Below, in pieces: positions 1-64,000 of a stretch of DNA of 64,000 nt (position 1 is its first letter; each line of letters starts with the position of its first letter). Both the position numbers and the translations under genes were made by a program. The notes beneath the pieces were generated by a model, which had not been told where the DNA came from, made no database searches, and saw only the letters and a program-made list of their open reading frames with translations. This DNA is from Cymbomonas tetramitiformis (taxonomy: Eukaryota; Chlorophyta; Pyramimonadophyceae; Pyramimonadales; Pyramimonadaceae), in contig LGRX02034572.1 of assembly GCA_001247695.2 (NCBI GenBank), positions 1 through 64,000 of the forward strand, written 5' to 3'.

Positions 1-193
1 TGTCGGGCCTCATGCGACTGATATTGTCGAAGTACCCTATCTGGTCGAATCTGGTCTGGGTATTGTCATAACCAGCGAGCCACTTGGGGATCTTGAATCG
101 ACTGTATGCATCGTAGGAACCTAAGATGTCAAAGAACCATGTTGACGGATCTGCATTGATGGCTGGGATATCTGATTCTTCCTCTTCTGCCAT
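1..193 (-). CDS. Partial acidic ORF, N-terminus only
   Basis: An ATG at 193-191 opens a minus-strand frame that stays open for all 64 codons to the window edge, so only the N-terminus is present. It begins MAEEEESDIPAINADPSTW and continues with an aromatic-rich stretch (FFDILGSYDAYSRF). The frame lies just downstream, on the minus strand, of A/T-rich sequence with TATA-like runs (about 255-330), which could be its promoter region. I do not recognise the family. The acidic start recalls the acidic minus-strand ORF at the right edge, but I see no alignable similarity. It could be a host gene or a retroelement ORF. Confidence 0.5.
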   Translation of the reverse strand, partial: MAEEEESDIPAINADPSTWFFDILGSYDAYSRFKIPKWLAGYDNTQTRFDQIGYFDNISRMRPD

Positions 194-3100
194 CTAAAAA
201 AAACAAAACACAACACCAAAGATGCCTTCAGCTAACTGAGTGTGTGTGTTGGTATATATATAGTATATATATCTATGTTATATACATATAGTATATCTGT
301 ATGTTATATACATGTAGTATATCTGTACATTATAATGAGGTAATTATGTATTTATATCCACCTTCTTCCCCCCTCAAGGAAGTGTGAATATAAGGCAGTT
401 GTCAGTTGCCTTTATACCTCATGATATAGCATGCAGTCCTTATAGGAAGCAGCTGTTACAGTTTTAGGGTTGCAGACCTACAGTCTTTGGGTTGTAGCCC
501 TGCAGTTTTTGGGTTGTCGCCCTACAGTTCTTGGGTTGTTGCCCGAAATATTGTCATGTCCGTGCTGATTTCAGCATGACAAATATGCCAAACACGAAGT
601 GTTTCCTATTATATAGGTGGCATTTAGGGTATGTAACGTTACAGTGACCCTTATCTCCCACAGTGATGTTAGGGTGTTACTTGCCATCAGTAACCCTAAA
701 ATATGTTAAATTAAAGCAGTATAAACATTTTGCAAAGATATTTAAGCAAAACTGCATTTAATTTTTCACTGTGTGTCACGTGGTTTTTTAGAGGTACGTT
801 ACACCCCTGACACACACACACGTGATTTTTAGGGTGTTACAGGGTGTTACAGGTGCTGTAATATTTTGGGCATATTTATCAATAGCTGAATAATTAGATC
901 AGCGAAAAATCAACCCGAACTTTTCATTTTGAAATCATGCGTGTGAGTTTTTCACGCATTTTGTTACAGCTACTATGTACACCCCTATATATTACACACC
1001 TAGTATTTAGGGTGTTACATGAGATATGACCATGGTCATTATGTTTTTCTGATACCTTAATAGGTATAAAATCATAATTTGAAATAAAATGGGGTCGGAA
1101 TTTCAATTTTGAAATTTATCGCCAACGATTTTTACCCATTTTTCACCTTTTTGGCCATTTGATTATATATCTCAGTAATATATCTCGGTGTGTGTGGAAG
1201 TTGCAAGTTACAGAACTAATGCAACTTATCTCACTTTTGCACATGATAATTTTCATGGCATATAGTGATTATCTCTGATGATCAACATCTGTGGTTGATC
1301 ATAAATATGGTTTTTATTGATTTGAAACCCATGGAAGTTGGTTCACTTCCTGATGATTTATTAGGTGTATCAACTGTAAGCGGATTAACCACTTAAGTGA
1401 TAACTTGTCAGAACCTATGATATATTTGGGCTTATGGCTGTGCACTAAGAGCATATCAAAGTGATATCTCTAGATTCCAAATATATCAGGACACAGCTTG
1501 ATAATAATCTAAGCAGTTCAACACAACACAATGTGTGTGCGTGTGTGTGTGCACAACAACCTCTGTCAGTTCAATATGCAAGTACTGATCTGAGTATGTA
1601 CATGCTTATTGTGCTGATCATTACTGAATCAATTGTCACAATGCAGTATGGTTGTTGTTCTTGCTCCAGCGATAATGAAAAGGTATGGACAGTGTTCAGC
1701 AGTTACCAGCTGCATTGTGAACACTGTATACTGCCTTCGGGTCTGGAGATATTCTCCATCCAGCCCTTCAGCATGTAGTTTTATCCTGTTTACCTTAGCT
1801 ATCGCCATCACCGACATCCAACACGCACATGTGTTTGTTGGATGGTATCTATATTATCATACACGTAGTTGATATTATAGTTGATCATTTCACTTACTGA
1901 GTCAGTGAATGTCATTATACATAGTAATGTCAGTGGTGTGTGCATTGTGCAGGTACTTGCTGATTTAGTACATGTAAGTGTGTGTGGAATTGTTTACTAT
2001 ACACACTTGTATGCAGGTAATTTCTGGTATTACAATATACCAAGATGATTTATCATGCAGGATGATCTGTATACCAAGTACTGAATAAATCTTGCATGAT
2101 ATATATATCAGCTTAGTGGTTATTGTAATCCTGCATACTCTCATTTACAATAACGAGTTGCTTGGTTTATTTTACATGTAGCTCCGGTGAGCATTCCATT
2201 CAGTGATCCACCATAGAACGAACATGCTCATCCCAAATGCTTCGTCAGAGCATGTCGAGCTAATTATGGTGTTAAGATCACCTTCAGGCACCTTACACTT
2301 ACATGGGTTCCAATATAGCTTACATGCACTGCCGTATGCTTTGTGCAATGTATGATGTATTGTGATGTGATGCTATATGTCCTAGTTGTTATCATGATCA
2401 AACTGGTTAATACATTACAGCTGTTATCGTGGTCAAGTTGTATGAATAATGCATGCACAATTCACAGTGATGCAGTCACTCAGTATATAATGTATATGTG
2501 GTGTAATGCACATGTGCTGCATCCACTCAGTATATACTCAATAATGGTGCATACTGCAAGTAATGTGTGTATGTGTGTGGTGCTGCAGTCATTTTAATCT
2601 CCGCACACTCGAATTTTTCACACACTATGATGTTGCTGCAGAATTCAATGATCTGTCATGTTGAGCGTGTATGTGTGTATAAGCTACTCACACAGCATGT
2701 ATGCAGTTCACACTCATGGTTGCAGGTTGATATACGAATCTGACAGTGAATAGATTATAATGACTCAGCAAACATCAGAGTATTATATGGCATGCTGCAA
2801 TATACTGTCATCATGCGTCCGTTCATGATTATCCCAGTAAGTATACACATATTTTGTAAAGGATATCGTGACGCGCGCAGATGATGCATCCGTGATTATT
2901 GCAACTATCGACAATGACGGTGTGTTGATGACATTTTGCATATTGACATCGTCATCATAAAACTGCAAAATAATTGTCATGCACTGCAAGCGATTTATTG
3001 CGATCATGAAAATCGCGATGGTGCGCGTTGCTGATAAAGAGCACATCTTGTCGCAGTATGCATAGCACATGATACGAGTGCTAATTTTCGCGCGGATCAT

Positions 3101-3480
3101 GATTCCGCTGATGATTTTTGTGTCCGCGTCTCATACTGCGAATTTCTTACAGCTGCGAATCGTATCTGCGCGTACATATGATCGCTGTGCATATGTATGC
3201 CGGATGCACACCTTTTCGCGCAGTATAGGTGACGATCAGCTGCTGTGTACGATCTGCGAATGCGAATGTGACGATATATCCTCGCGCACTATATTCGCTT
3301 ATGCAGCGGTCAGTATATGCAGTATACCAGTGTTTATGCGATTGCGACGCCAGATACGATTATTCGGGCTCCGCAACCTGCATACACAAAAATTTCGATA
3401 TCTATGTTGCACTCACACTAGAGTTCTCGTTCTCCCCTTGACGATCGAATACCAACTGATAAGGACGCGCAAGCGAGCCT
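194..3480. other. Non-coding spacer with short repeats
   Basis: I see no convincing gene here. The stretch is AT-rich, with TATATA and TGTGTG runs. Between 650 and 1020 the motif AGGGTGTTAC recurs about five times on the plus strand. The region 2780-3480 is richer in CG dinucleotides (TGCGCG, TCGCG) than the preceding 2.5 kb, which suggests a composition boundary near 2.8 kb. The short ORFs here have low-complexity Cys/Tyr-rich translations typical of chance frames. Confidence 0.5.
457..544 (+). repeat. 22-bp minisatellite, 4 copies
   Basis: Four head-to-tail degenerate copies of a 22-bp unit of the form TACAGTTTTTGGGTTGTNGC followed by CC. The constant core is CAGT-T(T/C)-GGGTTG. No reading frame is associated. 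Confidence 0.75.
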
Positions 3481-3944
3481 TAAGATATATTATGATATGA
3501 TAAGATAGCACGGTGTTATTGAACAGTAACACTCGGCCAGCGTAATAGCGGGTGATGAGTGCAGACTTCGTCCGAAGATACTGCTGTAGCACAACGCTAC
3601 CTCATCTATACCGAATGCCTCCCATCTCATAGATGGCACCGCTATTGGGTTGTGAACCCAAGGCATCGGTTGAACGACTAGTATCGGCTGAACGAATAAT
3701 GCGTTCGCCCTATGATACTCGCATGCTTGTTCAGAACATGCTAGAAGCGAAGATGATTTCTTCTCCGAACCGTTCGGTACTTCAAGATGGCATCTTGCTT
3801 CGCCATCTCGAGTCCGATATACTGGCCTCTCGATGACATGTGTCATTCAAGTCTTACCTTGAATAAATGACAGATGATATGACTTATCATCTCGATGACA
3901 TGTACAGTCATAGTCGACCGTACTGACGACTGTCTATCATTATA

Positions 3945-4035
3945 ATATATGACATGACTCGACATGACATGACATGGTATGACATGTCTGATAGGTATGA
4001 CACGTATGACATGTATGACATATATGACACATGTG
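3945..4035 (+). repeat. Imperfect (GACAT)n microsatellite
   Basis: Degenerate pentanucleotide array of GACAT/GACATGTAT units ending about 70 bp before the left end of the long-TIR element at 4106. It explains the Asp/Thr/Tyr/Met-rich chance ORFs of this interval. Confidence 0.75.
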
Positions 4036-4105
4036 TCATCGGTCATAACCTTGACAGTGATAAAATGAATGTAATACAATTTGTGTTACATATTGGTTTT
4101 AAAAA

Positions 4106-5938
4106 GGGTAATACTACAGACGCTAGAATTCAGAATATGAATTAATTACAGCGTCTGTCATCCGATGACATCTCGCGATATCGAACTGAAGGGTGATGCC
4201 GTCCAGCAGTCACTCACTGACACAATAAGCGCATGCGTCGACTTTCTGAGGAAGCAACTAAGTGTTGCGCACCAACAATTAGTGCTCACAATTTTCTCAA
4301 CGTTCCTTCGCCTTGTGGGGCGGCCGGTGCTGTGACTGTTGTAAATATGCGCAGGGATTGTTTGAATGCTCGACGGTTTTTTATTTTTCAAGTTGTTTAT
4401 GTTGATATTTAAGCTCACGATATTGGGTGTGCGCAATGTGTGTCGCAGGTATTCCGATGGATGCCGAGGAGGGACGCGTTCTTTTGAGGTGTGGAAGTCT
4501 AGGGCAACCTAGCTTGGGATGAAACCCAACCGCATCGGACTCGTGGTCACTTGCCCATTTAGTCACCTTGAATATGTACGCAAAGTTTGAGGAGCAACGA
4601 CTTAGGATAAGGCATCGGCTGTTTTATTTTTATGGGTTTGTGGCTAATCCGCGACCTCTTGAGGTGTGGAAGTCGAGGTTGGTGTATGCCAACCTTGCTT
4701 GGGCTCAACCCCAACCACATCGGACTCGTGGTCACTTGTCAATATGGTCACCTTGAATATGTACGCAAAGTTTGAGGAGCATCGACTTATGATAAGGCAT
4801 TGGCTGTTATATATTTTTTTGGGTTTGTGGCTAATTCGCGACCTCTTGAGGTGTGGAAGTCGAGGTTGGTGTATGCCAACCTTGCTTGGGCTCAAACCCA
4901 ACCACATCGAACTCATATTGTTATCTTTATTGTAGCTTCAGTAGTAATGCAAAGTTGCGTCTTATGATGTTAGGATCATAGTCTTAGGTTGAATTCGTTT
5001 TTGGGTTCATGGAAAGTTCATACACCCCAATCATCTTTGCTTACTTGCATACCTTCAGCTTTACGCAACCTGCGGCTTCGTCGTTGTGTGTATTAATAAA
5101 AATGCGTCCAAGCAATACAACTACCAAGTTTGAGGTGTATTGCGTGGATACAAGGCAATGGCTGATTTTATTTTTGGGTTCGAAGATAACTTCAAACCCA
5201 AAAAAGAAATCAGCCTAAGACCCATCCAAACTTCAACAAAACACACGATGCATGGCAGTGAATTTAAACAAGTGTGAATGAGGTGGGTCCGATGTGGTTG
5301 GGGTTGAGCCCAAGCAAGGTTGGCGGCATACACCAACCTCGACTTCCACACTTCAAGAGGTCGCGAATTAGCAACAAACCCATGAAAATAAAACAGCCGA
5401 TGCCTTATCCTAAGTCGTTTCTCCTCAAACTTTGCGTACATATTCAAGGTGACTAAATGGACAAGTGACCACGAGTCCGATGTGGTTGGGTTTCATCCCA
5501 AGCTAGGTTGCCCTAGACTTCCACACCTCAAAAGAACGCGTCCCTCCTCGGCATCCATCGGAATACCTGCGACACACACTGCGCACACCCAATATTGTGA
5601 GCCGTCAAATATCAACATAAACAAACTGAAAAATAAAAAAAAACAGTGGAGCATTCAAACAATCCCTGCGCATATTTACAACAGTCACAACACCGGCCGC
5701 CCCACAAGGCGAAGGAACGTTGAGAAAATTGTGAGCACTAATTGTTGGTGCGCAGCGCTTAGTTGCTTCCTCGGAAAGTCAACGCGGGCATGCGCGGATA
5801 CTTGTGTCACAGTCGAGTGTCGCTTGTGTCAGTGAGTGACTGCTGGACGTCATCACCCTTCAGTTCGATATCGCGAGATCGGTCATCGGATGACAGACGC
5901 TGTAATTAATTCCTATTCTGAATTCCATAGTATTACCC
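4106..5938. mobile_element. Long-TIR (MULE/foldback-like) element
   Basis: A 1.83 kb element whose two ends are inverted copies of each other for about 630-660 bp (about 4106-4735 against 5275-5938). The termini read GGGTAATACTA and TAGTATTACCC. They are flanked by the direct repeat TTTAAAAA (4098-4105 and 5939-5946), an 8-bp target-site duplication. Between the arms, a unit of about 180 bp containing TTGAATATGTACGCAAAG is tandemly repeated (4568, 4753). No transposase is visible, so it is non-autonomous. Very long TIRs starting GGG with an 8-9 bp duplication fit Mutator-like or foldback elements; a hAT origin (8-bp duplication) is the alternative. The family assignment is inference; the inverted-repeat structure is directly visible. 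Confidence 0.85.
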
Positions 5939-6184
5939 TTTAAAAAATGGATCGGTATAATTTTACACTACACCACTGAGATTAAGATATAATTTGACGA
6001 TTACGTGTCATTTTATGTGAAGTGACATTTAGCAATGTTAAGATGAAGCTTTGTCATTGAAGCTTTGTCGAGCGAGGAAAATTCAATGTCATTTAGCAGT
6101 GTTAAGGTGAAGCGGCCTTGTCATTCGGTTTCCTATTGGTTTAGGACAGAAGCCATCGTGTCACGTATATAAATATAGGAGGGG

Positions 6185-6311
6185 ATGTGGGGGGTGGAGG
6201 GGAGGGGGAGGGGGAGGGGGGTGGGGGAGGGAGGGTGGGGGAGGGGAGGGGGGAGTGTGGGGTGGGGGGGGTGGGGGGGAGTGTGGGGTGGGGGGGTGGG
6301 TGGGGGGATGT
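6185..6311 (+). repeat. G-rich tract, G-quadruplex potential
   Basis: About 125 bp made almost entirely of runs of three to seven G separated by T, A or TGT (GGGGGTGGGGGGG-type). The plus strand offers many overlapping G3+N1-7 motifs. It lies downstream of TATATAAATATA at 6167-6178. Any regulatory role is inference. Confidence 0.8.
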
Positions 6312-7187
6312 GGGTTGTTTCAAAGTTTATTCAAAGTTTACGTTCGTTCATGAAGATTGGGGATTATTTTTTTCCCCACCTGCGTTTTATACGTACTCCC
6401 TATATGCATAACTTATATAAGCTATACGCAGAGCGCTAAAGGGTCATGCCGGCGGAGAAGCAGCAGTGGACGCGGCGGTGGAGTGACCCCCCCATTGTCG
6501 GTAGACCGGAAACCTCCTCCCGTTTTCAGCTTTCCCGTTTTCATCCACCAATCAGAATCGTGGAACGAAACGAGGAGCCAATCCATCCTATTCGTGCGAT
6601 GCATGCAAAGCAAAACGAGGAACGCCAATTCATGGCTACTATCCCGCGGTTTCGAAGTTGCGGCTGGAAGCTCTGAGTTTTTGAAATCGAGTTCGTATAA
6701 TTTTGATCGTGGGAATTTCATTGGCCGCAACAATTTCATTGGCCGGTTGCGAATCCTGAGGACGAACCTCCATACCTCGTGAAAAGGAGTTTCTCGGACT
6801 TTCGCCAAATGCGCGGGCAGAGTGACACTGCGTGTCTTTATTTCGGACGGTTCAGAGATTTCGCCGGAGCGTGACAGATCGTGAAGGATCAGCCAAAAGT
6901 CAATCGCCGTCTGAAAGGTCAATCAGCGTCAATCGAAAATAAATTTACTCATTTCGCAACAGATCTCGACCGCAAAATATTTGCCACTGAAATCTGACGC
7001 CCAATTTGGCACAGTTTCCAGAGCTTCGCCCCAAAACGATTATTCAATCTATTTCCCAATTCCCATACGTTTCCCGTCGCCGTAGTTACAATTATATCAT
7101 CTCTTTCTCTAACTTCAAGCCATAGCCATACAGGTGACATATGACACAGTGTCACGCCTGATAGCTTTATACCCTCCCGTCTCCGAC

Positions 7188-7507
7188 GGAGGAGGGTCGT
7201 GGTCGTGGTCGTTGTCGCACTCTCGTTTCAGTACGTGGTCGCCAGGTTTTTGTGTGACATGAAACGCAGTCCGCAAAGCTCCCAGAACGAAAGTTGGTGA
7301 CACTCACTGTCATCAACGTCGCCTGTATGGGCTGGAACAGGAATTATACACAAAAAATGATTTTCCGTGTGTCGTGGTCATGGTCGTCGTGGTCGTCACA
7401 CTTTCGTTTCAGTACGTGGTCGCCAGGTTTTTGTGTGACATGAAACGCAGTCCGCAAAGGTCCCAGAATGAAAGTTAGTGACACTGTCATCAACGTCGCC
7501 TGTACAA
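7188..7507 (+). repeat. Direct duplication of about 120 bp
   Basis: A block of about 120 bp containing TTTCAGTACGTGGTCGCCAG and the phrase GACATGAAACGCAGTCCGCA occurs at about 7195-7325 and again at about 7380-7505, with a start-to-start spacing near 180 bp and a few substitutions. Each copy is preceded by a GGTCGTGGTCGT run. No coding frame is conserved between the copies. Confidence 0.75.
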
Positions 7508-9483
7508 GTCATTTGCGTATTCAATTAGGCCTGTGCTACACCGAAACTTGGGAAAGCAAATGTGTTGATCGCAGCGATTTCATTGGCTCCTGTCGCGACT
7601 GTCATCCGGCGATGTCATGCGAGGTCATGCGAAGTCATTATTTGTGAAATGCCAAAAAGCAAATAATCGTAAATGTTGGGCAACATTTGCACCAAATGTC
7701 ACCCAAATGTCGCCTGCGACAAATCCTGGATCATCAGATCAAAAAAACGGGAACGGTTCAGAGAGACCACCGGCTAGCTGGGGTGCGAAGATCGTGTATC
7801 GCTGGACTAGAATATGCTGCATTTTCCAATCACAGACACTGTTCAAGATCGGGTCGTCTAGTTTTCGACGTGGAAAATCTGCATTTATATTTTTCAAACG
7901 ACGCGGACGCGATCTGTACACACGAGCACGTTTTTATGATGTTGTCCACGTCGGACCGACGCGCGTTTGCCCGAAATATTCCTTTTTAAGTCGTTTCGCA
8001 CGTTCGATCAGGCGAATGTCGATTTTAATCTGATCGCGCGGACTGTGATTTATAGATTTAATAACTCGTCTGAAAATGATCGCCGGGTCATATGGAGACT
8101 GTATGACCCGGCGAAACGAATCTTATTTGCTTCTCGACAGTGTACCAAAATCCGGTGTAGCACAGGCCTTAGTCGGGGGGTATTTATTTTTATTTTAGTC
8201 AGCGAAAAATATTCACCTTAAGTATGGGGGGGTCCGAGACGGTTATACCCTCCCGTCTCCGACGGAGGGCCCATGCGGCGTTTAATATTTATTTCGTATG
8301 GGACGGAATTAGTCACCAGCTTCGGAATTAAATAAATAATTGTTCCAATTGAATACGCAAATGACCCGTATGGGTTGGGCCTTGGGCGAAGTCTTTAATG
8401 GGGTGGTGTGGGGCGGAGCCCCTACATGGCGAAGTCATTAATTTTTTGTAGTAATGGGGGTGTGGGGGGGGAAGTCTTAAAAATAGATCGATAAGCAATT
8501 CAGCAACCGATACAATTCCCGTATTGATACAGGAGAGGAGACGGGAGGGTCCAAAGCACCGCGCCTTCATCTGTAGGCCTGTAGCTTGTGTATACCACCT
8601 ATTTATAGGGATATAATCCTATAAATATATACAATATCTTGATGAGCTCGGCGATCCAATAATCGGCGTGCACAAAAAAGTCAAGGAAAAAACGTGTGCA
8701 ACCGCCAGGTGAAGTAAGTATAATCTAACGGTGAGAAATTGCGAAATGTTTTCTTCAGCGATTTGGTGCCATTCGTGAGAATCCAGGCACGGCTCCACCC
8801 CTTCACAGCAGCAATGGAGCATATCGGCGGAACTGTGACGTGGTTAGTGGGATAATATGAACCACTTGAGAGTCAATTTTTGATGGGTGTGGAAGAATCT
8901 TGGACGCGCGATTCACAGTGTTAAGGATGAATCACACAGTGAATCACACTTCGTAAAACTGTGATTGGTCGAAATGCCACTTCCACACCTGTATTAAAGA
9001 ACTAGCTCTTGTAAAATTTAAAAAGCAACGTGATGAACTTGGTGTTATGATGTCATAGGCTCATAAACGGACATTTCACAACCGTTATGTCATAAGGCAG
9101 AAATTGACCATGACCATCAAGTCATTGTTCGGATCAGCAACTTCCGAGCATGATTCCGCAGGTGAAACAAGGGCGAAGCAGCCGGCAACCGTAGACGCAT
9201 TACTCGCAAGAGGGAAGACGCAACTGTAGACGTTGCCATCACACAAGGATCCCGTGTCTCCGATACCTCTTTGTGCACGCAAATTGAAAATACTATCTTA
9301 ATTGTTAGCCTCACGCCCAAATTTATTTCGACAATTATTCCACTAGGTCTGCTTGAGTCTGTTGTTTTTCTTGACTTTCCCTTTTTGGGACCAGGCAGTT
9401 GCGCTCGCACTTTGTGTGTTAAGGAAAGTACCTCAAGAGCCCTTATGTAAAACACGCCTTAGCCTCTGAACCGTGGTATTATC

Positions 9484-12400
9484 ATGTTGAAAAGGAAGAT
9501 CGGTGAGTTAGGAGAACCATCAGAGCGCTTCGAAGAAGTAACTCCGCAGGAAAGCGAAGCTAAAGGAGCACCAGGGCAGCAACCTAAGCAGTCTACACCA
9601 AGTGAGCGGCTGGGTCATACCGAAACTGGATTGAGTTGCTTGCTTGGTAGAGGGGTGCCAGCGGGGGATTCCGCTCCGTCAAGTGCGCCCCGCGATCTTG
9701 AGATATCTGCTGAGCCTTATTCTTCCCCATCCGCGTCTTCTGCGCACCTCGAAGACGAGAATGGAGACACCTTGACTGACGTTACGACCCACAAGGCAAA
9801 GAAAGGAGATGCAATCTACGGTGAGACTTTTTAAATCAGTTGTTGGCTCTCGAAGCGTCGCACATTACTGTCCCGACTTTTCGGGTACTTCGCATTTTGG
9901 CAGCCGCTGGCTGCTGCGCACTGAATGCACGCCTATCTGAGTGCAACTTATCCTTACAGGAAATATGCATTATGTTCAAGGGTTTTCGAACCGGCTTGCT
10001 GTCAACGATGTTGAGATACTAGAGGTACTTTGCTTTCCTCCGTGCACGGGAATTTCTTACAAGGAGGCTTCTGCCTTGATATTGCTCTTAAGGTTTTCGA
10101 CTTTTTTGAAGTTGCCTGGTAAACCTCTTTGTGTTCGTCTAATGCAGCAATACGTTAGCTATCGTCTGGGACAATGTACTCAAAGTCTTCCTCGGTTGAT
10201 CAGCAACACCGTAAAATCGTTCCTGAAAAAGCAATGTGCGGATGGGTTCCCTGGAACTGATGCCTTCACTGACAAACGAAACGATTCTGCTCCAGCGCTA
10301 ACCCCTGAGCGAGCCCGTCAAGGTATGAAGGCTGCGTTATCGTCTCCGCTTCGTGCTACGTGTGCTTATTTTCTCAACGGCGTGTTTCTGCCTGTCGCTC
10401 CTTCCGGTTTTCGCTCTTAAACGCGTCCTTCACCTGCCTTACAATCGGCATCCTTGCATTGTTCCTTTGCATCTTTGCATGTCTCATCGATATTGCATAA
10501 ATGACACGGCCTAAGTGTGGATGTTCCTCCCCCCCCCTCAACGTCATCTTGTTGCTTCCCCGATTCGAAGTCTTCGGTTCTTGAGTCGAGAAGGAACTGA
10601 TAGGAAGAAGCTTACTGTAAACTGACAGGAAACTTGAGAGACGGTTCGGACACGGACGAGGCGAACGAAGCAACGACAGCTGATGAAAAGCCTTCAAAGG
10701 GTGGGTACAGAATGGAATGGTATCACAAGTGCAGAAATACGCGCTGTTACAACCGCGGTTGCATGTTATGCGCAGAGTGCCGTCACAGCTGCGGCACTGG
10801 CCATAAAACAGTTCAACCTCCTCCAGTCATCCCATATGGTAACGTTCTTCCCCGCACTATCGAAATCTACGTCCTTGCCCGCGCTGGTGAAAGATGTCGT
10901 CTACGTCCTCCCTTCACCTGACATTTGACCGGTCGAAAGAGATGTCGTTCTCTGCACTTTATCCTTGTTCACATCTGGTCCGCAGCTGTTTCTAAAAACT
11001 CGAGGGATCTATTACCACGTTGAACTTGAATTCCACTTCTTTTCACAGTTGCTTGAACTCTTCAGTGTCTTAGTTTCTAGTACCGAACACTAATTCAGCT
11101 GTGGAGACGTGGCCCTGCTCTTGCAGCTTCTGCATACTGGCTTGGTAAACGTGGCCCACCAGGCGCAGACAACGCGGGCAAGAAATTGTCTATTGGGCAC
11201 CACGTACGGACGAAGTGCGGTGAGGTGAGTAAGTTCATTGAGCAAGGCCGACTGGCCGTTTGACTTTTTAAGATACAACAGTTCTTCAACCGGCAAGTGC
11301 TTTTTCTTTGGGATCCGTACCTCTGTAAGGATGCTTACATAGCACGGAGTTGAAGTCTTGCTAATGTTATTTGTTCCTGACTGCAGATTCCATACGTTCA
11401 TCTGATTAATCCCGACACCGATGAGCATGTGAAAATAATTCCCAAAGGTTTAACTTTTCGGGCAAGCCTGCTGGGACCTTACCGGGAAAGTGAACACGGA
11501 GGGCATACAGACGTCACGTTTGCAAAGGAAAACTGGACAGAAGAGCAATATGAAAAGGTCTGTCCTCGCCTATTGTGGTGAAATTCTTAGTGGTTAGACG
11601 TCAGCCGAATCTGGTTTCTCGAACGATGCGTAAGAGTGACCTCTCGGTCGGTCTTTTACCCTGTTTGCCGCACGCTCCCTCGAACGATACGTAAGAGTGA
11701 CCATTCGTTCAGTCTTCATCCTTATGACCGGACATTTTGACGTGTAGATATGTGAACATACAACGACTGCACTGAGTCCTTCCATTTCTCAGTGGATGTT
11801 TCTTTTACTTACGCATACACCGTTGGTGCCTTTGTTTTTTAATCTTCTGGTTCAACCTTGAAACCTAAAATGAGTTGCGAGGTTAAGCGACGGTCTTGCG
11901 TTTCGGTTTCACAGGAGAAGGTAACGAGATTGAAGTGCCCGCTGTCAGAGACCAGGCTTATGGAGGATCCGGCCATGCCTGGGTATTTCTGCTTTCAAGA
12001 GGGAATGACTTTTCAAACGAGCAATGCAAAAGGCGAATTCTTCCGCTTGGGAGTACAGGCTGTTGCTGAAGGGTCAGCATCGCCGTTACAACCGAGCGGC
12101 TTTCCTTGGGTTGCCGTCATGACCAAGTCTGCCCCTTTCGAAGTGCACAACACACGCTCACTCAACGACCGTGCACCCGACATCCTTCCACAGCTTTCCT
12201 CTGGATCTGAGCCTTCGGACGTCAAGCTTCTGAAGGGAGTTGGTCGAACAGGTGCGGAAAATTGCAAGATAGCTGTGGCTGAACCTGCCGCTTTACTTCG
12301 GTCGGTGGGATGTGGTGTGGAGCCGGGTACCAGTTATATTTGAATCTTTTGACCCGAAAGTGCTGGGTTCTTTTTGTAGACAGCTGGGGGATTCCGAGTT

Positions 12401-14092
12401 GCTCAGCTGCTCCCCGACTGTCGCGCTTACTACACGTTCTCCCTGGCAGCTTTGGGGTTATGTAGTCTCGGGCTGTTGTTTACCTGTTCTGCCTGCCCTC
12501 CTCTGAAGTGTCAGCGAGTGGGCTGTCAAACAAACAGCACTGCTTGAGGATATCGAAACTTGAAGGCTTCGTGGTATGTGCTGGTATGATAGTGCCCTCT
12601 TCAAAACTGCTAGTTTCATCTCGTTTTCTGGGATGCAAGAGCTGACTCGCTCCTTACTTGTTGTGGGTGCAGCCGCCGAGAACTTGAGGAAAACGAACAT
12701 TCAAAACGTAAAGCAGCTCCTAGCGGCGAGTCAGCGCGACGAGCTTCGTGCACAGCTAAAACAAATACTGAGAAAAGATTTGGACTGCGTCCTGGAGCAC
12801 GCCCGGACTGCGGTGCCTCTTCCACTTCGAGTGTGGACCCGCGCGGACGGATACGGTATATTCTCGGCCCGAGGCCTCGCTTGCTTCTAGGTCTGTCGAT
12901 CGTGGTGGGGGGTAGTGCTTCAAGATGGTAAGCTTGCTGCATACTGCACGAAGCTGGGTATCCGTGCTTTTGCAGCTCAACTTAGGCACAAAAGACATCT
13001 TGGGTGTGTGTCGTACAGGGATAACGTGCATACCTGAACATACCGATCGCTTTGGTTTCCTGCACGTCAACTACCCGTACCAACTGGTCACTCCAAAAAT
13101 AACATACAGTATCAACAAGGATATGGCAACAAATGGATTCCCTTCAATCCCTTTTCAACTTGAGCCCCTGTGCCAAGAGCTGAAAGAGGTGCGGTTGCAA
13201 CAGGATTGAATATATACCGTTTCCTCATGACGACTTGTTTTTTTTTACTATGATGATACCTCAAACTCCTTTCCATGCATCCCATGCACCCCGACTAAGA
13301 CCCCTCTTTTCAAGTTGATGCTCAGGGACCGAGAAAATTCTGTAGGGTGAGCGGTTGTATTCCTCGAGCCTGATGAAGATTAAGTCTATGTGCTTGCAGG
13401 CAGCGATGGTGGATTGGCTCAAGGATCGGCATCCAAATTGGGCCTTAGCAAGCAACGCGGTGGGCATCGGACCATCACCTGGGGAACTGGACTTGGTTCG
13501 TCGATGCAGCTCACTGCCAGCTAAGAGCGACGATACCCCCAAACCTCCGATGCAGCCTGACCAGATCAAGATGTCCACTGAGCTTTTGGCCCTCGCCAAG
13601 GCAGGGATTCCAATCGGGAGCCAGCTCGGGAGCCAACTCAGTAGCCAGCACGCACAACTTTTGCAACAAATGCAGCACCTGCCCACGGGTATGCTGCTTA
13701 AAGATCCTCGCCTGCTGCAGCCTATGGTACACAGGCAAGAGATGGCGATGTCTGCAGCCCCAATGGTGCCACAGGGTCTCACCCTCTCTCTCTTTCCGCC
13801 ACCTCTATCAGAGTCGGGCGTGGTCAATAAGGACGGCGAGGTTGGTACAAATAGTGCTTTCTCTAGGTTTCCAAAGGAAGCTGCACAACATGTACAACAG
13901 CGTGCTCTTTCAGGTCAAGTCAACATCCCTGATGAGTTCCAGTTGCGCCGTTCTCTTTCAGCTCCGCATCCACAAACTCAAACTGGCTTTTTCGGATTGA
14001 GTCTGAACCCTGATCAAAGAGGCCAAGCTGAGAAGGATGGAGTAAACATCACACTGGACCTGCTCTCTCCTGATGGGAATGTTCGTGGATGA
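9484..14092 (+). CDS. Unrecognised protein, 10-exon gene model (778 aa)
   Basis: Exons with GT-AG borders and matching phases: 9484-9820, 9960-10024, 10148-10322, 10639-10838, 11099-11224, 11387-11557, 11915-12251, 12673-12855, 12976-13025, 13400-14092. They sum to 2337 nt with no internal stop. The product starts with a hydrophilic Ser/Pro/Glu-rich tail (residues 1-110). A folded-looking middle follows, with an Ala-rich helix (SAVTAAALAIKQFNLLQ), a beta-rich-looking segment (IPYVHLINPDTDEH; GYFCFQEGMTF) and a charged helix (LLAASQRDELRAQLKQIL). It ends with a Pro/Gln/Ser-rich tail of about 190 residues containing short repeats (GSQLGSQLSSQHAQLLQQ). The layout resembles a transcriptional or RNA-regulatory protein, but I cannot assign a family. 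The exon 3/4 junction (acceptor at 10638) is the weakest; a start at 10629 reads a different frame through the same DNA. Confidence 0.65.
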
Positions 14093-17000
14093 AGCTTCTC
14101 CTTACCGATTCTGGCCGCAGCAAACTGTTGCAAACAGAAGAGAAAGTTTGTATCCCTGCAAGTATTGCAGTTGTATAAGTGTCGTCTGTACTTGTTGAAA
14201 ATTCGGTTGAAGAAACCAGAAAAGATATTCCCACTTTTCATTTGTTTACCCTATGAAATATTTGCTTATTTGATGACGTTATAATCATCTTTGGGAAAAC
14301 ACGTGTACTGCATTCATGCTATTTGCAGCAAGCGCAATGTAGAATTATCAGTTGGCCCATCTATTATTTTCACTTTCAGCTGCTGCCGAGTGATTGACTG
14401 GTTTTAGTAATCTTCCAATTTCGTCCCACAGGGAAATTTTTGGGGTTCTATCAGCCAAAATTCCCGGCAATGTCAGCCCAGCAGCAAAACCTTGAAAGTG
14501 TAGGTGATTTTCATCGAAAGTGCAAATAACAGCAGGACCCCTTCACTCATACCGAAGTACCTACAAAGAGGATCTGAGTGCAGGTACACGATACTACCAG
14601 CGCCTGATTGGCCAGTACCTCTACCTGAATGTCAGGAATTCAATACTTACTACCTGTGGGTTACAGATACTTAAAACACATTCTTGGATCGGTGATCGGT
14701 ACATTTTGTTTATGACACGGTGCCGAGTGTGCGTGCGTGTTAACATCGTGTTATCCTTGGAAATTTGACCCATTATTCGGATTGAAAAATCTCACGAAAT
14801 TGAAATTTTGAAATTGCCGGTTTGTATCGACGACACACAATTAACACTGCGGCATGAGTACCTGCGGCACTACTTGTACCTACGGGCAACGTGTACCTGA
14901 ACCTGTACCTGCGGCAAATTATTCCCCAAAATTAGACGGGTACCGGTGCCCGATTAGTACCTCAACAATTATGTCCTATTTGCCTGAAGGCGTACCAGTA
15001 CCAAGGTTTGTGCCTCACTAGTCAGGGAGGGGTTTTTTAATAGGTTGATGCGTTTTTTATGAGTGTGCATGTTATATTGGGGGCTTTGTATAGAAAAGGC
15101 TGCATGCAAAACGGCGGGTCCAAAAATGTTTTGTTAAAGTTATGGCTGTTTTCCGGTTTCAAAGTTGATAACCTATATATTTTCAGGGAGAAAATACAAG
15201 AAACGTAAAGAGAGTCACAAGATGGCGTCATCCAAGTATGACTGAGGATTGAAAATCTCGGCTCATCTCAGTCTATGAGTATGACCTTGAGATCAGCGTG
15301 TGTCAGTATGACGCATCATGTCATCCTGGGTACCAAGAGATCGGAGAACGCGGCGAAAAACAGTCGGAAACTTAACGTCGTTAGATTCAAAAATGTATGG
15401 CTCTAGATGTATTTGTGTACATTGTATTTTCGTAGCGTTCGTATCTTGCGGCTACGTTTGCCATCGCGTATCACACTTCACAGTTGTTGTCCGAGAAATT
15501 GTGCAATAGGTGAGATATTTCCTTTTCTTAGCGAATGGGAACCGCAGTCAATCGATTATCGATACGAGGATTTTCGTTCTCAAATCTAATTGGTTAAAAC
15601 GCGTCGCGTCGTCATTCCTTCAAAGTTTAAACACCTAGTCGAGAACTCGAGATCCCAGTTTCACAAATAAGTCCGCGTACGAACCTGGCGGCCAGACTAC
15701 TCTCTGCCGCGCGGCCGTCAGCTTTTGTGCGGGGAAATTACAGGCGGATGTGCGCAGTGTTTTGTTTTGTATGGTTGCCCATTGTCACGCCGACCTCGTA
15801 TGTTCATCCGGTTTCATGTTTCTCTACGCTTATGGCTCTTGATCTGTTGTTTGTTTTCAAGTTTGTGTGTTTGGCTTTTCTGCGTGATTGCCAAGACATT
15901 TCTCTTTTGCTACTTCGCAACCATAACTGCTCCACATGTCCACCTCTCCGTGTTTTAATTAATGGCAATTTTGTGCGCATGCCCTGTCTGCACTTTTTTG
16001 CGATCTTGTGTTTCAGAAACGCGATCTTGTTTTTAGAATTTGTGTAGGAACTGCTGCGCCATGTGTTCTTCTTCGAAGAGGTAGCATCGCGTCTGGGGAT
16101 CTACCCTGGTGGGATTAACCCCGGTCTTGGTTGGTCATGCTACCGTACTAATGTTTAGGACTACGCTACTATCGCTGGCTGACATGAAATAGATTGCTCT
16201 GCTTGTTTTTCATTCACCGACTGACTATATCGTTCATCCTGCAGGAGCGACGGGAGGATGCGCCAAGCATTTTGGGATGTTGGCGGCGAGAAAACGCGTC
16301 AGAGTTCTGGGATCTTATTGTCGCGAACCGACCGAAGTGCAATTTCTCGGTTTTGGCGGATTGCGTGTTTTCCCGCACTGTGCATTTTTCTTTAGTTCGG
16401 CAAGTTAACATTTCTTTGTCCGGGTTACCGACAGTTTCAGAGAATAACTAGATAGGATGGTAATTTGTAACCACTATTATTTTGCTTGCACACACTATGT
16501 TTGTTGTTACGCCATATTCTGCTTCTCAGCAGTTCACGAGTTTTATACTGAATTTGTACAGAATTTAGCACAGCAGAGCTACTCGTAAACGCCAACAAAA
16601 TATTATACCGTTTGCTAAGATTATACACGGGTGCCATATGCACCCTACTAATAATGATATAACATTTACGCTGAGTGAAAATGATCAAGTCATACAAGTG
16701 CCGTAATCCTGCTGGCCAGGCAACTGTTATACAGATGGGACTACTTTCTAACTCATAGTGCGCCCTGGCGGGCTACTAATTCAATGTATAAACCATATGT
16801 ATCTTAACTTTACACTTATTTGGACAATTTGTGGACGAGTCGTGCCAATTTCTTTTCAGAAAGTTGATAACTCAATAACTTGATGACATGACTTCAATGA
16901 TATTACCTCGACTTGCCATTAGTACCTCATAATATGACAAGTCTGATGCGGACCCCCATGTATCTACAGGTAGCAAGTACTACCTGCGAAAGGCGCCTGA

Positions 17001-19760
17001 TTTATGGTCAGTCCAAAAAACACTGCCCATATTTCAGTCGCAGGAGCCTCGCCTATAAAATCAACCGAGTTAAACAATTCCGCACTGAGCTTGTCTTGGG
17101 AGGACTTGGCCATGCTGTTTTCGCAAGCATTATAGCATGCCGCTGTGGCATAAACGTCGTTCAGATACTATATAGGCCACCTTAGAGTGCCAACATATCC
17201 ATAACATTCCTAGATAATCAAATGCACATAGCATATTCTATGGAGTCTTGGGGGCGATCGCCACTACTGTGTCGGTGTAGTAGCATATGGGAGGTGTGAA
17301 CTTTACTGTAAGGTCCGCATCTTACAATTGAAGTGCTAAACGCACGACACACAAGCAAACTCATCCCGAAATGCCAAAACGGCTAACTTAACCTACATCA
17401 TGGCGATCTTCTCCGATTCACTCATGCCGATAATTACGACTAACCCTGCTAGCAATTCCGCAACCCTTTTGAGCCATGCAGGGCAACCACCACCCGCGTG
17501 CAACCAATCAGTCACGAAAAGCTCCGCGTGCTCCATGGCGAATCCTCCTCCAGCGTACGAGACACGACAAGGGCATGCAAGGCTCGCGTCGATCACTAAT
17601 TGCCTACCTTGTCCATCGTGGTTGAGCACCATGAGCTCAGGCTTCCATCGAGGCTAATGCCCATGATGATTGCGATCCTTCACGAGAACCGACAGGCTGC
17701 GTCGATTAAAACTTACTTTAGCATAGATGCCAACACATCACGAACGGCACGGCGTGTCGTGATAGCCCACCCACGCCGGTTACAGACAACGTAGTGGTAG
17801 CCTAAGGAGTCCGAAGCACCACATAGTCGACGCACCGCATGCACATGGATACACGCCAGCTAGAATACTCGGGACCAATGGATGGGTTTCGGAAGGTCCC
17901 AGTTTCGAATCCGGTTTCGAAACCCAGAATCAAAATCGAAGGTGACCGAAACCGGTTTCGGAAGGTTCCGAAAGTGTATTATTGTTGTCGAAAGTGAATC
18001 GGATTCGAGTTTTGTTTTTGCCTACGAGGTATCATTTTAAAGGTCTCGATGAGCCCAAGAAGATGCCATAATTTTGAATAAAAATCGAATCCGATTTACT
18101 TTTGACCAAAAAAAACCACTTTCGGAAGCTTCCGAAACCGGTTCTGGGAACTTACAAAACGGTTTTGTTTTCATGGAATACGCTAAACATTCGCTGAAAT
18201 GACGTGAACGATACGTGGGTCTGCCACCATGGAACGTTTTTACCGGAAATTCAGAATGACGTCCAATTATGAAGCCGCGATCGCAATATATTGCGATTGT
18301 GGCCTGGCACTTCAAGGTTCACTTCTATGTGGATTGCCCCGTCATCGTCGACTGAAAGCGCTACCTTGGACAGAACGAGAACGCTCCTCTGATCGTGGTG
18401 TCTACACATTTAGTCGTCAAAAGGGTCTGCATGCGACTTTAAAAGATTCTGGCAAACGCATTCAAGCAAACGCATACGCTTTACGATTTCGCATACTATA
18501 GTATCCCAACATATAAAATGGCTGACGATGACCGACGAAAAATCGATATGCGCGTGTGCCATGCTACTGTGGTCTTAGCCAGTGAGGGCCCAGTGAATTA
18601 ACTCAGCCAATAATATTCATGCGATGCACAGAATATCAACGGAATAAAATCGCATTTCAGGATTTCGAAATTCCCAATAGTTGCGCTATAGGTTAGCATT
18701 CTTTGCGAAACGGGCACCCACATAATAAGTAGGCATATTTGAGCATATTTTATGGCAAAAGGTTTTTTAGATTAACAAACAATCCTAGAGATCTTTACTT
18801 CGATGGACAGGAACCCACTGCGGGAGAGAAAGCGTTCCGCCTTGATCTAAAACTGCATAATCAACAAAATCGCGATTGAACATGTAAGCGACAGCGACAG
18901 TCGCAGACGTCGAACAGCATGACAGCCGAGCGAGAGATCATCATGCGAGAGGCAATAAATCTTTGAAATATCCGAGATCTTGAGCTCGACTATTCTAATG
19001 TCTCAACGATGGCATACCGTACCAAACAGCGGCGCTGAGCCGCGGCCGCCCACGGCAGCGAGCTGCCCCACGGCCTTGTTTCTGTTATCCTGGACGCATA
19101 GCGCGGCCAATTGGTAATTACGAATGCTGAATTTTTAATATGATCCGCCGGCTCGATGTGAATGGATATGCACGCAAAAGCGAACTCGGAAATCGAAATG
19201 TCAAAATTCAAAAAATGACATCCGATATCCTCCGGTCAGATTTGGTAATTTTTTATCACTGCGATGCGATTGCCGCTGCAGAAGTGCCGATGCCGCTTCG
19301 ATGAACATCGTCTCTGTTCCGCGTTCGCCATCGCGCTTCTCGTTCATTCAAGATTCAGCATGAACATCGCAAATGATGACGATGATGACTCAGATGACCC
19401 ATATATAAATTCGTAATACGTGGACACAGTCCAAAATAAATAGATTAAAACCCAGAATAAATAAATACTAATTCAGCAGCTATATTTTGCTATCTTTTGA
19501 AAGGATAAAAACAAGCTCTGAAACATAAACACTTTATACACAGTCAAAACAGTCGATTTGGATGCTTCAACTCCGATTTTCATGGCGAGAATTCGCTGAA
19601 GAGAACGGCCAGATTCGCCGATCGTCCTTAAGATCGGTCGGTCCAAAATGTAACAGAATAGAAAAAAGTGAAGTTCGATTCTTCGATACATTCTTTGAAC
19701 GCAGATCAATGATCGACGCGAGCACGTGTAGACGTTCAAACAGTCAAGTAGAAATGTGGA
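14093..19760. other. Long gene-poor stretch
   Basis: There is no gene I can support. 14820-15010 repeats a TACCTGCGGCA/GTACCTG motif. 17870-18150 is rich in inverted copies of GAAACCGGTTTCGG/CCGAAACCGG and may be a decayed MITE. Near 18275 and 18290 the motif CGCAATATATTGCGAT forms a small palindrome. Overlapping ORFs at 17393-17657 on opposite strands (for example a 79-residue minus-strand frame with TDWLHAGGGCPAWLKRV) are unrecognised and may be remnants. Confidence 0.45.
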
Positions 19761-19765
19761 ATTGT

Positions 19766-20041
19766 GGGGGTGCGAACATTGCTTTGGGGGGGGGGCCCCA
19801 ATTCCGGACAAGGATTTTGCCCCCCTAACACATCTTAACGTCTAGGGGGCTAACCCACCCCCCAGCGGTTTAGCCCCCTAATAGTCCCTTAAGTGTGTGT
19901 TTTTCGGAAATCCTAGGGGGCTAGACCCCCTCCCTAGCAACACGCTTTAACGCCTAGGGGGTTGAACCCCCCCGCCTACCAAGACGGTGTGCGGAATTGG
20001 GGCGGCCTCCCCCCCCCGGAACAATGTTCGCGCGCCCCCCC
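19766..20041. mobile_element. GC-rich MITE, 276 bp
   Basis: The ends are imperfect inverted repeats: GGGGGTGCGAACATTG on the left and CAATGTTCGCGCGCCCCCC on the right, each followed inward by a long G/C homopolymer and CCCCAATTCCG / CGGAATTGGGG. The interior holds repeated CTAGGGGGCTA-type palindromes. No ORF of its own. A target duplication is not clear because the flanks are homopolymeric, so the superfamily is not assigned. Confidence 0.65.
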
Positions 20042-21201
20042 TTGTTGATATTCCCCACACGGCGTGCACCCAAAGCGAACTGTCAAATTACAGACGAGTA
20101 TTAAAACGTGCATTGCCTGGTACAGTCACTGTGTCATGGTACTAAATAAAATAGTAAATCATTTAATGACTATTTTCCCCCGATCGATTGTAAGCTCATT
20201 TGAGACACTACTAAGTACTGTATCGGACGTCTCGGATTGAAATCGCGTGGAGCAGAATCTGGAAATCGGCTTCATATAAACGTTAGGGAAATGTAGTCAT
20301 TATATACCATTGCTTTTATACGAAGCCCTTTCCCCACGCAGGATCCAAAAGGCCTTTATAATTTCTTTTGAACATGACTACCGACCCCGAAAGAATGGCT
20401 ACGGCTCCGCCCCATCCTACCCCCAGGTTAGGCCCAGTTGAATGCCAGCACGGTGTGCCGTTTAGGAGTGCCCTCGTTGCATTTTATATACTACGGCATC
20501 ATTTCAATTGTGTGCTGCAAACGCGTCAACATATATGGTGACCGCTACGTAGATCGTTTTATTATTTGAAGAGTTTACGTCGAGTATAAATATAAGCTTA
20601 GCTGCCCTCGATGCAACGAATAAATGTATGAACAATGCATGGCAGCTGACTTGACGCATTAATATTCCGAACTACTTGAATACATTGCGTGAGACATTCG
20701 TAGTCGGGAGACGAAATTCGGGACTGCAAATCCATTCATCTGAACCGTTCTTTGAAAATGTAGTCTAATCGTGCGCACCGCCACGGAAAAGATATGTTAC
20801 GGTATGAGCACGCCGCGCGCATATGGGCGCCGACTTTTAGCATGAGCGCGCCAGGCGCGCTTTTAATCATTCTGAATCGGCTCTCGCGGTATGAGTGCGC
20901 TTGCCATCATGAGCGCGCCAATACTCATGCAGTAACCACCACGATTCGACCCCTTACAGTTCTTGATAACCCCAACCGAACATTCTCACACGGTTACCTT
21001 TGTTACCTTCTGTCGGCTGCAGTCACAGCAGCAATATGTCCGCAGCACGATGGATACGTGCATTTTTAAACGCGCCAGCAAACCTAAAACGGACGCTTCT
21101 TACTTCTTCAAATGTTGTAAGGCAATCGGTACCCGCCATCACTCTCTCTTGGAACAACACTTCGATTATTCCTTGGACCCCCGTGGCAATTGTTGGTATG
21201 G

Positions 21202-21708
21202 GCGCTGTCTTCAGACACGCCTATCACACTTTGCGATGACAGTGACAGCGTTCCAGTTTCTGAAAATAATGAGAATGACACTTCTTCATCAGTGGATCCG
21301 ATTCCCGCCTTCCCAACGACAAAAGCGGAGTTTAAGAGCCACATGTAATTTGATTCGTATATCGCGAAGGAGATGGAAGACAACCCGCCCTTTCAGCAAG
21401 CGCACGCTCTTCTCTTTAGCATGCCAAGCGAGAGTAAAGACGCTTGCACAGGCAAACTTGGTAAGAAGGGAGATCGGCTAGTGCGCATGCACTGTGCGCG
21501 ACAAACCGTATTCAGTTCTAGACTCTGGTTCCTTCAAGGACATAGATTGTGTAAGCAGGAAAGAGATGGGCTCAACGCTGTAGTTTCCTTCAGTTTGATC
21601 GAGTATACAATTTGGTTCAAGTATGTGGGAGAGAAGGGTCACTTGAGGGGACGCCGACGAACCTTGAAAGCTTTTCGTGAAAACTACTTGGGCATTCCTG
21701 CTTTGTAG
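21202..21708 (+). pseudogene. Unrecognised ORF broken by one stop
   Basis: A plus-strand frame reads an acidic Ser/Asp/Glu-rich segment (DDSDSVPVSENNENDTSSS) and then AFPTTKAEFKSHM, meets a TAA at 21346-21348, and continues in the same frame through FDSYIAKEMEDNPPFQQAHA and a basic, aromatic C-terminal half to 21708. The change from an acidic N-terminal part to a basic C-terminal part resembles transposon proteins, but there is no diagnostic motif. An upstream frame (20963-21240) has another Cys/His-bearing stretch (YFFKCCKAIGTRHH) that could belong to it after a frameshift. It is equally possible that this is chance. Confidence 0.3.
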
Positions 21709-21859
21709 AATGATAAGTACAAAACGTTATCACTGCGAACATTGTCAACACGACCAGCGTAGGAAGCAAAACATTCGTATAAAAGCCATTCAAGTGAACC
21801 TCGTGTGGGAGCGATATCAAGGTGACTTCATAGACTTGCGCAAGTTTCGCTGCACGTTT

Positions 21860-22020
21860 GAAGGGTAGCGGAGCTTTTTTGTCGCAAGGATGGTTTTTTT
21901 GTCGCAGATTATTTTGTCGTAGCTACGACAAAAATGATGCTGCCGGTCTTTTTTGTCGCAGCTACAACCAAAATGATGCTGCCGGTATTTTTTGTCGCAA
22001 AAACTTATCAGAAATTTATT
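21860..22020 (+). repeat. Short repeats with TTTTTTGTCGCA core
   Basis: Four copies of TTTTTTGTCGCA or TTTTGTCGTAGC spaced by 20-45 bp, two of them followed by AAAATGATGCTGCCGGT. The stretch ends about 290 bp before the LTR element and contains no gene. Confidence 0.6.
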
Positions 22021-22308
22021 TAAAATTTGCAGCAGGAAAATCCGTTGAGTTATGGGAGTTGGCGGTTCACACGGACCAAATCTCCGTGCACGAAACGTGC
22101 AAAATAGAAGCAGGCATTGGTTTAAACAAGCTAGCACAGAAAAAATAGAAGCAAGCATTGGAACAAACAAGATATCATAATGGCATGCAACGATTGAACA
22201 GCAAAATACCATGCAAGCAATGTTTACCACGGCACTTAAAATCAATACAGCAATACCATCGAACGCGAATAGTAATGTTACAACAATACCACCGACCGAT
22301 ATAATATC

Positions 22309-22499
22309 TGCTGGATGTGACACACCGTGTGTCACTTCCTGTTATCTGTACTAGTACTCGGTACAGTACGGGTGTCACAGGTTTAGGGCTTCCGGCATAA
22401 AGCCGAGACTATCTTATGTTTTATTTACACTCTTGAAAACCCGAAAGTGAAAGCATTCTGACCGTAGCCCAATATATAGTCTTAGCTATATATCTCACA
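22309..22499 (+). repeat. 5' LTR of element 1
   Basis: 191 bp, beginning TGCTGGATGTGACACACCG and ending ATATATCTCACA. It contains the inverted pair GTGACACACCGTGTGTCAC and the palindromic run GTACTAGTACTCGGTAC. It appears identical to the 3' copy, implying a recent insertion. Confidence 0.93.
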
Positions 22500-22520
22500 G
22501 GTTATGGTGCGCCAGGCACC
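22500..22520 (+). promoter_or_regulatory. Primer-binding site, half-tRNA(iMet) type
   Basis: GGTTATGG immediately follows the CA terminus of the LTR. The same 8 bases follow the 5' LTR of the second element. Copia of Drosophila has GGTTATGG at this place and primes from the anticodon region of initiator tRNA-Met rather than its 3' CCA end. Assignment here is by that resemblance. Confidence 0.6.
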
Positions 22521-23124
22521 TTCCACTACTTTTGGTAGCATGATTGGCTAAACGCCTCCGCTTGGTGGGGCGTTGGGGGCCCCATTTGATGGTTGCGCTA
22601 TGAGGACTCGCGGTTGAGGCACGCGTCGTTACGGAGTGATTGTGTTTATCGCTGCAGCGTACCCTACGTGATTTTTTGGATGTCCACGGGATTTTCGTTT
22701 AGACTGGAATTGATCACTCTTTGTCACGGACTTCTTGCGCAACGTGTACTTCGACTTCCGCACTTCTACAATCGGGATTTTACAGTTACGGAAGTTTTGA
22801 CTGCTTTTGCCATTACCATTTCCGCGAGTTCCTCCTCTCCGCGCCATCGCCACCTTACCCCGACGTACCCACCTATTGCCTATTCTCCCGGGGGTGGGTT
22901 AACCCACCGTAAGAGGGGTTTACGGTGGGTTACCCAACCCTAAGCATTCCACATTTCCCGCGTACTCCGCGCGATAACAGGTGGTTAACCCCGTGAAAAA
23001 TAACAACTAGACGCCCATACGGAGCTGGCAAAATCACCAACAACCCAAGCAGGGCTTTGGAAACTCACAAAACTCATGCCGCCGTCAACCCAAACCAGAA
23101 ATCCATAAAAAATATGTTGGTCGT

Positions 23125-23782
23125 TTGCTTACCGTCCCGTCAGGTGCCTGTCTGTGGTCGGGATTCGTTGGGCCCTTCAAGAGTTCGCCGATAACTGTAG
23201 TGACCTCTTTGAATACCCTCTCGACGGACGCGGAGGTAGTAGGCTATGACCCAGGGAAGGCAGCGAGCAAGCTCTTCACTGTCAAATTCAAATACGATGG
23301 TGACGTGCACGACAAGGCTTTGAAGTTCGTGGAGGAATATCTGGTCGATGACCCACCGGAGAACGAACGTGACGAAGAGGAGGCACCAACCGAGACAACC
23401 TTAGCCAGGGAACATATCAACCCCCTATGGCCGGTCTGTGGCCGTACGATGAGGGCTGTGGCCGAGGTTTGGCCGAGTGTGCTTTTGCTTGTTGGCCGAA
23501 ACGAATTATGTAAAATTTTGAAAATTCCCCCGAAATTTTGTGATTTTCATGATATTGCCATACATAAAATTCAAATTTTACGCCTGCGCGGCGGGCAATT
23601 TTAGATTTTGGCCGGGATGGCCGAAATTTGGCCGATGGAAAATTCGAGTGTTGGCCGTACGACATAAAAGTTTGATATGTTCCCTGACCTTAGCTCTTGT
23701 TGTTCGCAGTGGCAACGGCTCTGACTCGGCCGACCCAGCAGCACCACTTGTTCGCCCTAGGCCTCGCAGGAATTACCGTTAA
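23125..23782 (+). pseudogene. Short acidic ORF interrupted by a MITE
   Basis: A plus-strand frame from about 23125 (it may begin upstream through an intron; a TCAG precedes GTGCCTG) encodes LFTVKFKYDGDVHDKALKF and an acidic Asp/Glu stretch, then runs into a hAT-type MITE at 23406. Removing the MITE and one copy of its 8-bp duplication restores an open frame that ends LVRPRPRRNYR at a TAA (23780-23782). The product would be about 120 residues: an alpha/beta-looking start, an acidic middle and a basic tail. I do not recognise it. It lies wholly within the 22877-24247 transposon and may be its cargo or a transposase remnant. Confidence 0.5.
23406..23686. mobile_element. hAT-type MITE, 281 bp (copy 1)
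   Basis: Inverted ends CAGGGAACATATCAA / TTGATATGTTCCCTG are flanked by a perfect 8-bp duplication ACCTTAGC (23398-23405, 23687-23694). The subterminal arms are full of TTGGCCG/CGGCCAA, around an A/T-rich centre containing AAAATTTTG inverted pairs. CAGGG termini plus 8-bp duplications are typical of hAT elements. Two similar elements lie at 46804 and 48115. Confidence 0.92.
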
Positions 23783-24263
23783 TATGCGCTTACCCCGAGT
23801 AATGTGAGTATTTCTTCTAAAATTTACATGATATTTTGCTGTATACCCAAATATGGATTAGCGCGCGGGGGGTTGGCTATCTTGACTTTGGGCATGCATG
23901 TGATAAATCGTGATGCCTCAACACATTATCAAACCTTAAAAAGTCTTAACATGCCATCAGAGATGAGGTATATAGCCTAGGTGAACCTACCAATACGTCC
24001 GGTTTTTGGTAACCCACCGTAAGCAATTACCTCAACCCACCAGTCGACCCTATCGACTTGGCATATCCTTTTCATAAAATAAATCAGTCGGAGTGCATTA
24101 TATTAGGGTATCTACGGTCGAAAGGACTCATAATAGTTATCCCGAAGCATAGGTTCGATGCCTCAACTCGATTTGTGCATGAGTTATAGGCCATTCAAAA
24201 TTGCTCTTACGGTGGGTTAACCCACCTTAACCCCGGGAGAATAGGCACTATAGGATTTTTATC

Positions 24264-26564
24264 ATGAGTGTTTCTTCGCACGCTACGCCTCCCATGGGGG
24301 CTCACAACCGAATCCGGCTTGACACGATTTTCCCCCGAGACGTTGGGATGCGCTATCGGCCGACACCTGCATCTCCGGCGGCTAATTTGACGGCCCCTGA
24401 GCGGACACGTGCCGTGGCCGTTCAGAATTCATCATGGGACGTGGATTTGATCAAGAGGACATCTCGAGACGCTCTTGGCTCCAAAGATGCGTCATTCCGA
24501 GGTGACGAATCGGACCGCAATGTACTATGGACATCGTTGGTGACATCTTTACAATCGGCATTTGAGCTGAAGGACGCCGCCACAACACCCTCTTCGACTT
24601 GGCGGATGCCACCAAGGAGGTCAACAACGTCTACAACGCCATCCTCTTTACGACGTTGACATCTTTAACGAAACCGCACTCACCCGCCAGGCGTTGGGTG
24701 GACGCTTCTGGACGCGCTTCCCCGCGGGATGGGAAGCGGGCTTTACTTGAGGTCACGAAGCGGCTACTTCCTCGAGTTCTCCGGCCCCTTGGGCACTACG
24801 AAGAGTTGTGTGCCATCTACTTCGCCTCCAACCTCGACCCCGATCCGTTGATCCAAGACTTCGACGCCTGCCTAACGGTTATCCGCAACTCGCCCTCTGG
24901 TCCGCTCGACGACATGATGGCCAAGAAGCAGCTACTCGCGTCCCTCGACCCCATCATGTACGACAAGGTCACCACACCGACGTGGACTTGGCCAAGGTCG
25001 ACCTCGAGGACATCTACGCCCACATCCTCGAGATTTGGGAGAGCGAGAACGGTGTTACCCGCGGGAAGCAGCCTAAGCCGTCACCTCCGACTTCCCCGGC
25101 ATTGCTTTACTCTGGTGACGTGAACGTGAAGGACCTCATCATGGAGTTCGAGAAGCAATTGGAGGCCGCCACTTCGGCTCTCGTGACGCTCAAGGACTCC
25201 GTCACGAAGAGCGACGAGCCCCTTTCGGGCTTTGTGGATTCCTCCCGTCGCCACCCGCAGCGTGACGGTAAGCGTGGTGTCTCTTTCCCACCCTCACGTT
25301 GGCGGGGTGAGCGCAACAGGAGGGACGACGGCAAGTTCCATGGCCGCGACAATCGTGTTGGAGGCTATGGCGGGCGGAAAAGCTTCCGCTTCGCCGCGAG
25401 CCCGCTCAAGACCGACGGGAAATGGCGACAAGACCACTACAAGAAGCACTCCGCCCACAACATCTCCTTCCACGTGGCCTCCTCCGCCTTCGTCCCTGAG
25501 CGGCGCGCGTTGTCCTCCTGGACACTACCACGACACCGCGAATTGCCCCACGGACGACATGGCATGCGCGGAGTGCGACTTGGTGACTGCCGACGAGAAC
25601 GACGAGATCGTCTCCGCGTTCCAGACCGCCTTCGACGCTCAGGACGACGCCACCTTCGCTCGACTTTGTGGACAACATGATCAACCCGTTGTTCGTCACG
25701 ACGAAGAGCCCTTCACCTTCGCGGACGACATCAACATTGGCCTTCGGGCGCAGTACGCGGGCTTAAAGCCTTCTCCGCCCTCTCTCCTTGCTACACGCGT
25801 GCACGAGGCGCGCATGGCTCTCCGTGAGCTGAAGCAGGTAGCCGGTGGTGCTGAATCGGCCCCACAACATTTTCCCATGGTTCATTTCGGCTCGGCCGCG
25901 CCCGCCGTGATCGACGACAACATCGTGGAGCCTGAGCCGCAAGTGACAATCGAGAGCGACGAGAACGCGCTAATCTTCCCGAAGCAGTTCGTCGACAGCG
26001 AGCCCCCCTTCGAGCAGTCCTTTATGGACGGCATGTCTGTGAAATTGGGCTTCTTCGAGCCCGAGCCACAGGTCTCACTTCAATCCTTCAACCCCCTGCC
26101 TCCGTACATTTCTTCCACGCATGATTCGACTAGCGTGGCTGACTCGGAGTCGGACGACGAGAAATTGCATGCGGACGCACCGCCACCCGCTCCACGGGTT
26201 GGTGGTGTCCGGACGCCGTCAATTGGAAATCTTCTATCTCACGGCAGCAGCACTGCCGGCTCTGTTCATGTGTGTGAGCATGGCTTTGCTCGACACCATC
26301 ACCGCCTCCGCACTTTGTGGCGTGGAGATTGCTCCACGGGCGGTGGTGTGCGGACAGTACTTCAATTATCAGAATTGCGCAATGGACTTCTTCCCTGACT
26401 CCGCCTTTGTGGACTCTGGACCCGTTGACCCCGACGACAACTTCAATCTGGACTCTGGTTCTCTGGACTTTGACAATTCTGACTTCTTCGATCTGGACTT
26501 TGAGATTGACAACAACAACATCTACAGTGAACTCTGCTTTGTGGACCACTTGCCAAGTGGCTAG
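24264..26564 (+). pseudogene. Gag-like polyprotein of LTR element 1, frameshifted
   Basis: Homologous to the Gag-like ORF of the second LTR element: shared landmarks are RL(D/E)TIF near the start, SPAR-W-(D/E)ASG, DGKRA-LEV and DPDPLIQDFDACL against DPDRDIREFNGLL. The frame changes near 24595, 24965, 25520 and 26240, so at least four joins are needed to cover the product. In order: N-terminal helical region, capsid-like core (about 24600-25000), coiled-coil-like segment (MEFEKQLEAATSALVTLKDS, about 25140-25200), Arg/Gly-rich basic patch (RGERNRRDDGKFHGRDNR), a Cys/His cluster (CPPGHYHDTANC), acidic stretches, then a hydrophobic C-terminal segment. No aspartic protease DSG/DTG or polymerase motif is present. 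Confidence 0.8.
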
Positions 26565-26764
26565 AGCTGTTTTGTAGCTGCTAGTAGATCAGTATTGGGC
26601 CAAGATGCCTTCCTGTGTGCACAGCTAGCTAGAGATTTGGGACCGCCCTGGCCAAGAGCACAGCCCCCCTCTAGAATTGTTTCCACCGCTTGAGATGGTG
26701 TGTTTCCAAACTGCAACAACCCTGCTCCACCCTAACTCTTCCTCCGTAATAGTCCAGGGTGGTG

Positions 26765-26955
26765 TGCTGGATGTGACACACCGTGTGTCACTTCCTGTTA
26801 TCTGTACTAGTACTCGGTACAGTACGGGTGTCACAGGTTTAGGGCTTCCGGCATAAAGCCGAGACTATCTTATGTTTTATTTACACTCTTGAAAACCCGA
26901 AAGTGAAAGCATTCTGACCGTAGCCCAATATATAGTCTTAGCTATATATCTCACA
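26765..26955 (+). repeat. 3' LTR of element 1
   Basis: 191 bp copy of the 5' LTR with no difference that I could find. It is preceded by CCAGGGTGGTG, the probable polypurine-tract equivalent, and followed by the duplication ATATC. Confidence 0.93.
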
Positions 26956-26960
26956 ATATC

Positions 26961-27670
26961 CTACAGATGGCAAGCCTAAAACTATTCGACATTCGCCAGT
27001 GTTACCGCAACCATCTTCAGTCAAAGCAATTCCTGCATGTACAAACAAATTTACGTGGTCAGTCATACAAATTAATATTGTAAACCCACGAGGTCACCAG
27101 GGATTACAAAACAATACAACAAACAGAAACAAAAGTCGGAGTAAATTCTCCTGCAAAAATACACATTACGCTAGTTAGTCAGAAGTGTTGGGAATCGAAC
27201 CCAAGCTAACGGGCAGAATGCCACACGGCCTCCAAGCACTCTCAGCCACGTTAATAGACTAACAAAACCAACTAACAACGCGGTAATGAATTGGGGAACC
27301 AGATCAACAAAGTCAGTTATTGGAACCACATTCACTGCGTATTGCAAACAGAAAGGGCCAATAATATGTGATCGCCGGTGGCGTAGCAGGAGTACGCTAT
27401 TCCGGGCAAAAAAGTAGGACGCTACCTTAACGAAGCGCGATCCAATAAGGTCAGCGATAGCCAGGTTTGTTCCTTATTTGCGACCATACCATATTTAATA
27501 CATGGTTTAACATGATTTCCCAACCATATTTCCTCATCTAGCCAGCTCCCGTTCTCTTATTTGGACCCATTCTCTTAACGATTTGAAAAGGCTCAGGGTC
27601 ATCGGAAAAAACGCGACCCCCCCAACGCTGGCTGGTCTCTTATCGTCGATTCTCTTAAAGGTGAGGTATT
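26961..27670. other. Spacer with tRNA-like segment and transposon end
   Basis: No protein gene. The left part holds a tRNA-like box B (27186-27256). The right part (about 27540-27670) is rich in CCAGC/GCTGGCTGG and TCTTATTT motifs and ends TATTACTG followed by TA, like the ends of the pogo-like elements at 29353-30883. It is probably a related element whose left end I could not locate. The copy of the flanking sequence at 37303 lacks it. Confidence 0.45.
27186..27256 (-). ncRNA. tRNA-like sequence or SINE head
   Basis: On the minus strand, GTGGCTGAGAGTGC resembles a pol III A box, and GGGTTCGATTCCC, about 30 bp downstream, is a perfect B box with a 5-bp stem (TTGGG/CCCAA). The acceptor stem does not pair and no good anticodon arm forms, so it is not an intact tRNA gene. 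A tRNA pseudogene or the head of a tRNA-derived SINE is likely. Confidence 0.4.
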
Positions 27671-28862
27671 ACTGTAGCCGTGTGCCATAAAACACTCACC
27701 TAAGTATTTTATACCATCTTAGTATCTGAGAACACCCGCCTCTGCGAAACTGTTCTGCTCCTTAGCACCCGACATATATATATCCTTATATATAATATAA
27801 TATATGGGATAAGTCTACATCAGCCGACATTTCATTTAAATCCACATCGGGGCCGACATCTCATTTAATCCACATCGGGGGTCGACATCATTTAATTCAC
27901 ATCGCGTACACTCATTTTAACTATCAGGGCAGACTATTTTTGGTCCACATCGGGGTGACATGTCCTTTTACCTACACGGGGTCGACATATCATGCATCTA
28001 TGCCATCGGGGGGCGACATCTCATTTTAATCCACATCGGGTGTAGACATCTCAGTTTAATCCACATCGGGGGTATGCATTACATTCAACGTAAGGATATA
28101 ATGTAAACGAAATATAACTATGCAAATCCAACCGGTAGGTATGTAAATCATATCGCGATGAAAATATCTACCGGTTGGATTTGCAAAATAATGTTTTTTG
28201 GAGCGTCCAACAGTGAAAAGCTGTTTCATTTCGCCAAACAAGACAGTCTTTCATCGTTTGCGGCACCAAAAAACATTATTTCGCAAATCCAACCGGTAGA
28301 TATGTAAATCATATCGCGATGAAAATATCTACCGGTTGGATTTGCAAAATAATGTTTTTTGGAGCGCCCAGCAGTGAAAAACTGTTTCATTTCGCCAAAC
28401 AAGACAGTCTTTCATCGTTTGCGGCACCAAAAAAACATTATTTCGCAAATCCAACCGGTAGATATGCTCATCGTAATACGAGTTGCATATCTACCGGTTG
28501 AATTTGCGTAGTTATGTTTCAATTACATTATATCGTTGCGTGTGTCTTCTGTCTACGCATGCTATGAAATGTCAACCCCCGATGTGGATTAAAATGAGAT
28601 GTCTACACCCGATGTGAAACGTTTAGGCTTGTCAGCCCCCGATGTGGATTAAAATCAAATGTCGGCCCCCGATGTGGATTAAAATGGGATGTCTGCCCCC
28701 GATGTGGATTAAAATCAAATGTCGGCCCCCGATGTGATTAAATGAAGTGTCCGCCCCGATGTGGATTAAAATGAGATGTCGGCCCCCGATGTGGATTAAA
28801 ATGAAATGTCGGCCCCCGATGTAGACTTATCCCATAATATATATATATATATCTTGTTTCCT
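27669..28862 (+). repeat. Repeat of about 125 bp, copy 1 (split by a transposon)
   Basis: The sequence from AGCCGTGTGCCATAAA through GAACACCCGCCTCTGCGAAA to ATATATATCCTTATATA, resuming as ATATATCTTGTTTC at 28850, is the same as 37305-37450. Here it is interrupted by the 1028-bp element at 27806-28833. Confidence 0.85.
27806..28833. mobile_element. MULE-like foldback element, 1028 bp
   Basis: Terminal inverted repeats GGGATAAGTCTACATC are flanked by ATAATATAT on both sides (27797-27805, 28834-28842), a 9-bp duplication, although in low-complexity AT sequence. Each arm carries about six to eight degenerate copies of a unit of about 29 bp built on GTCGACATCTCATTTTAATC plus CACATCGGGG, facing inward in opposite orientations. 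The centre (28120-28520) is a duplicated palindromic unit with AAATCCAACCGGTAGATATG. No transposase. Termini starting GGG with a 9-bp duplication fit Mutator-like elements. The uninterrupted target at about 37405-37450 shows the empty site. Confidence 0.85.
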
Positions 28863-29352
28863 GTCAGGTTATCGGCCACCACTTGTGGGTGTTCGTTCTC
28901 ATCACTTTGGATCCTTGGAGCGCGTCTAGCCCTCCTCGTACATCACTGCCGGCGTTAGGTCTACTTCGCCCTCAAGGCAATCACCAAATCCCGTCTTCGA
29001 CCACCGTTTGAGATCGCGGCCGCGACAAATTTTACCGCTTTTACGCATTTTACAATTTCACCTTGCTCCGTTCCAACAATGGCGTCTAGCCTACGAAGCC
29101 CTACACTCTGGACAGCAGCGCCCGTACTGCGGCAAAACTGGCTTACCGCCCGTTATTTTTGACCTCACCGCCGTTCTCCTCGTCGAATTTCACCCCAAAT
29201 TGGCTTTTACATCGCCCGATTTGGTTAATTTTACGAAGAGTTACGTTTTCGACACGCATGATAGAAACGGTGATATCGGTGTATATATATAAGGTGTATA
29301 TATATACAAAGCAGTCAGAAAACACACAGTGACGGGTGCTCGGAATGTGATA
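28863..29352. other. Spacer with older repeat copies
   Basis: No gene of its own. 29110-29250 is a copy of a dispersed repeat of about 130 bp (also at about 31766, 31940 and 32770). 29268-29350 is the left half of a repeat found intact at 32496-32740. Confidence 0.6.
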
Positions 29353-30336
29353 CAGTAAAGACCGGTATATAAGAAGCTCGGCTATAAGAAGCCAGCCGCT
29401 GGCTTTTTGCCCAAAAATTAAGAAGCCGGCTAAGAAGCCAGCCGCTGGAAAAAAAAACGGATGGCGATAAAAAAATGCCATTTTAAGAAGCTATACCGCT
29501 GGAATTTCGAGAAGAGGCTACATTAAAATGATCGATTTAAGAAGCCGTATCATGAATATCGATCCAGTGAACTCGTTCTCAATTAATCGTATACAACGTA
29601 TCGATATATATCTATATGTATATATGTATATCTATACTTCGAAGAATGCAACTATTATTAAGGTTCAATACACTTGAGAAGTTTTGGATGATCACAAGCA
29701 CAATGCATATGCAGTACTGAAGGTACACAATAAGTATTCTCATTACGTATGCATCAAGGGTTTTCAAGGCATGGTATCGGTTGTGGGCGGTCTTATGCGT
29801 CCATAATTGCATTATGTATGATTGTACTATTACAGGCACTGTACAGTGTACATGACAATAGTTTCTAAGAAGAACCGAGTTTCTTGAAAGCTACCCACGA
29901 ACCAAACTTATAGCTGTCTACCTCAGGCAAACCACCAACATAGTTCTCGTCTGTCAGCGTCGTCTGTGGATCCATCCTACAAGAGCTATGTGAGCTTCAA
30001 GAAATACACCTGAAATAAGAAGTCACCGCTGGGTCTACAAGTCTGTGTGTCGGTTTCTGGGTTTTAAAAGCCGAAATTAAGAACTTCGACGCTGGTCGAC
30101 AGTCAGAAGTTGGACCCCAAGATTAGAAGCTGAGCGCTGGATCACGTTGGCGAATCTGGAATCAGAAAATTTTGCCGATTTAAGAAGCGGCACACGCTGG
30201 ATTTGGATTTTCGATGGTCAGGATTTTGCCAAATTAAGAAACGTGCCCACGCTGGCAAAGGCAAATCCATGACCGTCGATTAAGAAGCCACCCGCTGGCA
30301 AAATTTCCCCAGCTTCTTATATACCGGTCTTTACTG
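29353..30336. mobile_element. Pogo/Tc1-like non-autonomous element A, 984 bp
   Basis: Perfect inverted termini of about 25 bp beginning CAGTAAAGACCGGTATATAA, with TA on both sides (29351-29352, 30337-30338). The interior repeats a TTAAGAAGC...CGCTGG motif about ten times. No DDE transposase ORF. CAGT termini with TA duplication are typical of the pogo/Tigger branch of Tc1/mariner. Confidence 0.9.
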
Positions 30337-30338
30337 TA

Positions 30339-30883
30339 CAGTAGACACTCATATTTAATGAAACAGAGATCTTGCTCCAGCCAGCCAAATCACTAAAATC
30401 GTGACCCCCCCCCGCCAGCGCCAGCGTGCTAATGAATTCGTTCATTAGAAGGAACGCGATTCATGAGCCAGCCAGCGCCATTCGTTATCTTCCTCAGCCT
30501 TACAAACTGAAATTTTCGAGAAAACTGTGTGCTGATTTTTCGAAGTGATAAAATGGACCCAGCGAGTAGGCAACAGCTTAGAGAGCTTCACACGGACATG
30601 AAGGACGGCATACTATCACAATCTCACTACGAAGAACTGCCTGCAATTGCCTAATGCCATGTGCAATAATTAGCCATGTGCACCGCGTCAAGCTATGCCA
30701 GCGTCAATTCCTTATTTTAAGATTGCCGAAAGCATGTCAGCCAGCGACGGCCTTCCTTATTTCGGACCTCTTCCTTATTTTTTTGGTCCAGCCAGCCAAA
30801 TCACTAAAATCGTGACCCCGCCCCCCCCCCAAAACGCTGGCTGGTTCCTTAACGGTGAATTCCTTAATACTGAGTGTTTACTG
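30339..30883. mobile_element. Pogo/Tc1-like non-autonomous element B, 545 bp
   Basis: Imperfect inverted termini CAGTAGACACTCATATT and AATACTGAGTGTTTACTG, flanked by TA at 30337-30338 (shared with element A) and 30884-30885. The interior contains CCAGCCAGC blocks and poly-C runs resembling the DNA at 27540-27660. A 5' fragment ATGGACCCAGCGAGTAGGCA at 30553 opens a short unrecognised frame. Confidence 0.85.
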
Positions 30884-31192
30884 TAGCATAAACTAGCGAG
30901 ACAGACATACGGACTGTCTAAACTAGCTAACGTGACGGAGACACGGTCACGGGTGGCACATGCCACACACAGTGAGGGGTGACGCAAGGAGAAGCAGGCC
31001 CCCATGCAGTGGGGGGGAAATCGGCTTCCCCGTGACACCACCTCACCCCGAAGGTGTGAGTGGCAATCCCAGAGCAAGCAAACCCTAAAACCTAAACCCA
31101 ATGTTACTTAATGTCAGAGTTCAAGGGCCCATTGCAGCCAGCTAACAGCTGGCAAGATGCGGTGAAACTCTGTAAGCTAATTGCGGCTAAGT

Positions 31193-31718
31193 CTAGAATT
31201 GGTTGGCTGCAGTTGGTTGCGATGTGATCGTGCTTTCACTGAGTGGTGGCGGCGGTGTTCTCGAAGATGTCGAGGGGCATCCAGGCGATAAATTAACCAA
31301 CCCCTGTGCGGTGCCAGAGCCAAAAGTAGCCTGGCACCACCAGAGCGAATGCGTCGATGAGAAGGGGTTGGGGAGGCGGAAGGTGAAAAATGCGGTAAGG
31401 GGGCGCGATTGAGCGCATTGGGAATGGCTCGAAAGGAACGACGGTGAGGGGCGAAGCGGGCGTGGCAACATCACCACACACCACTAGATGGTGAACAGGT
31501 GGGGTGCAAGGCGAGGGCGAAGGGAGTGGAGGGACGAAGTCGAAGGAGTCAAAGCACTCGTTGTCGATGGCGAACGCGATGGACTCGAGTTTGGTGCTTG
31601 GTGCGTAAGCACCACCAAGCACCACCAGACCACGGTCAAAGGGGAGATGTTCTCGTCGAAGCGAGTCCAGGGCAGACCGAACTGCGGCCATACGCGTACG
31701 CTGGTGCAGCGAGGTCAT
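31193..31718 (-). pseudogene. Unrecognised ORF family, copy 1 (141 aa)
   Basis: A minus-strand frame sharing a scaffold with the plus-strand copy at 32904-33414: R(M/A)..VRSAL or VHSAL, LVV.GGAYAP...(L/I)ESIAFA, a Pro-rich middle, VVCG.V.TP, RIFHLPPP and DAFALVV.G.FWLWHRTGVG. Both keep this pattern through many substitutions, so it is or was coding. There is no known domain; the Pro-rich middle and the repeat context suggest part of a retroelement protein. The C-terminal WLWHRTGVG motif is the most conserved piece. Confidence 0.5.
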
Positions 31719-31755
31719 GATCCCCGCGGCTGCAAAACCTGGAAGGCGCGTCGAT

Positions 31756-32100
31756 AGGGTTTCGAGGCCTAAAGGTAACTCCTCGAAAAATTAACCAAAT
31801 CAAGCGATGGAGAAGTCAAATTGGGGTGAAATTTGACGAGGAAAACGGGGGTAATGTCAAAAACGTCGTACGGTAACCCGTATTCCCGCCAGAAGGGGTG
31901 CCGCTGGTCAGAAAGTCGAGTGGACGTTTGGGTTGATGGTGATAACGTAACTTCTTGTAAAATTAACGGAATCGGACGATGTAGGGGTCAAATTAGGGTA
32001 AAATTCGACGAGGAACACGGTGGTCACGTCAAAAATGCCGTAAGGTACGTCAGTTTTCCGGCAGCAGAGGCGCTGCTGGCCAGAGCGTTGAAGGACGTCG
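31756..32100 (-). repeat. Dispersed repeat of about 130 bp, two minus-strand copies
   Basis: Two adjacent copies (about 31766-31905 and 31940-32075), inverted relative to copies at about 29110-29250 and 32770-32900. Shared landmarks on their sense strand are GACCTCACC/GACGTCACC, TCCTCGTCGAA(A/T)TTCACCCC and GATTTGGTTAATTTTT. All four are degenerate. Confidence 0.65.
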
Positions 32101-32495
32101 AAGGAAGTAGCCGGCCAGGGTGAAGGAACACGAGAGGGAAAGAGGGAAGTTAGGCCGAAGGAAATCGTGGAGAACCAATCTCGTTGACGGTAGGCAGCCC
32201 ACGATGTGAAATAAGGAAATCGGTTGAGGTTCATGCGCTCAACCCGGAAGGCAAGTAGCCGGCCAGGGTGAAGGAACAAGAGGGAAAGAAGGAAGTTTGG
32301 CCGAAGGAGATCACGTAAAAACAGTCACAGACGGTAGGAACCACGTGAAGTTGGACAAGGAAGTTGGATGAGGCGGTGGCACTCAAACCGATGAAAGTCC
32401 GAAGGAAGTAACAGGGAATTGTAGAATTGGCGGCAAGCCAAAGCGAGTCAAGCCAAACCGAACACCACCAAGCGTGATGTGGGTCGATAACCTGA

Positions 32496-32750
32496 TAGAA
32501 ACGGTGATATCGGTGTATATATATAAGGTGTATATATATACAAAGCAGTCAGAAAACACACAGTGACGGGTGCTCGGAATGTGATAGCATAAACTAGCGA
32601 GACAGACATACGGACTGTCTAAACTAGAGAAGGCTAACGTGACGGAGACACGGTCACGGGTGACACATGCCACACACAGTGAGGGGTGACGCAAGGAGAA
32701 GCAGGCCCCCATACAGTGGGGGGGGAATCGGCTTCCCCGTGAACGCACCC
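32496..32750 (+). repeat. Uninterrupted repeat copy (empty site)
   Basis: Runs from GATAGAAACGGTGATATCGG to AATCGGCTTCCCCGTGA and contains GTGATAGCATAAAC with a single TA at 32585-32586. This is the pre-insertion form of the locus at 29268-31055. Confidence 0.85.
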
Positions 32751-32903
32751 AAACGCGCCCTCGCCTTTCTGGACAGCAGCACCGCTCCTGCAGGACAACT
32801 GGCTTGCCGCACGACTTGTTTGACGTCACCGGCGTCTTCCTCGTCGAAATCCACTCCAATTTGACTCATCCATCGCTGGATTTGGTTCATTTTTTAGAAA
32901 GTT

Positions 32904-33414
32904 ATGTCTTCACTTGGGAACCCTAACTTCGCGTTCGCGGAATTCTCCAGCCAGCTGTCAGCGACCATGTCTGCTGACCGCCAGCATGCGCGCATGCCCA
33001 CTGTTCATTCAGCGTTGGCATCTTTTCGAGTGCATCGACGGCATCCTGCACCTGGCTATGGTCTGGTGGTATCTGGTGGTGCTTATGCACCAGACAACAA
33101 CATCGAGTCTATCGCCTTCGCCGATGACGACAACTCTGAGCACGACGAGTTGCGTCCGCAACATCCTCCGCTCTCCCCTCCACCCTTCGTGCCCCTTGGC
33201 CACTGTGCGGTGGTGTGCGGTGGTGTTACAACACCCATCCCACCGATTCTCCCCTCTGCTTGCGCGCTCATTAGCGGCGGAGTGGGGGCACGCCGCATTT
33301 TTCACCTTCCACCCCCTTGCCCCCTCCGTCGTCGTTGACGCATTCGCTCTGGTGGTGCAAGGCCGCTTTTGGCTCTGGCATCGCACCGGCGTTGGTTGGA
33401 CGTTGTTGGGGTGA
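32904..33414 (+). pseudogene. Unrecognised ORF family, copy 2
   Basis: Plus-strand counterpart of the ORF at 31193-31718. It starts MSSLGNPNFAFAEFSSQLSA, passes LVVSGGAYAPDNNIESIAFA and a Pro-rich stretch, and keeps DAFALVVQGRFWLWHRTGVG, but the last part lies in another frame (the frame starting 32904 stops at 33338 while the motif continues to 33414). One frameshift near 33290 is therefore needed. Function unknown. Confidence 0.5.
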
Positions 33415-33711
33415 GTATTGCCTCATCACTGGCGCTTGACGCATGCGATCGAGGAGGACGCCGCCTTTAGCAAGATTACAACAACAAAGCACACATCAAC
33501 AATGACCCTTCTCCATGCCCGCGCGGTGTGTGATGACTCTCGAGGGAACTGAGTCTTTAGATTAGCCTTGACATTGGACTTGCAAACACTTTGGGATGGC
33601 ACATGCCGGATTGCCCGAGCCGGTGTGGCTCCTAGACCTTGCCGTGCTTCTGCCTCTTTGCCTGGTGACACCTCATCCCCACGGGGTGAGGTGGTGTCAC
33701 GGGGAACCAGG

Positions 33712-33954
33712 TGCGAGGAAGACAGATACGCTGTCCGGCTAAGCTCGCTAGGAGACAAACTGATAATCATATAACTTGTGTCTGGCCGAAGCTTTATGCT
33801 CTCGGAAACCCAGACAGTGAAACGATGACTGTACTACTGTACTGTACTACTGTACAGTACAGTGCTAGGATGTCACGGACACGAGACGGAAGCAGGGTCA
33901 GGCTAGGGGCTAGTCAGAGCCCATAATAACTAAGCCTAAACCCGAAGTCCAGCA
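33712..33954 (-). repeat. 3' LTR of element 2
   Basis: 243 bp. It contains an expanded CTGTACTGTACTACTGTACAG palindrome-rich stretch compared with the other LTR, which explains most of the length difference. Confidence 0.92.
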
Positions 33955-34213
33955 CACCACCCGTGGGTGTGACTACCTAGCAAAGCAGGTACAGGAATAT
34001 AGCCACGAGACATAAACAAACACCTAACATTCACTTCGGTGGAAACCGATCACTTCTAGCTGGGTGCCGGGGTCCTGACCCGGTCATCCCACTACTGGGC
34101 TAAAGCTAATCAAGCTACCAGGATAAATGCCAAGAAACCTAGCCACTTTGAGGCTGGTCAGCGGGGCTGAGTTCAGCGGTCGGATGCAAAGTAAATAAGA
34201 ATCCTGAAGTGAA

Positions 34214-34822
34214 TTATAAGTTGTCTGTCACCGATTGAGCACCACCAGGCCCAAGTGGGCAAGGTGGATCCACAGCCGAAAGTAAAGCAACTGAAGAACC
34301 GAGATAAGCAGAATCCCATGGCGGTTTGAGCATTGAAGAAAGAGACAAAAGAACTCGATCGTCAGGTGGCCAATCACGGATGTCCAGAGAGCCAAGCGGC
34401 GGATCCGGAGCAAAGAGATCTCCAGTAGACCGATGGACGGTGACTCCGGGCTCAACCAGGCCCCTGTCACCACCGCCCACGGCAACCAGAGATGCCGTAG
34501 CACTGGCCAACAGAGAACAGCAGAGCATCGAGGACATCAATGCACACCGGAGAAAACTCGGCGGAGCCCGTGGACGGCAAACCGGAGCTGCTAGTGGCGA
34601 TGCTCCCCCGTCAGAGTCATGCTCAAGAGTGCCGAAGGAGTCAAAAGCCACTTGCTGCCCGCCGTCAGAGTCATTGTCAGAGCCTTGGTCGTTGTCAGAG
34701 ACCTCAGAGCCAATGTCAGAAGTCTCAATCGTCATGCCAGCAAACAGCGGAGCCGGTGCAGAGTCGCCAAGCTGGAGCGATGGGACAGAACCAGGCAAGC
34801 CGAGAGAGCCAGGGACAGCCAC
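34214..34822 (-). CDS. Second ORF of LTR element 2 (acidic, Ser/Asp-rich)
   Basis: A 202-residue minus-strand frame overlapping the end of the Gag-like ORF by about 90 nt in the -1 frame. It starts MAVPGSLGLPGSVPSLQLGD, has an Asp/Ser-rich run (SDNDQGSDNDSDGG), a hydrophobic stretch (MLCCSLLASATASLVAV) and a Pro/Leu-rich end. Element 1 has a similarly placed acidic and hydrophobic C-terminal region in another frame, so the fusion may have been part of the ancestral Gag. It could be reached by -1 frameshifting or be a decayed extension. No protease or polymerase motif. Confidence 0.45.
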   Translation of the reverse strand: MAVPGSLGLPGSVPSLQLGDSAPAPLFAGMTIETSDIGSEVSDNDQGSDNDSDGGQQVAFDSFGTLEHDSDGGASPLAAPVCRPRAPPSFLRCALMSSMLCCSLLASATASLVAVGGGDRGLVEPGVTVHRSTGDLFAPDPPLGSLDIRDWPPDDRVLLSLSSMLKPPWDSAYLGSSVALLSAVDPPCPLGPGGAQSVTDNL

Positions 34823-36312
34823 TGGGGGTCATGAGCCGTAGGCACACCACCAGCCACGAGTGCAGAGGGATCCCGAACCGCAGGCGGTGGCGGAATCGAA
34901 CCCCGTGCACCCGAGTGGAACGTGGCTAGAGGAAAGTGAGCCTCGCCGTCATCGCCAGCTGCCGCATCCTGAGCGGAAGCCGCCGCATCCTGAAAGTGCT
35001 TCAGAGATGTGGGCTCAGCCGGCACAAAGGAATGCGCCGACAGCTCGCACACCTCTGGGCGACCCTCCATCGTGCAGAGCGACTCGAAGGCGTGCTCATC
35101 CCCCGCGTCATAGAAACGCTGGAAACGAACAGCCAAGCAGTCAGTCTCGTAGTCTTCAACCGCACCACAATAGTGGGCAGAGTGAAGACCGCCGTTGGGG
35201 CATTCAGCATGCCAGTGCTTTAAACCACTTTGTGCACACACCGCATTCTGGTTGTGGGGCACGAAGGCACCACTCTTCTTGTCAAATGAGACATGAGGAG
35301 CGGTGCGAAGCGGTTTAACACCAGCACGATGATGCTTAGCAGCAGAGCGGGTAAGGTGCTTGCCCGCAGGCGGAGGCCCTTCCCGCTTCTGCCGCTTCAA
35401 GTCACGAATGTCCTGTTGCATGCGCTCCAGCTGCTTCTGCAGACTGGACAACGCCGCAGCTAGGTCAGACGCGCCATCGCCGAATGACAGAGCAGATATA
35501 GGGGTGCCAGAGACTTTCAGGCCGTGGCGGAATTGCTCCCGCACACGAGCCTGAATAGTCAGGAGAGACACGCCCTGTCGCTGGTCAGCCCGAGCCAAGG
35601 AATTAGCCAAGTCGCGGTATAAAGCCGCATTGCCGAGAGCCTTGAGAAACTGCCGCTTCACCGCGTCCTCTGGCAAGTTGTGGGAACGCTGAACGTCCCG
35701 CAACAGGCCATTGAACTCACGGATGTCACGGTCAGGATCTTCGCTGCTGGGGATGCGAACCGCCAGCAGCGACTCAAAAGAGTCAAAGGGTTCTGAGCGT
35801 TCCTGGAGCATGCGCACTACCTCAAGGGCAGCGCGCTTGCCATCCCCAGGAACGTCAGACCCAGAGGCCTCAAGCCAGTCACGAGCAGGTGATCCAGGGC
35901 GAGCCAGAAACGTCAGAGCCGAAAGCAGCAACTCGTTTGCCTCATGCCTAGCCTCAACAGTCATGTTGGCCAAGTCAAACAGGGGAGCAAATGCCTGTGA
36001 CTGGAGTAGAAACTGTGCGCGAAGCTCATGCATAAGCTGTGAAAAAATGTCCACTGCGTCGGTCTCTGTGCCAGCGAAGCGGTCCGACTTGTCTCCGAGA
36101 ATTTTCGTGGCAACGACTTTTGCAACCTTCCTGTCAAAATTTTCGCGAGCTAGCTGCTGACATTTCTCAAGAACCTCTCTCGCAGCTGCGGTGGTCGGAG
36201 CCGGAAGCTGCGGTGTCTGCGGTGTCGCTGAGTGCTGTGCACCCACATCATCAAAAATCGTTTCTAATCTACGGACGCGAGACCGCGTCATTCTATTTGC
36301 TGTAGCAACCAT
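34732..36312 (-). CDS. Gag-like protein of LTR element 2 (about 526 aa)
   Basis: Structural protein of a retrotransposon particle, by inference. The frame is open from 36369; I choose the ATG at 36312 (MVATANRMTRSRVRRLETIF) because it aligns with the start of the element 1 Gag. In order: basic N-terminus; helical capsid-like core with LARPGSPARDWLEASG, GDGKRAALEVVRML and DPDRDIREFNGLLRDVQRSH; a coiled coil (AAALSSLQKQLERMQQDIRD); a basic patch (LKRQKREG); and a Cys/His cluster (CAQSGLKHWHAEC) that is not a canonical CCHC knuckle. Unlike element 1's copy, this frame is intact. It resembles copia-type Gag in layout. With no Pol in the element, it would depend on another element for reverse transcription. 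Confidence 0.75.
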   Translation of the reverse strand: MVATANRMTRSRVRRLETIFDDVGAQHSATPQTPQLPAPTTAAAREVLEKCQQLARENFDRKVAKVVATKILGDKSDRFAGTETDAVDIFSQLMHELRAQFLLQSQAFAPLFDLANMTVEARHEANELLLSALTFLARPGSPARDWLEASGSDVPGDGKRAALEVVRMLQERSEPFDSFESLLAVRIPSSEDPDRDIREFNGLLRDVQRSHNLPEDAVKRQFLKALGNAALYRDLANSLARADQRQGVSLLTIQARVREQFRHGLKVSGTPISALSFGDGASDLAAALSSLQKQLERMQQDIRDLKRQKREGPPPAGKHLTRSAAKHHRAGVKPLRTAPHVSFDKKSGAFVPHNQNAVCAQSGLKHWHAECPNGGLHSAHYCGAVEDYETDCLAVRFQRFYDAGDEHAFESLCTMEGRPEVCELSAHSFVPAEPTSLKHFQDAAASAQDAAAGDDGEAHFPLATFHSGARGSIPPPPAVRDPSALVAGGVPTAHDPQWLSLALSACLVLSHRSSLATLHRLRCLLA

Positions 36313-36752
36313 GATGGAGAGACTACGGAAGAGCTGAGCAAGCGAGGGTGGTGGCATAAGATTCCGCACAGCGGCCAGACAACCTGTAGAAGCCTCAGCA
36401 GAACAAGATCAAAACTCACAGGTCGTGAGCGTAAGCATGAGAGCGGCCAAAATCCGCAGCGTGTGGAGCGACCTCGCCAGAGCTAGTGGCGCACGTAGCA
36501 AATCAACCCTCGTCGCGACGATACTGCTGCAAAAAAAAATAACCCGTCACAAATTGCTGATCTCCTGCGCAGCGAAGGCGAGCACAAGGCGTGCCGCCAT
36601 CACCGCCAAGCTAAAAGGCCATACCGCGAGAATAATACACCACCGCCCAAGTGGGCGCTCAGCCCCTCCTACGTCCTACTTAGCCGAACATGGCAACAGC
36701 AAGGCGCTGTGCCATCATCAGAATCACCGGAAAGCCGGTGCGGGCCATAACC

Positions 36753-36981
36753 TGCGAGGAAGACAGATACGCTGTCCGGCTAAGCTCGCTAGGAATCAAA
36801 CTGATAATCTCCTAAACAGTGTCTGGCCGAGGCTTTATGCTCTTGGAAACCCAGACAGTAAACAATGACTGTACTACTGTACAGTACAGTGCTAGGATGT
36901 CACGGACACGAGACGGAAGCAGGGTCAGGCTAGGGGCTAGTCAGAGCCCATAATAACTAAGCCTAAACCCGAAGTCCAGCA
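36753..36981 (-). repeat. 5' LTR of element 2
   Basis: 229 bp copy. On the minus strand it is followed by GGTTATGG, the primer-binding site, at 36752-36745. Confidence 0.92.
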
Positions 36982-36986
36982 CCAGG

Positions 36987-37201
36987 CTCTATATCGGTTT
37001 GGTTTTTTGGTATCGATAATCGGCACAATCGATAAATAATCGATTATTTGGGCATTTACATGTAAATTGTTATAAATAAAATATGGAACATCAAAACCTG
37101 CACAATCGATAGTTTAATATTGCAATCCGATAATCGGCGATAAATACGATATATCGATATCGATAGTATCGGGTTATCGGAAATATCGATATAGAGCCTT
37201 G
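36987..37201. mobile_element. hAT-type MITE split by LTR element 2
   Basis: Right part of a 219-bp MITE. Its first 4 bases (CAGG, 33708-33711) lie on the other side of LTR element 2. Inverted ends are CAGGCTCTATATCG and CGATATAGAGCCTTG. The 8-bp duplication CGGGGAAC is at 33700-33707 and 37202-37209. The interior is rich in ATCGAT palindromes. The order of events is therefore MITE first, LTR element second. Confidence 0.85.
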
Positions 37202-37302
37202 CGGGGAACCCAATCTTGCCCCCCCACTTCGTAAGAGGGAGGCACAGTGGGTCTCCTGTCTGTCACCCCTTGGCCCGAGATGTCACCAGTGTCCGTTGTC
37301 AC

Positions 37303-37413
37303 AGTTAGCCGTGTGCCATAAACACTCACCTAAGTATTTTATACCATCTTAGTATCCGAGAACACCCGCCTCTGCGAAACTGTTCTGCTCCTTAGCACCC
37401 GACATATATATAT

Positions 37414-37447
<34 letters not shown>

Positions 37448-37450
37448 TGT
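37303..37450 (+). repeat. Repeat of about 125 bp, copy 2 (empty site), with (TA)n
   Basis: Uninterrupted version of the repeat at 27669-28862. It contains a pure TA run of about 28 bp at 37418-37446, where the other copy carries the MULE-like element. Its left end also lacks the element that abuts the other copy at 27668. Confidence 0.85.
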
Positions 37451-39187
37451 TTCTGCGCAAGCATGACCGGTGTGGGGGGCATGGTATTGCCGGGCTGTCC
37501 CCAAACACCAACGTGGCGACCTTCAAAATCCATAACATACCCAAAGGGGGGGGGGTGTGGTATGACGGGGGTGTGTCAAAACTGCCGCTAGCGGCCCATC
37601 CGCTAGCGCGCTAGCGCGCCAATTTTCAGCCTTGGATCACGCCTCATCGATCATATCCTTACTTCCTTATACGTTACAGTAGACCGTATCCAACTATCCA
37701 CAAAGGTTGAAAGGAGAAAGGTCTACAGTAAATAATAAGGTGTAAGGACAATAGCATAGCGATAGGCTACAGTCTCAGGCCTAGCGCTACAGTACGGAGT
37801 AGGGCGAAACATTCAACATGGAACATCGAACATGTGTCACATCCAACATCCAGCGCTTGAGTTTTCAGCACGCTCGACTGATGACTCTGCACTAAGATGC
37901 ACTCTCCTCTCGTCGTCTCATCAGCGAGGGCGTTTGTGTTTTCAAATCGAAATCAAATGAAAATGTTCTGCATTTTTAGTTTCCGCTTCCTGTTCCTCCC
38001 CTTCGCCTTAGGCGTGTGCAGTAGAGGTTTAGACTCGAAAGATCTCGCAACAGGCGCGGAATCACCAGACGTCCCAACCGGCAACACCTTTATTAATTGT
38101 AGACCGTAGTTGTTGCCGAAACATTGCGATACAGTCCATATAGAATGATATCATGTGCAAATTCGCAGTGTCACTGAAACTGCACAGTGTGCAGCCGTGG
38201 CGCTCTACGTCCACCGCCATAACGGACCAGCATTCTCTACTGCGATAGCAACGTTCTGTAGCAAGTTTGAGCGCATAGCGATGGGAACATAGCAAAACTA
38301 TCCAGTGCAACCTCCGACACTCCAGGTAAAGAAGCACAATTTGACTTCACCCCCTTGGGTTGAAGCACTTCCCAATATAACACCTGTCGTAAATTCTTAC
38401 TCTGAGTAGACAGGGCTCGAGAAAACCATATTTCTACCAGCATCTCGCTCTTCATTCGCTTCTGCGATGTTACCACTTGCCACTGCTATCATTGAACACT
38501 ACAGCTGGCATTTGCCGGCACAGTGAAAGTTCCGGAGCATGTACCTCGACGTAACGTCATCTTCCAAATCAGAGTTGTTTGCTGTGACTTGTGTGAGCGT
38601 TTTAAGGAATGCTTATTCGCCTGTCTATTTTCATCCAGTAGCACTTCACAGAGCCTGTTCCATAGAAAGCAAATTGCGCTATGCGTTCAAATTTGAATAT
38701 GGGCGCTCGCACTTTTGGAACCCTACCCGTTAGAGCAAGTGTCTGACCATTTTTTTCTGGATCCCACGCTATTCCATCATAACGTGGAATCAAGTGAAAA
38801 TAATGTCGCAGCTGAGCGCATATGCACTTTGTTTTCCCCTCGCGAAGTGGTTGAAGGGTTTGAGCTTGACCGGGCCACCTTCCCGATACTTGCTTACTTC
38901 TCACTAGTGGATAAACCAGGAGAAACGGACGCTCTTGGTCTGCTTCCCGTGTGCTCAACTTGACTATCTAGCACTCTCTAGTTTCAGTCGACACGGTCAT
39001 CAAGTCCCTGGTCAAGTGTGCAGTGGCGCAAATGCATTCCAGGGTGCTCTGTTCGAACGAAGACGGCTGCAGCCTCGCGTCCCTACCGCGAAATCTATTC
39101 AAAGGACTCTGTGAAAGCCTCCCCTTTTTTTTCATCTGATCACAGTGTAGAGTGTACGGAAATGTGTGTAGGAAATTTCCGACCGAA
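37451..39187. other. Spacer with a possible short secreted-type ORF
   Basis: No firm gene. A plus-strand frame at 37897-38109 contains MKMFCIFSFRFLFLPFALGV, which looks like a signal peptide, then a short Asp/Pro-rich tail; it could be a first exon. A second frame around 38720-38960 (FELDRATFPILAYFSLVDKP) is open for about 75 codons just upstream of the proline-rich exons and could belong to that gene. At 37672-37735, TTACAGTAGACC and GGTCTACAGTAAA form an inverted pair 60 bp apart. Confidence 0.35.
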
Positions 39188-42100
39188 GATGCCCCTGGTT
39201 CCGCCTCCAGCTCCTGGCTACAACAAAGGATCTGGAGCGATGCCCTCTTCTTTCAACGACGAATTCCAGCCGCCTTGTTCTCCCCGCACGGGTGCCGGAC
39301 ATCCTGGTATCCCTCCAAACCAGGGAGGCCCGCCGCTGGCTCCGCTTCCAAACGCCGGCGCCTTTAATCTGCCACCCCCTCCTAAGGGCATGCCGCAAGG
39401 TCCCTTCGTACCCCCTCCTTGGCAAGGTGGCGGCGGAGGAATGCAGCCGCTCCCCACGCAAAGGTGCTTACACGCCTTTCTCGCCGCGAACTTCCACAAT
39501 CAGCGACCTTAAACGCGCTTTCCGATGTCGAACCTTTCGCGCGAAGCGTCCAAATGCTCCTCTCATTGCCTCGGAACCACCTGGGCCACCTTCTGCTCAT
39601 TCCTGTAAACGATCGCCTCCAACAGTATGCACGTTAACTCACACCGAGAGGTCACCTCGTATCCCACACCGAGAGGTCACCTCGTATCCCACACCGAGAG
39701 GTCACCTCGTATATGCCGTGTGCGTCCTTCCCCCAAAGCCTACGCTGCGGCACAACTCCTAACAGGCTCCGAGAGCGCTTGCGAGGAGCTCCTGGGGGGT
39801 CAGGATGACGTCAGGGGTGGCTGTGCGGGTCTGCTCACAGGACACCCGCTGTCGGCCCTCCCGCGAATGGCCCGGTGGCGCCTCCCGTGCAGGGCAGCCT
39901 CGGGATGCTTCCCCCGCTGAGCCCACCCTCTCAGCCTGCTCTGCTGTTTATGACCGGGCAGCCCCCGCCAAGTTTCGTGGGAGGTCCCCCTGGATCAGCC
40001 CAGGGGCCCATGCCTCCCCCGTCCAGCGCCTCCCCTCTTCCGCCGAGCTTCCAGGGCTCCGCGCAGCTGCTTCCGCCGCCGCCGCCTCCCCCACCACCTC
40101 CGCAAGGCATCCCGCCCTTTAGCGCGGCGAACGTGCCCGTGCTGCAGCCCCTGCAGCCACTTCAGCCGCTCTCGGGCTCGCCCTGTGCTCCCGGGATCAA
40201 TCAAGGTGCGCCGCCGCCGCCTCCTGGGTTCCCGAGCGCAGCACAGCGCCGCGCCACTCTTGAGCTCTGCGGTCAAGCGCGCGTCAGGCCTGACTCGGCC
40301 TCAGGCAACTTCCTCCGGTTCTTGCCTGCAGACCCTTGCAGCGGGTCCTGCATATGGCCCTCGGACGTCACAGGGAGACCACTGCGTGGAATTCCTTGAG
40401 GCAGGGCGGAGGCATTCCCAAGACACCTGCAACTATTCCCTGAGACGGCTTGGGAGCGTTCGAGACCCCTGCGGATGGGCCTTGATACGGCTTGGGAGCG
40501 TGAAAGGAGACCCCCCTTTGGGGGCGCTCCCTAAACCCCCCTGGGAGGGTGGTCCCTGAGACGGCTTGGGAGTACGACAGGGAGACCCTTCTTGGGGGAC
40601 GTCCCTCTGGCAACTTGGCAGCGTGACCATGAGGCTGCCTCCGGGTTGGTCGCTGAGGCGGCTTGGGCACACGATAGGGAGACCTCCCTTTGGGCTGGTC
40701 GCTGAGGCGGCTTGGGAGTAGCGCCACATTCGAGCTTCCATGCGGGTTCCCTGAAGCAACTTGGGGACCCTTGGAGAGAGACCTGCTCTTGGGTGCTCCT
40801 GGCAACGGCTTTGGAGCGTGGCCGGGCGCCCCCTTGCAGGCCGTCCCTGAGGTACCTTTGGAGTGTCTCAGTGACCCCCTTGCAGGCCGTCCCTGATACA
40901 GCTTGGGGGCCTGCCATGTAGACCTCTTTGGGGGGTCCTTGCGATGCCAAGAGGGTGTCACAGAGAGGCCACCTGGCGCACTCTCTGAGGCCCGGTAGGT
41001 GTGCCCCCTGCGGGGGGGGTCCCTGAGACGGCTTTTGGGGCCTATCCGCAAGCTTGCTTCTATATTTACCCTCAACGATTCAGGTGAGGGGCGCTGGTCC
41101 GAGCGTGCGACGGTGCCCCAATCATTGAAGGAGGCGCTGGAATGGGTGGCGGCACGCGCAGCTCTCAACTCCAGCCGCCAGCTGCCAGAGCCGTCCGCAG
41201 GCCTGCCGCCGCTGCCACAGCTCAACGTGCAGGGTGCTGCCCCGGGGCAGACCGGCCGCCCCCAGTCAGTCTACCTCCCTGAGCAGCACCCTCCATGCCA
41301 TCGCCCCCCTTCCGCCCCTCAGCCGCTGGAACCAGGCGCATCCCAACCACTTCAAAGCTACCCGCCGTACCCCCCTCCCCTATTCAACCCTCCTCCTCCG
41401 CCTCCGTCGGCTTTTAGCCCCCCTCCATCAAGTTCCTCACCTACCTTCTCCCGGCCGCCTCCCTTTTTTGGGGTTGACATTCCTCCAGGCCCCCCCCCTC
41501 CCCTATGCCAACCGGCAGGCGGTGGCATGCCCCTGCCCCAGCTTCCCTCGCCTGTGGGACCTCCCGGGCAGCAGCCTCTGCCGCCTCTCCCGATGTTCCC
41601 GAGCGTTCTCCACGATCCCCAGCAGTTGCCTCCCCCGCCCCCCTGGCAGACGCCTGGGATGGAGCTCGCGCCAAATGGACCGCCGCCACACACGGGGAAT
41701 TTTGCAGCGCTGCCACCACCTCCGCAGGTGGGCATTCCCTTCAGTGGTGATTGTTAGGAGGTGGCACGCTAGCATCGTGCGGGGCGCCCACACTTCGAGC
41801 GCACAGCTCAGCGGACATGGCATCGGCAGCAGCTCGCGAGCTCGATTTCCTTGGTGAAGCACTGAGCTGTGCGTGCTATGTTTGCGCCTGGCTGCGAAGA
41901 CTAAGGGTTGGGGGGGGACGGTGGTGGCGCGGATTCCGGTACCGCACCCAGACTGCCTCAGCTGTAGCAGCGCATCCATTCTTTGGTTGCGCCGATTCCA
42001 CGTGGCGCACCGCGGTTGTGAGTCGCGTTGATCGCGTCGACCGCAGAATTGGAGCGCTGTGTAAATTGCTCGAGAGGATCTATAGCAACGTGCTGAAATT

Positions 42101-42472
42101 ATGTGAAATGGACCTGAACGCAGTGCATGCTTGAACGCCCGGCACTGGCATCGTCATCATCATCATCATCAGTGGCTGGCGAACGCCCAATGAGCGTTAG
42201 CATCATCAGCATCAGTGGCTCTTGAAAGCGTAGTGAGCTTTGCCACCGTGCGCATCTGAGCTGGGAAGTCCGCCACTTGCGCCGTGCAGATGCATGACGG
42301 GCCCCACAGCATGCCTCAGGCCGCGTTCCACCCGCCGCCGCCGGATGTTGTTCACGGAGTAGCAACGCTCTCGGTGGAACCCCCGGTGGAACCGTACATG
42401 CCCCCGCCCATGAGTGGTGCGCCCTCCTGGCTCGCCTGCACTCCTTCTCTCCCCTTGCCACTTCGAAGCTGA
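39188..42472 (+). CDS. Proline-rich protein exons (possible N-terminal part of the RRM gene)
   Basis: Several plus-strand exons with GT-AG-like borders encode strongly Pro/Gly/Gln-rich sequence: about 39190-39463 (MPLVPPPAPGYNKGSG...), about 39841-40280 after CTCACAG (polyproline run, then PVLQPLQPLQPLSG), about 41090-41735 (ALEWVAARAALNSSRQLPEP, then PPYPPPLFNPPPPPPSAF) and about 42288-42472 (MHDGPHSMPQAAFHPPPP). PPPPP and PPLP runs are likely ligands for SH3, WW or profilin domains. Such tails are common in splicing and polyadenylation factors. The introns contain minisatellites. An RRM gene begins 1.4 kb downstream on the same strand and the two may be one gene. Exon ends are approximate. 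Confidence 0.6.
39640..39711 (+). repeat. 25-bp tandem repeat, about 3 copies
   Basis: CACACCGAGAGGTCACCTCG plus TATCC, repeated head to tail. The unit itself contains the palindrome GAGGTCACCTC. It lies in a probable intron of the proline-rich gene. Confidence 0.8.
40395..41035 (+). repeat. Degenerate minisatellite with CCTGAGACGGCTTGGGAG core
   Basis: About nine diverged units of roughly 70 bp, each containing (C/G)CTGAG(A/G)CGGCTTGGG(A/G)G and a GGGAGACCTCCCTTTGGG-like palindrome. ORFs on both strands through this block are periodic by-products. It sits between two proline-rich exons and is best read as an intronic minisatellite. Confidence 0.7.
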
Positions 42473-42479
42473 TCGGATG

Positions 42480-43825
42480 TGGGCAAAGGCGCGCTCATGA
42501 CGAAGCCTGAATTTTTGCTCGGCGCGGCACACTGCCTTTGACCTCTTCCCGGTCTGACGACCCCTCTTGCGAGGGTGAGCTTCGGTCAGCGCCTGGAGCT
42601 CCGCGCCACATCCGGAACTCAGCTTGTGTGCATTATCTGGTGCCCTCTGCCACCGTTCTACAGGATTGACATATGGAGAGCTCGCTCAAATTCAATTCGC
42701 GAGGTTTAGATGAAATTGTTATGGTCCAAATGCGGATCGGTGGTCACAAGAGTCCGGGTTTGGTTGACACCGAGCGGGGCGGGAGCGAAGCTGCAGCGTG
42801 GAAGCACCTCGCCCTGCACCCTTTAATGCACGGATGTGTGTGATATAAATAATCGTTAAAAATGTTTAGCAGTAAAAACTTTTTGCAACACATAGTCAAT
42901 ATGTGCATCCCGTGGCGCTAGCGCGTACGAGCAACGAGCCGTCGGCAGTGCCGCTGGGGGTTGCTGCTGGGTACCCTTGGCGGGGGTCACTGCTTGGTAC
43001 TCCTGGTAGTTGCCGCTGCTTGGCGTTGCTGCTGAGGGGTGCACCCGGGGGGATGCTGCTGGGTGCCGCCGATGGGTACCACTGCCGGGTAGCGGAATGT
43101 GCAACGAATGAGAGCTCATTTGCGTCTTGCCACGAGCCGGCGAGTGTGTACCCGTGCAAGGCGGCGAAGTTCGTCCGAGCACCTCGAGGGTCTCCGTGCA
43201 AGGTGGTTGGTCAGAAATGTTGCCGCGGTGTGCAACACGGTGTCAACAGGGGAGCGTTTGTGACACAGTTGCCCTTGGGTGCCCATGGCCGTGGTCGAGC
43301 AGTCTGTAGGATCTCCGAGGGCCGTGTGATTTCTGAGGTCTTAGTGTCGACCAATGGCTTGCGCTCACAGTGTCCATCAGTGCGTGGAACAAGACCTCTG
43401 GGGTGTTCTATGCGTGAGAGAGAGAGAGAGGAGCAGCTTGGTCTGTGCAGCCAGGAGAATGCGTAACATGCCCTGTTGTTGGTGAGCGATATGACACGAT
43501 GTGTAAAATGCGTATGCACACAGGTTGGCCTACTCCATCTGCATCTTCAGCCGATATCCCAGCTGCTCCGAGCCCCGCGGTGTGCGCCCCTCTCGCACAT
43601 CGTATGAGATTCCTTTGGAGGATGGGCCTTAGGACGCATGCTTGTCGGCATGCTCGGTGGCAGATGCAGTCTGACGGGTGGTGTGATGCGGGCTCAGGGC
43701 GCCGCGGGCAGCTTGTCAGCGCATGCGAAGTCCGCTGCGAAGGTGTGTTGTGTCCCACCGTATTGCGCTGTGTGGGTACCCACCAGAGAGACCGTGACGA
43801 GGGGGGGGGGTTAGTTCAGCCTCAG
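42480..43825. other. Probable intron or spacer between proline-rich and RRM exons
   Basis: Holds repeated TGCTGCTGGGT/GGGTACC motifs at 42940-43090 and a (GA)n run at 43423-43435. Just upstream, inside the last proline-rich interval, a (CAT)n run lies at 42152-42172. The plus-strand frame 42903-43466 is Cys/Gly/Arg-rich without a domain and is probably chance. Confidence 0.4.
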
Positions 43826-45457
43826 GTGATCTCCAAGCCCAAGAAGACTGGACAAGACAGTGCTGAGGAGGCGCCATCAGAGGCGGCGCAGCCGAGCAAG
43901 CCAAAGGTGAGTGCAGAGCCCACCGGCCGTAGGCGTGAGGCAGCAGCAGTCGCGAGCGCCCCGAAGGTGAGCTCCGGGAGCGCCACGGAGATGAGCGGGC
44001 TCCTACCTGCCAAACACAGACCACCGTACTGCTATAGATGCACGGACCAAGCACAGACCATTGTACATTTAGGTGCATGGACCTACCAGTGAGCACCGTG
44101 CTGGACTAATGTAGTGATCCAAGGTGCTGGGAATGGGGGGAGCTTGGCCAGGAGGCAGTAGTGCGCAGCCAGCTCTTCGTGTTCGGGATCCCGGAGAAGT
44201 GGGACGATAAGCAGCTGCTTGGGTTCTTTGAGGTTTGTGCGCACAACGCTTTCCCTCCTATTTCCTTTCTTGCAGAGCCCGTGACGTGGCATGCCGGCGG
44301 ACTCCCTGGAATGGACTCTCACGCGGATATCTCAGGCATCACGTAGCATCAGTAATGAGAGAAAAAGATCCACAGTTGTTGACTGACAAGAGTCTGCCGA
44401 GCGGCCACGCTCTGTCGGGCCAATGGTTTGATGCACAGTTGTTGACTGACAGGAGTCTGCCGAGCGGCCACGCTCTGTCAGGCCAATGGTTTGATGCACA
44501 GTTGTTGACTGACAGGAGTCTGCCGAGCGGTCACGCTCTGTCAGACCAATGGTTTGATGCACAGTTGTTGACTGACAGGAGTCTGCCGAGCGGCCACGCT
44601 CTGTCAGGCCAATGGTTCGACGCCCGCAACTGTATTGCAGATTCCTTTCTGATATCGAGTCGAGGCATGTTCAGGCATGTGCCGTTAACCTATTGAAGGA
44701 GGGAAGTATTCAGCATGGTCATTCGCGATAGGCGGGAGCAGGTGAAACTAAAGGTCTCACCAGACACGGTCTCATGAAAATTCGTGGGAGGGTAAGATGT
44801 GATGTGAGCCGTGGATCAGGTGCAACCGTGGATAAAGATCCCAACTCAATCATTGTGATGTCCGCAGGAATACGAAGGCGTGGTTGAGGCGCGAATAGGG
44901 GTGGAGAAGGAGACGGGGCGCAACAAAGGGTTCGGGTTTGTGAGCTTCGAATGCAATGCTCAGGCCCTCGCCGCCGTGGAAGGTGTGACACACCAGAGCG
45001 ACCCGAGTGTGGCCACAAGAACCCCCTTTGGATGACAGCGTCATCTCACCGGCAATCAGCAAGCCACGAGTTGATCCCTGCCATCGGTCATGCAAGCTAT
45101 TTGTTGGTTGTTATCCTCGTTGTTCAGCACAGTCCGTCCACCGGTGCTCTCCGGGCTCAGCCACATTCTAAGGGCGGCCGCTCTTGTGGGCACAGCCCAG
45201 AGCCGTGTTGGAGGGGGCATGCGGACTGGCTGGTGGAATAGCATGCATGACTGAGAGGATGATTGGGCCGTGCAGGGTCGAACGGGCTGTGGCTCGAGGG
45301 CAAGCGCATAAAAGTGGAGCTGCGCCAGGCGAGGCCCCGCCCAGCAATGAGATCGTCCACATTTTCCACGTGGCGCCTGGAGCATCCCCGGATCCCCATC
45401 GTTGCTCAGATTGTGGCAACCGCCAACGAGCGCCCTCAGATCTCCTTGCAGCTCTGA
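43826..45457 (+). CDS. RRM-domain RNA-binding protein, C-terminal part
   Basis: Exons 43826-43906, 44152-44232, 44868-44982 and 45276-45457 join in phase. The first encodes a charged Lys/Glu/Ala linker (ISKPKKTGQDSAEEAPSEAA). The other three assemble one complete RRM: beta1/RNP2 is LFVFGI, helix 1 is DDKQLLGFF, beta2 is VVEARIGVE, beta3/RNP1 is KGFGFVSF, helix 2 is AQALAAVEG and the last strand is KRIKVELRQA. The aromatic residues of RNP1 and RNP2 needed for RNA stacking are present. The tail of about 35 residues ends at TGA 45457. The RRM sits at the C-terminus, as in CELF/Bruno-type proteins, but one domain does not settle the family. Introns have phases 0, 0 and 1. Confidence 0.85.
44373..44624 (+). 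repeat. 63-bp tandem repeat, 4 copies, in an RRM intron
   Basis: Four nearly identical 63-bp units (starting CAGTTGTTGACTGACAGGAG) lie within the intron between the first two RRM exons. The period is a multiple of three, so all frames stay open through it and give a 21-residue repeat (QLLTDRSLPSGHALSGQWF plus two residues). The donor at 44233 and acceptor at 44867 place it outside the RRM, so this frame is probably not translated unless the intron is retained. Confidence 0.85.
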
Positions 45458-45857
45458 ACATTGACTGTTGACCCTCAGATATCCTGGCCACTCGGACCAT
45501 TCGCTGTTGACCCTCAGATCGCCTGGCGGCGCTATCATTGCATTTCGAGCTTCCGATCTCCTGGCAACGCTGATCATTAGATATCTCAACCCTCAGATCT
45601 CCCGACAACGTTTGGCATTAGATATGGGCCCTAAGATCTCCTGAAATGGATCAAAACTCGGATTACCTGGCAAACCAGATCCTTTCGCGTAGAGGGCGTT
45701 ATCGCAGAAAGCTGGTGATAGTGTGTCTGCTTGTTCCTTCTGTAGGGAGGCCCAATGGGCAGAGAGACAGGGGGAGCCCCAGAAGCTAAAGGGAGAGTGG
45801 CGAGGGTGAAAATTGCGAGATCCCGTAAGGTCGGAGAGGCAACAGGGAAATTAATGT

Positions 45858-45968
45858 GAGGCCTGAAGGCTGGAGAGGTGGACGGGAGGCATGTGAGGCC
45901 TGAATGCTGGAGAGGTGGACGGGAGGCATGTGAGGCCTGAAGGCTGGAGAGGTGGACGGGAAGCGCGA
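45858..45968 (+). repeat. 37-bp tandem repeat, 3 copies
   Basis: Units starting GAGGCCTGAAGGCTGGAGAG, with one T/G difference in the second copy and divergence at the end of the third. It lies 0.4 kb downstream of the RRM stop codon. Confidence 0.85.
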
Positions 45969-46803
45969 CTGATGCCAGACAAGTTGGACATAGGGCCAGT
46001 CAATCGTTATGAGAGAAGTTTAGGTTTTGAGTTTCTCAAATGGGGCATCCTTCAGTATCAAAGCCCTCGCTTTGTTGTTTGCGGCGTGCAGGGTGGTAGC
46101 GGCAATTCATTGACAAGAGCCGCACCGAAGGAGCCAGATAAAGCGACGAAGCGAATGAAGACCAAATAGGCATCGCCGGCATCGATGTATGGAAGTGCAC
46201 ACGCAAACACAACCTTCATCGTCCATTGATCCACGGTCGTGGGTACATAGTGCTGCTTAATCACTTTCCCACGTGCGTGCAGTAGCTTTGGTGTTGGTTG
46301 TCACAGAAATATATTCAAGCATGCACACATATGTACACTTGCCGCAAGGTTAAGCATGCAGCTTTCGATACTCAGAACGGTTTGAGAGGTGGCGATGGGC
46401 ATCAGAAGATGCAATTAGCTTGCAATGGTGTAGTTGTTGTAAGCTTAGGTCCGAATCGTAACTATCGTGCTTTCAGACTCAATAGAATTGGACAAAAAGA
46501 GATAGTGAGAGTCTTGGTAACCGCAACAGTCTAATGGGAAGATACACGATGTCATTCTGGGTTTCCTATTTAACTAATATTCATTAAGAAGCCATCAATA
46601 GGAGGTAGTCATGGATCACATTTCGCGAGTTGAATCCGGTGGACCCTCCGGCGCAGGAGAGCACTTACGTGGAACTTTCTGTTGTGAGCCACCGGAGTTA
46701 ATCATAAATGGGCATCAACCGTTCAGTATCATTTTGCACTATTCGTATGGTCTATAGTACGCTCACAGCCTGGCGGTGTGTTGTGGGACGATCCACGCAC
46801 CGC
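45969..46803. other. Spacer
   Basis: I see no gene in this stretch. It contains a weak CGATGTATGGAAGTGCACAC region and AT-rich sequence only. Confidence 0.4.
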
Positions 46804-47074
46804 CAGGGGAGATATCTTCTTGAAATGTTGTTCGGCCAACACGGACTTTGTTCATCGGCCGGGTTTCGGCCGCATTGGCCAAGCACCCGCCGCAGGCGCA
46901 AAAATTTAATCTTAAGCATGTGAACTTTAGAAAATTGACAAAATTTTGTGAAAATTTGCGTGAATTTCACAGATTGTGTTCGGCCGCAGCTGATGCGAAA
47001 CATCGGCCGCATTTCGACCGCATGCCTTTATGTACGGCCTGCGGCCGGCCAATTGCGGTAAGATATCTACCCTG
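46804..47074. mobile_element. hAT-type MITE, 271 bp (copy 2)
   Basis: Ends CAGGGGAGATATCTT and AAGATATCTACCCTG, with a perfect 8-bp duplication CGCACCGC (46796-46803, 47075-47082). Subterminal TCGGCCG/CGGCCG repeats and an A/T-rich centre (GACAAAATTTTGTG) give it the same plan as the elements at 23406 and 48115. Confidence 0.92.
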
Positions 47075-47151
47075 CGCACCGCTGCCACCGACCAGACTCC
47101 GTGACTTCAACGACTTCAACCTGCTGTTCTCCATTGACTTCGTTCTCCAAT

Positions 47152-47205
47152 CTCGGGCTCTGGCTCTGGCCCTGACTCTGGCTCTGGCCTTGGCTCTGGC
47201 TCTGA
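47152..47205 (+). repeat. (CTGGCT/CTGGCC)n microsatellite
   Basis: Hexanucleotide run of GGCTCTGGCTCTGGCC type. On the minus strand it reads as a Gln/Ser/Gly repeat, which explains two chance ORFs. Confidence 0.8.
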
Positions 47206-47978
47206 TGGTGCGAATGGAGCACCCCGCCGGGCGCCGTGTTCCTTAGTATCACAGGTGGTCACACTGCCAGACAGATGTTTTGGTGTGATTTTCACTGTCA
47301 ACGGACTTGGACCTCCAAGGACAACCTCATATTTCAAATTTCTCGAGTTCGTCAGATTTCACATTTTCGAATTTTGGTGTCTGCGACTCTACTTTATAAT
47401 GCCTGGTGTGTTCTACTTGCCAGCTTACTGTATACAGAAATTGTTTGTCTCAGAATAACACAGCAGGACAGGCTTGCTTTCGCGGCACGGCAGATCGGCA
47501 GTGCTCAATCGCCTGTTGTATGCACCTAGAACCACATAACCCGTTTACGAACTGTTCTGCTCGTCACCACCCTCAGTCACTGAGGTGGTATGCTGAAATC
47601 TGTCCAGACAGCTCTGAAGGCTGTACCGATTATGACCTCTGACAGCTTTCGGGACAGTTACTACCGCACCGTGACTACTGTATGACTCGTGTGACCGAAA
47701 GCGAGTCGACAGTACTACGCACAGCAGGACGACTCGGTCATTTTTGCCGCACGAGTGGCCATTTATATATGTCACTGTCGCAAGAAAATTTGCTTGTCGC
47801 AGGTCAAAAAAGAGAATCTTCTTGAAAAACGGTGAACGCAGCCAGTTCCCTTAAAGGGGCAAAGAACGATTTCACAAAAAAAAAATGACATTGCCATCGT
47901 GGTACATGGCGGTCAAGACTGTCCAAAAGCTTTCGGCATGGATTTTTTTAAAAATATTCAGCTCTGTCACAAAAGCCT

Positions 47979-48632
47979 CTGGAAGACACGACAGTCCTCC
48001 ATCGACTGTCTGTCGACTGACCGACCGATCGGACCGGCGATCGAACGATCGGACCGGCGACTGATCGATCGATCGATCGAAGACCCGATCTCAGGTTTTC
48101 GCATTGCTCCAGAACAGGGAAGGAGGCTTACCGTGGCAGGCCGGCCCGGGGCCGTTTGAAGTCAGCCCGGGCCGGTTGCGGGCCGCTCGACTGCTGGATG
48201 CGGGCCGTCTCTCAGGGGTCCCGATTATGAAAATTTCTGTGAAAGTTGTGCGATTTTTATGATATTATCATACTTAAGATTATTTTTTTACTCATACGGA
48301 GGGCTATTTTGAAGATTGGCCGGGTTGACCGAAAGCGGGGCAGTTAAAAAATCAAATGCCGGCCGTTTCGGAAAAAATAAGCCTTCTTCCCTGCTCCAGA
48401 AGATACGACAGTCCTCCGTCGACTGTATGTCCATTATAGGACTGTCGACCGCTCGATCGGACGAGCGATCCGTCAAAATCCGATTGCTAATGGATTCGTT
48501 TGGAAGACAAGCATATCTCCAAGTTCGTGTCGCTCGTCTCTCGAAGATGCGACAGTCCTCCATCGATCGTCTGTTTGTGAACGACCGATCGGACCGTCGA
48601 CCGAACGATCAGACCGTCGATCCGACAAATAG
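47979..48632 (+). repeat. Three copies of a CGATCGGACCG-rich block
   Basis: ACGACAGTCCTCCATCGACTG and its variants recur at about 47988, 48406 and 48549, each followed by GACCGATCGGACCG-type palindromic runs and a (GATC)n stretch in the first copy. The MITE at 48115 separates the first block from the second. Confidence 0.75.
48115..48393. mobile_element. hAT-type MITE, 279 bp (copy 3)
   Basis: Ends CAGGGAAGGAGGCTTA and TAAGCCTTCTTCCCTG, with a perfect 8-bp duplication CTCCAGAA (48107-48114, 48394-48401). Arms rich in GGCCGG/CCGGCC and an A/T-rich centre with TGATATTATCA. Confidence 0.92.
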
Positions 48633-49010
48633 ACAAGGCTATCGTAAGTGTTGCGATAGCGTGCGCCGCGTGGGGGGCCGCAGTTGTGTCGGACCACGCA
48701 ATCAGGATCTAAGCTTTGACGCATCGAATAGCCGTTAACTCGGGCGCCGCCAGTTCATTATTATTTCAAGCGTACAAAACTACCGTCCTGTGTGCTGCTT
48801 TCGTTGCCTGTCTTTTTACTGTGTATATTTATCAGCACGAGTGTGTAGACGATTTCCCTTTCTTTTCGTTCATAAGATCGTACCAGCCTACGAACTGCTA
48901 AATAATATGTTTTCTCGCCCCGTTTCGCAAACGGGTCCATATATGGACATATCCCTATACGTATGTGTCGGACACATATAGGGACATCACTTTGACACAT
49001 ATGCCGCAGT

Positions 49011-49979
49011 ATGCCAATTGTATGGCTCGGCCTGCCTGTAATCCCCCTCATACTACCAGTGCAAGCAGACGGTGCAGCCTACGGCACCTTGTACAGAAAC
49101 CCGAAAGTATACACTGGTTATTTTCTCCCTATAATTGGCAGACAGACACTTCACACCTGTCATCTTTCAACATACATACCTGCAGCAATTGCATACTACA
49201 CTCCTTATGTAGCAAATGATAGGAAACTGTTCTCTATAAAACAGCTCATACCCAGAATAGAAACTAATACTGAACTTAGACTTAACTATAATAAAATAAT
49301 TCAATTGGCAGAAAGCTCTAGTCTAACATATGCCAACTTTACCCGGCAATCTGATATGTTCATCAGACAGCGGTCTGATATGCTCACGCGGTGCTTAGTC
49401 AACTTAAAACGGCCTGCAAATAACTTAACTTGGCCCAAAACAACCTTACTGCAGTGTACATATAACTTAATGCGGTTCATAGATAACTCAACACGGTGTA
49501 TAGTTAACTCAATATGGCTTGCATATAACTCAACATGGTCCGCAGTAAACTCACTACGGTGTACAAACAATTTAGTGTTGCCTGCATATAACCTGCTGCG
49601 GTACTTTGAAAACTTAACTCTGATTGCACATAACTTAATACAGTTCACAGTAGGATCACTACAGCTTGCAGATAACTTAGCATGGTTCACTAATAATTTA
49701 ATTCGGTATGCAAATAACTTAATACGGTTAGCAGTTTACTTAACAGATAAAACCGATAACTTAACACGATGCACAGCCAACCTAACGCGGTCCACTAATA
49801 ACTCAATACGGTCTGCAGATAACTTAGTACGGCTTGCAACAAACTTAATACGGTTCACTGCTAACTTTATATCGCTTGTAGATGACTTAATACAGTCCTC
49901 CGCAGGGAAAATAATGCGGTTCACAGTTAAACTAATATGCCTTGCAGAAAACCTAACATGGTCTGTTCAGCTGAGATGA
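49011..49979 (+). CDS. Heptad-repeat ORF (322 aa)
   Basis: The N-terminal 110 residues are of mixed composition (MPIVWLGLPVIPLILPVQAD...), so the start may lie elsewhere. From about residue 125 the protein is a tandem array of at least 25 seven-residue units of the form N-(L/S)-(T/I/M/L)-(R/W/Q)-x-x-x, encoded by a degenerate 21-bp minisatellite with core ATAACTTAATACGGTTCGCAG. Units keep Asn-Leu and often Arg while the DNA varies, and nearly all are exactly 21 bp, so the frame is preserved. A period of exactly seven residues with Leu/Ile at two places suggests an amphipathic helix or coiled coil, but Asn at every first position is unusual for that. It lies upstream of, and on the same strand as, the Ulp1-like ORF. 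No family recognised. Confidence 0.6.
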   Translation: MPIVWLGLPVIPLILPVQADGAAYGTLYRNPKVYTGYFLPIIGRQTLHTCHLSTYIPAAIAYYTPYVANDRKLFSIKQLIPRIETNTELRLNYNKIIQLAESSSLTYANFTRQSDMFIRQRSDMLTRCLVNLKRPANNLTWPKTTLLQCTYNLMRFIDNSTRCIVNSIWLAYNSTWSAVNSLRCTNNLVLPAYNLLRYFENLTLIAHNLIQFTVGSLQLADNLAWFTNNLIRYANNLIRLAVYLTDKTDNLTRCTANLTRSTNNSIRSADNLVRLATNLIRFTANFISLVDDLIQSSAGKIMRFTVKLICLAENLTWSVQLR

Positions 49980-50439
49980 AAAAACAGTCTGGAACTGAAA
50001 GTGTAATGCATGTTACAGGACCGTTGATGGACTTTAGAGGTCGCCTGATAGACACCAAATACCGAAGAAATAACACTGAAGACCCACTGATCAATGCCGT
50101 ACCACCTCGTGTTCTTTATTTCTCTGCGGAATAAACAAAGTGTCAGTCCCTTGATGTGTGCGGACTATGGCACACCTGTCTTAATGCTACATATTGGACA
50201 CATATGATGTCGTTTCTAGCTAAGCGGTCCAAATAAAATAAACCTAAGAATAATATCCCAGGTCCAAGAACGATCCTTAAATGGGCACACAAGAGGCACA
50301 AATCTGGCAGGCTCCTAAGGAAATATTTCTGCAACCGGATGGCTTACACGAGTGGCCCGGCCGACATCTCAAATAGGCTGCATGCAAAGCGGCCAATGAA
50401 ACAAAGAGAGGTAACTAAACTCAATAAGGTTCCACTGCA

Positions 50440-51841
50440 AAATAAAAGCCCCTTCACAAACCTGTGAAAACCCGGAAGTTTAAAAAAAGTCAAAGCCAAA
50501 ATAAAGGCAGTCAGTGGGGATTCGGGTGTAGAAACAAAACAAAAGCAGGTTGCAAATAACACCCTCGCTGAGGGCCTATTCTCTGACAAAGGCTGGCTTA
50601 ATATGACTCAAGTTGTAGGTGAAGTAAGCGCATGAGAGCCCGTGACCCCAGCACCATAGCCCCGATGGAGCTAAAGCTTATTATAAACAAACTAAAAAGT
50701 GGGGAGGAAAGTCTCACCAAGATTGTTGCCAGTAAACTCAAAAAGCACAGGCACACTCAAATAGGGATCTGTGATAGCATTCAATGGAGACTTCTGATGG
50801 TCAAACTGACGGGCGACAATGATGTCCTCCTAGCTTATGTTTATGACCCTTTCGGCGATAAGGCTGAAAAGGAAACTATAAACTCCATCACTACTCCTCT
50901 TAGGGTCTGGTTGGAGAACCTAAGAATGTCCCTTAAAGGAAAAGCTTCAAGCATCTTTACCATCAAGGAAACCTACCAAACTGACAGTTACAACTGCGGG
51001 GTTTGGGTTGCAAAAACGGCATACAGATGGTTTCAATGGAATCGTGAGGTCCAAGCTTTTCCCTTTGAGGAATATTTAACAAGAGATCTTAGAATAGGAG
51101 CTACAGGGCATATTGTAATGCAGAGTGAAATTCACAAATATCGCCTTGAAATGCGGGCGGAGGTAAACCCGATAATCACTGCCGGTTTGAACGTAGGAAG
51201 AGACGCGGCACCCCTTCATTCTGATGGCGTGATGGAAGTGGAATTCACTCAAAGCAACTCTCCCTCTCAGTCAGGTAGAATTACCCGTAAAGGGGTCCTC
51301 TCCTCTCACCATGTGAACGAGTCTTATTGCACACTTCGGATTGGACTGGTCACTTCAAAACAGCACGGAGGACGTTGCTACTAGCATCCAGAACTCTCAC
51401 GGCAACTATCACAGCATACCCAGACAGTCCGATCACACTAACACAACGTACATGTCTAACGTGAATTGGAATTGGTATGTCTTCCTCCATCTTGTTCCCC
51501 GAAAGATAGGCATTTGCTATGCCAGCGGCAGCCTAACAAACACCTTGGAAAGTAAACATCCCCTTTTCCTCAGTAACGAGATTGAACAATGCTTTATCAA
51601 ACTGAATTTTGGGGAGCATCCGAACAACTCGGGAATCCTAAGTTTCATAATAGCACAAAAAGCTACAAACATTGTACGAACCTGGAGGTATCACACCCCT
51701 GAGCAACTTGCCAGAGACCTGCTATATGCATTGAGTAAACTCCATATAAAAATGCTTCTGAAAAATGACAACACCCGTAGAATCAAGAAACTACTGGAGA
51801 ATGATTATGCCATCTCCCAGGTCAGAAATGAACTTAGATAA
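50440..51841 (+). pseudogene. Ulp1-like (C48) cysteine protease ORF, decayed
   Basis: From 50440 the frame reads KKVKAKIKAVSGDSGVETKQ and EGLFSDKGWLNMTQVVGEV, is cut by a TGA (50633-50635), and continues as the ORF 50632-51384. The catalytic domain signature is visible: QWRLLMVKL (beta strand that normally begins with the catalytic His-Trp; here Gln-Trp), VYDPFG (catalytic Asp), TYQTDSYNCGVWVAK (oxyanion Gln and catalytic Cys). After a frameshift near 51350, a second frame (to 51841) continues with LESKHPLFLSNEIEQCF and a helical region. The His-to-Gln change, stop and frameshift suggest an inactive copy. Such proteases in repeats usually belong to DNA transposons, Polintons or retroelements; the APE-type ORF downstream favours a retroelement. 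Confidence 0.65.
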
Positions 51842-52126
51842 TTGCAGATAGTGACTGACAGAAATACTGACCCGCCGAGGCAGCGGATCCAAAAAGCCAC
51901 AGATTTAAGGACCTCCTCTGGACAGGCTAGTGCACCAAAAACCAACCACGTTGAGAAAAACCCACAATATGGACAAAGGAGGAAATTCTCCCGCAGACAA
52001 AAGAGGAATGTCTACAAATCCAAATGTGTAAACGCCGCCTTTGACTTTGTGAATGAATATGACAAGATGGGGAGATGTTTGCATCAAGGCAGAAACAACA
52101 GAGGGAAATTGCAACAAATAAACTGA
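51842..52126 (+). pseudogene. Basic linker ORF between protease and endonuclease
   Basis: Same frame as the preceding segment after one TAA. Lys/Arg/Gln-rich (GQRRKFSRRQKRNVYKSKC), so a nucleic-acid-binding linker is plausible. It ends at a TGA just before the endonuclease frame. Confidence 0.4.
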
Positions 52127-52181
52127 AATAGGTAGACTAGAAAGCCTGCAGCAAGCCCAATTATCAAATAACCTCAAGATA

Positions 52182-52976
52182 ATGGGAATGAACCTCAGGG
52201 GTCTGAGACATGCACAGGAAGCAAAATGCAGTTTCATAAAGCTTGAAACCATTTGCAATATTATGATAGATGGCAGAGCGGACATTGTATGTGTTTCAGA
52301 AACGAAAATAAACAGTGAAAATCTAGCATTAGTCAAAACACTCATAACTCAAAAAGGCATTCAGTTCCGCACGTCATTTGTAGATGAAAATGCCTCGATC
52401 GGATCAATGTTTCTGTGGAACCCGAAAACCCTGCCTCTGGTTCCATCTGTCACGAGAGTTGACAGTACCGCAACGAGAGCCGTAATGACAAAATTTGTGG
52501 AAAAAAAGGATTTAGGCTTTACGTAGCCAGTGTCTACATGAACAATGCTACTCTTCAGGATGAACAAATCACCTTCTACGACACCCTCACGGATTGGGCA
52601 GCCAAAGCTGGAAACAACCCGAACAAAGCTTATATTGAAATCGGAGACAAGAACTGCACCATCACCCAACAACAACGCATTACAGGAGGCACCATCATGC
52701 CATACCGTGATCACCTGGAAAAGAACAAGCATCTCCTAGCACACCTCTGCAATGACAAATGCTCGCTTAAAGAGCTGATCATGGAGCACCACCCAGGCGA
52801 GGAAGTTTTCACCCACGTCATAAAGAAAAGTTCTAAATAAAGCTAAACTCACCCATATTCTTGCAAACACAACAATGGCTGACATGGCAGTCAAAACGGG
52901 TTGGACTGAAGAAAATCCGTATATTATCTCGGATCACGGCATTGTATGGGCTGAAATAAAACTTCCTACCCGGGAG
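52182..52976 (+). pseudogene. APE/EEP-type endonuclease fragments
   Basis: Three frames collect the motifs of an endonuclease/exonuclease/phosphatase domain in order: NLRGLRH at the start, DIVCVSETKINSE (metal-binding Glu), a middle with SVYMNN and EIGDKNCT (in place of the usual GDFN), and IISDHGIVWAEIK (catalytic Asp-His) at 52935. Frameshifts near 52520 and between 52680 and 52870 break it. In non-LTR retrotransposons this domain precedes reverse transcriptase, but no RT motif (FADD) follows before 53.3 kb, so the element is 3'-truncated or decayed there. Confidence 0.65.
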
Positions 52977-52979
52977 CGA

Positions 52980-54640
52980 CAACAACAAAAGCTGGGACGG
53001 AAAACAAGGCTGCAGTTCCCAGATTCCAAGGTGCAAAGGACACTACACATGAGAACTACACAGGATACCCCATATGCATGCCGATGCCCGCCTCTCCGCC
53101 AACCACACAACACAAATTGTCCAGAAAAGAGATGGCAAATTCTTGAAAGGCAAACGGCTACTCAAAGAAAGAGTTTGTCCATGCCATCAGTGTGTTCTAT
53201 ATAAACACGCCCACCTTTATCGCAAGCAAGACAAATTTTTGTGTAGTGTGTTGGAGGCTTTCTCATGTTTGCAAAGAAAATAAAAGCGAATGGTCATAGA
53301 CGGCCATATTTGAGTACGATATTGGATGTGTCTCAAGCATGTGCGTGCCATATATTCTATTCCCGAAAAACATAAAAATATTCTATTCCCCATTTTGGGT
53401 TAAACTATTCCTGAATAATAGTTTTTCGCATATGGTGCACGATTCTTATGGTTTAGCACTTTGGATAACCAATTTTCATGTTGAGAATCCGATATTTGAT
53501 GTCCGCATATGTCAGTTGCATGTTACCATAACCCTAATTTGGGTTTAAAGGGTTTTAAGGTCCCAAAATGGACTCAAATTGCACTTTTAGCCACATTTTA
53601 GCAACTTTCACCTTGATTGCGCCCATATGGGGCGCGATTCATAGAGTCTAGCATTTTGGAGAACCAATTTATATGTTGAGAATCCGATATTTGATGTCCG
53701 TATATGCCAGTTGCATGGTACAATAACCCTAATTTGGGTTTTAAGGTCCCAAAATGGACTCAAATTGCAGTTTTAGCCACTTTTTAGCAACTTTCACCTT
53801 GATTGCGCCCATATGGTCTAGCATTTTTGAGAACTAACTTTCATGTTGGTGGTGACAACTCCGAGATGGAGGATGGTGGAGATGAGACGACATGCATGGG
53901 TTGTGCATGCTCTGTACGCATGTCGCCCTCGCGGCGGCCTCGTGTTGGCATCGGATGCGGATCGGTGTCATTCCACCGGAAACTTTGTTCACTGCATGCA
54001 TTGCCTGTTAATTTTGCATCGGCTGCGTCGACATGAGCATAACCGCGTTGCTCTCCCGCCCGCAGCGGAGGTCCGAGGTGCTACAAGCGGGCATCACGCA
54101 GCGTTCGCCGTTGTAATAAGTAAACGTGCAATGTGCCCTTTATTATGAGTGTGATGAAAACCTCAGAGGATAGGGAATTGATGTTCTTTGTGGTTATGAT
54201 TTATGCATGTTAAGATCTTCCCATATTCACACGATCGCGTAGACGCGTACGTAATCGGATCGGACAGGATGAAGCCGGGATGACCACTCGTTTATTATTT
54301 GTGTAGCGGTGATTATAAAAATATTCATCTCATCAAGCGATCAGAGGAATTCGTCACAACGTCTATCCATCAATGAAGATATCAAACTATGTTGAAATGC
54401 TTATTACTGCTCGTCATAGCATTATTTATGGCAGGATGTCATGACGTGAAATATTGGATTGCCCATCTCACATCCATGGGTTTATAACATAAAACAAATT
54501 TTATGTTCTCGCTTCTCGCTAGCATAACAACATAATCGACCTCTGTGTGTTCACATTGAGTGTGTCTATGTCACATTCTTGTTGCCACTTTTGCTCTACT
54601 CTCGATGATATGGTCTACAAGTGCATAATATATACTCGTG
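52980..54640. other. Spacer with direct repeats
   Basis: No gene. A block of about 205 bp, including GAGAATCCGATATTTGATGT and AGGTCCCAAAATGGACTCAA, is duplicated (about 53430-53635 and 53636-53825) and starts a third, partial copy. The remainder is AT-rich without recognisable features. Confidence 0.5.
53430..53840 (+). repeat. Direct repeat of about 205 bp, 2+ copies
   Basis: Two adjacent copies with a small deletion in the second; both contain ACTTTCACCTTGATTGCGCC followed by CATATGG. Confidence 0.8.
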
Positions 54641-54648
54641 CCGCGGCG

Positions 54649-54833
54649 GATCAAACTTTCCTCTTGTTGCCTCGGCCACGAGCAGCAACTTGCGGTGTGG
54701 CCGCAGATGATGTAGTTTCTTCTCGCCCTTTGCCTCGTCCACGAGCAACAGGTGGGTGTGCAGCCGCAGATGATGCAGCTCCCCCTCGCACCTTGCCGCG
54801 GCCACCAGCAGCAGCTCGCGGCACCGCCGTTGA
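54649..54833 (-). pseudogene. 3' part of a Gly-Arg-rich repeat gene
   Basis: The minus-strand frame reads GGRGKVRGGAASSAAAHPP, VARGRGKGREETTSSAA and AARGRGNKRKV, then a TGA (54651-54649). Repeats of about 20 residues with (A/V)ARGRGKGR are like AT-hook or RGG-type nucleic-acid-binding tails, and NKRKV looks like a nuclear localisation signal. The matching upstream part lies 7.4 kb away at 62216-62711. The gene is split by the transposon 54834-62211. Confidence 0.6.
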
Positions 54834-56229
54834 TGTCTATTGGGCTCAAGGTGGGGTAACCCACCGTAAGAACGCCCGTTACGGTGGGTTAACCATAGCG
54901 TAGTTTGTTAACACCATAATGCACATCGAATGGTCTCAAATATGGTCGATCATATGTGATTTCACAACTAAACATTCATGTTTAGCTGGACAAAGCCGAA
55001 TGACATGTACTTGTGATCGGATATATCCGCGGTATCCATCCCAATATACCTCCGATGGCACGTTCGGTGCCGTGATCCCAAATGCACACAAACGTGGCCC
55101 GATTTCTACGTTTCGTCCACGATGCCAATGTGCGCATGGGTGTATTTCGTGAAGTTTGATATATTTCAATCACCTTGAGTCAATACTTCGCGAGAAACAT
55201 GCATATATATATCCCCGTATAGACAAAATATCGTCATTTTTGCCCTTAAGTACGGAAACACATTAAAATTGCAAATGTTTTTTTTTGTTCTTTTTTCTTA
55301 AGTTACTTGTGTAGAGTGATATATTCGATATATCGAATGGCGCCAAGTATAAGAAACATTTGTTATGGGCCATAGTTCATGAAAATATTGTGATAGGTAC
55401 ATTCCGAATGTGATGGGCATGTTCAAAATCTACCCCGAAGATGCAATAATTGGGTAACCCACCGTAAGGATTTGAGGTGTTTTTTCGCTTGACCCCTTGG
55501 TATTAGCACGCATATTAGACGCATCTATACAGTATGTAAAGTACTTTGTTCAAGTCCACGCACTAATATACACACTGAGAAATAAACGTGGTAAAATGGT
55601 GGTAAAATGTGGTAAACTGGTGGTAAATTGTGGTAAATTGGTGTTTTACCACCATTACACTAATAGTGGCGATATAAATCCCGTGGGTAATTTCCTATTG
55701 GTAACGTGGAAGAATTCTAACACGATTTTACCACATTTACTTATAGAGCGGTAATTATATATTATTGTTTACCATTGCTGTATATAATTTACCATGGTAC
55801 CCCCCTATGACCGGTAAATTGACCCCCAATGGTAAAATTACCACATATGACCGGTAAATTGACCCCCAATGGTAAAATTACCACATATGACCAGTAAATT
55901 TACCACGGTATGACCACGGGTGGACACGTGGCAGGCAGTATGCACTGTGATACGGACACGTGTGCAAGATTAGTGCATGTGGCAATCAGGCATGGAATGT
56001 TACATAACTGTTACCAGATATGCTATGCTAGGATCTTGCAGGCGGCATACTAACTAGGAGGGTCCAACTATGTCTATCAATACGGCGTGCGTGCTATATT
56101 TGCAAAAGCTAATTTCATACGTTTTCTGCATCGGAGATCTTGCAGCTTTCCGCCCGGCCGTCTTCCAAATTCCCCGCCTGTCACACATGCAACCCATGGC
56201 ATCCATCCCGCAACACGACCTACCTTAAC

Positions 56230-58420
56230 CATTAGCTGAGTAAACCATAAGCCGAGTCACGCTTGAATAATCACACACAACCACTTCCCAGCACAGGCCA
56301 GCACCGCGGCCGCCATAGCCAACATACAACGCGCCTCCCGTTTCCCACCTAACCCATGTGTGTGTCTCACCGCCGTCGCCAACCCCCTTGGCCGCTGATT
56401 CGCGACCGCAGAAGAAGCACGCACAAGCGCTAACAAGGGTTAGTATCCACCCACCCCGCGCCTGATTCGGCGCAAAGTGGGATAGACACCCTTGATTGAT
56501 CACACAATCATGTCCACTCCCTAGCCCAAGCCAACACCGCGCCACGCTCCTCCCGTTTCATGGCACCGCCGCCCCACCTGACCCACGTGTGTGTCTCACC
56601 GCCGTCGCCAACCCCCTTGGCCGCTGATTCGCGACCGCAGAAGAAGCACGCACAAGCGCTAACAAGGGTTAGTATCCACCCACCCCGCGCCTCATTCGGC
56701 GCGAAGTGGGACAGACACCCTTGATTGATCACACAATCATGTCCACTCCCCACCCCAAGCCAACACCGCGCCACGCTCCTCCCGTTTCACGGCACCGCCG
56801 CCCCACCTGACCCACGTGTGTGTCTCACCGCCGTCGCCAACCCCCTTGGCCGCTGATTCGCGACCGCAGAAGAAGCACGCACAAGCGCTAACAAGGGTTA
56901 GTATCCACCCACCCCGCGCCTGATTCGGCGCAAAGTGGGATAGACACCCTTGATTGATCACACAATCATGTCCACTCCCTAGCCCAAGCCAACACCGCGC
57001 CACGCTCCTCCCGTTTCATGGCACCGCCGCCCCACCTGACCCACGTGTGTGTCTCACCGCCGTCGCCAACCCCCTTGGCCGCTGATTCGCGACCGAGAAG
57101 AAGCACGCACAAGCGCTAACAAGGGTTAGTATCCACCCACCCCGCGCCTGATTCGGCGCGAAGTGGGATAGACACCCTTGATTGATCACACAATCATGTC
57201 CACTCCCCAGCCCAAGCCAACACCGCGCCACGCTCCTCCCGTTTCACGGCACCGCCGCCCCACCTGACCCACGTGTGTGTCTCACCGCCGTCGCCAACCC
57301 CCTTGGCCGCCGATTCGCGACCGCAGAAGAAGCACGCACAAGCGCTAACAAGGGTTAGTATCCACCCACCCCGCGCCTGATTCGGCGCGAAGTGGGATAG
57401 ACACCCTTGATTGATCACACAATCATGTCCACTCCCTAGCCCAAGCCAACACCGCGCCACGCTCCTCCCGTTTCATGGCACCGCCGCCCCACCTGACCCA
57501 CGTGTGTGTCTCACCGCCGTCGCCAACCCCCTTGGCCGCTGATTCGCGACCGTAGAAGAAGCACGCACAAGCGCTAACAAGGGTTAGTATCCACCCACCC
57601 CGCGCCTGATTCGGCGCGAAGTGGGATAGACACCCTTGATTGATCACACAATCATGTCCACTCCCCACCCCAAGCCAACACCGCGCCACGCTCCTCCCGT
57701 TTCACGGCACCGCCGCCCCACCTGACCCACGTGTGTGTCTCACCGCCGTCGCCAACCCCCTTGGCCGCTGATTCGCGACCGCAGAAGAAGCACGCACAAG
57801 CGCTAACAAGGGTTAGTATCCACCCACCCCGCGCCTGATTCGGCGCGAAGTGGGATAGACACCCTTGATTGATCACACAATCATGTCCACTCCCCACCCA
57901 AGCCAACACCGCGCCACGCTCCTCCCGTTTCATGGCACCGCCGCCCCACCTGACCCACGTGTGTGTCTCACCGCCGTCGCCAACCCCCTTGGCCGCTGAT
58001 TCGCGACCGCAGAAGAAGCACGCACAAGCGCTAACAAGGGTTAGTATCCACCCACCCCGCGCCTGATTCGGCGCGAAGTGGGATAGACACCCTTGATTGA
58101 TCACACAATCATGTCCACTCCCTAGCCCAAGCCAACACCGCGCCACGCGCCTCCCGTTTCACGGCACCGCCGCCCCACCTGACCCACGTGTGTGTCTCAC
58201 CGCCGTCGCCAACCCCCTTGGCCGCTGATTCGCGACCGCAGAAGAAGCACGCACAAGCGCTAACAAGGGTTAGTATCCACCCACCCCGCGCCTGATTCGG
58301 CGCAGAGTGGGATAGACATCCTTGGTTGATCACACATGTCCACTCCCCAGCCCAAGCCGACACCGCGCCCGCCACAGCCAACACGCACCGCGCCATGCCT
58401 CTCCCCTTTTTGCCGCTCCG
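56230..58420 (+). repeat. 229-bp tandem array, about 9.5 copies
   Basis: Highly similar units of 228-229 bp containing GACCCACGTGTGTGTCTCAC, AACAAGGGTTAGTATCCACC and TTGATTGATCACACAATCAT. The outer units (near 56270 and 58330) are more diverged, as expected for an array growing from within. The minus strand gives a repeated 88-residue ORF (MARCWLGLGSGHDCVINQGC...). Because 229 is not a multiple of three each unit restarts the frame, so translation is not implied. It lies just downstream of the ceramide synthase exons. Confidence 0.95.
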
Positions 58421-59184
58421 CACCGCGGCCCCCTAAGACACCTACCCACCCTCCCCGCATCTCGTCACGGCCCGCCGTGAGCGTGTATTTTTCCGTACGT
58501 GCGCATGACCTAGATATACTGGAACTGGATATACTGGAACCCTGGAACAGCTGCCACGCCAGCAAGGGCACGTACAGCAAAGCACGTTAAGTGGATTCAG
58601 AAAGGGAGTGAGCCGGACCCAACACCATGTACTAATCGCCAAGGTTGAGGCAAGGAGTGAGACCGTGCAACGCACAAACTGAGGGGGGGAGCTCACAGCA
58701 GGCGCGCCGAGCCCTGTGCCCCGATCCAGAAGGAAAAAAGGCTAGTGAATCGCCGCTGGCTTTCTAACCAGTACCTCACTTTCCGAGCGAGTGGAAAGGC
58801 TCCGAGGGGAGTGAAAAGGCATCCCCCCTAGTCGTAACTCGAGGGGGCACACGAGCAGGCAGCGCGACCGCTGCCCCTATGGAATGCAGCAGAAGGCGGG
58901 CCACCGTAGCTTGCCCTCAACGTGCGAGTTGGGAAAACCCACTCCGAAAAGAAAGTGCCAGCCCGCGTGGATCTGACCTTCTTTGCCGGCTTCTTCTCCT
59001 CCTCGACCTCCTCCATTTCCTCCTCACCCCCCTAACACCGGACATAACACATGGTTTTCAAAGTTTTGTGCGATGGCGTGGTCTGTGGGCAGTTTTTTTG
59101 AGGAGGATTTGCCTACCCGAAACAGAGGTTGGAGAGAGGTCAGGTATAAAATAGGAATCGAGTAAGTAATAGCCAGTCGAGTAC
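58421..59184. other. Region between the array and the ceramide synthase exons
   Basis: A minus-strand frame at 59016-58828 (MEEVEEEKKPAKKVRSTRAG... with FFSEWVFPTRTL) could contribute the C-terminus of the ceramide synthase, since an acidic/basic tail and a W-x-F-P-T-R string are family-like, but no clear splice junction joins it. An acceptor CCCACAG at about 59092 would instead add a short tail ending at a TGA near 59036. Confidence 0.35.
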
Positions 59185-61390
59185 CGCTACTGCGATTATG
59201 AAGAATCCACACGACCGCCCCCACTCGGCAGTGGCTTTGCTGGAAAGATAAAAGCAAAAGGAGAACTGTGCATAGATGGTGCGTTGTCATCTCCACGAAA
59301 TCCTGAAAGCGGATCAAAGACGAGCGTTAGCACAACCGCCGGCATCATGAGCGTTAGAAATAGCTAAACAAAAGCGAAAAAACGGAAACAATCTACGAAG
59401 CTGGAAAGATCTTGTGGTGGCTTTATGGATACAAATATCATAAGTTGAACAGATCCCTACCTTTCTTTTTGCGTCCAAAAATAGAGAAACCACCCCGGCC
59501 AGGTACCAGCTTGCCTCGAGAAAGTATAGGGCCTTGAACTCGGCGGGAACGGTGTACTGACGATCGTATTTCCACATCTCGTCCAAATTGTATAACCAGC
59601 TTTCGCGACCAAGGCAGACCCAAGAAAGAAACAGTGACAACGAGTAAAAGCTGAACTCCTGTCGGAATTGGAGCTACTGCTTAGTGAACAGAAGCTGTAC
59701 CTTCATGGTAGCAAACGGGATAAAGATAAAGTGATGTCAAAAGCGCCGAAATGAGGAGGGCACATCGGCTTGCCATATTCTAACCGTGCCGTCCTCCACA
59801 TGCACGAGGGTCGCTGCTATTGCTCTTGACACACGGCAAGGTTGGTTTCACACCCGAAGCGCCTCTGCAAACTTCGCGGTCTCCTTGGCAGTTTTCAGTC
59901 CCGCAAGCTTCGCCAAGAAGGAGAACACAGTGGCCTGCGTTTGTGGGTTGCACGGCACAGGGTCAAGAAAGATAAGATGAGATGGAGCGGAGTAGAACCC
60001 AACCGTTATCCTTGAAAATATGATACAACTCACGTTGTCACGCAGCAATCAAGCGTACCTTGAATAGCTATGAAGTCGAATATTGACAGCCAGGTAGGTC
60101 TCTCTATCATTTCTAAATGCACTCACGCGTTTTTGCAGTTGCCATAACCACATATGCCTGAGTAGATCAGCGCGATGTACGGGCCGTACAGTTTAAGGGC
60201 AAGACCTGAAGAGTCCGTACGGTGATGAACATCCCAAAAACAAAACAAGCCAGAGCAACGCCGTCCTTCTTGACATCCTTAAAGCCCGAATCCCTGAGAA
60301 CTCTGTCTTCATCAGCCAACTCGCCAGTGACGACGCGCCGAGTATAGTTCACAAGAAATAGAGCCTCCTGAGCTCCAAGCTCAACATCTCCCTGTGCGAT
60401 ACAGAAGAAGACGCTTACATTTAGTCGGTGAGCTAGGAGTAGACTGGCATGGTCAGAGGTCTGTCTTAGCGCACAGACTTCAAATAGTGATGTCCTGCGT
60501 GTGGAAAACACGGTTGATAGCAGCGCAGATCGAGCAAAAAAACATCTCTGAAAAAAGCTTTCAGCATGCACACACGGGAGACAATTAAAGGTATCCACAA
60601 ACTAGCGCACAAAACTAGTGGCAACAGTGTTGCTCTGTCCTCAACGGCTATCTTTCCCGGCGCATTGAAGAAATTAAGAAAATGGCACAAAGCAGACGTA
60701 GAGAAAAACCGCACCCAAGATATAGCCATCCCTTTCCACCTTTATGAACACGGCGATCGTCCTGAAAGCTTAAGATTTTGATAGACCTGTGTGTCAGGGC
60801 TACTTAAATAAGTAATGCATAACATAAAAGTGAACCTAAGTGAAGATTGCAGCTTCAACTTGCCGCGCGTCCGCAAGGCTAGCAATATTCCATACAGTCA
60901 GAGATCATGCTGTGAAGAAAATGTGCGTTACATGATAAGTAGGACGTAAGCACAAGTATATCTACTGCCCCCCCCCTACGGTATGCGTGCACCACACCTT
61001 AGCGGCCTTCTTTTTCTCGCGTCGCTTCTTGCTTCTGCTCGCTCCCTTTTCTGAAGTCGGAGCGCCGTTTACAACATCCGTAACGACTCCGTTTCCCGCC
61101 TACAAAGAAATAAGACCCCCGCATATATCGATTTTCCAGGAGGATGACAGTTGACGTGTCCGATTGCATAGCACGCTGAAACATCAGGAAGATCCTAGGG
61201 TTCCTCTCGTGCAAATCGAACTCGCAAAAACTAACTACAAACAGTTCCTTACACAGCCGCATTGCATGGCCGAAGAAACCAAAAAGTCTACTACCGTAAA
61301 TTTATTTCGAGGCGATGAACGTCCAAGTGGGTAAAAGAGGAATGAAGGCGCTACCTCCTCAGAACCGTTGACTTCAAGATCAGCTCCCAT
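59185..61390 (-). CDS. Ceramide synthase (LAG1/TLC domain), 3' end unresolved
   Basis: Catalyses N-acylation of sphingoid bases in the ER membrane. Minus-strand exons with matching phases: 61390-61355, 61099-60998, 60651-60572, 60494-60419, 60391-60206, 59934-59854, 59658-59461, 59302-59185 (877 nt, 292 residues). Residues 1-46 are hydrophilic with a basic cluster (SKKRREKKKAAK). Hydrophobic segments follow near 55-70 and 142-158, then KFAEALREFSFYS (181-193), DEMWKYDRQYTVP and DAKRKDFVEMTTHHLCTVLL, where His261-His262 are the catalytic pair of the Lag1 motif, then RVGAVVWILHNRSS, matching the conserved HDxSD region. The last transmembrane part of the TLC domain is not recognisable downstream, so the gene is either 3'-truncated or its final exon is diverged. 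A family member is usually 330-420 residues. It lies inside a transposon. Confidence 0.88.
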
Positions 61391-62215
61391 TATGACCACT
61401 GTTCGAAGACTTAGGTATCAGACGTGTTTACAGGGATTCGGAAACTAATATATCCCCCTAGGTCCCAAAAAAATGCCACGAGGGACACGGGAAGACTAAG
61501 TATCGAGCTGAGAGGAACGTGAGCTGCACCCTCTGCTCGCTGCGTGCTCGAATTTGCCGACTCTTTGGCCTTCGAGACGGTAGGCTCCTTGCCTGTTGAG
61601 TCCGTAAAAAGTACAGTAGTTTGCGGCAGAATGAATAGCAAGCTCGCCCCCGGGGACTGGACGGGCACGGCGCTCCACTCCTTTCAAATTCTACCTTGCG
61701 TTGGTGACACAGACCAGACGAGAGAATTGCACATCTCGATCTGAGACCATTCCCGATCCTCGTTTACCACGATTTACCAGCTCCGTCTCTATATTTATAC
61801 TACATTGCGAAGTTTTATATCCATTTACCATTAGGCCACGACCATTTACCATTCCAGATCCTCGTTTACCACGCTCCGTTCTGAAATTACCAGGCTTTTA
61901 CCATGCTTCAACCTATGTTACCGCAAATTACCAATGATTTACCGTCAGTTATATATATTTTTTAAAATATTTTAACGTTTACCACCTGATTACCACCCCA
62001 CATAGGGGCTTACCGCCGTTTACCACCAGTTTACCACATTTTAACACCAGTTTACCACATTCTACCACGATTCCTTCTCAGTGTGATAACCCCCAAGGTG
62101 TGTCGAAAAGCATGGGTTTGCCCAAGTTGGCACAATATGCTAGCTCTAACATGCGGTTTTCGAATGTCTCTTACGGTGGGTAAACCCACCGTAAGGTGCG
62201 CCCAATAGACATTGA

Positions 62216-62711
62216 TGACGCACGATGCAGCTTCTCCTCGGCCCTTGCCTCGTCCACGAGCGACGGGTTGTGGTGCAGCCGCAGATGATGCAGCTCCTCC
62301 TCGCCCCATGCCTCGGCCACACGCAACAGATGGCAGTGCAGCCACTGAGTTGATGTCAGCATCCTCTCCACCCTCTTTGGCAACGCATTATGTCTCCACG
62401 AATGATTTCACCGAATCCGATTGATCAAGCTCTTCCACCTTCGAGCCCACCAAGAACTCGTCGATTAAAAGATGCTCGCATGTCTTTGCCGGCTCCACGA
62501 ATGATTCTGTGATCGGCTCAAAAGAGCACGTCACCGCCGAGATCGGCGGGTCAAGAGCCATCGACGGCACGTAGTGCTGCACCGGCACGAGGTCAATTCC
62601 ACCGGGGAATTCCTCCGTCGGCACGCCGTAGTGGTAACTCGCAGGTGGGACACCACCAGCCGAAGCACCGCCCAGGTGCGGCACCACCTGCTGAGGCGCG
62701 TCGCCGGCCAT
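62216..62711 (-). pseudogene. 5' part of the Gly-Arg-rich repeat gene
   Basis: Minus-strand frame from 62711 (MAGDAPQQVVPHLGGASAGG...) through an acidic/hydrophobic segment (LLIDEFLVGSKVEELDQSDS) to a TAA at 62390-62388, followed in another frame by VAKEGGEDADINSVAALPSV, then CGRGMGRGGAASSAAAPQPV and ARGRGKGRGEAAS. It ends at the 4-bp duplication of the transposon, and the remaining repeats and stop lie at 54649-54833. One frameshift and the insertion make it a broken gene. Joining across the transposon is off by one base relative to the repeat frame, so decay is not only from the insertion. Confidence 0.55.
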
Positions 62712-63138
62712 GGCGCTCTTAGCTAAGCACGCGCTATAGCGGCGCTATAGTGACGCTATAGTACCCTACGGATTATTGGCCCATTCATCCGTGTGGATTT
62801 GCATATGGACAGAGTATGGACGTCGTAAGGACCCATATGGACAACCGTATGGACGGTCTGAACAGATGAACAAGGCTACAATTCAAGCAATTGCAATATC
62901 TTTATGGCAGGAAAGATTGACCAGTAAATTAACAGGTTGAGCAACAGCTCCTCCAAATAGTTACTTCAAGTTAGAACAGCCTCCAAATGGGCAGAATTCA
63001 AGTCTTATACTTTCAAGGCGCGCAGTTCATATCTCTAATCGATCTGTCCCATGTCGGCTAGCATATCATCATCTGCCACCTATACAAATCCTAATCAGAG
63101 AATCTGCATTTGGACAATCCTAATCAAGACAGTTGATT
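62712..63138. other. Short spacer
   Basis: No gene seen. Contains GGCGCTATAGTGACGCTATAG direct repeats (62742-62762) and the motif TATGGAC repeated four times at about 62805-62855. Confidence 0.45.
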
Positions 63139-64000
63139 TCATTGTCCCTTGCTGGTCTTTGCCTTCTTCCTACGAGGAGCCACGTCAAGCACTTCTTCGT
63201 CATCACTGTCACTGCTTAAGGTGCATTTCAAATGAGTTATGTACTCAGCTGTCCAACAGGCAGGATATTTCCTGGTTTGCCTCTTCGTCTCTTCGGACAC
63301 CCCAGCTGGTTCCTTCGATGGTACTTGAACAGTCTCCACCACAGAGGCTGGGGTATCCTCAGATATGGCCTCAGACTTCTGCTCGGTGATAGGCTGATCC
63401 TCTGGCTGAACGGGTGAGGTCGGGGAAGTGCCCTTTGGCACCCAGATAAGTTCACCCTTATCATCCATGATCAACTGTAGTCCCAGTCTCTTCAACTTTC
63501 GAGCTTCAGCTTGTTCTTCGGCATCGTCAGCTACCAAGTCATCGAACTCGCTGACGTCATCCTCGGTGTCATCATATTCAGGCGAGGCAGACTCCCATTT
63601 CGGACTGGCAGTATCCATGTCATGCTTACTGTCTGTGACACCCGCGTCATCCTTGTCATCCGAATCGGGTAGCTTCTCCTTACTGTCTATGACACTCGCG
63701 TCATCAGGGTCATCCGAATCTGGTAGCTTCTCCTTACTCCAGGTCACAGCGCCTGTACCCGAATCGTCACTGTTCGTAGGCGTCGATTGTACAGACTTAC
63801 GCCCCGTGTATGGAATTCCACGATAGTCATCATCGTCATGTTTCACACTCGTCTGATTGTACGCAACGCTGAGCGGTAATGAGAATGGCGCTACCGGCGC
63901 CTTCACTATAATGGCGTCTTCCAGAAACCAGCCGCCGCCCCTATTACGCTCCCAGCGGCGTAGCGCACCAGAAGAAGGGTGGACGATAATATGCTGCCAG
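63139..64000 (-). CDS. Acidic nuclear-type protein, C-terminal part
   Basis: The minus-strand frame is open from the right window edge to a TAG-type stop at 63139, so the N-terminus is missing (the codon at 63906 is GTG, not a true start). Visible order: ALRRWERNRGGGWFLEDAI; an acidic Asp/Ser region with an internal duplication (SKEKLPDSDDPDDAS and SKEKLPDSDDKDDAG); LGLQLIMDDKGELIWVPKG; a Pro/Glu/Thr-rich segment; KYPACWTAEYITHLKC; and a C-terminal basic cluster (APRRKKAKTSKG) typical of a nuclear localisation signal. No catalytic motif. It may be a host chromatin-associated protein or a transposon ORF. The composition is clearly coding-like and the frame lacks stops for 287 codons. Confidence 0.6.
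   Translation of the reverse strand, partial: WQHIIVHPSSGALRRWERNRGGGWFLEDAIIVKAPVAPFSLPLSVAYNQTSVKHDDDDYRGIPYTGRKSVQSTPTNSDDSGTGAVTWSKEKLPDSDDPDDASVIDSKEKLPDSDDKDDAGVTDSKHDMDTASPKWESASPEYDDTEDDVSEFDDLVADDAEEQAEARKLKRLGLQLIMDDKGELIWVPKGTSPTSPVQPEDQPITEQKSEAISEDTPASVVETVQVPSKEPAGVSEETKRQTRKYPACWTAEYITHLKCTLSSDSDDEEVLDVAPRRKKAKTSKGQ

Follow-up and report, generated by a model that had tools for sequence, protein, structure and literature searches.

A truncated ceramide synthase gene within a probable Pack-type DNA transposon of the green alga Cymbomonas tetramitiformis

A 64,000-nucleotide stretch of Cymbomonas tetramitiformis DNA (the window, within contig C24462) holds an intron-containing gene of the LAG1 family between inverted repeats, which raises the question of what this unit is and whether it moves a working ceramide synthase (CerS). 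We conclude that it is most probably a non-autonomous Pack-type (CACTA-like) DNA transposon that gathers fragments of host genes in series, a reading that we hold at a probability of roughly 0.88. Genome searches used an assembly of 851.7 Mb in 25,745 contigs; the genome has been put at 850 Mb-1.2 Gb (PMC5741210) and its repeats at 627.3 Mb, a share stated as 68.3% (PMC10675990). Positions 1-54000 of the window were covered for ORFs, repeats, composition and the Pfam matches of a few ORFs, and the features of the transposon and its host element are collected in Table 1.

Table 1. Coordinates of the element, its captured segments and its host element in the window
Feature	Position	Strand	Basis
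MITE-like outer element hosting the insert (860 bp when empty), TIR TGTCTATTGGGC, TSD TTGA	54834..62211	.	TIR/TSD comparison and empty-site matches
Whole Pack-type DNA transposon	55571..62085	- (captured genes read on - strand)	TIRs, ATA TSD, subterminal arrays, empty site in paralogues, 520 exact 18-bp 5′ ends
ATA target-site duplication, left copy	55568..55570	.	Flank comparison
ATA target-site duplication, right copy	62086..62088	.	Flank comparison
Family-conserved 5′ end: TIR CACACTGAGAAGGAATCG and GGTAAA/TTTACC subterminal repeats	61671..62085	-	Element positions 1-415 at 91-93% in group-3 elements L013, L015, L017, L020
SF3B2 5′ segment, captured with upstream DNA, exons 1 and 2 and intron 1	60996..61536	-	97.2% over 541 bp to canonical locus C10815 (L066)
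SF3B2 exon 1, MGADLEVNGSEE	61355..61390	-	Gene model and donor comparison
SF3B2 exon 2, AGNGVV...KKKAAK; joined to the CerS piece at the GT of its splice donor	60998..61099	-	Gene model and donor comparison
CerS segment captured from donor C14319:702-2505, 1804 bp, introns included	59194..60997	-	99.72% to donor; 5 differences in window copy; junctions common to other copies
CerS exon 1 (MAISW)	60715..60729	-	Gene model
CerS exon 2	60206..60391	-	Gene model
CerS exon 3	59854..59934	-	Gene model
CerS exon 4, TLC domain start	59461..59658	-	Gene model and Pfam
CerS exon 5, truncated; contains His-His, last residues ...WILHN	59195..59302	-	Gene model and donor comparison
171-bp alignment to third cargo; last bases in G-run junction with SF3B2	59024..59194	-	98.8% to L010:1350-1520; near start of 1475-bp Tudor-encoding insert in C22899
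SF3B2, second captured piece, with the acidic exon GGEEEMEEVEEEKKPAKK modelled at 59031-58978	58577..59029	-	453 bp, 98.5% identical to C10815
229-bp tandem array, 8.9 copies	56344..58369	.	Common to several sister elements
Family-conserved 3′ end: TIR CACACTGAGAAATAAACG and subterminal repeats	55571..56025	-	Element positions 6061-6515 at 90-96% in group-3 elements and L026

The 6.5-kb element is bounded by 11-bp terminal inverted repeats (TIRs): CACACTGAGAA starts at 55571 and its complement ends at 62085, each occurring once in the window. Its ends are rich in the hexamer GGTAAA/TTTACC, with 25 occurrences in the 870 terminal bases versus 19 in the window's other 63,130 bases; 1000 single-base shuffles of the terminal sequence gave a mean of 0.6 and a maximum of 5. 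The inverted ends, ATA flank and dense subterminal arrays reported in a preliminary description of this DNA were thus confirmed in place. Three stretches of the element (56026-56343, 58370-58576 and 61537-61670) belong to none of the assigned segments, namely the ends, the array, the 171-bp piece, CerS and SF3B2. No transposase was found in the element, whose sole frame of at least 150 amino acids lies within the tandem array.

The unit had also been described as a single 6.5-kb insertion that interrupts another element with shared TIRs and a 4-bp duplication, and both claims held. The TIR TGTCTATTGGGC of the outer element was recovered together with its TTGA duplication at 54830-54833 and 62212-62215. 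When the two flanks of the insertion were joined with a single ATA into a 152-base probe and the genome was searched, 39 of the 40 matches scored spanned probe positions 1-152 and the remaining one 2-152, at about 99% identity (363 candidates at first look). As these matches represent the pre-insertion site, the 6.5 kb and the 3-bp duplication came in one event.

The ends of the element recur in the genome. The 11-mer TIR was found 695 + 733 times versus 91 + 100 times for the reversed control, and the 18-bp 5′ end had 257 + 263 = 520 exact occurrences versus 0 for its control. We fetched 11 TIR pairs, in plus then minus orientation within 15 kb, among the first 100 places listed. Identical 3-bp target-site duplications (TSDs) of varied sequence bound nine of these pairs (P = 3e-15 at 1/64); a matching TSD is absent from the other two (L009, L018/L019). 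A search for other copies of the termini, proposed earlier as a check, therefore returned both the 5′ ends and paired TIRs, some of them with the same gene. Among seven single ends fetched, three (L024, L025, L028) are without subterminal repeats and were rejected, as they look like chance 11-mers. TIR pairs with a spacing of 19-21 kb are present on C282 and C388.

The outer "exons" of the window's gene are those of SF3B2 and not of ceramide synthase. The peptides MGADLEVNGSEE-AGNGVV...KKKAAK and GGEEEMEEVEEEKKPAKK match protein P0005, which contains the Pfam domains DUF382 and PSP and whose PDB match is splicing factor 3B subunit 2 (E = 1.4e-143); we take the two domains to mark P0005 as SF3B2. 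Methionine aminopeptidase 2 as the source of the leader is excluded by the match to P0005. One long SF3B2 locus is present in the genome, on C10815. Beyond it, exon 2 matched at least 57 places (73 of 1712 candidates scored), six of which also have the 96-123 stretch; the contigs concerned carry coil cargo (37), CerS (9) or neither (11), the last group including C22899 and C1240, the latter a cargo-free form. A protein search with the translated exons also identified CYMTET_14526, a public gene model of similar build that carries coil cargo and whose leader is identical to that of the window over 12 and 34 residues.

The inner exons are those of a ceramide synthase. The TLC (LAG1) domain PF03798 was recognised at 56 bits over profile positions 10-112 of 198, with a hand-typed exon composite as query. 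This composite, used for both the Pfam and protein searches, included the guessed pieces IAVEDRATLL... and MASRCALLI..., which comparison with protein P0001 places in introns; the hits rest on its other parts. The introns of the CerS model are GT-AG and phase 0 and the His-His pair is present, which bears out the earlier assignment to an intron-containing LAG1-family gene. The eight exons counted at that time probably correspond to the five of CerS, the fifth of them cut, and three of SF3B2 in our gene model.

A separate canonical ceramide synthase locus, which the preliminary description had asked for, is present on C14319 and is the donor. It has downstream exons, and its exon matches to P0001 reach residue 289; a weaker match to residue 313 runs through two stops and is probably an intron. 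P0001 itself was rejected as this alga's own CerS, since the C14319 locus is closer to the capture, and is from a relative. A blastn search with the donor locus revealed a single block, C14319:702-2505, common to nine element copies (C118, C13844, C19910, C21714, C24336, the window, C25, C2845 and C5941) at 99.45-99.83% identity. All nine have the SF3B2-CerS 5′ junction and eight the 3′ junction. The block ends at donor base 2505 in eight copies and three bases earlier in C21714, where unrelated DNA follows, and C24336 agrees with the 5′ part of the window's element from position 335 only, its 5′ TIR lying outside the fetched piece; these two copies are therefore incomplete. The C5941 copy is cut by the contig end.

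Differences from the donor are also shared, with 755 in all nine copies, 1651 in eight and a V>M change (2475) in seven. Three copies have a 3-bp insertion and C21714 a 7-bp frameshifting insertion in exon 4, while the window copy has five differences, of which two are exonic and both synonymous. With common differences, common junctions and such high identity, the nine copies are best read as one recent capture followed by amplification. The SF3B2 capture looks older, as the window is 97.2% and 98.5% identical to C10815 versus 99.7% for the CerS donor.

These copies bear on two explanations that do not involve capture. A native ceramide synthase locus lying between unrelated transposon ends would account for the introns and upstream DNA in the gene, but it is almost certainly wrong, given the canonical gene on C14319, the nine bounded copies and the hundreds of ends, and it is refuted by the empty site in the outer element. 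It is also very improbable, in our view, that the assembly fused transposon contigs with gene contigs. The genome is highly repetitive and has a mixed-read assembly, which may not be the one searched (PMC10675990), and the TSDs of the C25 copy are unmatched, but the identical 5′ junction occurs on nine contigs and there are six different 5′ flanks among the seven readable copies, those of C25 and C13844 being alike and the other five all different. The SF3B2 leader and the array are also joined in CYMTET_14526, on a 43,091-base contig rather than the window's 65,531-base contig. The element thus combines what is expected of a Pack-TYPE transposon, namely TIRs with a target-site duplication, internal DNA from host genes present elsewhere (donors C14319 for CerS and C10815 for SF3B2), multiple copies with common ends (the 520 5′ ends, and the 5′ TIR read in 7/9 CerS copies) and no transposase inside. 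The original naming of a Pack-type transposon was right, with the host-gene donors now located elsewhere in the genome.

The captured CerS ends within exon 5 at residue 196 of about 313, after ...WILHN. Aligned with human CerS6, in which His211/His212 and Asp239/Asp242 are essential (PMC11919693), the terminal Asn of WILHN takes the Asp239 position, which is Asn in the donor, P0001 and P0002 too, and the Asp of the lost LSD takes that of Asp242. An active ceramide synthase has a complete TLC domain with His-His and two Asp positions; the captured segment keeps His-His and has lost the Asp242 equivalent. It also ends before the C-terminal DxRSDxE motif of ceramide synthases (PMC8789539), which in P0001 reads DERSDSD. 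With an essential Asp and the remaining C-terminus lost, the segment should not be an enzyme and is very probably dead. The description of the gene as almost complete accordingly fell, as the segment lacks both the C-terminal motif and the remainder of the TLC domain, and the suggestion that the element could spread or modulate lipid metabolism is unsupported as far as an enzyme is concerned, since CerS is truncated and the outer exons are SF3B2. It is consequently very unlikely that this transposon spreads a functional ceramide synthase, with a rise in sphingolipid gene dosage as the result. The frame is open over five exons, the splice sites are intact, His-His is retained and both exonic changes of the window copy are synonymous, but every one of the nine copies ends within exon 5, the TLC profile reaches only position 112, the Asp242 equivalent and all downstream sequence are gone, seven copies have the V>M change, and C21714 has the frameshift.

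As donors, breakpoints, sister elements and empty sites all occur in one genome, the order of captures can be read stepwise and is testable. C22899 has, exactly at SF3B2 p1246, a 1475-bp insert with coding sequence for a Tudor domain (PF21743, E = 2e-7). L011 retains SF3B2 donor positions 303-963 and 1180-2711, about 2.2 kb including upstream DNA, and a coiled-coil gene piece (donor C23885, protein CYMTET_50782) sits exactly at its SF3B2 donor position 2155. In L010 the leader is accompanied by the coil cargo and by the initial portion of the Tudor cargo. The window element contains, in order, the leader, CerS, a 171-bp Tudor remnant, the SF3B2 acidic part and the array; the coil part is absent, and the 1.8-kb CerS piece is joined at the splice-donor GT of SF3B2 exon 2. 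The simplest path would start from an L010-like ancestor; loss of the coil separating the acidic exon from the 171-bp piece, and gain of CerS at that GT, would lead to the window element. The elements L012, L014, L016, L018, L022 and L027 form a second lineage with fragments of the gene model CYMTET_18484, whose PF00591-domain part was seen in 5/6 of these elements, L022 being cut by the contig.

Template switching in the course of repair or replication may have produced the joins. The CerS junctions have 2 bp (GT) and 1 bp (C) in common with the partner, and the third junction, of the 171-bp piece to SF3B2, is a G-run with no clear overlap; one or two shared bases would be weak evidence of template switching on their own. 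Spread would then be by cut-and-paste, through a transposase supplied in trans that recognises the TIR and GGTAAA ends. A 3-bp TSD of variable sequence (9/11 pairs and the window) and subterminal direct and inverted short repeats are as in CACTA (EnSpm) elements. TIRs of that superfamily start with CACTA, or alternatively CACTG; that of the element starts with CACAC (CACACTGAGAA). Transposase_21 is common in the genome, with at least 150 occurrences (all 150 that were scored passed the cut-off, out of 1984 candidates). The group-3 elements have ends in common with the window element and long ORFs, and Pfam searches of 24 ORF entries (two entered twice) from group-3 and related elements gave no accepted transposase; neither a transposase nor an autonomous element could be tied to ends of this type. 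It is conceivable, though we think it unlikely, that the same Pack-type element depends on a transposase outside the CACTA superfamily, such as DUF7869-bearing or uncharacterised group-3 proteins. The classical motif is missing from the TIR, Transposase_21 had no hits in the group-3 ORFs tested and L013 contains a DUF7869 ORF, whereas the free-sequence 3-bp TSD and dense inverted subterminal repeats fit CACTA, and Transposase_21 is abundant in the genome.

Pack-type capture is a known kind of event, and the Cymbomonas element is unusual for its host and its legible serial captures. Tgm-Express1 of soybean is likewise CACTA-type, at 5.7 kb with five host gene fragments, and its splice sites yield chimeric transcripts (PMC1947982); that is a plant element with transcripts shown, whereas the algal element is known from DNA alone, with donors located, nested captures and amplified sublineages. 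Pack-CACTA and other Pack-TYPE elements of flowering plants are also non-autonomous, TIR-bounded and built by DNA-level genic capture, sometimes from several loci, but Pack-CACTA elements have classical CACTA TIRs (PMC8903248). The CACTA TSD is given as 5 nt in rice and maize (PMC8903248) versus 3 bp (PMC8978399). CACTA elements of Chenopodium share subterminal direct and inverted repeats, a 3-bp TSD, captured gene fragments and satellite arrays; the complete ones described there have a transposase ORF, unlike the algal element (PMC8978399). Animal Pack-TIRs, for which the FoSTeST model proposes a template-switching path, resemble it in that captures are multicopy, show short microhomology, with a median of 2 bp in that study, and are later amplified (PMC8277862), but their hosts are animals and FoSTeST is applied to the algal element by analogy. 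The words alga and Chlamydomonas are absent from the main text of PMC8903248, and a literature search by titles and the starts of abstracts, mostly outside subscription journals, found no Pack-type capture in a green alga among the papers listed.

A splice model of our choosing, from SF3B2 exon 2 through CerS exons 2-5 to the acidic exon, is GT-AG and phase 0 throughout and without a stop. As the SF3B2-CerS frame is open, chimeric transcripts are a possible predicted effect, as is small-RNA cross-silencing of the donors. A bolder proposal, which we think improbable, is that the element might serve as a reusable exon trap, in which an SF3B2 promoter and two phase-0 leader exons would express exchangeable phase-0 cargo in frame and some fusions would act on the host. 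Such fusions could, for example, be dominant-negative membrane partners of ceramide synthase or sources of small RNAs against the donor. These findings further suggest that CYMTET_14526 and CYMTET_18484 are transposon chimeras among the public Cymbomonas proteins, and that a plain gene count of ceramide synthase or SF3B2 in Cymbomonas would be inflated.

Elements that have the ends of the window transposon and hold long ORFs, all unassigned, are possible autonomous partners of it, and the DUF7869-bearing stretch in one of these, L013, is perhaps a nested element. Stretches 74-77% similar to the unit of the tandem array were found in the group-3 elements (among them L013, L015, L017, L020), which share the ends of the window transposon. 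Frames of the array encode the GETHTWVRWGGG peptide, also present in public protein models, and array peptides were found within the gene model CYMTET_18484 as well, which contains a PF00591 (TrpD-like) domain. The middle of the outer host element has at least 40 scored matches in the genome, and several inverted GGGTAACCCACCGTAA motifs lie within this element.

Features of the window and of related elements
Feature	Position	Strand	Details
Tandem array	56344-58369		229-bp unit; common to elements differing in cargo
MITE-like outer element	54834-62211		860 bp without insert; TIR TGTCTATTGGGC; TSD TTGA
DUF7869 domain	L013:2775-4166	+ (opposite strand)	
L013, L015, L017, L020, L021, L023			ends as in window transposon; long ORFs
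L012, L014, L016, L018, L022, L027			sister elements; CYMTET_18484 pieces

The ceramide synthase of the canonical locus (L059, contig C14319) and the comparison proteins P0001 and P0002 have Asn at the position of human CerS6 Asp239, an essential residue of the Lag1p motif. A second, divergent LAG1-like match was identified in the assembly (G000, contig C12227:2607-3098; 30% identity to P0001 residues 157-304). In the CerS-bearing copy on C21714 (L058), the CerS piece ends three bases before the common breakpoint; in place of the copy's 3' part stands unrelated DNA, which has internal repeats of its own.
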